From Gammaproteobacteria bacterium (GTDB lineage Bacteria; Pseudomonadota; Gammaproteobacteria; Pseudomonadales; Azotimanducaceae): DNA of 36,888 nt. Both the position numbers and the translations under genes were made by a program. Numbering within the stretch: the first letter of the stretch is position 1; each line of letters opens with the position of its first letter. Where the stretch lies: NCBI GenBank assembly GCA_009841635.1, contig VXLJ01000017.1, positions 1 to 36,888 on the forward strand, read 5' to 3'. The notes under the pieces are model-generated. The model ran no database searches. It was not told the origin of the DNA and was given only the letters and a program-made list of their open reading frames with translations. This document shows positions 1-36,888 of this stretch, piece after piece.

Positions 1-107
1 TCTTTTTGGCGGTCGTTGTTTGCGTCGCCATCGCGGTGGGGTTTGGTGTATATCCGTCTTTATCGGCCGCGAAGTTGGATCCAGTTGAGGCACTACAGTC
101 CGAATAG
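1..107 (+). CDS. C-terminal end of a MacB/FtsX-like ABC transporter permease (partial)
   Basis: An open frame enters from the left edge (first full codon at 3) and stops at TAG 105-107, giving about 34 residues. They form a hydrophobic segment ending in a pattern of the type YPSLSAAKLDPVEALQSE. This closely matches the extreme C-terminus of FtsX/MacB-type ABC permeases, where the last membrane helix is followed by a P-x-x-x-A-A-x-L-x-P-x-E-A-L signature on the cytoplasmic side. The substrate cannot be judged because the periplasmic domain lies outside the window. The gene ends 101 bp before ftsK on the same strand. The call rests on a short but distinctive tail. Confidence 0.7.
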   Translation, partial: FLAVVVCVAIAVGFGVYPSLSAAKLDPVEALQSE

Positions 108-119
108 GTTTTGTATTCG

Positions 120-144
120 ATCTTGGCGTTAAATTAACCAAGAT
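120..144. repeat. Inverted repeat upstream of ftsK (7-bp arms, 11-nt spacer)
   Basis: Arms ATCTTGG (120-126) and CCAAGAT (138-144) are perfect complements around an AT-rich spacer. It lies just downstream of the ABC permease stop. It could be a weak terminator for that gene, although no T-run follows, or an operator in the ftsK leader. Confidence 0.45.
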
Positions 145-153
145 TTGCAGTTC

Positions 154-170
154 GCGAAATGCGATTTCGC
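154..170. repeat. Perfect hairpin/palindrome in the ftsK leader
   Basis: GCGAAAT (154-160) and ATTTCGC (164-170) are separated by GCG. The arms are perfect 7-mers, 39 bp before the ftsK start. It may be a protein-binding dyad or an RNA hairpin in the leader. It does not match a LexA box (CTGT-N8-ACAG). Confidence 0.45.
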
Positions 171-208
171 TACTAAAATAAGGCGGTCATTCACGGAGGA
201 ATGATCTA

Positions 209-2521
209 ATGGCGCAGTCGAGCATGGAGCCTGTGACTGCTAGCTACTACGTTCGCGAGTGTAGCGCGATTCTTGTCGGTGCCCTCGGCACCGTATTGTT
301 GCTTGCATTAATTAGTTACGTACCGGTTGAAGCTTCTTCTGGGCAAGTTACTAGTCATTTCAATAATTTAATAGGAACTATTGGCAACGCTACCGCGTTT
401 GGATTATTCTGGGCATTTGGCATTATTGCCTTTCTTTTGCCTTGCGGTCTACTTTGCGCCTGCGCAATGATGTTGTTATGGCGCAATGAGCGCCTTGATT
501 GGTCGCGTGTTGCGCTTTGTTTAGGTGGCGGACTGTTATTCACGTTCAGCGGCACGGTGCTTGCAACGTTGCATTGGTCATTTGTAGTGGCGTTACCGTT
601 CGGTGCTGGCGGTGCCATGGGTAGCGTTTTCGTAGCGCTAACCATGGAGCTGGTGAATACCCCAGGTCTCACTATATTGACTTTCGCCGTCATCCTAATT
701 TCGCTTCAACTCATATTTGGGTTTCGATGGCTCTCGGTACTGGAATGGATCGGGCATACACTGGTGACGTTTTGGATGTTCATGCGACGAGCTATAGCTC
801 GAGTTGCGAAATGGTCGATGCTGCGCGCCAAATCTATGTGGGTATACCTAAGAAAAGCATCGCAGGCGAAGGCAATGAATCGCTACGCCGCGCCGCTAGC
901 TAAAAAAGAACGAATTCCACCGGCCATTTCGTTTACCGATGAACTGCCAAAACTGCAATCCTCTTCTGAAACTCAAGTCGTGGCGACCATTGCGAAACCA
1001 GCTCAAGTGCCGGCACGAGCGAATGTTGAACGAAGCTTGCTTGGCGGACTGCCGAGTTTAGAAATCTTGTCGACTGCCACCGGCAGTACAACGAATCACG
1101 AGGAAGAACACCGTTTATTGATCGAATTAGGTGAACGGTTGCGCGTGATTTTGGCGGACTATGGCGTAGCGATTGAAGTTGAATCCATCATTTCAGGACC
1201 TGTCGTTTCTCGATTTGAGATTCAGTTAGCGCCTGGCTTGAAAGTCAGCAAGATCGTTTCACTTGCAAATGACTTGGCGCGAGAAATCGCCGTGCGCTCG
1301 GTGCGTGTCGTACCAGTGATTCCTGGAAAGAGCGTCGTCGGTATTGAGATTCCTAACCACATACGCGCAACTGTGACGCTGCGGGAGGTGCTGGTAGCCG
1401 ATGAATTCAACAAAGCTAAGCGACCTCTTACCCTAGCGCTCGGCAAGGACATAGCTGGCGAACCCGTGTTTGCCGACCTTGAACGGATGCCGCATTTGTT
1501 GGTTGCGGGAACGACAGGTTCCGGTAAATCCGTTGGCGTCAACGCGATGTTGTTGAGTTTGCTCTACCGACTCACCCCTGAGGAGTTGCGGCTAATTCTC
1601 ATCGACCCGAAAATGCTAGAACTTTCCGTCTACGAGGATATTCCGCATCTGCTGGCACCGGTCGTCACCGATATGCAAGACGCTGCAAAAGCGTTGCAGT
1701 GGTGCGTGCAGGAAATGGAACGGCGCTACCGACTCATGATGGAGCTTAAAGTTCGAAATCTCGGTGGTTACAACGAAAAAATCGCTGCGGCTGAACGTAC
1801 TGGCGAGCTCATCCTAGATCCGTTATGGGATCCAGATTCCGAAGCAGATCAACAAACATTGGCGAAGTTGCCCTTGATCGTCGTAGTCGTGGACGAATTC
1901 GCCGATATGATGATGATCGTCGGCAAGAAATTAGAGCAGCTGATCGCGCGCATTGCGCAGAAAGCTCGTGCGGCAGGCATTCATCTAGTACTTGCAACGC
2001 AAAGGCCTTCAGCCGAAGTCATCACTGGTTTGATTAAAGCTAACATTCCTTGTCGTATTAGCTATCAAGTATCGAGTCATACGGATTCGCGCGTGATTCT
2101 CGATCAAAACGGCGCAGAGCATTTATTAGGACATGGTGACATGTTGTTTCTCGCACCGGGCGCTAGCTTGGCGGAACGTGTCCACGGTGCTTATGTGAGT
2201 GATGAAGAAGTGTTGGCCGTCGTAGCAGACCTGCGGCAACGAGGTGAGCCTGATTACGTCTACGAAGTAGTAAGCAGTGATTCGGAGTTTGACGTCGGCG
2301 ATTTAGGCTTGAATGGCATTGCAGACGACGGCGATGATCTCTTTCAGCAAGCGGTGCGCTTTGTTATCGAATCGCGTCGTGCGTCCGCATCGGCGTTGCA
2401 AACAAAGTTTCAGATAGGATGGAATAAAGCAGCTCGCTACATGGACCAAATGGAAAAAGAAGGCATCGTAACTGAACCGGACCAGAAAGGACGCCGTGAG
2501 GTCATCGTTGCAGAAGAATAG
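209..2521 (+). CDS. ftsK: DNA translocase FtsK
   Basis: FtsK anchors at the division septum and pumps DNA toward dif, activating XerCD to resolve chromosome dimers. The 770 residues show an N-terminal membrane domain with about four hydrophobic segments (roughly 20-185), a basic juxtamembrane stretch, a short linker (about 230-290), and the motor. Walker A is AGTTGSGKS at 433-441 and Walker B is VVVVDEFAD near 558-566. The C-terminal winged-helix gamma domain (about 708-770) carries the usual LQxxFxIGxNxAAR pattern. The linker is much shorter than in E. coli FtsK (about 1330 residues), as in Pseudomonas-type proteins. The start is supported by GGAGGA at 195-200, 8 nt before ATG 209; an ATG at 201 gives only two codons. 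lolA follows after 6 bp. Confidence 0.97.
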   Translation: MAQSSMEPVTASYYVRECSAILVGALGTVLLLALISYVPVEASSGQVTSHFNNLIGTIGNATAFGLFWAFGIIAFLLPCGLLCACAMMLLWRNERLDWSRVALCLGGGLLFTFSGTVLATLHWSFVVALPFGAGGAMGSVFVALTMELVNTPGLTILTFAVILISLQLIFGFRWLSVLEWIGHTLVTFWMFMRRAIARVAKWSMLRAKSMWVYLRKASQAKAMNRYAAPLAKKERIPPAISFTDELPKLQSSSETQVVATIAKPAQVPARANVERSLLGGLPSLEILSTATGSTTNHEEEHRLLIELGERLRVILADYGVAIEVESIISGPVVSRFEIQLAPGLKVSKIVSLANDLAREIAVRSVRVVPVIPGKSVVGIEIPNHIRATVTLREVLVADEFNKAKRPLTLALGKDIAGEPVFADLERMPHLLVAGTTGSGKSVGVNAMLLSLLYRLTPEELRLILIDPKMLELSVYEDIPHLLAPVVTDMQDAAKALQWCVQEMERRYRLMMELKVRNLGGYNEKIAAAERTGELILDPLWDPDSEADQQTLAKLPLIVVVVDEFADMMMIVGKKLEQLIARIAQKARAAGIHLVLATQRPSAEVITGLIKANIPCRISYQVSSHTDSRVILDQNGAEHLLGHGDMLFLAPGASLAERVHGAYVSDEEVLAVVADLRQRGEPDYVYEVVSSDSEFDVGDLGLNGIADDGDDLFQQAVRFVIESRRASASALQTKFQIGWNKAARYMDQMEKEGIVTEPDQKGRREVIVAEE

Positions 2522-2527
2522 TTAGCG

Positions 2528-3169
2528 ATGATGAGTCGGCTGCTTTTGGTGGTTGCAGCCTTTGCTGTGCTCGGCTTCGCAGAGCTGGCAGTTGGCCAGC
2601 AAATCTATGACCCAAAACAGCAACTCATCGATAAGCTAAAACGCGTTGAGTCGCTTCAAGCCGATTTCACCCAACGTTTGCTTGACATTGAAGGCGAGGA
2701 ACTGCAGGTTCTCCAAGGCAGAATGATTGCACAACGGCCTAATCTCTTCCGTTGGGAGGTTACCAGTCCGTATGAAATGACCTACCAGTTGGTCGATCTC
2801 AATCTAACCATACTCGATCCAGATCTCAATCAAGTCACGTACGAAAAACTCAGCTCAACCCAAGATGTGCCGATGATTGCCATTTTGTTGCATCGTGACG
2901 CCGAAGCATTGAAGGATTTCGAAGTTACTCAGGCGACGAATTTCTTTGAGCTGAAACCGCTTAAGGAGATGCAGTTGTTCACGCTAGTCACGGTGTATTT
3001 CGCTGGTACACGTTTGGATGCAATCGATATGCGTGATACGCAGAATCGTTTGACTGAATTCTCATTCTCCAACGTGGAGGAAAATCCAGTGCTTGAGAAA
3101 TCGGTTTTTGATTTGGCCATTCCAAGCGACGTAGAGGTACTCGGTGTGCCGCATTCAACGTCAAACTAA
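2528..3169 (+). CDS. lolA: Outer-membrane lipoprotein carrier protein LolA
   Basis: LolA is the periplasmic chaperone that takes lipoproteins from LolCDE in the inner membrane and delivers them to LolB in the outer membrane. The 213-residue product starts with a typical signal peptide (hydrophobic core about residues 4-20, likely cleavage after AVG near 23). It continues with the family hallmark LxxVxSLQADFTQ and a repetitive beta-strand pattern including GRMIAQRPNLFRWEV and an ILDPDLNQVTY-like segment. Length is normal for the family. Two consecutive ATGs (2528, 2531) are possible starts. Its place directly after ftsK and before rarA is the conserved gammaproteobacterial order. Confidence 0.95.
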   Translation: MMSRLLLVVAAFAVLGFAELAVGQQIYDPKQQLIDKLKRVESLQADFTQRLLDIEGEELQVLQGRMIAQRPNLFRWEVTSPYEMTYQLVDLNLTILDPDLNQVTYEKLSSTQDVPMIAILLHRDAEALKDFEVTQATNFFELKPLKEMQLFTLVTVYFAGTRLDAIDMRDTQNRLTEFSFSNVEENPVLEKSVFDLAIPSDVEVLGVPHSTSN

Positions 3170-3226
3170 TCAAAAGCCCAGTCGCTATATTTGATGTGCG
3201 TTCGCAATCAATGAGATCAACGTAAC

Positions 3227-4489
3227 ATCGACACCTCGCCACTCGCAGATCGGCTAAGACCTGCATCTTTCGCTGACTTCGTTGGTCAGGAACATCTGCT
3301 TGGACGCAATCGACCGCTCGCTACCTTAATTGAGCAACGTGCAGTCCATTCCATGCTTTTGTGGGGACCGCCAGGTTCAGGCAAGACGACGCTTGCTCGT
3401 TTGCTTGCTAAGAACTCCGATGCGCACTGGATTGCCATGTCTGCGGTGCTTGCTGGTGTTAAGGACGTACGTGCCGCCATCGCAGAAGCGAAAGACATGG
3501 TGCCGCATCAGACCGTCTTATTCGTCGATGAGGTGCACCGCTTCAATAAGGCGCAGCAAGACGCCTTTCTACCGCATGTTGAATCAGGCATCCTGACCAT
3601 CATTGGCGCGACCACCGAAAATCCTGCGTTTGAGGTGAATTCAGCGTTGTTGTCGCGGACGCACGTGTATGTTCTGCATCGTCTTGAAGCGCGCCATATA
3701 AGGGCTATTGTGAACCATGCGCTAGCAGCATGCAATTCGTCGGTCGTTTGTACCGAACGGGGTATGGAAACACTCATTGGACTCGCTGATGGCGACGCAC
3801 GACGAGCATTGAATTTGCTAGAAGCGGCTTTTCGCTTGAACGAGCAGGAACTTGACGGCGAGCATATTGAACGCGCGGCAGGGCAAGCCTTTCGGCAATT
3901 CGATAAAGGTGGCGATGCGTTCTACGACCAAATCTCCGCCTTACACAAGTCCATACGAGGTAGTGATCCAAATGCATCCTTGTATTGGTTTGCGCGTATG
4001 GTGGACGGTGGTTGTGACCCGCTGTACATCGCGCGGCGCTTGATTCGAATTGCAACTGAAGATATCGGCACAGCGGATCCACGTTGTTTGCAATTGGCAA
4101 TCGCGGCACGGGACGCGTATCGGCATTTAGGCTCACCTGAAGGCGAGTTGGCATTGGCGGAAACCGTGGTGTATTTCGCCTCTGTCCCGAAAAGCAACGC
4201 GGTTGATGTAGCCTATGAACGAGCGATGACATTTGTGCGCGAACATCCTTCTTATCCAGTGCCAATGCGTTTTCGTAATGCACCGACCAAGTTGGCAAAG
4301 TCTCTTGGTCACGGCGATGGTTACCGGTATGCCCATGATGAAGAACAAGCATTTGCGGCCGGCGAACGCTACTTCCCTGACGAGATGCCTGATCAAGCTT
4401 TTTTTAAACCGTCATCGCGCGGTATCGAAAAACAAATCGAAGAACGCTTATCTAAACTTCGCCGCTTGAACGAACGCGCCAAGCGCTAA
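3227..4489 (+). CDS. rarA: Replication-associated recombination protein A (AAA+ ATPase), start codon unresolved
   Basis: RarA/MgsA is a clamp-loader-like AAA+ ATPase acting at stalled replication forks, with SSB as known partner. Homology starts upstream of the first ATG (3353): the frame encodes SPLADRLRPASFADFVGQEH, the standard RarA N-terminus, from about 3236. Walker A is GPPGSGKTTLA, Walker B is LFVDEVHRFNKAQQDAFLP, and sensor 1 is IIGATTENPAFEVNSALLSR. The frame is open only from 3215, after TGA 3212-3214, and has no ATG, GTG or TTG before 3353. ATC at 3227 is the best in-frame candidate and would give 420 residues, near the usual size. A one-base indel is the alternative: ATG at 3211 is one frame off and stops at 3223. 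Starting at 3353 would remove the conserved N-terminus. crcB follows 5 bp later. Confidence 0.9.
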   Translation: MDTSPLADRLRPASFADFVGQEHLLGRNRPLATLIEQRAVHSMLLWGPPGSGKTTLARLLAKNSDAHWIAMSAVLAGVKDVRAAIAEAKDMVPHQTVLFVDEVHRFNKAQQDAFLPHVESGILTIIGATTENPAFEVNSALLSRTHVYVLHRLEARHIRAIVNHALAACNSSVVCTERGMETLIGLADGDARRALNLLEAAFRLNEQELDGEHIERAAGQAFRQFDKGGDAFYDQISALHKSIRGSDPNASLYWFARMVDGGCDPLYIARRLIRIATEDIGTADPRCLQLAIAARDAYRHLGSPEGELALAETVVYFASVPKSNAVDVAYERAMTFVREHPSYPVPMRFRNAPTKLAKSLGHGDGYRYAHDEEQAFAAGERYFPDEMPDQAFFKPSSRGIEKQIEERLSKLRRLNERAKR

Positions 4490-4494
4490 TTACT

Positions 4495-4863
4495 TTGCTG
4501 AAATCGGTTTTGCTTGTAGCTAGCGGTGGCGCTCTAGGCGCACTTGCCCGATATGTGGTAACTGTCTTTACCACAGCTCAAGGCGTTGCGCCTTGGGGTA
4601 CATTCATAGTGAATATTCTCGGATGCTTCTTAATTGGTATATTGATTGCGCAAGCAAGCGGATCCGAGTGGTACCAGGCGTATGGCAGATCGCTGATTGT
4701 GGTAGGTTTTTTAGGTGCTTTTACGACTTTTTCCGCATTTTCATTAGATACGCTAGAGCTTGCCGAACAAGGCAAGACTTCTATGGCCATCATCTATGCG
4801 GCGATCACTGTGAGTTCGTGCCTCGCCGCAACATACACTGGCTTGAAACTAGCAATTAACTGA
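4495..4863 (+). CDS. crcB: Fluoride efflux channel CrcB/Fluc
   Basis: Fluc proteins are small four-helix inner-membrane channels, working as antiparallel dimers, that let fluoride out of the cell. The 122-residue product has the family signatures: GGALGALARY near the N-terminus, WGTFIVNILGCFLIG in helix 2, and the pore motif GFLGAFTTFSAFSLDTLEL in helix 3. The start is TTG at 4495, 5 nt after the rarA stop; no ATG lies near the start of homology, so this start is accepted. The stop overlaps the serS start as TGATG (4861-4865), indicating translational coupling. No fluoride riboswitch is visible in front of it, as expected for an internal operon gene. Confidence 0.93.
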   Translation: MLKSVLLVASGGALGALARYVVTVFTTAQGVAPWGTFIVNILGCFLIGILIAQASGSEWYQAYGRSLIVVGFLGAFTTFSAFSLDTLELAEQGKTSMAIIYAAITVSSCLAATYTGLKLAIN

Positions 4864-6152
4864 TGCTAGACCCACGAGCGCTTCGGCGTGACCCAGAACT
4901 TATTGCCAAAGCGCTTAGCAAACGAGGCAATGCGTTCGACTTAACGTCCTATCGAGAGCTGGAGACCACCCGGCACGATCTGCAAACTGAACTCGAGAAT
5001 TTGCAACATGAGCGCAATGAAATCTCGAAGGCTATTGGACAGGCAAAAGGCGATGGTCTAGACATTGAACCGCTTAAGCTGAGCGTACGTGAAATCGGGT
5101 TCCGATTAGATGTTGTAAAGCAGGAGTTCGCGAAAGTTCGCGATGAACTCAGCGCCTTCTTGTTGTCCATTCCCAACGTACCGCACGAATCCGTGCCGGC
5201 CGGTGAAGACGAAGACGATAACCTAGTTTTGTACGAACGCGGCGAGATCCCATCGTTCAACTTTGAAGCGAAAGATCATGTCAATCTAGCGCCTAGTTTT
5301 TTAGATATTGAGTTAGCTGCCAAGATCAGTGGTAGTCGTTTCAGCGTATTACGAGGACCACTGGCAAAACTTCAACGGAGTTTGACTCAGTTTATGCTGG
5401 ATGTGCATGTCGAGCAACACGGGTATGAGGAGGTCTATGTACCTTATATCGTGAACGCATCATCCATGACGGCAACAGGTCAGTTACCGAAATTCGCTCA
5501 CGATGCGTTCCAGGTTCAACATACCGAACCGATGTATCTCGTCCCAACGGCCGAAGTGCCGGTGACCAATTTCGTACGGGACGAGATTTTGGCAGCGGAT
5601 GAGCTGCCAATGAAATTTGTCGCGCATACGCCGTGCTTTCGAAGCGAAGCTGGTTCCTACGGCAAAGACACGCGCGGCATTTTTAGGCAACATCAATTTG
5701 AAAAAGTAGAGCTAGTGCACGTTGCATCGCCAGATGACTCATGGGATGCATTTGAGGAGCTGCTCGGCAACGCGGAGGCAATCCTCAAGATGCTCGAGCT
5801 GCCTTACCGAGCAAGTGTGCTGTGCGGTGGTGATTTAGGTTTCGCCGCCGCGAAGACGGTTGACCTTGAGGTTTGGTTGCCAAGCCAGAAACGCTACCGT
5901 GAAATATCGAGCGTGAGTAATTTCTTGGATTTTCAAGCTCGCCGAGCTCAGGCACGCTTTCGCCGTCGGGCAGGCGAGCGACCGGAACTCGTACATACGT
6001 TGAATGGTTCTGGTTTAGCGGTTGGACGTGCCTTAATCGCACTGATGGAGAACTACCAGAACGGCGATGGCTCGTTCTGTATTCCGGATGTCTTGCGCGA
6101 CTACATGGGTGGTGTGGACTCGCTGAAACTTGTCGCACCACTGAGCGACTAA
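4863..6152 (+). CDS. serS: Serine--tRNA ligase
   Basis: SerRS charges tRNA-Ser, and also tRNA-Sec where present, with serine in the cytoplasm. The 429-residue length is standard. Residues 1-110 form the long antiparallel coiled-coil arm that grips the long variable arm of tRNA-Ser, starting with the typical MLDPRALRRDPELIAKAL. Class II motif 2 is CFRSEAGSYGKDTRGIFRQH, and motif 3 is GSGLAVGRALIALMEN. ATG 4863 overlaps the crcB stop by one base; the stop TAA shares its last base with the cysG ATG (6152). A tRNA-Ser(UGA), one of its substrates, lies 8 kb away at 14390-14477. Confidence 0.98.
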   Translation: MLDPRALRRDPELIAKALSKRGNAFDLTSYRELETTRHDLQTELENLQHERNEISKAIGQAKGDGLDIEPLKLSVREIGFRLDVVKQEFAKVRDELSAFLLSIPNVPHESVPAGEDEDDNLVLYERGEIPSFNFEAKDHVNLAPSFLDIELAAKISGSRFSVLRGPLAKLQRSLTQFMLDVHVEQHGYEEVYVPYIVNASSMTATGQLPKFAHDAFQVQHTEPMYLVPTAEVPVTNFVRDEILAADELPMKFVAHTPCFRSEAGSYGKDTRGIFRQHQFEKVELVHVASPDDSWDAFEELLGNAEAILKMLELPYRASVLCGGDLGFAAAKTVDLEVWLPSQKRYREISSVSNFLDFQARRAQARFRRRAGERPELVHTLNGSGLAVGRALIALMENYQNGDGSFCIPDVLRDYMGGVDSLKLVAPLSD

Positions 6153-7516
6153 TGGCGCAGCTGCCGCTGTTTCTTGACAGCGAAAAGCTGCGGTGTCTTG
6201 TGATTGGCGGCGGCGACGTCGCAGCCCGGAAACTCGCAACCCTTATCGAGCGAGGGGTAACGACTCGCATCGTCACAGTTGAGGCAAATCAGCAAATAGC
6301 GAAGCTTGCGAGCGAGCAAGGCATCGCTATTGAATTGCGATCTTTTGCACTGCATGACTTGGCCGATGTCAATCTGGTCATTGCGGCAACCAATGACCGC
6401 GAGCTGAACCAGCAAATTGCCGCAGCTTGCGCCGCGCGCGCTATTCTGGTGAATGTGGTTGACGATTTCGAACTATCGACGGCGATTTTCCCATCTATCA
6501 TCGATCGTTCACCTGTCTTGGTCGCTGTTTCTACGGGAGGGCGATCACCGACGTTAGCGCGAAGGATCAAAACTCAACTAGAAACGCATTTGAGCGGCGG
6601 GCTCGGTCGTGTCGCTGACTTTTTGTTTGACAAGCGTCGGGAGTTCGGGGGCATACGTTCACGGCGAACATGGGATGCCGTATTAGATTCCACGATTCCT
6701 GATTTACTTGAACGAGGTGAGGTTGCAGCAGCAGACGAACAGTTTGCCAGCATTCATGGGGAACAAGCATCTACTCACGGATTTGTCTCACTCGTAGGCG
6801 CAGGTCCAGGGGACCCTGAGCTACTTACCTTGAAAGCAGCTCGTTGCATTGATCGTGCCGATGTTTTGTACTACGACAATCTTGTGTCACAAGAAGTTCT
6901 TGCGCGAGTTCGGAAGGACGCAGATTTGGTCTATGTTGGTAAAAAACGTAAATTCGCTGGAATTCGTCAAGAAGAGATCAATCAGTTATTGCTAGCCAGC
7001 GCACTTGAGGGTAAACGGGTTGTTCGTTTAAAAGGCGGCGATCCATTCATGTTCGGACGTGGTGGCGAAGAAATCGAATCCTTAATCCGGGAACGAATTC
7101 CATTTGAAGTAGTGCCAGGCATCACAGCCGCATTAGGCTGCGCTGCGTACGCAGGCATTCCGCTGACACATCGCGATTACGCCCAATCGGTCCGATTTGT
7201 GACGGGCCACCTAAAAAGCGGCGAAATACATCTGGACTGGCCAGAACTTGCCAAACCAGATCAAACGCTCGTCGTTTACATGGGATTGGCAAATTTGGAG
7301 TTGTTTACTAGAAACCTTGTTGAACACGGCTTAACGCCGCAGACTCCAATTGCCATTGTTTCTCGCGGCACATTTCCTGATCAGCAAGTTGTGAAGACCA
7401 CCATCGATGCCGTCGAAGGCATGTCTTCTTTGCGCACTCTAGTAAGCCCGACAACAGCGATCATCGGCGGGGTGGTGGGATTTAGCGATCGACTAGAAGC
7501 GAAACCGAAGAATTAG
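6152..7516 (+). CDS. cysG: Siroheme synthase CysG (bifunctional dehydrogenase/ferrochelatase plus uroporphyrinogen-III methyltransferase)
   Basis: CysG makes siroheme, the cofactor of sulfite and nitrite reductases, from uroporphyrinogen III. The 454 residues match the usual two-part protein. The N-terminal CysG-B half (1-150) has the NAD site VIGGGDVAARK and the NVVDD motif at 101-105, whose second Asp corresponds to the catalytic Asp of known CysG. The CysG-A SUMT half (from about 211) has VGAGPGDPELLTLKA, the LYYDNLVS segment and VRLKGGDPFMFGRGGEE. Start ATG overlaps the serS stop by 1 nt. The stop overlaps the stop of the convergent flavoprotein gene by 4 nt (7513-7516). Confidence 0.97.
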   Translation: MAQLPLFLDSEKLRCLVIGGGDVAARKLATLIERGVTTRIVTVEANQQIAKLASEQGIAIELRSFALHDLADVNLVIAATNDRELNQQIAAACAARAILVNVVDDFELSTAIFPSIIDRSPVLVAVSTGGRSPTLARRIKTQLETHLSGGLGRVADFLFDKRREFGGIRSRRTWDAVLDSTIPDLLERGEVAAADEQFASIHGEQASTHGFVSLVGAGPGDPELLTLKAARCIDRADVLYYDNLVSQEVLARVRKDADLVYVGKKRKFAGIRQEEINQLLLASALEGKRVVRLKGGDPFMFGRGGEEIESLIRERIPFEVVPGITAALGCAAYAGIPLTHRDYAQSVRFVTGHLKSGEIHLDWPELAKPDQTLVVYMGLANLELFTRNLVEHGLTPQTPIAIVSRGTFPDQQVVKTTIDAVEGMSSLRTLVSPTTAIIGGVVGFSDRLEAKPKN

Positions 7517-7986
7517 TATCGCCCCCCTAATTTGCGGTGGTCCCAGGTAATGTATCGTTCGGGAATAAAACGCAACGCCACACGCTTTCGAGCATTTGGT
7601 TGGACTGACTCACGCAGCTTGGCCGCTTGCTCTTCGTTTAGCTCCCGACCACGCGAATTGATTTTTACCAGCGTGTCAACGACGAGCTGATGGTCTTCTA
7701 AGATCTCTGTTTGTGCGTAGATCATGACGCCTTGAAGTTCTGAATAGACCGTGCCTGATTCGATGAGCAAGCTTGCTTTGGGATCGCGTTGCCAATTCAG
7801 AACTTTCTGACTCTTGCTGAATGTCGTGCAAAGTAGTGAGTCGTCATCATCAATACCGAACCACATGGGCAGCGGGTGAGGATACCCGTGTTTACCGTTG
7901 GAGACAATGATGAGGGTTTGGGCCGACGCGATGTAATCCGTACGCTCGGATTTGGTCATTTCGATTTGGCTACGTCTTGAAGGCAT
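7513..7986 (-). CDS. PPOX-family flavin-binding protein (pyridoxamine 5'-phosphate oxidase fold)
   Basis: The 157-residue protein matches the split-barrel FMN/F420-binding family: LIIVSNGKHGYPHPLPMWF, LLCTTFSKSQKVLNWQRDP and ASLLIESG are its usual beta-strand blocks (about residues 25-80). The C-terminus ends in YITWDHRKLGGRY. Such proteins are cytoplasmic dimers that reduce or oxidise small substrates. It is not PdxH itself, since the PLP-specific C-terminal signature is not seen, and substrate and cofactor (FMN or F420) cannot be decided by eye. ATG 7986 is used; a second in-frame ATG nine codons later also fits. It converges on cysG with overlapping stop codons, so no room remains for a terminator between them. 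Confidence 0.75.
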   Translation of the reverse strand: MPSRRSQIEMTKSERTDYIASAQTLIIVSNGKHGYPHPLPMWFGIDDDDSLLCTTFSKSQKVLNWQRDPKASLLIESGTVYSELQGVMIYAQTEILEDHQLVVDTLVKINSRGRELNEEQAAKLRESVQPNARKRVALRFIPERYITWDHRKLGGRY

Positions 7987-8359
7987 CGATTCTTGTTGAT
8001 CCTAGCGGAGATTTGAACTTCATCGTAACATACGAGTGGCCTGAGGAGAGGCTAAAGCAACAGAAGCACGCTGCCCAACGGGTTTCGCACTAACCGAGCT
8101 GCGACCAAACCCATAGTTAGAACTTTGGTTCTTTGCGCAACCTTCGACGTAAGTTTCTATGCAGGGGCAGTTCAGTTTGCTTCTTACAGTATCACTATAG
8201 GACCATAGTTACTAGCCAGCGAAAGTTAGTTGTGACTGTTTTACGATTAATAGAACGATCGGTTGTGTCTTGCAACGCGGCGACTGATTTTGTACATTGA
8301 AAAGTGCGTTACATCAACTTAACTGAAATGGCGTACGCAAGAATCTTCAATTTGATTAT
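7987..8359. other. Intergenic stretch, 373 bp, no gene seen
   Basis: It separates the flavoprotein (start at 7986, minus) from the end of the 370-residue unknown gene (minus), so it should hold the flavoprotein promoter. A near-palindrome with arms ACTAT and ATAGT lies around 8193-8208. No convincing hairpin with a T-run, RNA gene or coding frame was found. Confidence 0.5.
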
Positions 8360-9472
8360 TCAATCCAGCGCATTCCCGTAAATATCCACCTCGTCATAGC
8401 GGAGTAACGACGGATCGTACGCTGGGTGTCTGTCGAATTGTTGAGGCGTGCCCCACTTTGCCGGAATTGAGGCGTCGTAGTCCGAAGGCAATTCACCCGA
8501 TGTTCGTTTCGACAACTCGTCATGGAGCGGTAGGAACACACGTCCTAGTTCCGGGGGCATGGTGCCTCGACCAGAAGGTTGAGTCTGTTCTGCAGGTCGC
8601 AGATTGAGTTCTTTGTCGAAGCGGAAGGCTTGTTGTGTGTAGGCGTTTTGTTCTTCGCGCTCTTCTTCGGTCATGTTCGCGTTGACCGTTCGACCGACAG
8701 GAATGACTGCGTTGTACATGGCAAGCGTGAGCATGTCGGCGGGTTGGCTGTCTTCCGGGAGCGGTCCCGCACCAACTATCAGTTTGCCTTGACGACAGCG
8801 CACCCAGAATCCGCCGTGTGAACCGTCTGGGAATGCGTATCTGGGTGTATGCGTAAATTCTTCAGAAAACGTGAAATCGACATCTCTGATGCCGTCGCGA
8901 TATTTCTCCGACGTTGCGCGGTTGGTAAGAATCGTGCGAGCGCTTGATACCCATTCGGGGGTCATAAAAACGAACCGTGGCATGGTTCGCTCTGCCATCT
9001 TGTCATTTACCGCTTGCCACACTGCATGCAATACAGGTTCTGGTGGCATCGAGCCATGGGATTGCCAGCGACCTAATGAAAACAGCCTATTTCGCGCTGC
9101 GTTTGTCACGTTTGGGTCTTTCCCCTGAAAAACCAAGCGTGCCATATTGCTCATGAGCGAGTGGTCGCCAGCCATTTTCATATCACATTCGTCGTCCGGT
9201 AGTTCTTCGGCGACAATCTCACCTTCGCCATTTTCGAAGACAACGGAATAAGCTAATGTATTGCCGATATGTAAATGCGCCGGCGCGTTGTGGGCTACTT
9301 GACAGAAAGAGTGACGGCTCGCAGACTTAAGTTGCTCACGGTAGCGATCGCATTCCTCATTCAATACTTCTCGAGCAGCATCGACCCATTCCTGAGTTGC
9401 AAACGTCAGGTCGCCGATGCTGTCTGGCATCGCTGCTGTTAATACGGATACGGAACCATTTGCGATCGTCAA
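8360..9472 (-). CDS. Uncharacterised protein with two similar halves (possible SCP2-like tandem), next to an ABC exporter pair
   Basis: I do not recognise the family with certainty. The 370 residues contain an internal duplication. FATQEWVDAAREVL (24-37) matches FMTPEWVSSARTIL (169-182); SFCQVAHNAP (55-64) resembles TFSEEFTHTP (201-210); GSMPPE (140-145) matches GTMPPE (303-308), each followed by a similar amphipathic helix. The layout EW-x-x-x-AR-x-x-L, strands, then an acidic-hydrophobic segment recalls SCP2 lipid-binding folds, but this is only a suggestion. There is no signal peptide or membrane helix, so it should be cytoplasmic. The furthest start is TTG 9472; ATG 9430 would drop 14 poorly conserved residues. 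It is 43 bp downstream of the ABC gene on the same strand and probably shares its transcript. Confidence 0.6.
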   Translation of the reverse strand: MTIANGSVSVLTAAMPDSIGDLTFATQEWVDAAREVLNEECDRYREQLKSASRHSFCQVAHNAPAHLHIGNTLAYSVVFENGEGEIVAEELPDDECDMKMAGDHSLMSNMARLVFQGKDPNVTNAARNRLFSLGRWQSHGSMPPEPVLHAVWQAVNDKMAERTMPRFVFMTPEWVSSARTILTNRATSEKYRDGIRDVDFTFSEEFTHTPRYAFPDGSHGGFWVRCRQGKLIVGAGPLPEDSQPADMLTLAMYNAVIPVGRTVNANMTEEEREEQNAYTQQAFRFDKELNLRPAEQTQPSGRGTMPPELGRVFLPLHDELSKRTSGELPSDYDASIPAKWGTPQQFDRHPAYDPSLLRYDEVDIYGNALD

Positions 9473-9515
9473 TGGATTGCTCTAGCGGTTGCGAAAGTTC
9501 GCAATGATAGAGTCG

Positions 9516-11324
9516 CTAGCGATATGCTGCTGCTTGTGTTTCGTAGAGCTTGGCGTATTGGCCGTTGGCGGCCATAAGTTCCTCGTGGGAACCCGCCTCA
9601 ACTAACGATGCACCGTCTAAAACGATGATCTGGTCAGCCATTCGCACGGTGCTGAAGCGATGCGAAACCAATAGTGTGATCTGTCCCGATCCCGGTGCAC
9701 CGTTACTTGAAGCGCTATCCGCAATACCTTGTGCGTAACGCTCATAAAGCGCGTATTCAGTTTCTGCATCTAGTGCTGCAGTTGGTTCGTCTAGCAGAAG
9801 AAGTAATGGGGCTTCTCGCATGAAACCTCTGGCAAGCGATAGTTTTTGCCATTGGCCGAAACTCACTTCGACGCCTTCTGGCCACGCTGGACCAAGTTGT
9901 GTGTCGAGACCATTCTTTAGCTGGTCAATCACATCATCCGCACCGGCTCGTTCGACCGCCTGGGCGACCGCATTGCCGTTCGACATGTGTGGTTCATCAC
10001 CGATTCCAACCGTCGCTTTAGCTTGCAACTCAAACCTGAAAAAATCCTGAAAAGCACCAGCTAATCGTGATCGCCAATCGGCTGCAGGGAAAAAAGCAAG
10101 ATCGTGGTTGTCAATAAGGATTTGACCTTCCGTAGGCTTGTACATTTGTGCTAAAAGTTTGACGAGCGTGGTCTTACCAGCGCCGTTTTCGCCGACGATC
10201 GCCACTACGGACCCGGCGTTTAGCTTTAGCGATATGTTCTTTAAGGCATAGCGTTCCGCATCTGGATACTTGAATGAAACGTTGTTAAATTCAATGCCAT
10301 TTTCGAGTCGCGACGGAACCTTGCCAGAAGCGTTGGCGAGTTGTTGCTCTGCGTAGTCTTCCAGCCAGGCCAAGCGTTTTGAACCGTCCATCCAGATACC
10401 GCGCAAGAAGCCTAGCTCGCCAGCGGTTGCACTGATGTAGCCTGCGAGTCTAGAACCAGCGCCAATAAGTAGCAGCGTTTCAGCAGCGGGCGCTTGAACG
10501 CCAAATACGACAAAAACCACAGCTAGCACAAATCCAATGCCAAATATGCTCCAAGCAAGCGACTGATAAACGCCGCTGCCGTTACGGGCTCGAGACACTG
10601 GTTTGTACCAACTATTCCAAGCCTCGCGGCGGCGTTTTACCAGGTCGTGCGTAAATCCTGTTACCCGCACTTCCTTGCCAGGTGGTGCGGTCGTGGCGAT
10701 ATCAAAAAGATGTCGTGCGAGGCGATCTGAGGAAGCGTAGCGCTCCTCGATTGCGCGTTCTATGGCAGGTCGCCACCAAGACGACGCGAGGCTTGGTATC
10801 GCGAACAGCACAAGGGTAAGCAGAACTGGGTGAATAACAGCCAAGATCGAAACAGTGACGCCGAGTCGTAAAAACCAACCTGCGGTTGAAAAAATCGACA
10901 TATACATGTGATCAAGTGTGAAGACCTGATCACGCAAAACTGCCATCCGGTCTAGATACGCAGCTCGTTCGTGCAGCTCCACCCCAACGATGCTGGCTTG
11001 CAGATTAGCGACATGGGATTCCAAAGCGATGGCGACGCGATCACGAAAGCGACGTTGAGTACGGTCGCTGATGACCCGTAGTCCCCACGTCAATGTCGCA
11101 GATGCACCCATCCCCAGTGCACCGAGCCAGACATAAAAGCTATTCGACTCGATCAAGCCATAACCCAACAATCCAAGCCATACGGCATAGAGTGCATCGG
11201 GCAGTGCAGCAAGCAAAGCGAGAGCAAAGGAAATAGATAACAAAGTAGGTTCTGCAACATAGCCACGCTTCAATGCGCGCCACATTGAAGTTAGTGCACC
11301 AGGAAGAGGCTCAATCGAGGACAT
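9516..11324 (-). CDS. ABC exporter half-transporter (membrane plus ATPase domains), second subunit
   Basis: This 602-residue ABC half-exporter has about six membrane helices (residues 27-310) followed by an ATPase domain. Numbered from the TTG one codon upstream, Walker A is GENGAGKT at 379-386, Walker B is LLLLLDEP at 508-515 and the switch histidine is H556. The signature reads VSFGQ (488-492) instead of LSGGQ. It most likely forms a heterodimer with the upstream subunit, which has a standard signature, making one ATP site atypical. Start choice: ATG 11324 has AGGAGG at 11331-11336 (minus strand) six bases ahead; the TTG at 11327 would be too close. It overlaps the upstream gene by 14 nt. 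Substrate unknown; peptide or lipid export are both possible. Confidence 0.88.
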   Translation of the reverse strand: MSSIEPLPGALTSMWRALKRGYVAEPTLLSISFALALLAALPDALYAVWLGLLGYGLIESNSFYVWLGALGMGASATLTWGLRVISDRTQRRFRDRVAIALESHVANLQASIVGVELHERAAYLDRMAVLRDQVFTLDHMYMSIFSTAGWFLRLGVTVSILAVIHPVLLTLVLFAIPSLASSWWRPAIERAIEERYASSDRLARHLFDIATTAPPGKEVRVTGFTHDLVKRRREAWNSWYKPVSRARNGSGVYQSLAWSIFGIGFVLAVVFVVFGVQAPAAETLLLIGAGSRLAGYISATAGELGFLRGIWMDGSKRLAWLEDYAEQQLANASGKVPSRLENGIEFNNVSFKYPDAERYALKNISLKLNAGSVVAIVGENGAGKTTLVKLLAQMYKPTEGQILIDNHDLAFFPAADWRSRLAGAFQDFFRFELQAKATVGIGDEPHMSNGNAVAQAVERAGADDVIDQLKNGLDTQLGPAWPEGVEVSFGQWQKLSLARGFMREAPLLLLLDEPTAALDAETEYALYERYAQGIADSASSNGAPGSGQITLLVSHRFSTVRMADQIIVLDGASLVEAGSHEELMAANGQYAKLYETQAAAYR

Positions 11325-13110
11325 CAAGATCCTCCTCTTCGTCGCTTTCTAAGAAATGCGAGGCCTGTAGATCGAACATGGTTTGATAACGACCACCGAG
11401 CTCAATCAGTTCGTCATGGCTGCCGAGTTCAATGACTCTACCATGTTCAAGCACGCAAATCAGGTCCGCTTGTCGAACCGTAGAAAATCGATGCGAGATC
11501 AAAATCGTCGTTACGTGCTTGGTTTCTTCAATAACGCGACTGAAAATCTCAGCTTCGCCACGAACGTCCAGCTGCGCGGTAGGTTCGTCAAGTAATACAA
11601 GGCCAGCACCAAGATACACCTGACAAAGTGCTCGAGCGAGCGCGATGCGTTGCCATTGTCCACCGGATAAATCGGTGCCGTTGGCGTATGCCTTGTTAAG
11701 AATTGTGTCGAGCGACACTAGATCTTTCATGCCTGCGCGTTCCAGCGCACGCAGTATTAGTTCGTCGGAAGCTTCCCCAGTAGGACAAACATTCTCGCGC
11801 AAGGAAAGCTCAAAGCGGATAAAGTCCTGAAACACCGCCGTAACCCGTCCGCGCCAGGACTCAATAGAAAGATCACGTAAGTCAGTGCCGTCAATCTCAA
11901 TGCAGCCAACTTGGGGGTCGTAAAGTCGACAAAGCAATTTGGCGAGGGTTGTTTTGCCAGCGCCATTTGGTCCAACGATTGCCAACGTAGTACCCGCAGG
12001 AATCGTGAGATTGAATCCTTCGAGCGTGACTTCACCCGTGGTTGGGTAAGCAAATTTCAAGTCTTTGAATTCGATAGACTTGCTTGGTAAATTCGTCGCA
12101 GGGAGTGTGCCGACAGCTAAACCACCTGTCTCAGCCATAGAAGGATGAAGTCGTTGCACAGCTCCCGCGGGCGCGGCCGCGCCGTCCAATGCCCAAGACA
12201 AGCCGCCGAATGCCACCATGCTTGCAGTCATCGTCGCCGCAGCGTAAATCACTAGCTCCTGCAACTCAAGCAATCCTTGCGTGGCGTCATTCGCGAGCGA
12301 AACGAAAACGATTACGTTGGCAACCGTAACCAGCAAGATGCTCACGGTAAGCGGTCGCTGACGCAGGCGCGTTGCTTGCCAACGCAGATCGTGCAACAAA
12401 CGGCGATGATTCGCGAATCGCTCGACGACCCAGTCAGCGAGTCCAAATAGTCTTAGTTCTTTGCTGGCCGGCGCGTTTACAGCCATTTGATATGCGTAAT
12501 CCGCGTGTCGTTGTGCCATTCGAACTTCGTCGGTCTGACGGTCTCGCCATACCCCGCTTTCACGCAGCAAGTAGTGCGTCATGAACCACGCGCCACCCAC
12601 CAGGAACGGCGCCCACCACGCATAACCGAATAACAGGCATGTAGCGACGATGCCGGCGACCATTTCTACTAGGCCTGCCGCAATGAAGTCCATGGACACG
12701 AACAACGGCGGCCCGCTAATTCCCAAATCAAAGTCCCGCGCCATGGCGAGGTCTTTGGTTACTTCAGGGTTCTCTAAGTGCCCCATGCCATCTGGTTCGG
12801 TACAAGCTTCGGTCAGACGGTCGTAGAGATAGGCCGCCATTTTGCTGCCAAGGTTCTGGCTTGTCATCAAATGCAACGGCGAAAGCACTTGCACCAGCAC
12901 AAACAACGTGCCGACTAGGGCCAATGGGAAGAGTAGGCTATCGCCACGTTGCACGGCACCAACGAGAACTCCCATAGCGACAACAAAGAGTGCTGGCAAT
13001 AATCCTCGTGCCAGCAATATCGTCCACCACGCAATGGTGAGAGGACCGGATGCGTGAGGAAGTGACAGCATGTACTTCCACTCATCGCGTGCAGTTAGTT
13101 TGGCAAACAT
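11311..13110 (-). CDS. ABC exporter half-transporter (membrane plus ATPase domains), first subunit
   Basis: 599 residues: six predicted membrane helices (about 25-310) and an ATPase domain with Walker A GPNGAGKT (380-387), consensus signature LSGGQ (481-485), Walker B GLVLLDEP (503-510) and switch H540. The coupling segment NAPASKELRLFGLADW (212-227) is typical of this bacterial ABCB-like group. The protein ends in an acidic tail, ESDEEEDLDVLD; the GAG-GAG-GAT codons of this tail also supply the Shine-Dalgarno for the next subunit, so the two are translationally coupled. Upstream on the minus strand is a 73-bp gap to tusE that should contain its promoter. The substrate is not readable. Confidence 0.9.
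   Translation of the reverse strand: MFAKLTARDEWKYMLSLPHASGPLTIAWWTILLARGLLPALFVVAMGVLVGAVQRGDSLLFPLALVGTLFVLVQVLSPLHLMTSQNLGSKMAAYLYDRLTEACTEPDGMGHLENPEVTKDLAMARDFDLGISGPPLFVSMDFIAAGLVEMVAGIVATCLLFGYAWWAPFLVGGAWFMTHYLLRESGVWRDRQTDEVRMAQRHADYAYQMAVNAPASKELRLFGLADWVVERFANHRRLLHDLRWQATRLRQRPLTVSILLVTVANVIVFVSLANDATQGLLELQELVIYAAATMTASMVAFGGLSWALDGAAAPAGAVQRLHPSMAETGGLAVGTLPATNLPSKSIEFKDLKFAYPTTGEVTLEGFNLTIPAGTTLAIVGPNGAGKTTLAKLLCRLYDPQVGCIEIDGTDLRDLSIESWRGRVTAVFQDFIRFELSLRENVCPTGEASDELILRALERAGMKDLVSLDTILNKAYANGTDLSGGQWQRIALARALCQVYLGAGLVLLDEPTAQLDVRGEAEIFSRVIEETKHVTTILISHRFSTVRQADLICVLEHGRVIELGSHDELIELGGRYQTMFDLQASHFLESDEEEDLDVLD
11331..11336 (-). promoter_or_regulatory. Ribosome binding site of the second ABC subunit, inside the end of the first
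   Basis: On the minus strand this is AGGAGG, followed by six bases and ATG (11324-11322). It decides between ATG 11324 and the overlapping TTG at 11327. Confidence 0.8.
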
Positions 13111-13183
13111 TGCGAGCGACTAGCTAGCTCCCATCACAATAAAAGCGTATCACAAATTACGGTAGATTCGTGTATTTTCCGTG

Positions 13184-13501
13184 CTAAATACAGTCAGACG
13201 GCTTAGGCAAGCCACTAATCATGGCGACATTGCGGCTCGTTCGGTGCCCGAACAACCGGGCTAACTGCAGCGATGATCCTAAATTCGCATCTACCTCATT
13301 ACGAACGACGCGAATGAGCGGTCGCATAGAGAGGCTCTTACCTGTTCGCATATAGAAACTGCGTACACCGCGGATAACTTGCCAATGTTCATCGGTTAAT
13401 TCGATTTCTAGCGTGGTTGCGACTTCCTGTGCGAGATCAGAAGACCAAGATTGTGGGCAACGCAGGAAACCATCTTCTGTAAATGTGCTACTCGCCGACA
13501 T
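13184..13501 (-). CDS. tusE: Sulfur relay protein TusE (DsrC family)
   Basis: TusE takes persulfide sulfur from TusBCD and passes it to MnmA for 2-thiolation of tRNA wobble uridine. The 105-residue product has the family pattern: GFLRCPQSWSSDLAQEVA, LTDEHWQVIRGVRSFY, and the C-terminus GLPKPSDCI, with the penultimate Cys104 as the sulfur carrier. The second C-terminal Cys of true dissimilatory DsrC is not present, so TusE is the better call. ATG start at 13501; stop TAG. It lies 14 bp downstream of tusD on the same strand, so the two form an operon. tusB and tusC are missing from the window. Confidence 0.92.
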   Translation of the reverse strand: MSASSTFTEDGFLRCPQSWSSDLAQEVATTLEIELTDEHWQVIRGVRSFYMRTGKSLSMRPLIRVVRNEVDANLGSSLQLARLFGHRTSRNVAMISGLPKPSDCI

Positions 13502-13515
13502 CGCTAGTGCCGTCG

Positions 13516-13887
13516 CTAGGCAGTAAATGAAACAACACGATCGCTTTCAAGCATCGCATCAATCAATTGACCTAAGCCACTGACAACAAATCCTGCTGCG
13601 ACGGTGTCCTGGTTATTGGCGCGACTGATGCCACGCCGTCGCGCCGCACTTACGCAGATTACGAGTTCAACGTTGTGCGTCAAGCCGAATTGCTGCCAGT
13701 CACTCTGTAAGTTAGGTTCGTCTTGAGGCGAATCGAAATAACGGTGTCCAATGGTTACAGCTTCTTGGTAGAAAAACACGCGGTACAAAGAATGCTCAGA
13801 TTCCGCAACTGCCTGCGCGAAAGCCAATGCACTATGGCAGGCGCGACTAGACGTTGGCGATCCCTGAACCAGAAGACTGATTTGCAT
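13516..13887 (-). CDS. tusD: Sulfur relay protein TusD (DsrE family)
   Basis: In E. coli TusD is the catalytic sulfur carrier of the TusBCD hexamer between TusA and TusE. Starting at ATG 13887 gives 123 residues, beginning MQISLLVQGSPTSSRACHSA, close to the family length. Diagnostic features are HSLYRVFFYQEAV, the Cys-containing block ELVICVSAARRRG (the conserved sulfur-accepting Cys) and GFVVSGLGQLIDAMLESDRVV at the C-terminus. The frame stays open up to TTG 13935, but those 16 extra residues have no family match. No TusC or TusB follows, since tusE comes next after 14 bp. Either the partners are encoded elsewhere or TusD works without them. Confidence 0.9.
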   Translation of the reverse strand: MQISLLVQGSPTSSRACHSALAFAQAVAESEHSLYRVFFYQEAVTIGHRYFDSPQDEPNLQSDWQQFGLTHNVELVICVSAARRRGISRANNQDTVAAGFVVSGLGQLIDAMLESDRVVSFTA

Positions 13888-14389
13888 GGTGGAATTTTGA
13901 CACGAACACATGCGATTGAATGCAGCAACGCGCAACGACTAATTAAATAGAAGACATGACAACTTGAGGATGTTTTGAACTGCATGCTGGTCAATTGCTG
14001 ACCTGACAAATCATTCTTGATGGCTGTATAGACGCTGCGTGTATGAAATATTCAGTTGGATTGCGTCACAACTCTAGCTTTTTAACCAAAAGATATGCAA
14101 ATAACTATTTAAATTTCAATGATTTGCTTCAAATAGTTAGCGAAAGGCACGCCGACAGTACAGAGATGGCGCACCTAAGCCGACTGCGATACTAAGTGGA
14201 GGACCCTCCGTTTAGGCAAAGGCTCCCTGAGGGATCCCATGCCGCAACGAGATACTCCGAGATAGACGAAGCAGTAAACCTAGAGATTCCAAGCAAGCTG
14301 CTCCTTGATAAATTAAAGTTGCTTAAGTGATAAGTAACGGACAGCTTGCGCTAAATATGCAATGAAGAGCTGATATTCAAATTAATGTG
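13888..14389. other. Long non-coding stretch with several hairpins
   Basis: About 500 bp between tusD and tRNA-Ser without a believable gene. It contains 9-bp inverted arms TAACTATTT (14102-14110) and AAATAGTTA (14131-14139). A GC-richer part follows in which CCTAA (14174-14178) can pair with TTAGG (14212-14216), enclosing GGAG/CTCC (14198-14209). Next comes a hairpin TCCC-TGA-GGGA (14224-14234). This could be a structured RNA, a tusD leader on the minus strand, or the remnant of lost genes. I could match it to no riboswitch or small-RNA family. Confidence 0.45.
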
Positions 14390-14477
14390 TGGCGGAGGAG
14401 CAGGGATTCGAACCCTGGGAGGCGCTAACCTCGCTGGTTTTCAAGACCAGTGCTTTCGACCACTCAGCCACCCCTCC
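14390..14477 (-). tRNA. tRNA-Ser (anticodon UGA)
   Basis: Read on the minus strand from 14477 to 14390. Acceptor GGAGGGG pairs with CTCCTCC (one G-U pair), G73 follows, and CCA is encoded (14392-14390). The anticodon arm is CTGGT-CTTGAAA-ACCAG with anticodon TGA, decoding UCA. The variable arm is long (GAGG...CCTC), as required for class II tRNA-Ser, and the T arm CAGGG-TTCGAAT-CCCTG is canonical. The neighbouring tus genes and the nearby serS match the order known around this tRNA in pseudomonads. Confidence 0.97.
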
Positions 14478-14562
14478 AAACCCGCAGGATTATAGAAGGA
14501 TAACGGGTTGGACAGCGCGTGTTGTTAGGTTCTGTAGGTGAGATTTAGGCTTAGGCTAAAAG

Positions 14563-16209
14563 CTATCCGGCACTGGGGCTATCAGGATCCGCGATCTGCT
14601 TTGCCCATTTGTAATCGGCTTTGCCACTGGGGCTTCGCAACACTTCCTCGACAAAGATAAAGTCCTTAGGGAACTTGTAACGCGCGATGTGTTCCCCACA
14701 AGTTTTTAATAAATCATCCGTGTCTTGCGCGGCATTGGTTCGCAACTGAACAATCCCTATGACCTCGTTGCCCCAACGCTCCGATTTACGACCGGTTACA
14801 ACGGCATCCAATACATCGGGGTGATGCTTGATCGCTTGTTCGACTTCTTCCGCGAAGATCTTTTCGCCGCCTGAATTGATGGTGACTGAATCGCGGCCGT
14901 GTAATTCCAACGATCCGTCCGCTAGCAACCGCACTCGATCACCCGGAATGGAATAACGCGTACCTTCTACTGTCGCGAATGTCTTTTTCGTTTTCTCTTC
15001 GTCGTCTAGATAACCAAGTGGTATGTTGCCACTACGTGCCCACCAGCCAAGACCGTCATGTCCAGGTTCAAGTACTTTGGTCAAATCTTCAGACAAAATC
15101 GCATTTTCAGCAGTCAACGTGAATTGACCGGTGCTTATCCCAGTTTTGGCACTGCTCACGTGCGAGCCTTGCCCGCCGGTTTCTGAAGAGCCCGCTGTAT
15201 CGATGATGTTGAGGCTCGGTAATTGTTCAATGAGCTCTTCTTTGACCTTAGCTGTCATGATGGCGCCGCCGGTGATGATGTTGCGCAACGTCGGCAACGC
15301 GCGTGGTGCATAGGCGAGCTGGTCGACCAGCGGTCGCCCAAATGCGTCGCCTACCAACAGCAAGTTCGATACGTTCTCACGTTCGATGGTATTGATGGCG
15401 TCTAATGCGTCGAATTTCCGCACGTTGTTTTGAATGACAACGGTACCACCCGAATTTAGCATTTGAAATGCGTTCCAGTGTCCCGCCCCGTGCATAAACG
15501 GTGGTGCGGGCAGCGACCTGCGATCCATTGGTATCGCACGCTGAACGAATTCATCGATGCTTGAAAGTATGGTGTTGTTCGTGCGACGCCCGCCTAAAGC
15601 TGCGATCAAGATGTCAAACTGCCGCCACAACACGCCTTTGGGCATACCAGTTGTGCCACCTGTATACAGCATGTAAAGGTCGTCTTCACTTAGATCGACA
15701 CTTGGTTGGTGATCGGGCGATGCGGCTAACGCATTTTCGTAATTGACTGCATCAGGAATAAGTGGATCGTCCGAGTCTTGCACTTGCAGAAATACCGAAA
15801 GTGTTGGTACTTGACCGCGTATTGCTTCGACACGATGCGCTAAAGAACTATGGAATATCAGTGCTTTTGCTTTCGCGTCATTAAGTAGATAAATGAGTTC
15901 TTCATCGACGTAGCGATAGTTCACATTGAAAGGCACTGCGCGCGCTTTAATCGCCCCGAGCATGCCTTCTAGATACTCGTTTCCGTTGTATAGATAAATA
16001 CCTACGTGGTCCTGCCCCGATTGCCATGGCTGCAACTCTGAGCGAGGCGTGTTGAACCCTAGATCACAGCGAAGCAGGTAATTGGCGAGACGTCGCGTGC
16101 GTTGTTGTAGCTCGAAATACGTAATGCGTTTGTCACGGAACACGATGGCTTCGCGCTGCGGCACTGCATTAGCAACCGCGTCGTTTATCGCCCCTAAATT
16201 TAAGGTCAT
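14563..16209 (-). CDS. Acyl-CoA synthetase (AMP-binding, FadD-type)
   Basis: It would activate a carboxylic acid to its CoA thioester through an acyl-adenylate, in the cytoplasm. The 548-residue protein has the AMP-binding signature LYTGGTTGMPKGVLWR (181-196). The hinge and A8 region contain HGRDSVTINSGGEKIFAEEV, and the C-terminal catalytic Lys lies in SPSGKADYKWAK (K530). The GVLWRQxD continuation after the P-loop is typical of the group containing mycobacterial FadD enzymes for sterol or medium/long side chains. That suggests a bulky hydrophobic acid as substrate, but this is inference. ATG 16209 overlaps the MFS stop as ATGA, so permease and ligase are coupled, fitting uptake followed by activation. 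Confidence 0.9.
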   Translation of the reverse strand: MTLNLGAINDAVANAVPQREAIVFRDKRITYFELQQRTRRLANYLLRCDLGFNTPRSELQPWQSGQDHVGIYLYNGNEYLEGMLGAIKARAVPFNVNYRYVDEELIYLLNDAKAKALIFHSSLAHRVEAIRGQVPTLSVFLQVQDSDDPLIPDAVNYENALAASPDHQPSVDLSEDDLYMLYTGGTTGMPKGVLWRQFDILIAALGGRRTNNTILSSIDEFVQRAIPMDRRSLPAPPFMHGAGHWNAFQMLNSGGTVVIQNNVRKFDALDAINTIERENVSNLLLVGDAFGRPLVDQLAYAPRALPTLRNIITGGAIMTAKVKEELIEQLPSLNIIDTAGSSETGGQGSHVSSAKTGISTGQFTLTAENAILSEDLTKVLEPGHDGLGWWARSGNIPLGYLDDEEKTKKTFATVEGTRYSIPGDRVRLLADGSLELHGRDSVTINSGGEKIFAEEVEQAIKHHPDVLDAVVTGRKSERWGNEVIGIVQLRTNAAQDTDDLLKTCGEHIARYKFPKDFIFVEEVLRSPSGKADYKWAKQIADPDSPSAG

Positions 16210-17618
16210 GACGAATTCCTACTTGCTTGAACCGACGCTGTGTTGTCGCTCCCATTGGTAAATTCTGGCGCAGGGGACGTGCCAGATGAGGGTGGTGCCG
16301 CTGTCGTTACTGTTGTTTCAGCTGGTGGTATTGGGTGGTCGGTATGACCACTTCGGACTTTTGCTACTTCGGGATACATAAATCGGAAGAGCAAACTCGT
16401 GCCGCCTACGAGCAGTGCGCTCACAAGCATTGCCGTGCGAATCGAAAACGCTTCCGCGATCCACGCAATCGGAATTATCCCTAGCGGCATCAAGCCATGC
16501 ACGGTCCACCAAATGGACATAACACGTCCGCGCATTTCAGCGGGTACCGCAAGTTGCAGCATGCTCATATTGAGCGAACCCATCGCCGAGTAGGCTAAAC
16601 CCACAAAGAACAGAGCGATAACCGCACTAAACATGGTTGTACATAGCGAAAAGCCAACGAGTGCGGCACACCAGAAGTAGGAAGAGATGAACAATGTTCT
16701 GCCTTTGCGTCGGAGATCGCCTGCTTGCGCAAAAATCAAAGATCCGCTCAGCGCGCCAACGCCCATGCCAGTTAGCAGAAAACCGTAATCTTCTGGCCGA
16801 TTCGACAACAGCTCAGCGTTGTAAACCGGCATTAGAAAAGTCGGTGCAAACCCAAATGACATAGGTACCAGGCCGATCCATATCAGGCCTTTCACAACCT
16901 TGTCGTGCCACGTAAATTGAATGGCTTCTACGATGTCATCCCATACCGGTGGGTTATGCTGGCGTTGAGGTTCCCCGCGGAAATCTAGCAATATCGTCCA
17001 AACGACCGAACCGAGATATAAGCCGGTAATACAGAAAAATACCAGCCCTACGCCGGTGGTAGAAGTCGTATCGCCTGCGGCGAACCAGCCGATCAGCAAG
17101 CCAGCGATCGTCGGTCCAAGAATCCGAGCTGCGTTATAGGTCGAACTCGTGAGCATCATGGCGTTGGTTAGGTTCTTAGGTCCGACTATTTCAGGCACGA
17201 TGGTGCTGCGAGCCGGCATGCTCAGCGCTAGCACTGTGCCATTAATCAATCCGAAATAAATGAAGTGCCAATAATTCACCCAGCCGAAAAAGATGATGCA
17301 AGCGAAGATGCCAGTTGCGATCGCGTTAAGTGTTTGCGATGCGATCATGACGGGCTTCTTATCGAAGCGGTCGGCTATGACACCACCAATGGGCGAAATC
17401 ACCATAGATGGCGCCATAAACGCAATCATGACACCAGATAGAGCTAGCGCTGATCCGGTGATGTCGTACGTTAGCCAACCACGGGCAACAATCTGCATTT
17501 GCATGCCGAACGATGCGGCCATGCTGGAAATCCAGATTAGTCGGAAATCTCGATACTCGAATGCATTCAGCATCCGAACACTCTGCCAGAGCGACTTTGA
17601 AGAGGCAGAGTTACTCAA
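16206..17618 (-). CDS. MFS transporter (12 membrane helices)
   Basis: A 470-residue major facilitator. FRLIWISSMAASFGMQMQ opens helix 1, the loop-2/3 region has GVIADRFDKKPVM (the G-x-x-x-D-R-x-x-x-R/K-x signature), and hydrophobic helices follow up to about residue 410. The last 55 residues are low-complexity, rich in Pro/Thr/Ser, and probably cytoplasmic. It resembles the DHA3/EntS-like group, which mostly exports small molecules, although the operon with an acyl-CoA ligase would also fit import. The longest frame starts at TTG 17618; ATG 17573 is 15 codons inside and removes no membrane helix. Neither has a clear Shine-Dalgarno. Overlaps the ligase gene by 4 nt. Confidence 0.88.
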   Translation of the reverse strand: MSNSASSKSLWQSVRMLNAFEYRDFRLIWISSMAASFGMQMQIVARGWLTYDITGSALALSGVMIAFMAPSMVISPIGGVIADRFDKKPVMIASQTLNAIATGIFACIIFFGWVNYWHFIYFGLINGTVLALSMPARSTIVPEIVGPKNLTNAMMLTSSTYNAARILGPTIAGLLIGWFAAGDTTSTTGVGLVFFCITGLYLGSVVWTILLDFRGEPQRQHNPPVWDDIVEAIQFTWHDKVVKGLIWIGLVPMSFGFAPTFLMPVYNAELLSNRPEDYGFLLTGMGVGALSGSLIFAQAGDLRRKGRTLFISSYFWCAALVGFSLCTTMFSAVIALFFVGLAYSAMGSLNMSMLQLAVPAEMRGRVMSIWWTVHGLMPLGIIPIAWIAEAFSIRTAMLVSALLVGGTSLLFRFMYPEVAKVRSGHTDHPIPPAETTVTTAAPPSSGTSPAPEFTNGSDNTASVQASRNSS

Positions 17619-17693
17619 ATATTAGATACAGTTTTGCGCAAGGGCGAATTTTAGGTATCGGGTTTCGTCAGCTAGGCTCCGTGCTTGAATGTC

Positions 17694-17720
17694 AAAAAAT
17701 ACTCAATTGAATCATTGAGT
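17694..17720 (-). terminator. Rho-independent terminator after the first amidohydrolase
   Basis: On the minus strand ACTCAAT-GATTCA-ATTGAGT (17720-17701) forms a 7-bp AT-rich hairpin followed at once by a T-rich run (17700-17694). It begins 25 bp past the stop of the amidohydrolase gene and separates it from the MFS/ligase operon. Confidence 0.65.
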
Positions 17721-17744
17721 TATTGGGAATAACAAGCAAGGTTT

Positions 17745-18992
17745 CTAAACACTAGTTTGATTGTTCAGAAAGGCTTTGACATCCGGTTGAACGTGATAAC
17801 GTTTTGGTATCGGGAAGTCAAATACTCGTGCTGCGTTTAAGCCTAATATTTTTGCGCGTTGACTGTCAGTTAGCTGGCCCATGGTGCGTTCAATCGCTTG
17901 CGCTGAGTGAGGCCAAGTACCCTCGTGGTGCGGGTAATCGTTTGCCCACATGAAGTTATCGACAAGATTGTGCTCAACCGCAAGATCTAAACCTGGCTTA
18001 TCTTCTTGAAAGGTCGCAAAACCGTTCGAGCGAAAGAAATCGCTCGGCATTTTTTGCAGCTGCGGGCGGACGAACATGTGATGTTTTCGATACGCCTCGT
18101 CCAGTGCCCATATCGACCAAGGAACCCAACCAATGCCTGCTTCCACGCTACCAAATTTCAACCCTGGATAGCGTTCTAGCACACCACTTGCACAGAGATT
18201 CGCAATGGGTTCCATCGTAGGTGCGAGTGAGTGGACGGCGTAGTTAATCACAGCGCCACCATGACCGCGTGAAGTTCGTGGATCGCGACCCGTCGATACA
18301 TGAAATGTCATCGGCAACCCGCTAGCTTCTATGACTTCCCATAGTGGATCGAATTCAGGTAAGTTGTAATTTAAATGTTCGTGGTCGCCAGGTCCCCAGA
18401 CGGGTTTGCACGGGAGCGACAAGCCGCGAAAACCAAGCTCGGCAACTCGCTGTATTTCCGCGATTGCGCCGGGAATATCTGCACTAGCGACACAAGCCAT
18501 CGGTGAGAGGCGGTCGTTGTAGTCGGCGAACACTTCCCATGCCCATTCGTTCCAAACCCGACACATGGCTTGGCTGAATATAGGGTCGGAAGTTGCCCAA
18601 ATGACAAGACCTTTATTCGGAAAGAGTATTTCGGCATCGACGCCGTCGGCCGTGAGATCCCGTATTCGGTCCTCCGGTGTAACTCCTGCGCCGTTTCGGC
18701 GCGCGTCTTCACCTTCAAATTTGATGTTTCGAATGCGGACGGGACGAAAACCCTCGGTTTTCTGAAATTTGTTGCCTTTTTGATCGGTGGCTACGCCTGG
18801 CAAGCGGTGCTGGAACTTTTTGTCCATACGCTTCTGCCAAAGATCAAATGGTTCTTGCACGTGTCCATCGAGAGACACCATGAAGTACTTGTTCGGATCG
18901 TCAGGCCGAGCTGTTCTGGTCCAGTTTTCAATCCCTGGCGTTTCTAATCGCCAAGCATTGTTTTCGTCTACCGTCTGCGCGTCTAGAGCCAT
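17745..18992 (-). CDS. Amidohydrolase-2 family metal-dependent hydrolase or decarboxylase (first of three)
   Basis: A TIM-barrel protein of 415 residues of the ACMSD/gamma-resorcylate-decarboxylase superfamily. The N-terminal metal site reads SLDGHVQEPFDLW (D-x-H-x-x-E-P), the mid-barrel His lies in GLPMTFHVSTGRD, and the C-terminal metal-binding Asp in NDYPHHEGTWP. Members hydrolyse, hydrate or decarboxylate cyclic acids with a divalent metal; the substrate cannot be named. Numbering starts at ATG 18992, preferred over a TTG one codon upstream. Relative to the other two copies it has an insert around residues 60-95. It has its own terminator downstream and shares an 84-bp divergent promoter region with the DUF924 gene. 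Confidence 0.85.
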   Translation of the reverse strand: MALDAQTVDENNAWRLETPGIENWTRTARPDDPNKYFMVSLDGHVQEPFDLWQKRMDKKFQHRLPGVATDQKGNKFQKTEGFRPVRIRNIKFEGEDARRNGAGVTPEDRIRDLTADGVDAEILFPNKGLVIWATSDPIFSQAMCRVWNEWAWEVFADYNDRLSPMACVASADIPGAIAEIQRVAELGFRGLSLPCKPVWGPGDHEHLNYNLPEFDPLWEVIEASGLPMTFHVSTGRDPRTSRGHGGAVINYAVHSLAPTMEPIANLCASGVLERYPGLKFGSVEAGIGWVPWSIWALDEAYRKHHMFVRPQLQKMPSDFFRSNGFATFQEDKPGLDLAVEHNLVDNFMWANDYPHHEGTWPHSAQAIERTMGQLTDSQRAKILGLNAARVFDFPIPKRYHVQPDVKAFLNNQTSV

Positions 18993-19076
18993 CAAACCGA
19001 GTTCAGATAATCAGTTGCAACGAATGGTACAGACACACTCACGCTTGTCATTCGATTTCTTCAGTGGTAGGAAGGC
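18993..19076. promoter_or_regulatory. Divergent promoter region, amidohydrolase / DUF924 gene
   Basis: 84 bp between two start codons pointing apart. Both promoters should lie here, but no -35/-10 pair stands out. AGGAAGG (about 19069-19075) precedes GTG 19077 closely and serves as its ribosome binding site. Confidence 0.4.
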
Positions 19077-19703
19077 GTGCCTTTGCAAACTACAAATGAC
19101 GACCTTGAGCAAACTCGGATTCTTGAGTATTGGTTCGGCACTGAAGAGCTAGATCGGGGAGCCATTGAAGCCAAGCAAAAAGTCTGGTACGCCGGCGGCG
19201 AAGCTATCGATAACGACATTTGCGACCACTTTGGCGAGATTTTTGAAGAAGCTCGTAACGAAACTATCTTGCATTGGGCTGATTCGAGTCGAGGTGCCCT
19301 AGCGCTTGTCATCCTGCTGGATCAGTTTTCTCGCAATCTCTTTCGCGGCACGGCTCAAGCCTTTGCCCAAGATCCGTTGGCACGCGCGGTAGCTAAACGC
19401 GCCATTCGTCACGGCTTAGATCAAGAGTTGTCAGTTCCAGCACGAATTTTTCTGTTGCACCCTTTCCATCATAGTGAAGCGCTCGTCGACCAAGATTTTG
19501 GATTTATTCGATTGAAGGAGTTGGTGGCAGAAGGACACGATGAATGGCAAGATATGCTGCAAAGTTCGATTGATTGGTTTCGTGGCCACCGGGACATCAT
19601 CGTTCGTTTTAACAGGTTCCCACATCGAAATGCCGTGCTTAACCGCAAATCGACAGCTGAGGAAGAGAAATTTCTTCGCGAATCAAGTAGCTTCGGACAG
19701 TAA
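19077..19703 (+). CDS. DUF924 family protein
   Basis: A 208-residue helical protein matching the DUF924 family, which resembles TPR-like repeats and has no established biochemical role. Family hallmarks are ILEYWFGTEE near the N-terminus, ALALVILLDQFSRNLFRGTAQAF in the middle, LLHPFHHSEALVDQD, and the C-terminal RFNRFPHRNAVLNRKSTAEE. The start is GTG 19077 with AGGAAGG just upstream; no ATG lies close. Length fits the family (about 180-210). It has no signal peptide, so cytoplasmic. It is transcribed alone, divergently from the amidohydrolase and convergently with the SMP-30 gene. Confidence 0.88.
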   Translation: MPLQTTNDDLEQTRILEYWFGTEELDRGAIEAKQKVWYAGGEAIDNDICDHFGEIFEEARNETILHWADSSRGALALVILLDQFSRNLFRGTAQAFAQDPLARAVAKRAIRHGLDQELSVPARIFLLHPFHHSEALVDQDFGFIRLKELVAEGHDEWQDMLQSSIDWFRGHRDIIVRFNRFPHRNAVLNRKSTAEEEKFLRESSSFGQ

Positions 19704-19740
19704 CTCCATCAATTTACAAAGTATTTCTAATAAAACATTT

Positions 19741-19765
19741 AAATAGAAGAATAAATTTTCTATTT
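19741..19765. repeat. AT-rich hairpin between convergent genes
   Basis: AAATAGAA (19741-19748) and TTCTATTT (19758-19765) form 8-bp arms around a 9-nt loop, 38 bp after the DUF924 stop. It may serve as a weak terminator, in either direction, but no clean T-run follows. Confidence 0.4.
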
Positions 19766-19796
19766 CATGACCACTGGAACATACCCGCTGACGACT

Positions 19797-19822
19797 TAAT
19801 CAAACAACGGGCGCTTTGATTA
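19797..19822. repeat. Inverted repeat overlapping the SMP-30 stop codon
   Basis: TAATCAAA (19797-19804) and TTTGATTA (19815-19822) are perfect 8-bp arms with a 10-nt spacer. The minus-strand stop TAA of the SMP-30 gene (19822-19820) is part of one arm. It may be a 3'-end stabilising hairpin; no T-run follows. Confidence 0.45.
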
Positions 19823-20800
19823 GACGTAGGGTACGCCTTGCGCCTCTACGTACAGAGAGTAGATTGAATGCGATCCGCAAACGAATAAGCGGTTCCGTTT
19901 TGTGCCACCAAAACAGAGGTTCGCGCAACCTTCGGGTAGGTGAATACGTCCAATGACCTCACCGTCGGGATTGAATACTGCGACGCCGTCTAATTTCGGA
20001 TCGCCCCAGCCAGCGCTTGCCCAAACGTTGCCGTCTGTGTCGCAACGGATGCCGTCGGTTGAAGTTTGGCCCATATCGCAAAATACTCGGTGATTGCTAA
20101 TGGATTTCCCATTGGCACTCACGTCATACATGTGAATGTGGCGAGGGTGACCTGGTTTGTGCGAAGCACCGGTGTCGACGATATAAAGCGTCGAATAGTC
20201 AGGAGAAAAACACAAACCGTTGGGTTTTTCGAGTTCTTCATCAACGACGGTTGCGCTTGAATCCTCTGGTTCAATGCGATACGTTCGTGTGGGCAATTCA
20301 AATGGCGCTTTATGACCTTCGTAATTCCAGATGATCCCGTAACCTGGATCCGTGAACCAGATACCACCATCCGGATGCACGACGATATCGTTCGGTGCAT
20401 TCAGCCGTTTGCCTTCAAATGAGTCCATTAGCACCGTAATCGTGCCGTCATGTTCAGTTCGTGTTACTCGTCGTGAGCCATGCTCGCATGAAACCAATCG
20501 GCCTTGCCGATCCCGCGTATGACCGTTGGAATTGTTGGCTGGCTGGCGAAAGACGGTCGTCTCCCCAGTTATCTCATCCCAACGCAGGATGCGATTGTTG
20601 GGGATGTCGCTACATAAAAAGTAGCCACCGTCGCCAAACCAGACTGGACCTTCAGCCCAGCGTGCGCCGGTATAGAGACGCTCAAGTGATGAGCTGCCAA
20701 GCGTGTACTTGCGAAAACTCGGGTCGACCGCTTCAACGGCTGGATCCGGGTAGCGTTGCGGCAGCGACCAATCGCGCGGCAAATTGAATTCGTTAGCCAT
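19820..20800 (-). CDS. SMP-30/gluconolactonase-family lactonase
   Basis: A six-bladed beta-propeller of the SMP-30/gluconolaconase/LRE family, 326 residues. Metal-site blocks are recognisable: the Glu in GARWAEGPVWFGDGG, the Asn in NAPNDIVVHPDGGIWFTDP, the Asn in EKPNGLCFSPD and the Asp in STDGIRCDTDGNVWAS. Such enzymes open sugar or other lactones using a calcium or zinc ion, often in catabolic clusters. There is no signal peptide, so cytoplasmic. ATG 20800 has GGAG about 10 bases upstream. The gene lies 26 bp downstream of the small exported protein gene on the same strand and may be cotranscribed with kdsD and the second amidohydrolase. Confidence 0.9.
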   Translation of the reverse strand: MANEFNLPRDWSLPQRYPDPAVEAVDPSFRKYTLGSSSLERLYTGARWAEGPVWFGDGGYFLCSDIPNNRILRWDEITGETTVFRQPANNSNGHTRDRQGRLVSCEHGSRRVTRTEHDGTITVLMDSFEGKRLNAPNDIVVHPDGGIWFTDPGYGIIWNYEGHKAPFELPTRTYRIEPEDSSATVVDEELEKPNGLCFSPDYSTLYIVDTGASHKPGHPRHIHMYDVSANGKSISNHRVFCDMGQTSTDGIRCDTDGNVWASAGWGDPKLDGVAVFNPDGEVIGRIHLPEGCANLCFGGTKRNRLFVCGSHSIYSLYVEAQGVPYV

Positions 20801-20826
20801 GTGTTGGAAACTCCACGTGTAAGTGT

Positions 20827-21423
20827 TTAGGCGCTAGCGTTGGTAGGCGACGCTCGATCAAATACGAGAATAAACGTCCGCATTTTTGCTCGTTTGGGTT
20901 TGACTTGCACCTTGACCTCGAGTCGATCGGATCTTTCTACGAGAAATTGGTGCTTGATTAGGCGCGACGTCGTTGAGTATTTCTCGGTTAATTTCCGCTT
21001 GGAAAATTTCACGGTGCGGCCATGGTGCTTGCCGATCGCAAAACTTCGCTCTTGCGCAAGTTGCGGGCATGCCATGACGACTTTCTGACCGACGCGACGC
21101 AGCGACATTTCGACGCAACCGAGGACTTTCGGCAGATTGGTCGTGCCACTAACTGGTGCAGAACCCCCACCAGGGGTGGGAAGCAATACGCCGCCAACGG
21201 CGACTGCAGAGACGAATCCTGTATTCGACATCTTTGCTTTCGGCTGCTTGGGTTGCCGCTTCTCCGTTAACTCACGATTTAGCTGCCAATCTCCCAACAA
21301 CCCTTTTGCGTCGGCCGCAGACGCGTTCTGTGTCAAGCCGAACAGCACACAAATCAATCCGGTTGTGAAGAGTTTTTTTAACACAGTGAGGAAAGAATGC
21401 AAATCGAGTGAATGCAACCACAT
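20827..21423 (-). CDS. Unknown exported protein with signal peptide
   Basis: I do not recognise this family. With ATG 21423 the product has 198 residues. It has a basic/hydrophobic signal sequence (KKLFTTGLICVLFGLTQNASA) and probable signal peptidase I cleavage after ASA, so it is likely periplasmic. The mature part opens with KGLLGDWQLNRELTEK, similar to the strand that starts lipocalin-like domains. It then has a Gly/Val/Pro-rich stretch (GFVSAVAVGGVLLPTPGGGS), two cysteines, and a strongly basic C-terminal half rich in beta-strand-like Val/Lys alternation. A TTG at 21432 overlaps the kdsD stop as TTGA and could be the real, coupled start. It lies between kdsD and the SMP-30 gene. Confidence 0.6.
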   Translation of the reverse strand: MWLHSLDLHSFLTVLKKLFTTGLICVLFGLTQNASAADAKGLLGDWQLNRELTEKRQPKQPKAKMSNTGFVSAVAVGGVLLPTPGGGSAPVSGTTNLPKVLGCVEMSLRRVGQKVVMACPQLAQERSFAIGKHHGRTVKFSKRKLTEKYSTTSRLIKHQFLVERSDRLEVKVQVKPKRAKMRTFILVFDRASPTNASA

Positions 21424-21428
21424 GTTGT

Positions 21429-22436
21429 TCAAAGTCCTGCCGCCACGAGATCTTGCATCCTTACCAATCCTATAGGCGTCTCATTTTCAAGCACGACGAG
21501 CGAAGTGATTTTGGCGTCTCGCATGCGCTCTAGACAGTCAAAGGCTCGAGTTTGCGCCTCGATAGAACCATGTACAACACTTGGTGCCGTGGCATCGCGC
21601 CTACTCAGGTGAAAGCAATCTCGCCCACTCATGGCAAGATCCAGTTTTTGGCGTTCAGCGAGGCGACGGATATCCCCATCGGTGAGAATGCCAAAAAAAC
21701 TGCCTTCGTTGTTAGTTAGCAAAGCAGCCCCTAGTCCTTTCGAAGACATCTCGTAAACAACCTCGTTCAGCGACGCGCTGGCCGTAATCAAGGGTAGCGC
21801 ATCGCCTTTAACCATGAGGTCACGCACACTTAATAGCAATCGCCGACCGAGCGTTCCGCTGGGATGAAACTGCGCAAAGTCGTCCATGCTGAAACCTTTT
21901 GCTTTTTGGACGCAAATTGCGAGTGCATCGCAGATGGCTAATGTTGTACCGCTACTTATAGTCGGCGCTAAATCCCACTCGTCAATTTCTGGAATCTTTG
22001 GAATAGTCAATGCAATGGTGGCGAGTTCGGCTAGTTTCGAGTTCGCTTCTGAGAGAGTGATGACAGCGCCTGTTGTCACGTGTTGAAATTGCCTAACGAA
22101 TTCCAAGGTTTCTTCGTTGCCACCACTCTTGGATATGGCCAACATAGCGGTGCCTTTGCTCACAATGCCAAGATCACCGTGCAGTGCTTCGACGGGGTGT
22201 ACGAACACCGATCGAGTACCGGTGCTATTTAAAGTCGCGACGGCTTTTTGCCCAATCAGACCACTTTTGCCTATGCCAGTGACGATTAGCAGTGCGTCAA
22301 GGTTCGCAATCAACTCAACGGCGTCGGCAAACGCATGGTCAAGCAACTCACCAGTTGCTTGCATGGCGTCTTCGTATGACGCCAGCATGCGCTTACCCTC
22401 TAGCAGCGCATCGAAGTGGCTTCCTAACTCTGGCAA
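21429..22436 (-). CDS. kdsD: Arabinose-5-phosphate isomerase (KdsD/KpsF type)
   Basis: It interconverts ribulose 5-phosphate and arabinose 5-phosphate, the first step to Kdo for lipopolysaccharide. The 335 residues comprise an N-terminal SIS domain (TGIGKSGLIGQKAVATLNST, then VHPVEALHGDLGIV and ISKSGGNEET) and two C-terminal CBS domains (about 205-335) ending in GLVRMQDLVAAGL. APTISSGTT and the FHPSGTLGRRLL block are diagnostic. The TTG start at 22436 gives the N-terminus HFDALLEGKRMLASYE, which aligns with E. coli KdsD; ATG 22388 would cut it. It overlaps the upstream amidohydrolase by 13 nt. It is unusual to see it away from kdsC and the lpt genes, so it may be a second copy or have a different sugar phosphate. 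Confidence 0.92.
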   Translation of the reverse strand: MPELGSHFDALLEGKRMLASYEDAMQATGELLDHAFADAVELIANLDALLIVTGIGKSGLIGQKAVATLNSTGTRSVFVHPVEALHGDLGIVSKGTAMLAISKSGGNEETLEFVRQFQHVTTGAVITLSEANSKLAELATIALTIPKIPEIDEWDLAPTISSGTTLAICDALAICVQKAKGFSMDDFAQFHPSGTLGRRLLLSVRDLMVKGDALPLITASASLNEVVYEMSSKGLGAALLTNNEGSFFGILTDGDIRRLAERQKLDLAMSGRDCFHLSRRDATAPSVVHGSIEAQTRAFDCLERMRDAKITSLVVLENETPIGLVRMQDLVAAGL

Positions 22437-23542
22437 TTGAAGACCGCTGCGGCGTTATCCCAGAAGATGCGCCTTATGCTAAGTTCGCTGAGCGGTTGCT
22501 CTTCTAAATGCTGCATGCCCAGAGGCCAAGTGCCGTCGGGGTGAGGGTAGTCCGTATTGAATGCGACGTACTCGTCGCCAACGAGTTCACACACCGAAGG
22601 CAATGTCATTTCGTCGCCTCGACACGCGACGAGAAAGTTGGATTTGAAGTATTCGGTTGGTCTTTTGAGCAGTTGTGGGTGTTCGGCACGACCAGAGAAG
22701 TCATAGTGCTGCTCCATGCGCTGCAGCCAATACGGCAACCAACCCGCGTCCGCTTCAACGTGAACAACCTTCAGCTCAGGATGACGTTCGATGGTGCCAA
22801 ACCAGATGAGCGACATCATGGCAACCATCGCTTCAAATGGGTGTGCTGCGATATGCCCGGACGTATGTGTGGACATGCGGTCGCCGTACGAGGGCAAGTA
22901 AGGCGAACCTGAGTCATGCAAGCAAATTGGCAACTCTAAAGCCGACACAACTCGCCATAGTTCGTCGTAGGACTCGCTGCTTAGGTTGCGCCCTTCCGAT
23001 GGATTAGGGCGAATGTAGAAACATCTTGCGCCTAGTTCCGCGGTTCGCTTTGCTTCTTCGATCGCGAATTCAGGTGATTGAACGGGCAGCATCGCCGCCA
23101 TGAACAGACGGCTAGGGTCCTTGCCGCAATACTCTAGACTCCAATCGTTGTATGCGCGGCAGACCGCCCACAGCAATTCTGGATCCTTGAACGGTTTGCC
23201 AAGAATCTGACCACCTACCGTAGGGTAAATAACTTGTGCATCGACGCCTTGTTCGTCCATGTCTTCCAAGCGCGCGCTATTGCTGAAACCGGCCTCTCTT
23301 GTGCGGCTGAATCGTTGCATGGCTTTTCGCGTCGCTTCATGAAATTCAGCGGAATTCATCGGATATGAACCATCTTGTTTCGTGATTGGTTCGTCTTCAA
23401 CGATCATGCCACGGCCGCCATTGCCATACTCACCGACTTTTGGTGCTCGATCGGCGTACAACGGGTCAATGTATTCCTGCCACATGGCGGCCGGTTCCAT
23501 TTGATGTGCGTCAGTATCCAATACTCGCAAGCCACTTCGCAT
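22424..23542 (-). CDS. Amidohydrolase-2 family metal-dependent hydrolase or decarboxylase (second of three)
   Basis: A TIM-barrel protein of 372 residues and a paralogue of the other two amidohydrolases here. It has LDTDAHQMEPAAMW (D-x-H-x-x-E-P) at the N-terminus, ELPICLHDSGSPY with the barrel His, VVHVEADAGWLPYWLQRMEQ on a later strand, and NTDYPHPDGTWPLG with the conserved Asp. ATG 23542 is chosen because GGAG stands seven bases before it; the TTG two codons upstream sits on that site. Substrate unknown. It overlaps kdsD by 13 nt and is divergent from the hydratase gene, so the two catabolic units could share a control region. Confidence 0.86.
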   Translation of the reverse strand: MRSGLRVLDTDAHQMEPAAMWQEYIDPLYADRAPKVGEYGNGGRGMIVEDEPITKQDGSYPMNSAEFHEATRKAMQRFSRTREAGFSNSARLEDMDEQGVDAQVIYPTVGGQILGKPFKDPELLWAVCRAYNDWSLEYCGKDPSRLFMAAMLPVQSPEFAIEEAKRTAELGARCFYIRPNPSEGRNLSSESYDELWRVVSALELPICLHDSGSPYLPSYGDRMSTHTSGHIAAHPFEAMVAMMSLIWFGTIERHPELKVVHVEADAGWLPYWLQRMEQHYDFSGRAEHPQLLKRPTEYFKSNFLVACRGDEMTLPSVCELVGDEYVAFNTDYPHPDGTWPLGMQHLEEQPLSELSIRRIFWDNAAAVFNCQS

Positions 23543-23655
23543 CGCCAAGCTCCGTACGTGCTATTCCTAGGTGCAAACTTTAAGGCTAATGCCAGCTAGT
23601 TAAATCGTACGCATTGCTATTTCTAATAATCGACGGTTTTGCCAAGCATGGTGTA
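23543..23655. promoter_or_regulatory. Divergent promoter region, amidohydrolase / hydratase
   Basis: 113 bp between two start codons pointing apart (71 bp if the hydratase starts at TTG 23614). No clear promoter pair or dyad could be assigned. Confidence 0.35.
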
Positions 23656-24327
23656 ATGAGAGATTCCCACGAGGAAGGCTTGCGCGAGCAACTTGCACGA
23701 CAAGCAAACAGTGAGCGCGGCGGTTGGAAAGTAGGCCTTACTTCTGGCGCCAGTCGCAATGCTATGGGGAAGGGTTTTCGCCCATTCGGCCATATCGCAA
23801 GGAACCGAATTTTTGATTCAGGTGCGACCATTAGGTTAAGCGACGTAAACTCTATCGGGGTAGAAAACGAACTGTGCTTTCAATTTGCGGAAACGGTTCC
23901 TATGGATGCAGATCGTGCTGGTTTGATAGGGTGCATTGCCGCAGTTAAACCAGCGTTCGAGCTAAATCAAGGGAGGTTAAGTCCAGATGCGACTGACCGT
24001 GACCGCCTCGCCGACAACCTTTCGCAGTACGGTATAGTGGTGGGCAAAGGACAAGAGCTTTCGATGCTCGCTGAATTGCCTAGCTTGGATGTTGCGCTGT
24101 TTCGCGACGAAACATTAGAAGCGAAGGTTGCGAGCGAAGGTCACATAGATGACCACTTCGATTCATTGCTTGCGTTAGTTCAATCGTTGGCCCATTTCAG
24201 ACTTCAAATCGAATCTGGTGACCACGTGATCACGGGCGCGTACGGGCGTGCGACCGTGACAGATCCTGCAGTTTGGCGTGGCGAGTTTTCCTTAGATATT
24301 GGTTCTGTAGCGGTGAAGTTTGAATGA
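23656..24327 (+). CDS. Fumarylacetoacetase/2-keto-4-pentenoate hydratase-fold protein
   Basis: A 223-residue protein (237 if TTG 23614 is used) resembling the MhpD-like hydratases and oxaloacetate-type decarboxylases of aromatic meta-cleavage pathways. It has GGWKVGLTSGASRNAMG near the N-terminus and the metal-binding Glu pair in IGVENELCFQFAE. It then shows IAAVKPAFELNQGRL, a VGKGQE segment, and a C-terminus with SGDHVITGAYGRATVTDP. It is about 40 residues shorter than typical MhpD, lacking the first helix. It would add water to, or decarboxylate, an enol/keto acid using a divalent metal. The stop overlaps the next start as ATGA, so it is coupled to a D-2-hydroxyacid dehydrogenase. Confidence 0.75.
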   Translation: MRDSHEEGLREQLARQANSERGGWKVGLTSGASRNAMGKGFRPFGHIARNRIFDSGATIRLSDVNSIGVENELCFQFAETVPMDADRAGLIGCIAAVKPAFELNQGRLSPDATDRDRLADNLSQYGIVVGKGQELSMLAELPSLDVALFRDETLEAKVASEGHIDDHFDSLLALVQSLAHFRLQIESGDHVITGAYGRATVTDPAVWRGEFSLDIGSVAVKFE

Positions 24328-25286
24328 AGATTCTTGTGATTCCAGGCTTGACGCTGCCTGCTGTCAATGATGCAATCGTTGCGCAAATCCATTCAGCGAG
24401 TCAAGGCGCGGACATCGTTGTCGTGAATCCTGAAGAAGCGTTGGATGAAATTCACGACGCAGAGATTGTGCTTGGCTTCGTCAATCGAGAGATGTTCTTG
24501 CGAGCCAAAGCACTTAAATGGGTGCAGTCGATTTCGTCTGGCGTGGACATGTTCTTGTATGACGAATTCGTGAATAGTCAGGTGGTGTTAACCAGTGAAA
24601 AAGGCTTAGTTGGCGACCATTTAGCAGATCATGGGTTTGGTTTGTTGCTCATGCTCACTAGGCAATTGCGGACATCGCTGCTTCACGGTCCAGAATCGTG
24701 GAATCATCGAGGCGAAATGCGTCGACAAATGATCGAATTGACTAATAGCACGATGGGCGTATTTGGCTTTGGCAGCACTGGGCGTGGCATAGCCAAGCGC
24801 GCGGCTGGATTCGGTATGCAGGTCATCGCGGTAGACCGTGACGATGTGCCGATATCGCCAGAAGTCAGCGAAGTCTGGCGACTAGACCGATTCCATGATT
24901 TACTTAGCCAGTCGGACGTGGTGGCAATATGTTGTCCGCTCACGACTGAAACACGAGGTGTCTTTGACGCGGCTGCCTTCAACTCGATGAAAAGATCGGC
25001 TTTTCTTGTGAATGTAACGCGCGGCGAAGTCATGGTTGAGGACGATCTGGTGGCGGCGTTGCAGGGAGGCACGATTAGAGGCGCTGCTCTGGATGTGACC
25101 CCGCGGGAGCCGTTGCCGAGCGACAGTCCGTTGTGGACCATGGACAACGTGATGATGACGCCTCATACCGCCGGTGCTAGCCAATTTAGGGCGCAACGGA
25201 ATTTAGATCGCTTTCTTCACAATCTGCAACGCTATTTAGCGAACGAGCCGTTGGAAGGCTTGATTGATAAACAGTTAGGATACTAA
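24324..25286 (+). CDS. D-2-hydroxyacid dehydrogenase (NAD-dependent)
   Basis: A 320-residue Rossmann enzyme that should reduce 2-keto acids to D-2-hydroxy acids or the reverse. It has the nucleotide-binding motif GFGSTGRGIA (148-157), followed by DRDD at the end of the next strand, an acidic residue favouring NAD over NADP. The catalytic triad is in place: R233 (NVTRGEVM), E262 (TPREPLP) and H281 (TPHTAGAS). The substrate-domain Ser-Gly loop is QSISSGVDMF. It is closest to the GhrA/SerA-like branch, substrate unknown. Its start overlaps the hydratase stop by 4 nt. The pair suggests handling of a keto-acid intermediate. Confidence 0.9.
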   Translation: MKILVIPGLTLPAVNDAIVAQIHSASQGADIVVVNPEEALDEIHDAEIVLGFVNREMFLRAKALKWVQSISSGVDMFLYDEFVNSQVVLTSEKGLVGDHLADHGFGLLLMLTRQLRTSLLHGPESWNHRGEMRRQMIELTNSTMGVFGFGSTGRGIAKRAAGFGMQVIAVDRDDVPISPEVSEVWRLDRFHDLLSQSDVVAICCPLTTETRGVFDAAAFNSMKRSAFLVNVTRGEVMVEDDLVAALQGGTIRGAALDVTPREPLPSDSPLWTMDNVMMTPHTAGASQFRAQRNLDRFLHNLQRYLANEPLEGLIDKQLGY

Positions 25287-25703
25287 GGACGGTGTTACTG
25301 GCGCTTGTATGTCAGGTTTGAAAATCAATTCGAGAAGCAAGTAAACGCCACCAACTACGCCTTTCGCGTCGCAGGGTTCTGCAAGTCATTTGGAATGGTT
25401 CACCCGTTCGAAACATGAAGCTGTCTATCAAAATAGGCGAGATATTTACGTTGCTAGGTCCGACTAGACCTATAAATATTTAGAGTTTTCTACTCGAGAC
25501 CACCTTTATTTCACATAGCTATTTGACACTTCCAGCTTCAGATTTATTGCGAAATTACGACGTTGTGTGGTTAGTGATCAACATAGTGACCTGGTTTAAC
25601 GCTTAGGATTGAACTTTGAGCTGTCCAGGTAGTCGTGTTGCTAGCGGAATTCTCAAAATATTCCATAAAATCAAATAGACAGCGCCTTTAAACGGTCTAC
25701 GCA
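25287..25703. other. Intergenic stretch, 417 bp, with an inverted repeat and possible promoter
   Basis: No gene seen. TAGGTC (25455-25460) and GACCTA (25467-25472) form a 6-bp inverted repeat. A perfect -35 hexamer TTGACA (25523-25528) is followed 16 nt later only by TATTGC, so the promoter call for the RND operon is tentative. If used, the leader is roughly 150 nt. Confidence 0.4.
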
Positions 25704-26813
25704 TTGCGACGCTTCCTCTCATCCGAACGACGTACCCGCTGGCTACTCGCTGCTTTCGTCATTGGCGTGGCGCTTGTTTGGCTTCTGTCCGGTGTATTTA
25801 CAACCCAGGATGTAGGCGCACAACAAAGTATCGCCGAGATTAACGCCAACGAAGTCAAAAACACGGCTGGCAAACTACAAGTTGCAGTAAAAGCGCGGCG
25901 TAGTACCTCTGAAAATAAATCACGCGTATTGCATTTGTCGGGTCAAACAGAAGTTAAGCAAATTGCTTACGTTAAAGCTGAGACCAGCGGACGCGTAGTC
26001 AGCCGTGAGACTGAAGATGGGGATCGAGTTAAGACTGGTACTGTGCTATGTCGCCTGGAACTGAACGACAAAGAGGCTCGACTCCAAGCTGCGAAAGACA
26101 ATCTTGCGCTTGCGGAGATTCGTTATAAGAGCGCACTTAAGTTACGAGACCAAAACTTTGAACGCGAATCCGCGCTCATAGCCGCTAAAGCTGATCAAAG
26201 TAATGCGCGCCACAATTTAGCCTTAGCCCAAAAAGCGCTTGAAGATACGGCCGTTCGTGCGCCAGTTGCAGGGTTTGTTGAAATGTTGCATGCAAATGTC
26301 GGTGACTTTCTGCAACCCGGTGCGCTGTGTGCCACGCTAGTAAATCTAGACCCAATCTTCTTAATCACCCATGTGGCTGAGAAATTCGTTGACCAAATCG
26401 CATTAGGCGCTACGGTCAATGCCACGTTATCGACTGGCCAGTCGATTGCGGGTACTGTTTCGTTCATCGGCAAACTTTCCGCCGAAAACTCGCGAACATT
26501 TCGACTTGAGGTACGTGTGGCCAATCCAGATTTCCGCATTCGGGGTGGACTAACTGCCGATATTCACTTACCGCTGCGAGGTGTTGATTCGCATCGCATC
26601 GCTACATCCATGCTATCTACGGATAAGAACAGCAATCTAGGCGTTTATACGATTACAGATTCCATCGTTGAATTTCATCAAGTTGCCATCGTCGCGGACG
26701 ACGCCCAAGGTCTATGGGTTACCGGTTTGCCTGCAACCGTGCAGTTACTGACCGTCGGGCAGGACAGAGTTTCACCTGGCGATCGGGTGGCCGTCCAATT
26801 CGAAAATCGGTAG
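25704..26813 (+). CDS. RND efflux periplasmic adaptor (membrane fusion protein)
   Basis: This HlyD/AcrA-type adaptor links an RND pump to an outer-membrane channel. The 369 residues comprise an N-terminal membrane anchor (about 12-32), a lipoyl half-motif VKAETSGRVVSRETEDGDRV, and a short alpha-hairpin (about 125-180, rich in Ala/Leu/Lys). The second lipoyl half follows (VRAPVAGFVEMLHANVGDFL), then a beta-barrel and membrane-proximal domain. There is no lipobox Cys. The start is TTG 25704: the frame opens after TAA 25689-25691 and contains no ATG before the anchor. No good Shine-Dalgarno is seen. The pump gene follows after 66 bp. No TolC-type gene is nearby. Confidence 0.88.
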   Translation: MRRFLSSERRTRWLLAAFVIGVALVWLLSGVFTTQDVGAQQSIAEINANEVKNTAGKLQVAVKARRSTSENKSRVLHLSGQTEVKQIAYVKAETSGRVVSRETEDGDRVKTGTVLCRLELNDKEARLQAAKDNLALAEIRYKSALKLRDQNFERESALIAAKADQSNARHNLALAQKALEDTAVRAPVAGFVEMLHANVGDFLQPGALCATLVNLDPIFLITHVAEKFVDQIALGATVNATLSTGQSIAGTVSFIGKLSAENSRTFRLEVRVANPDFRIRGGLTADIHLPLRGVDSHRIATSMLSTDKNSNLGVYTITDSIVEFHQVAIVADDAQGLWVTGLPATVQLLTVGQDRVSPGDRVAVQFENR

Positions 26814-26826
26814 CGCCGTAGCCGGC

Positions 26827-26883
26827 ATGAGCACCTGGCTGCGCAAGCGAGTCCTCCAATCCATCAAGGTTGAGCAGCTGTGA
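26827..26883 (+). other. Possible 18-codon ORF between adaptor and pump genes
   Basis: ATG 26827 opens a frame encoding MSTWLRKRVLQSIKVEQL, whose TGA overlaps the pump start as GTGA (26880-26883). It may only couple translation of the pump to upstream ribosomes; a functional peptide is not supported. Confidence 0.25.
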
Positions 26884-29800
26884 GAGATGCCTTAATCGAT
26901 ATCGCGTTGGCGCACAAGCGATCGATTCTTCTCATCATGTTCGGCATCATCGTCTTTGGCGTTGTTGCACGCTTGTCTATTCCGACTGAGAGCGAGCCTC
27001 GCGTTGAGATTCCGTACTTCGTCATCACCGTGGTTCATGAAGGCATCTCGCCTGAAGATGCGCTTCGTTTGCTCGTGCGACCGTTAGAGATCGAGTTAAA
27101 GGCACTTGACGACGTCAAAGAAGTCACAGGCACCGGCGCCGAGCATGTGGGTTATATCGCCGTGGAGTTTCATGCAGCTGTCGATATCGATGTCGCTTTG
27201 GCTGATGTACGGGAAGCCGTAAATCGTGCAAAACCCGAATTACCTTCGACGGCGGAAGAACCAGTCGTCACAGAAACTGCAAGCACGAATTTTCCTGTGC
27301 TGCAAGTCAATTTAGTCAGCGAAATTGCGCCTGAACGTCTTGTGACTGATCTTGCGAAAAAACTGAAGGATCAACTCGAATCGGTACCACTGGTTCATAC
27401 TGCGGTGATACAAGGGCATCGCGAGGAGCTATTAGAGATTGCAGTTGAACCAGCTGAGCTGTACGCCAACCAGCTGTCGCTAGAGCAACTCGTGATCGCG
27501 TTAGCGCGTAACAACCAATTGATTCCAGCAGGATCTCTCGATACGTATCAGGGTAGTGTCGCTCTCAAGATTCCGAGCGTCGTAGAGAACGCCCAACATC
27601 TATTGCAATTACCTGTATTCGTGGATGGTGACACGGTCGTAACGCTGGCCGATATTGCAACGGTACGCCGTGCTTTCAAGGATCGCACCAACTACACCCG
27701 CAATAACGGTAAAGAGACGATTACCGTATTCGTTTACCGACGTGTAGGCGCTAACACCATAGAAGCTGCACGACAGGTAAGAGCAGCAGTGGCAGCGTTT
27801 CGAGAAGGATTACCTAGTAACGTGGAAGTGTTTATTTCACGAGATGCATCCACGTTTGACGAACAGCAAATTACAGAACTTGAAGGAAACATCGTTACGG
27901 CGTTGTTTTTAGTGTTGGCTGTCGTGATTCCGAGTGTGGGAATTCGTAGCAGTCTGATCGTTGCGCTGACGATTCCAGTTTCTTTTTTATTCGCGATGAT
28001 CTTTTTGTGGCTATTGGATTACAGCTTCAACTTCATGGTCATGTTTGGCATGCTCATGAGTCTGGGGATGCTAATTGATGGCGCAATCATTGTGTCGGAG
28101 GACGCAGAACGCCGAATTGCACTAGGTATTGGTGGCGAGGAAGCTTACGGCAGCGCGGCAAAACGCATGTTTACGCCAGTGATCGCTTCTACGGCCACCA
28201 CGTTGGCGGCGTTTATGCCGCTGCTTTTTTGGCCAGGCACGGCCGGGCAATACATGGGTTACCTCCCGGTCACGGTGCTCATGGTGCTGATCGGTTCGCT
28301 TCTTTTCACGTTGATTTTTGTGCCGACGTTAGGTAGCACACTTGCAGCTCGGACCAATTCTGTCGAGAAGAAAGCAGAAGTTGACTTTTGGCTCCGTGAT
28401 CTGACGGCACTCCCTCGCATATCAGCTGGGTACGTGCAACTGATCAACTATGCGGCCCGCTATCCGTTCGTGACGCTAATTGCGATCGTCGCGATTGTGT
28501 ATGGTATTTTCACGTTGTTCGGCGCGCGCGATCAGGGTGTCATATTGTTCAGTGAAAACGATCCTATGCATATACAGATCAATGTGCGTGCTAGTGGCAA
28601 TCTAGACCTAGACGAGGCGAAAGATCTCGTGCTAGAAGTTGAATCGATAGTGCTAGCTGTGCCTGAAATCAGGTCCGTGAACACGTATGTCTCGAACGGT
28701 TTGACAAAAGGTGCAGGGCAGTTCGCTCGTTTTCAAGGTGGCTCAAGTGCTGACGTTATCGGCACCATGTTTCTGGAGACGCACGACGCGAAAGAGCGTG
28801 CTCGAACAGGTCAGGCGGTCATCGACGAGCTTCGCGCCAACGTGAATCAGATTGGCGGCATATCAGTGGAGGTGCGAGCTTATGAGGGATTTTTGACCGC
28901 TGGCAAGCCAATCTTTGTTCAAGTCACTTCGCGCGAACGAGAGTTACTCATGCCTGTCGTTACAGCGATTCGTGCGCATATGGATGCCATGGAAGGTTTG
29001 GACAACATCGAAGACACTTTGCCGCTGCCAGGCTTTGAGTGGCAATTGACCGTGGACCGCGAGAAAGCTGCGCGTTTTGGGGCGGACGTAACAGCAATCG
29101 GTTTGCTAACGCAATTAGTTACCGAGGGCGCTAAATTAGGCGAGTATCGGCCAAATGATTCGGATAAACCTCTCGATATACGTATTCGTTTTACGGAAGC
29201 GAATCGCGCGTTGGATCGTTTGGATGAACTACAGTTAGCAACGCCTGGTGGTTCGGTCCCAATTTCCAATTTCGTGTCCCGCCAGCCTGTTTCCAGGCAG
29301 GACACCATGCAACGACGTGATCAACAAGCTATGCATGTGGTGCAAGCTGACGTATTGGCTGGGTTTCTCGCCGACGCAAAATCGCGCGAGTTGCAGGGAT
29401 GGATCGAACGTCAGCAGTTTGATGACCGCGTGAACATTCGTTTCAGGTCGGCCGCTGAGGATGAACAGGAATCTGTGGCGTTTGTAACAAAAGCTTTCTC
29501 TTTTGCGCTGCTATTAATGTTTGTACTTCTGGTCACGCAATTTAACAGTGTTTACCAAAGTCTGATCACGATATTTGCGGTCGTGTTGTCTACCGCAGGT
29601 GTATTTCTAGGCTTGGTCATCACCGGTCAACCATTCAGCGCGGTGCTGTCGGGCGTGGGAATCATTGCGCTATCTGGAATAGTCGTGAATAACAGTATCG
29701 TATTGATCGATACGTACAACATTGGACGGCGTGAGCACCCTGACATGTTGCCATTGGATGTCGTGATCAGGACGGGCTTGCAGCGATTGCGACCCGTGCT

Positions 29801-30092
29801 GCTGACCACCATTACGACGATGATTGGTTTATTGCCACTAGCGAGCCATCAATCCATTGACTTTATCAATCGCACTTGGACGACAGGCAGCACCCTATCA
29901 AACTACTGGGTGCCGTTAGCTCAAGCAGTAGCGTTTGGGTTGGGTTTCGCGACCATTCTGACCTTAATTGTGACGCCTGCTATGCTCGTATTGCCAAACA
30001 GGTTTAAGGACCTGAATCACACCTTTATTGTCGAGCCCCTTGCGCAATGGCGTACTAAAGTAGGTCTTGGACGAGGTGCCACGATCGATTGA
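26880..30092 (+). CDS. RND efflux pump, inner-membrane permease subunit
   Basis: A 1070-residue proton-driven RND permease with the usual plan: helix 1 (about 14-32), a large periplasmic loop, helices 2-6 (about 338-490), helix 7, a second loop and helices 8-12. The helix-4 proton site is changed: AcrB has two adjacent Asp (D407/D408), while this protein reads LIDGAIIV with D400 and G401. In helix 10 the AcrB Lys940 position is Asn (IVVNNSIVLID, N937). Such DG/NN variants occur in other RND branches and do not mean inactivity. Substrate unknown. The GTG start at 26880 has AAGGT upstream. It ends 29 bp before the convergent P450-fusion gene. Confidence 0.92.
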   Translation: MRDALIDIALAHKRSILLIMFGIIVFGVVARLSIPTESEPRVEIPYFVITVVHEGISPEDALRLLVRPLEIELKALDDVKEVTGTGAEHVGYIAVEFHAAVDIDVALADVREAVNRAKPELPSTAEEPVVTETASTNFPVLQVNLVSEIAPERLVTDLAKKLKDQLESVPLVHTAVIQGHREELLEIAVEPAELYANQLSLEQLVIALARNNQLIPAGSLDTYQGSVALKIPSVVENAQHLLQLPVFVDGDTVVTLADIATVRRAFKDRTNYTRNNGKETITVFVYRRVGANTIEAARQVRAAVAAFREGLPSNVEVFISRDASTFDEQQITELEGNIVTALFLVLAVVIPSVGIRSSLIVALTIPVSFLFAMIFLWLLDYSFNFMVMFGMLMSLGMLIDGAIIVSEDAERRIALGIGGEEAYGSAAKRMFTPVIASTATTLAAFMPLLFWPGTAGQYMGYLPVTVLMVLIGSLLFTLIFVPTLGSTLAARTNSVEKKAEVDFWLRDLTALPRISAGYVQLINYAARYPFVTLIAIVAIVYGIFTLFGARDQGVILFSENDPMHIQINVRASGNLDLDEAKDLVLEVESIVLAVPEIRSVNTYVSNGLTKGAGQFARFQGGSSADVIGTMFLETHDAKERARTGQAVIDELRANVNQIGGISVEVRAYEGFLTAGKPIFVQVTSRERELLMPVVTAIRAHMDAMEGLDNIEDTLPLPGFEWQLTVDREKAARFGADVTAIGLLTQLVTEGAKLGEYRPNDSDKPLDIRIRFTEANRALDRLDELQLATPGGSVPISNFVSRQPVSRQDTMQRRDQQAMHVVQADVLAGFLADAKSRELQGWIERQQFDDRVNIRFRSAAEDEQESVAFVTKAFSFALLLMFVLLVTQFNSVYQSLITIFAVVLSTAGVFLGLVITGQPFSAVLSGVGIIALSGIVVNNSIVLIDTYNIGRREHPDMLPLDVVIRTGLQRLRPVLLTTITTMIGLLPLASHQSIDFINRTWTTGSTLSNYWVPLAQAVAFGLGFATILTLIVTPAMLVLPNRFKDLNHTFIVEPLAQWRTKVGLGRGATID

Positions 30093-30121
30093 GTTTTAAA
30101 TGGGGATCCGCGTTGGCGGTC

Positions 30122-32140
30122 TCAATCTAACGGGTATCGCACACGCTCGACGCGAAACTTGAAACCTCTGTTGGGGCTATTTTTCGGCAAGGGACTTATT
30201 TTCAGGTTGTAATTAAGTGGCACCATTTTGAGTTCGAGATGGTGGACGATCAGCATGACGCATGCAACAAGGTGAAAATCTACAAAGCGAGCGCCAAGGC
30301 AAGTATGCGTGCCTAAGCCAAACGGTCGGTATGCACTGGTTTGCCGATGTTCGTTGCGTGGCTCCGCAAATCGCTCAGGATCAAACAGGTCAGGGTCTTT
30401 AAAAAACTCATCCATGTAATGGGTTGCGGTAAACACCAGCAAACAACTGCTCCGCTCTGGCACTTGGAACCCTCTCACATCGAATGAGTTCATCGCGGTT
30501 CGAGAATGCATGGGTATAATGGGGTGCAGACGCAGTACTTCCATGATGAAGCGATGTGTGTAGTCAATTCGTTCCATCGTGAAGTCTTCGTTAGATGGGT
30601 CGCGGTCTGCAAAAAGTGCGTCCGCTTCCGCCGTTACTTTTTTTAAACACTCTTTGTTCTTCAACAGTTCATAGAGTGCGAAGTTCAACGCGCTACCCAT
30701 GTAGTGGCCAGCGATGAGAGGCGCAATAAAGCCGAATTCGAGATCCGTGTCGGGCATAAATTGCGGATCGTTCATATGAAGCGCTAGTAAGTCATCAACG
30801 AAATCTGCATTCGTATCGATACGCTGCCCTGGCGAGTGTGAAGCATGAATGTGACGATAGAGTTCTAACACTGACTTCAGTGCTCGTTTCATCTTCGGTG
30901 TTTTCAACGCGATCTTAGGCAGCAATCCCACAACATGAATCAGCAGGGCGCGATATTCATACTGAATAAGGGCATCTAGCAATTCAATGGGTGGTTTTAC
31001 GCTAACCATGAGCATCGCGATTTGCTGGCCAGTGAATCGCTGGCATGTTTGCTCACCGGTTAGTACGTTGCCTTTTACCCAGTGTTTAAGGCTCGAGCGG
31101 CCAAGTTCATAGACCTCATCCATTCGCCCTTCGACTACTTTCCGAGAATTACCGTCGCGGAATACACGACGCATGCGGAAGTGATCAGGACCGTCCATAC
31201 TTGCGATAGAGCGCGCGGCGCCCCAAGCTGATTGAAAATCCTCTAGATAGTCGCGTGACCGCAAAAACAACCGTCCGCGGCGACTAACCCAGCGATTTGC
31301 CTCGTCTCCCGCGAGCACCACATACTTGCGTCCAGGTAGTTTGAGTTCAAAAATCGGGCCTATTTTTTGGCATTGTTCAGCAATGAATTTCGATAAATTG
31401 CGCTGCCGCAATGATTTTGATTTCAAACAGTCCCACAAACCGATGCTTGGCATCTTACGGGCTCTGCGTCGTAGGAGGCTAGGGGGCGGTTGGTAGGAGC
31501 TACCTACCACATCTAATATAGCTTTGCCGAATAGATCGAGTCCCGCCAGTAGTTGAATACGTTCCTCGGCCAGCTCATATTCGTCGAGCGTTAGAAATGT
31601 TTTGAAAGCATCACATGCGCGCAAGAGCGCAATCAATGTCACGTCCTTGGGATACGGCAAGTCATTGCCGAGTACGCAGTTCCTAATGCGAACCCTGACC
31701 TCTTCGTTGCCCTCGTCGCCAGCGAGCGGGTAGAAACCTTCACTTCGGACCTTGTCCGTTAACGACCAAAAACCGGCGTGATCCTCGAAGAGAATGCCTG
31801 CTTCTACGAGTTGCTCTAGGACCTTATCGATGAGTTCATCGCCGTCCATCGCTAACTTTTCTATCCAGTACTGAGGGACGTGAACTTTGTCAGCCTGAGC
31901 AATCAAAGCCAGTGCGGGATCCACGAGCGCGTTACCCGTGGGTGTCGTATCAAGGACGCGCAACCCTGTTACGTCAGCGTCGATTCGCTGCTTGAACGAA
32001 AGTTCTAGTAGTATCGCACCAGCGAATCCGCACCACATATGCCAATTCGGTGAGAGCGCCACAACGGAACCATCCTCGTCCTTCAATAGCATAAGAGCAA
32101 GCTCTTCGACGATCGATAGTGCCGCTGGCTGGTCGGCCAT
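30122..32140 (-). CDS. GPP34 (GOLPH3-like) domain fused to a cytochrome P450
   Basis: A 672-residue, two-domain protein. Residues 5-212 match the GPP34/GOLPH3 fold: LSIVEELALMLLKDEDG, CGFAGAILLELSFKQRID, a PTGNALVDPALALI segment, VLEQLVEAGILFED, and a C-terminal ALLRACDAF block. Residues 235-665 are a P450. The C-helix is GPDHFRMRR (317-325), the K-helix is EVLR (534-537), PERF is at 588-591, and the heme loop is FGLGTHTCLG with the heme ligand C614. The I-helix reads AGHYMGS (477-483), where most P450s have an acid/alcohol pair; it resembles CYP51-like AGHHTS but has Met for Thr. There is no N-terminal membrane anchor; GPP34 could provide membrane attachment (inference). Transcribed alone; no ferredoxin or reductase is adjacent. 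Confidence 0.9.
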   Translation of the reverse strand: MADQPAALSIVEELALMLLKDEDGSVVALSPNWHMWCGFAGAILLELSFKQRIDADVTGLRVLDTTPTGNALVDPALALIAQADKVHVPQYWIEKLAMDGDELIDKVLEQLVEAGILFEDHAGFWSLTDKVRSEGFYPLAGDEGNEEVRVRIRNCVLGNDLPYPKDVTLIALLRACDAFKTFLTLDEYELAEERIQLLAGLDLFGKAILDVVGSSYQPPPSLLRRRARKMPSIGLWDCLKSKSLRQRNLSKFIAEQCQKIGPIFELKLPGRKYVVLAGDEANRWVSRRGRLFLRSRDYLEDFQSAWGAARSIASMDGPDHFRMRRVFRDGNSRKVVEGRMDEVYELGRSSLKHWVKGNVLTGEQTCQRFTGQQIAMLMVSVKPPIELLDALIQYEYRALLIHVVGLLPKIALKTPKMKRALKSVLELYRHIHASHSPGQRIDTNADFVDDLLALHMNDPQFMPDTDLEFGFIAPLIAGHYMGSALNFALYELLKNKECLKKVTAEADALFADRDPSNEDFTMERIDYTHRFIMEVLRLHPIIPMHSRTAMNSFDVRGFQVPERSSCLLVFTATHYMDEFFKDPDLFDPERFAEPRNEHRQTSAYRPFGLGTHTCLGARFVDFHLVACVMLIVHHLELKMVPLNYNLKISPLPKNSPNRGFKFRVERVRYPLD

Positions 32141-32445
32141 TTAGATTACATTCTTCTGATTAAACATTGAAATTATTGACGAATTTATTTGAAAACGCTA
32201 ATTTCGGGGGGCAGCGTCACGATTAATATGAACTCGTCCATAACGGTTGTCAGCAACTCTTTTGCCATTATTACACGACTAACAACCAAAAATTCGTTGC
32301 AGCACCGCGATGGCTTAGCAGGTTCTAAAATTGCTCGGTAATTAAATGCAAATTCGATCATTTCGCTTGACTTTTTATCGAGATTCGCAAGATTACAGTG
32401 TCAAAAAACTATACATCCAACTAGTAACCAGAGCTGCCAGTTAGC
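32141..32445. promoter_or_regulatory. Divergent promoter region, P450 fusion / PHP phosphatase
   Basis: 305 bp, AT-rich, no gene. On the plus strand TTGACG (32176-32181), 17 nt, TAATTT (32199-32204) is a good sigma-70 match. TTGACT (32367-32372) with GATTAC (32391-32396) is a second, closer candidate 50 bp before the phosphatase start. The P450 promoter should lie near 32141-32200 on the minus strand but was not resolved. Confidence 0.5.
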
Positions 32446-33261
32446 ATGCAAGATAGCGAGTACAAGCACAACTTTCATACTCACACCTTCCGTTGTAAAC
32501 ATGCACAAGGTGATGCGGTCGATTATTGCGAAATGGCGCTAAAACTTGGGATGGCAACGCTTGGTTTTTCGGATCACACGCCGTTGCCTGATGATCGTTG
32601 GATCCAAGCGCGAATGAACTACACCCAACTGGACGACTACGTCGAGGCGGTATTTCGCGCACAGCTCGAGTATCCAGATTTGCGTGTGTTGTTAGGCATG
32701 GAGTGCGAATATGTGCCTAAATTTCATGCGTTTTACGAAGATGAGTTATTCGGCGAACGCCACTTCGATTATTTAGTTGGCGGTCCGCATTTCTTCACAG
32801 ATGACTATGGTGAATGGCAAGGCACTTACAACGGCACGGTAGACCGCAAATCACTTTTGGACTATGCGCGCTACGTTTGCGAAATGATTGAAAGCGGCTT
32901 ATTCGATTTTATTGCCCATCCGGATTTATTTGGCAACTGCTACGCAGACTGGGACCAGCATACCGAAGCAGCGAGCAAAGCCATATTGCAGACTGCCTAT
33001 GAGTGTGATGTGGGGCTTGAAATCAACGCACTCGGTTGTCGAAAAATTGCTAAAAAGAAGGCTTCAAATCCGTACCCAATGTATCCATGGTTGCCGTTTT
33101 GGGAATTGGCTTCGGACTATGACGTAAAGGTCATCGTGAACTCGGACGCGCATCGACCCAAAGATCTACAGGCTCTGACTTCGGAAGCAGAAGCCATCAG
33201 AGAACGTTGTAATCTTGAAGCGATGAATCCCGACATGATCGGTCGCCGAGCCGCAAATTGA
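32446..33261 (+). CDS. PHP-family phosphoesterase, histidinol-phosphatase type
   Basis: A cytoplasmic metal-dependent phosphatase of 271 residues. PHP motifs are in order: HTHTFRCKHAQGD (H11, H13), GFSDHTPLP, the Glu in GMECEYVPKF, GGPHFF, IAHPDLFG, EINALG and NSDAHRP near the C-terminus. The RCKHAQGDA stretch is typical of HisJ/HisK (non-HAD) histidinol-phosphate phosphatases. Since gammaproteobacteria usually use HisB for that step and no other his gene is near, a different phosphorylated substrate is possible. The start at ATG 32446 follows a weak GAG-type site. The next gene starts 136 bp later with its own strong ribosome binding site. Confidence 0.85.
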   Translation: MQDSEYKHNFHTHTFRCKHAQGDAVDYCEMALKLGMATLGFSDHTPLPDDRWIQARMNYTQLDDYVEAVFRAQLEYPDLRVLLGMECEYVPKFHAFYEDELFGERHFDYLVGGPHFFTDDYGEWQGTYNGTVDRKSLLDYARYVCEMIESGLFDFIAHPDLFGNCYADWDQHTEAASKAILQTAYECDVGLEINALGCRKIAKKKASNPYPMYPWLPFWELASDYDVKVIVNSDAHRPKDLQALTSEAEAIRERCNLEAMNPDMIGRRAAN

Positions 33262-33384
33262 TACACATTAGCTTAGTGGTGTAATGTAGGTTTGATGGCT
33301 CCGAATTCAACAAGCAAATAATCTACATTTTCATTAGTGTTAAATCTGCCATTGACGCGGCGCGAAGTTTGTTTGCGTTCTAAT

Positions 33385-33390
33385 AGGAGG
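33385..33390 (+). promoter_or_regulatory. Strong ribosome binding site for a TTG start
   Basis: AGGAGG lies 7 nt before TTG 33398, which fixes this non-ATG start of the molybdenum hydroxylase subunit. Confidence 0.85.
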
Positions 33391-33397
33391 ACTTCAT

Positions 33398-35644
33398 TTG
33401 GCTGAAGCAATCGACTACCAATACGTCGGAACACGACCGATTCGTCCGGATGGTATTGAAAAAGTCACTGGACGGGCAAAGTTTGGTGCCGACGAAGTGT
33501 TGCCAGGCATGCTTGTAGGCAAAGTTCTACGAAGCGAACACGCGCACGCAAAGATTTTGTCAATCGACACCAAGGCAGCAGAAGCAATTCCGGGTGTCTT
33601 CGCAGTGATTACTGGCAGCGATTTCCCAGAGCGTGCGCCAGGGCGAGGACGTGGCAGTTTTTCAGAAAACATCATTGCAGCCGAAAAAGTTCTGTATCAC
33701 GGACACGCGATTGCAGCAGTCGCAGCGAGCAATCACACTGCCGCTGATGCAGCCTTAGATGCCATCAAGGTCGAATATGAAGTTTTGCAGGCGGTTACTG
33801 ATCCAGTAGCGGCGATGGCGAACGACGCGCCAATACTCAATGAGAATCAGTTTACGCGTAGTCCAAATGGTCCCTCGCCTAATCCCTCTAATGTTGCTTC
33901 GCACACGATCACTGCGGATCGTGGCGATGTTGAGCAAGGATTTAGAGACGCTGACGTCGTGGTCGAACGCACTTTCGTGACACCGATGGTTCATCAAGGC
34001 TATATCGAACCGCACGCTTGCACAGCGAACTACACGGAGACGAATAAAGCCACCGTTTGGTGTTCAACGCAAGGGCATTTCGGCGTACGGTCTATGACCG
34101 CTGGCATTTTGGGTATGGATTTGCACGACCTAAAAGTCGTCGCCAGCGAAATTGGCGGCGGATTCGGTGGCAAGACCATCATTTACCTCGAACCGCTTGC
34201 GTTACGACTCTCCCAACTAAGCCATAGACCGGTGCGCATGGTTATGTCGCGTGAGGAGGTGTTCCGCGCGACTGGACCCGCATCGGGTTCTGTCAATACG
34301 ATCAAGATTGGCGCGAAAAGCGATGGCACTATCACAGCGATGTCGGCTCACCTGATTTATGAAGCGGGAGCGTACCCTGGCAGCCCGGTTGGTGCAGGAA
34401 GCATGTGCGTGTTTGCACCATATGACGTAGAAAACGTTCGCATTGAAGGGTTCGACGTGATCGTCAATCGGCCGAAGGTTGCGGCTTATCGTGCCCCAGG
34501 CGCGCCGCAATCGATGTATGCGTCAGAATCCGTATTGGACGAAATCGCACAGAAAATCGACATGGATCCGTTGGAGTTCCGTCTGAAAAACGCAGCGGAG
34601 GAGGGAACCCAATCCACCTATGGACCGAGATTTCAGGCCATCGGTCTGAAGGATTGCATTCGCAAGGCCATGGAACACCCGAATTACCAAGCGCCGTTAG
34701 GAGCAGATGAAGGTCGTGGTATAGCAGTGGGCTTTTGGTTCAACGGCGGCAACCAATCCAGTGCAGAAGTGCACATCACCGATGATGGTCACGTGCTTGT
34801 CGTTGAAGGCAGTCCTGATATTGGTGGTAGTCGCGCATCCATGGCGATCATGGCAGCCGAGACACTAGGTGTCCCTTACGAGCATATCCGCGTCAATGTC
34901 GCAGACACCGATTCAACGGGTTATTGTGCGACCACAGGTGGTAGTCGCACCACGTTCGCGACCGGCTTAGCGGTCATTAACGCTTGTGAGAACGCCATCG
35001 TCGAATTGAAAAAACGTGCGGCGGCCGCTATGGATCTTGATGTCGATCAAGTCGATTGGGCGAATGGACAGGCAGAACCTAAACCAGGGGTCAACGTCGA
35101 TGCGAAGCCGCTGTCGCTGGCTGAGATTGCGGGCACCGCAGCTCGAACAGGCGGTCCGATTTCTGGACGTGCTTCTTTGACTGCACAAGGACCTGGTCCG
35201 GCATTTTCCGTGAATATGAGCGATATTCACGTGGACCGCGAAACAGGCAGTGTGACGGTTAAAAGTTTCACTTCGATCCAAGATGCTGGCAAAGCAATTC
35301 ATCCTGATTACGTTGAAGGGCAAATGCAAGGCGGCGCCGTGCAAGGTATTGGATGGGCACTCAATGAAGAGTACATCTATGACGGCAACGGCGTGCTGGA
35401 GAACCCAGGTTTTCTTGACTATCGTATTCCGGTTGCGTCGGACTTGCCAATGATTGATACGGAAATCGTCGAAGTGGCAAACCCAAATCACCCTTACGGT
35501 GTACGTGGATGCGGCGAAACGCCAATTGTTGCACCGCTCGCAGCGGTCGGCAATGCGGTCAGTCGCGCCTTGAACATGCGGCTAACTGAATTACCCATGT
35601 CGCCGCCTAAAGTTCTCGAAGCGCTATCGAATAGCTCTTTGTAA
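33398..35644 (+). CDS. Xanthine dehydrogenase/aldehyde oxidase-family molybdopterin-binding subunit
   Basis: The large catalytic subunit of a molybdenum hydroxylase, 748 residues. These enzymes hydroxylate aldehydes, N-heterocycles or CoA-aromatics with water-derived oxygen. The N-terminal domain starts RPDGIEKVTGRAKFGADEVLPGM (split: substrate-domain residues 16-38). Cofactor-loop motifs are GGGFGGK (253-259) and AYRAPGAPQ (363-371). The base-catalyst Glu lies in GVRGCGETP (E707). The usual GQG loop reads IGGSRASM (476-483). Neither the 2Fe-2S small subunit nor the FAD medium subunit lies next to it, so electron partners must be elsewhere, if they exist. TTG 33398 is supported by AGGAGG. A strong terminator follows. 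Confidence 0.9.
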   Translation: MAEAIDYQYVGTRPIRPDGIEKVTGRAKFGADEVLPGMLVGKVLRSEHAHAKILSIDTKAAEAIPGVFAVITGSDFPERAPGRGRGSFSENIIAAEKVLYHGHAIAAVAASNHTAADAALDAIKVEYEVLQAVTDPVAAMANDAPILNENQFTRSPNGPSPNPSNVASHTITADRGDVEQGFRDADVVVERTFVTPMVHQGYIEPHACTANYTETNKATVWCSTQGHFGVRSMTAGILGMDLHDLKVVASEIGGGFGGKTIIYLEPLALRLSQLSHRPVRMVMSREEVFRATGPASGSVNTIKIGAKSDGTITAMSAHLIYEAGAYPGSPVGAGSMCVFAPYDVENVRIEGFDVIVNRPKVAAYRAPGAPQSMYASESVLDEIAQKIDMDPLEFRLKNAAEEGTQSTYGPRFQAIGLKDCIRKAMEHPNYQAPLGADEGRGIAVGFWFNGGNQSSAEVHITDDGHVLVVEGSPDIGGSRASMAIMAAETLGVPYEHIRVNVADTDSTGYCATTGGSRTTFATGLAVINACENAIVELKKRAAAAMDLDVDQVDWANGQAEPKPGVNVDAKPLSLAEIAGTAARTGGPISGRASLTAQGPGPAFSVNMSDIHVDRETGSVTVKSFTSIQDAGKAIHPDYVEGQMQGGAVQGIGWALNEEYIYDGNGVLENPGFLDYRIPVASDLPMIDTEIVEVANPNHPYGVRGCGETPIVAPLAAVGNAVSRALNMRLTELPMSPPKVLEALSNSSL

Positions 35645-35662
35645 GGCAATAACTCGGAGAAG

Positions 35663-35696
35663 AAAACCGAGGCGGCGCGCGTCGTCTCGGTTTTTT
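35663..35696 (+). terminator. Rho-independent terminator after the molybdenum hydroxylase gene
   Basis: AACCGAG and CTCGGTT flank GCGGC/GTCGT pairs (two G-U) around a GCGC loop, giving a 12-bp stem followed by TTTTTT. It lies about 20 bp after the stop. Confidence 0.9.
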
Positions 35697-35815
35697 CATT
35701 TCAAGAATCTAAACAGCAGCTTCGTAAATACGCTTAGTCAATAATTAGGTAGCAAAAGTACGTGCGGTCCGACCAATCCAACCGACTGCGCAATCGAAGT
35801 AGCGAGGGACTTCAA

Positions 35816-36888
35816 ATGCAACCGATTTCAGCTGACTCCCATGTTGTAGAAGCGGCCGAAGTATTCACCGGCTTACCTGAGCGCTTTGGCGATGATGCGC
35901 CACGCGTTATGTATGCAGGTACTGATAAAGACGCAATCATCATTCCATCGAAAGGGGCAGCGGGCGTTCGACGCCGCATTGGCATCGCCGGTTTGCGCAA
36001 GCGCGATGGGGCTGAAATCACTCGTCGGACTGGTTACAAGCCAGATGTAGATGACATGGCCGATCAGGACGTTGTCAAAATCATGGCACAAGGCTATGAC
36101 GGGATCCGTGAAGGCATCCGTGATGGTGCCGAGCGCCATATCGATCAGGAAATCGATGGCATTGTTGCTGAATTCTTGTATCCCGGTTTCTTCGGCTTGT
36201 TCAGCTTTGAAAATCTCGATTTGCTCGTTGCATGTCAGCGGAACTACAACGACTGGCTACATGACTACTCGACTGCATCAGGTGGTCGGTTGTTTGGTCT
36301 TGCGGCTATTCCTATTCAGGACCCGGAGGCCGCCGTGGCCGAGCTGCAGCGTGTCGTCAAGATGGGTTTTAAAGGCGGTTGCATTCCCTGCACATCGCCA
36401 CCAGAGCGACCCTATCACGATGAAATCTACGATCCTGTTTGGGCGGCAGCTGAAGAAGCTAGATTCCCGCTTTCGATGCACGTGGGCACTAACGCATATA
36501 CCCCTAAGGCATTTCGTCAGAATCGCGCATTGCGCGATCCGGTTGGCGATTACGCGCAATCGCAAATTGCGATTCAACGCACTCTCGTCGAATTGATCGT
36601 GCACGGTGTTGCGACCAAATTCCCCAGCCTGCAATTCGTTGTCGCTGAGTTCAATGGTGGTTGGATTGCACATTGGCTAGATCGTATCGAGCAAGGATTG
36701 CAACGCGAGTACAGCTTCAGATCTAAAGGTTCGTACACAGGCGAAAAGCCGCACGACATTTGGGCACGTCAATTCTGGGCGACCATTGAAGACGATCGAC
36801 CAGCGATACTGACGCGTGAACTGATAGGTGTCGACAACCTCATGTGGGGCTCGGACTATCCTCACGTCGATTCGACGTGGCCATGTTC
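35816..36888 (+). CDS. Amidohydrolase-2 family metal-dependent hydrolase or decarboxylase (third of three; 3' end cut by the window)
   Basis: An open frame runs from ATG 35816 to the window edge (357 codons, no stop). Its start MQPISADSHVVEAAEVF carries the D-x-H-x-x-E site, followed by an insertion with many charged residues (about 25-100). It has the barrel His in PLSMHVGTNAY, QFVVAEFNGGWIAHWLDR on a later strand, and the metal-binding Asp in MWGSDYPHVDSTWP at the very end. It is a homologue of the two amidohydrolases at 17745 and 22424, and the motif set is intact. GAGGG about 8 nt before the ATG serves as the ribosome binding site. It follows the terminator of the molybdenum hydroxylase, so it likely has its own promoter at 35700-35800. 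Confidence 0.87.
   Translation, partial: MQPISADSHVVEAAEVFTGLPERFGDDAPRVMYAGTDKDAIIIPSKGAAGVRRRIGIAGLRKRDGAEITRRTGYKPDVDDMADQDVVKIMAQGYDGIREGIRDGAERHIDQEIDGIVAEFLYPGFFGLFSFENLDLLVACQRNYNDWLHDYSTASGGRLFGLAAIPIQDPEAAVAELQRVVKMGFKGGCIPCTSPPERPYHDEIYDPVWAAAEEARFPLSMHVGTNAYTPKAFRQNRALRDPVGDYAQSQIAIQRTLVELIVHGVATKFPSLQFVVAEFNGGWIAHWLDRIEQGLQREYSFRSKGSYTGEKPHDIWARQFWATIEDDRPAILTRELIGVDNLMWGSDYPHVDSTWPC

Follow-up and report, generated by a model that had tools for sequence, protein, structure and literature searches.

The gene at the centre of this analysis encodes a GPP34/GOLPH3-like domain joined in frame to a cytochrome P450, and this GPP34–P450 fusion is a genuine, conserved protein family. Judged from sequence and gene context, it is probably a sterol-tailoring (or, more broadly, a polycyclic triterpenoid-tailoring) enzyme that would carry out non-canonical P450 chemistry while docked through its GPP34 domain. 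The features on which the argument rests are listed below by their position in the window, by which we mean the whole 36,888-nucleotide stretch of DNA that was analysed.

30122..32140, minus strand: GPP34–P450 fusion gene, 672 aa, with an ATG start.
31511..32113, minus strand: GPP34/GOLPH3-like domain, residues 10-210 (PF05719, E 8.3e-29; Foldseek matches to GOLPH3/Vps74).
31409..31510, minus strand: interdomain linker, residues 211-244, lying between the two Pfam matches (pLDDT down to 69 at residues 221-230).
30200..31408, minus strand: cytochrome P450 domain, residues 245-647 (PF00067, E 1.4e-41; Foldseek matches to P450s).
30689..30712, minus strand: I-helix groove AGHYMGSA, residues 477-484, placed by alignment; one residue shorter than canonical and without the acid-alcohol pair.
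30530..30541, minus strand: ExxR motif, residues 534-537 (E534 and R537 in 95 of 95 fusions).
30293..30322, minus strand: heme-binding loop FGLGTHTCLG, residues 607-616, with Cys614 (C614, G608, G610, H612 and G616 in 95 of 95 fusions).
25704..26813, plus strand: periplasmic adaptor of an RND pump (HlyD/RND_mfp), recurrent near the fusion.
26880..30092, plus strand: RND efflux permease (PF00873, E 1.6e-143), a convergent neighbour 29 bases from the fusion gene.

The identity of both halves is well supported. A sequence-only reading of this DNA had placed a GPP34 domain in the first ~212 residues and a P450 with heme loop, ExxR and PERF motifs in the remainder, and both assignments hold. When residues 1-215 are compared with PF05719, profile and predicted fold agree: the Pfam match scores 101.5 bits against a cut-off of 29.1 and covers profile positions 1-196 of 201. 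Residues 235-665 match PF00067 from residue 245 to 647 with 143.2 bits (cut-off 22.8), and all three P450 motifs are present, the last as FDPERF. In a search of the PDB, a GPP34 profile built from 14 domains (10 fused and 4 stand-alone) picks out human GOLPH3 (3kn1) at E 3.3e-18 and yeast Vps74 at E 1.1e-14. Modelled alone, residues 1-215 reach a pLDDT of 89.8 and a pTM of 0.88, and each of the 8 Foldseek matches of this model at E<=0.001 is to GOLPH3 or Vps74, the best at E 2.3e-9 with a TM of 0.75 by query length. The AlphaFold2 model of the whole protein, built on an alignment of 95 sequences, has a mean pLDDT of 89.1 and a pTM of 0.84; its Foldseek matches are to P450s, with the 50 rows listed all CYP102 heme domains. 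Structure prediction recovers the GOLPH3/Vps74 fold from residues 1-215 modelled alone and the P450 fold from the full protein, and the heme loop with its cysteine, the ExxR motif and the P450 fold together place the second half in the P450 superfamily.

The fusion is present in every sampled genome of its own genus and rare in wider draws of order and phylum. Among 97 related genomes (18 from the genus, 43 from the rest of the family and 36 from the rest of the order), the full fusion is found in all 18 genus genomes, three of which carry a second copy, and in 4 of the 43 other family genomes (G023, G029, G049 and G060, the last with a shortened copy); no fusion is among the matches listed for the remaining 36. 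A wider draw of the order gave 5 of 390 genomes, four in the window's genus and one in the same family, and a draw of the phylum gave 1 of 398, the window's own. Outside the fusion, a further GPP34 match of ~225 aa is present in each genus genome; in G012 it is a partial 148-aa frame.

A much broader distribution emerges from a collection of 84,980 species, which was searched with an alignment of 24 fusions and from which the best 80 of at least 335 matches were kept. All of these best 80 span most of the query, and 8 of the 80 named loci repeat genomes of the genus and family set. By record title, the best 80 of the at least 335 matches divide into Pseudomonadota (40), Chloroflexota (14), Acidobacteriota (13), Rhodothermota (4) and one each of Gemmatimonadota, Verrucomicrobiota, Nitrospirota and Actinomycetota, with no phylum stated for 5. 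Five loci (L143, L145, L150, L157 and L163) give no fusion ORF and are still within the denominator of 80; in L163 the gene is interrupted between the two domains, and in the other four a longer antisense frame is called over the fusion. Altogether, the two domains occur together in 104 ORFs, which represent 95 distinct fusions, and a search for the architecture, proposed in the sequence-only reading, shows that it recurs across eight phyla by record title. The concern that the two parts might be joined in one assembly alone is set aside by these 95 fusions and by the 18 genus genomes.

Searching the fusions for shared ancestry divides the tree of 95 into clade A (30 rows, including the window, with the I-helix motif AGHY), clade B (62 rows, mostly ASxYxG) and a small outgroup, clade C (three rows with AGLET). 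Further divergent fusions are found in L283, with the motif ALHTA, and L287, with AGLDT. Phyla are intermixed within well-supported groups of the tree, a pattern that fits horizontal transfer of the fusion, short of proof. Separate trees of the GPP34 part and of the P450 part were compared after the shortened L076 was dropped. Either tree needs just two changes, the fewest possible, to keep A, B and C apart, and 48 of 91 splits are common to both, so the two domains appear to have travelled together in this set. An assembly chimera can be ruled out by this co-inheritance and by the presence of the fusion in every genus genome.

Isolate names offer some insight into where these bacteria live. 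Seventeen of the 80 names are jk18x bins, a prefix used for Ircinia genomes (PMC9531527), 28 are COS, RHO, APA or IRC bins, and 2 are CO36386 bins; the latter two groups fit the sponge species of PMC8163846 by abbreviation only. The remaining 33 names give no verified source. Since the names point there, a sponge microbiome origin is likely and the fusion-bearing bacteria are likely sponge-associated, though the make-up of the collection may also shape the count.

Genomic proximity is a useful guide to what the fusion may do. Genes up to ~8 kb on each side of the 80 named loci were clustered and representatives scanned with Pfam; the resulting families were counted by tblastn on the DNA (1282 kb of case loci and 184 kb of control loci). 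A KshA-type Rieske oxygenase (Rieske plus KshA_C, PF19298) lies near 56 of the 80 loci, an RND permease near 46, a homologue of sterol methyltransferases (SMT; Methyltransf_11 plus Sterol_MT_C) near 28, an FAD amine-oxidase-like gene near 24 and an MMPL protein with a sterol-sensing domain near 14. Rieske, SMT or MMPL genes occur at 63 loci and any of the five families at 75, leaving 17 and 5 loci, respectively, without them. None of the five was found by tblastn at the 13 control loci (GPP34 without the fusion P450), all of which come from the window's bacterial family. An ORF-based count gave 72 of 80 against 0 of 13; among the controls it overlooked 5 of the 13 GPP34 genes, and the tblastn count covers the DNA directly. 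Within the genus and family, 22 loci hold RND genes in 16 cases, SMT in 14 and Rieske in 11. Of the recurrent neighbours, the window locus has just the two genes of the RND pump, and RND pumps are common and unspecific. The window's own genome has no KshA-type Rieske homologue at E<=1e-20, and 16 of the 18 genus genomes have one. As the sequence-only reading had observed for the window, no redox partner is found among the neighbouring genes scanned. In six genus loci (L079 and L090-L094), thioredoxin-domain proteins and a small family without a Pfam match, in several copies, sit beside the fusion.

Genes for making sterols are encoded in the window's genome as well. One other contig of the window's genome encodes SdmB-like (E 1.1e-90) and SdmA-like (E 1.4e-120) proteins, an ERG24-type reductase (E 3.2e-64), a CYP51 (PDB 6mcw, E 1.5e-108), a squalene epoxidase joined to an oxidosqualene cyclase (SE-OSC), an FAD oxidase and a squalene/phytoene synthase. 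The SE-OSC, of 1130 aa, matches lanosterol synthase (1w6k) at E 3.7e-124, against E 1.3e-55 for squalene-hopene cyclase; the SdmA-, SdmB- and cyclase-like proteins score below the NCBI curated cut-offs. Two SMT homologues are encoded elsewhere than on the cyclase contig, with none on the window contig. SE and OSC are fused in one protein both here (L244:5457-8849, G000:C35) and in L284:9126-12788 (1220 aa), and a Melophlus symbiont is known to have a bifunctional squalene epoxidase/cyclase of this kind (PMC7074536).

Across the genus, strong SMT homologues are present in 17 of 18 genomes (the G012 match is weak), and cyclase-domain matches in 11 of 18, OSC and SHC being told apart for the window's genome only. 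Physical linkage between the fusion and sterol genes is seen in L284 and G011 and partly in G005 and G008, and is absent on the window contig. In L284, from Nitrospira sp. bin75, the fusion (4007-6076), two SMT homologues, an SE-OSC, a CYP51 and an ERG24 lie within 11 kb, and the CYP51 is 70% identical to that of the window's genome. In G011, a genus member, homologues of SdmB, SdmA, ERG24, CYP51 and SE-OSC begin 2.4 kb after the fusion, with 60-79% identity to their counterparts in the window's genome. In G005 and G008 a P450 and a cyclase lie 6-10 kb from the fusion.

A sterol-type cyclase was not found in every fusion genome. The cyclase search covered 50 of the 80 loci, leaving out 8 in genomes already searched, L170 (same genome as L163) and 21 others. 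An OSC-type cyclase was found in 19 of these 50 genomes, at 675-758 bits and in all cases below the NCBI cut-off of 851; the other 31 have no OSC-type match and show hopene-cyclase-like, weak or no cyclase matches. Cyclase-bearing genomes make up 22 of 28 for clade A fusions and 8 of 38 for clade B or C only, a contrast without statistical weight because it is a single independent contrast in the tree. The idea of a clean split, with clade A having a cyclase and clade B lacking one, is weakened by that single contrast and by a tree along which the cyclase state changes 14 times.

Taken together, the gene context makes sterol or triterpenoid tailoring the best explanation, and a substrate of this class is probable from the genes encoded nearby. 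The range may be wider than sterols, given a divergent fusion in Holophagales (L283:5368-10515, G537) that is flanked by a squalene-hopene cyclase on one side and a sulfotransferase on the other, and whose ALHTA motif is of canonical length. That locus, the RND permeases near 46 of the 80 loci and the 31 tested genomes without an OSC-type match would also suit a P450 that acts on some other hydrophobic compound (a hopanoid, carotenoid, fatty acid or host toxin) for export by the RND pump, with the sterol genes being part of a broader lipid island. We consider this unlikely, however, as SMT homologues, the KshA-type Rieske and the sterol-sensing MMPL recur across phyla, and de novo sterol genes adjoin the fusion in L284 and G011. 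Less probable again is steroid breakdown, in which the P450 and the KshA-like Rieske, with PhyH and MaoC-type genes, would degrade host sterols at the nucleus or the side chain as a carbon source. The KshA_C domain of the Rieske neighbour can be read this way, as can the PhyH and FAS1-DH/MaoC-type neighbours in L078, a close relative; against it, the Rieske protein matches named NCBIfam families weakly, and the genes nearby include SMT homologues and, in L284 and G011, ERG24, CYP51 and OSC, which build sterols.

If the fusion is a sterol-tailoring P450, its active site suggests an unusual one. The I-helix acid-alcohol pair that marks canonical O2-activating P450s is missing from the window protein and from 92 of 95 fusions, in which the groove is one residue shorter; Tyr480 is likewise present in 92 of 95, and the other 3 carry AGLET. 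Disruption of the pair removes the usual proton delivery for O2 activation and opens a hydroperoxide-type route (PMC9112060). Such a route fits with the absence of a redox partner among the scanned neighbours, and on balance we favour a non-standard chemistry for this P450. This missing pair, the sterol gene context and the spread across phyla all go beyond the sequence-only reading. It is very unlikely that the P450 has lost its oxygen chemistry and, directed to its place by GPP34, acts as a non-catalytic partner or as a sensor or carrier of sterols: the missing pair and a weak match to TIGR04515, a P450-derived glycosyltransferase activator family (E 4.1e-5, below cut-off), would allow it, but all 95 fusions keep the ExxR motif, the heme cysteine, the heme-loop glycines and several residues of the C-helix unchanged, as expected of a heme enzyme under selection. 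Two fusion-related P450s without GPP34 (L066:4345-5979 and L067:7486-8796) have RLGD in the I-helix and a heme loop changed to GSHACPAS.

The contribution of the GPP34 domain can be approached through the residues of GOLPH3 that we take to bind PI4P, namely W81, R90, R171 and R174. When the fused domains are aligned to GOLPH3, R90 is kept in 0 of 95 (Ala, Val or Ile, with one Gly), R171 in 0 of 95 (Asp or Glu, with one gap), and R174 is Arg in just 3. A Trp aligns with W81 in 92 of 95; hmmsearch puts W81 on the neighbouring column, making this match unsure. The fused domains therefore lack the conserved arginines of a phosphoinositide effector; PI4P tethering as in GOLPH3 is not supported, and the eukaryotic basis for tethering is weak. 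It is still plausible that the domain tethers the P450 to a membrane or to a lipid substrate, as had been suggested from the sequence, and we give a docking role about an even chance.

GPP34 domains that lack a P450 look different at these positions. In 7 of 8 such sequences, which include L095, L096, L099, L101 and other GPP34 genes of related genomes, an Arg aligns with GOLPH3 R174, unlike in the fused domains, and L095, L096 and L099 have a common SRRYP motif that also sets them apart. Other GPP34 proteins (L072:7974-9152, L073:6190-7365 and L069:7165-8835) carry extra parts without a Pfam match, either ~190 aa after the GPP34 domain (L072 adjoins a multiheme cytochrome c) or ~340 aa before it.

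Sterol tailoring by a docked P450 could then proceed along the following lines. The sterol would be made by the cell itself, whose genome encodes SE-OSC, CYP51, ERG24, SdmA/B and SMT homologues, or, in related bacteria in which no cyclase was found, might be taken from the sponge host. Through GPP34 the enzyme would dock either to the inner membrane or to another sterol enzyme as its partner, and phosphoinositides are probably not involved. The P450, without its acid-alcohol pair, would work off the standard O2-activation route, perhaps as a peroxygenase or as a catalyst of desaturation, isomerisation or rearrangement, and the RND or sterol-sensing MMPL transporter encoded nearby may then transport the product.

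A bolder and more tentative extension is that bacteria of many phyla in the sponge holobiont share the fusion through horizontal transfer, and that this GOLPH3-docked P450 has a novel active site, without the oxygen-activating pair, with which it edits de novo or host and diet sterols. Equally tentative is the division of labour this might entail, in which cyclase-bearing symbionts would edit sterols made de novo, and those where none was found, which would still have SMT and a sterol-sensing transporter of Patched-like type, would edit sterols of the host or its diet. If true, such an enzyme would account for some of the peculiar sterol chemistry seen in sponges, and GPP34 would serve bacterial sterol pathways as a docking module. 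There is debate over whether the unusual sterols that serve as animal biomarkers come from sponges or from their bacteria (PMC10070321), and the bacterial steps described include cyclisation, demethylation, reduction and side-chain methylation. To these the fusion adds a candidate tailoring enzyme with transporter partners, and, with the fusion also present in symbionts where no cyclase was detected, the idea that bacteria edit host sterols can be tested directly. The bacterial GPP34 domain gains a concrete metabolic setting, and a P450 family with a conserved, non-standard I-helix is on offer.

Comparison with known systems helps to define what is new. GOLPH3 and Vps74 belong to the same Pfam family, are homologous by profile and have a similar predicted fold; the bacterial fusion differs in being joined to a P450, in lacking the conserved arginines and in having a shorter loop before R171. 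The one study of bacterial GOLPH3 found in the literature concerns SCO4440 of Streptomyces coelicolor, likewise a bacterial GPP34-domain protein but stand-alone and without a P450; it is tied to peptidoglycan and wall-deficient cells, and its gene adjoins a D-Ala-D-Ala carboxypeptidase gene (PMC12402492). Searches of the open-licence PMC literature for GPP34 together with P450s, with bacteria or Streptomyces, and with sponges listed no report of the fusion, and the earlier statement that no function is described for this architecture stands for the literature searched.

Among P450s, peroxygenases of the CYP152 type are driven by H2O2 and have an Arg-Pro in the I-helix; the fusion has no Arg-Pro in the aligned motif, and its match to NF053744 is far below the cut-off of that family. 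The CYP51 I-helix has a His-Thr. The best PDB sequence matches of the fusion P450 are to CYP51 (6mi0, E 1.1e-25), spanning residues 423-644 only, and its motif lacks the His-Thr: a CYP51-type row from L210 reads AGQHTSA where the fusion reads AGHYMGS. CYP51 is found in the same genomes as the fusion, and that of the window's genome shares 24% identity with the fusion P450 over 231 residues. With this separate CYP51 present, the fusion P450 can be ruled out as the CYP51 of its genome.

The closest likeness is to the steroid clusters of sponge symbionts, among them the msb locus of a Melophlus symbiont (PMC7074536), with which the genes described here have ERG24, CYP51, cyclase and SMT in common, along with SdmA/B and the squalene epoxidase-cyclase in some. 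Sterol clusters are described in sponge bacteria of ten phyla, including the Ircinia CSGs, with evidence for horizontal transfer (PMC9531527), and symbiont SMTs are active in vitro, some making the 24-isopropyl side chain (PMC10070321). The word GPP34 has zero occurrences in the main texts of these two papers and of PMC7074536, and the fusion appears to accompany the sponge-symbiont sterol gene set without having been reported so far.
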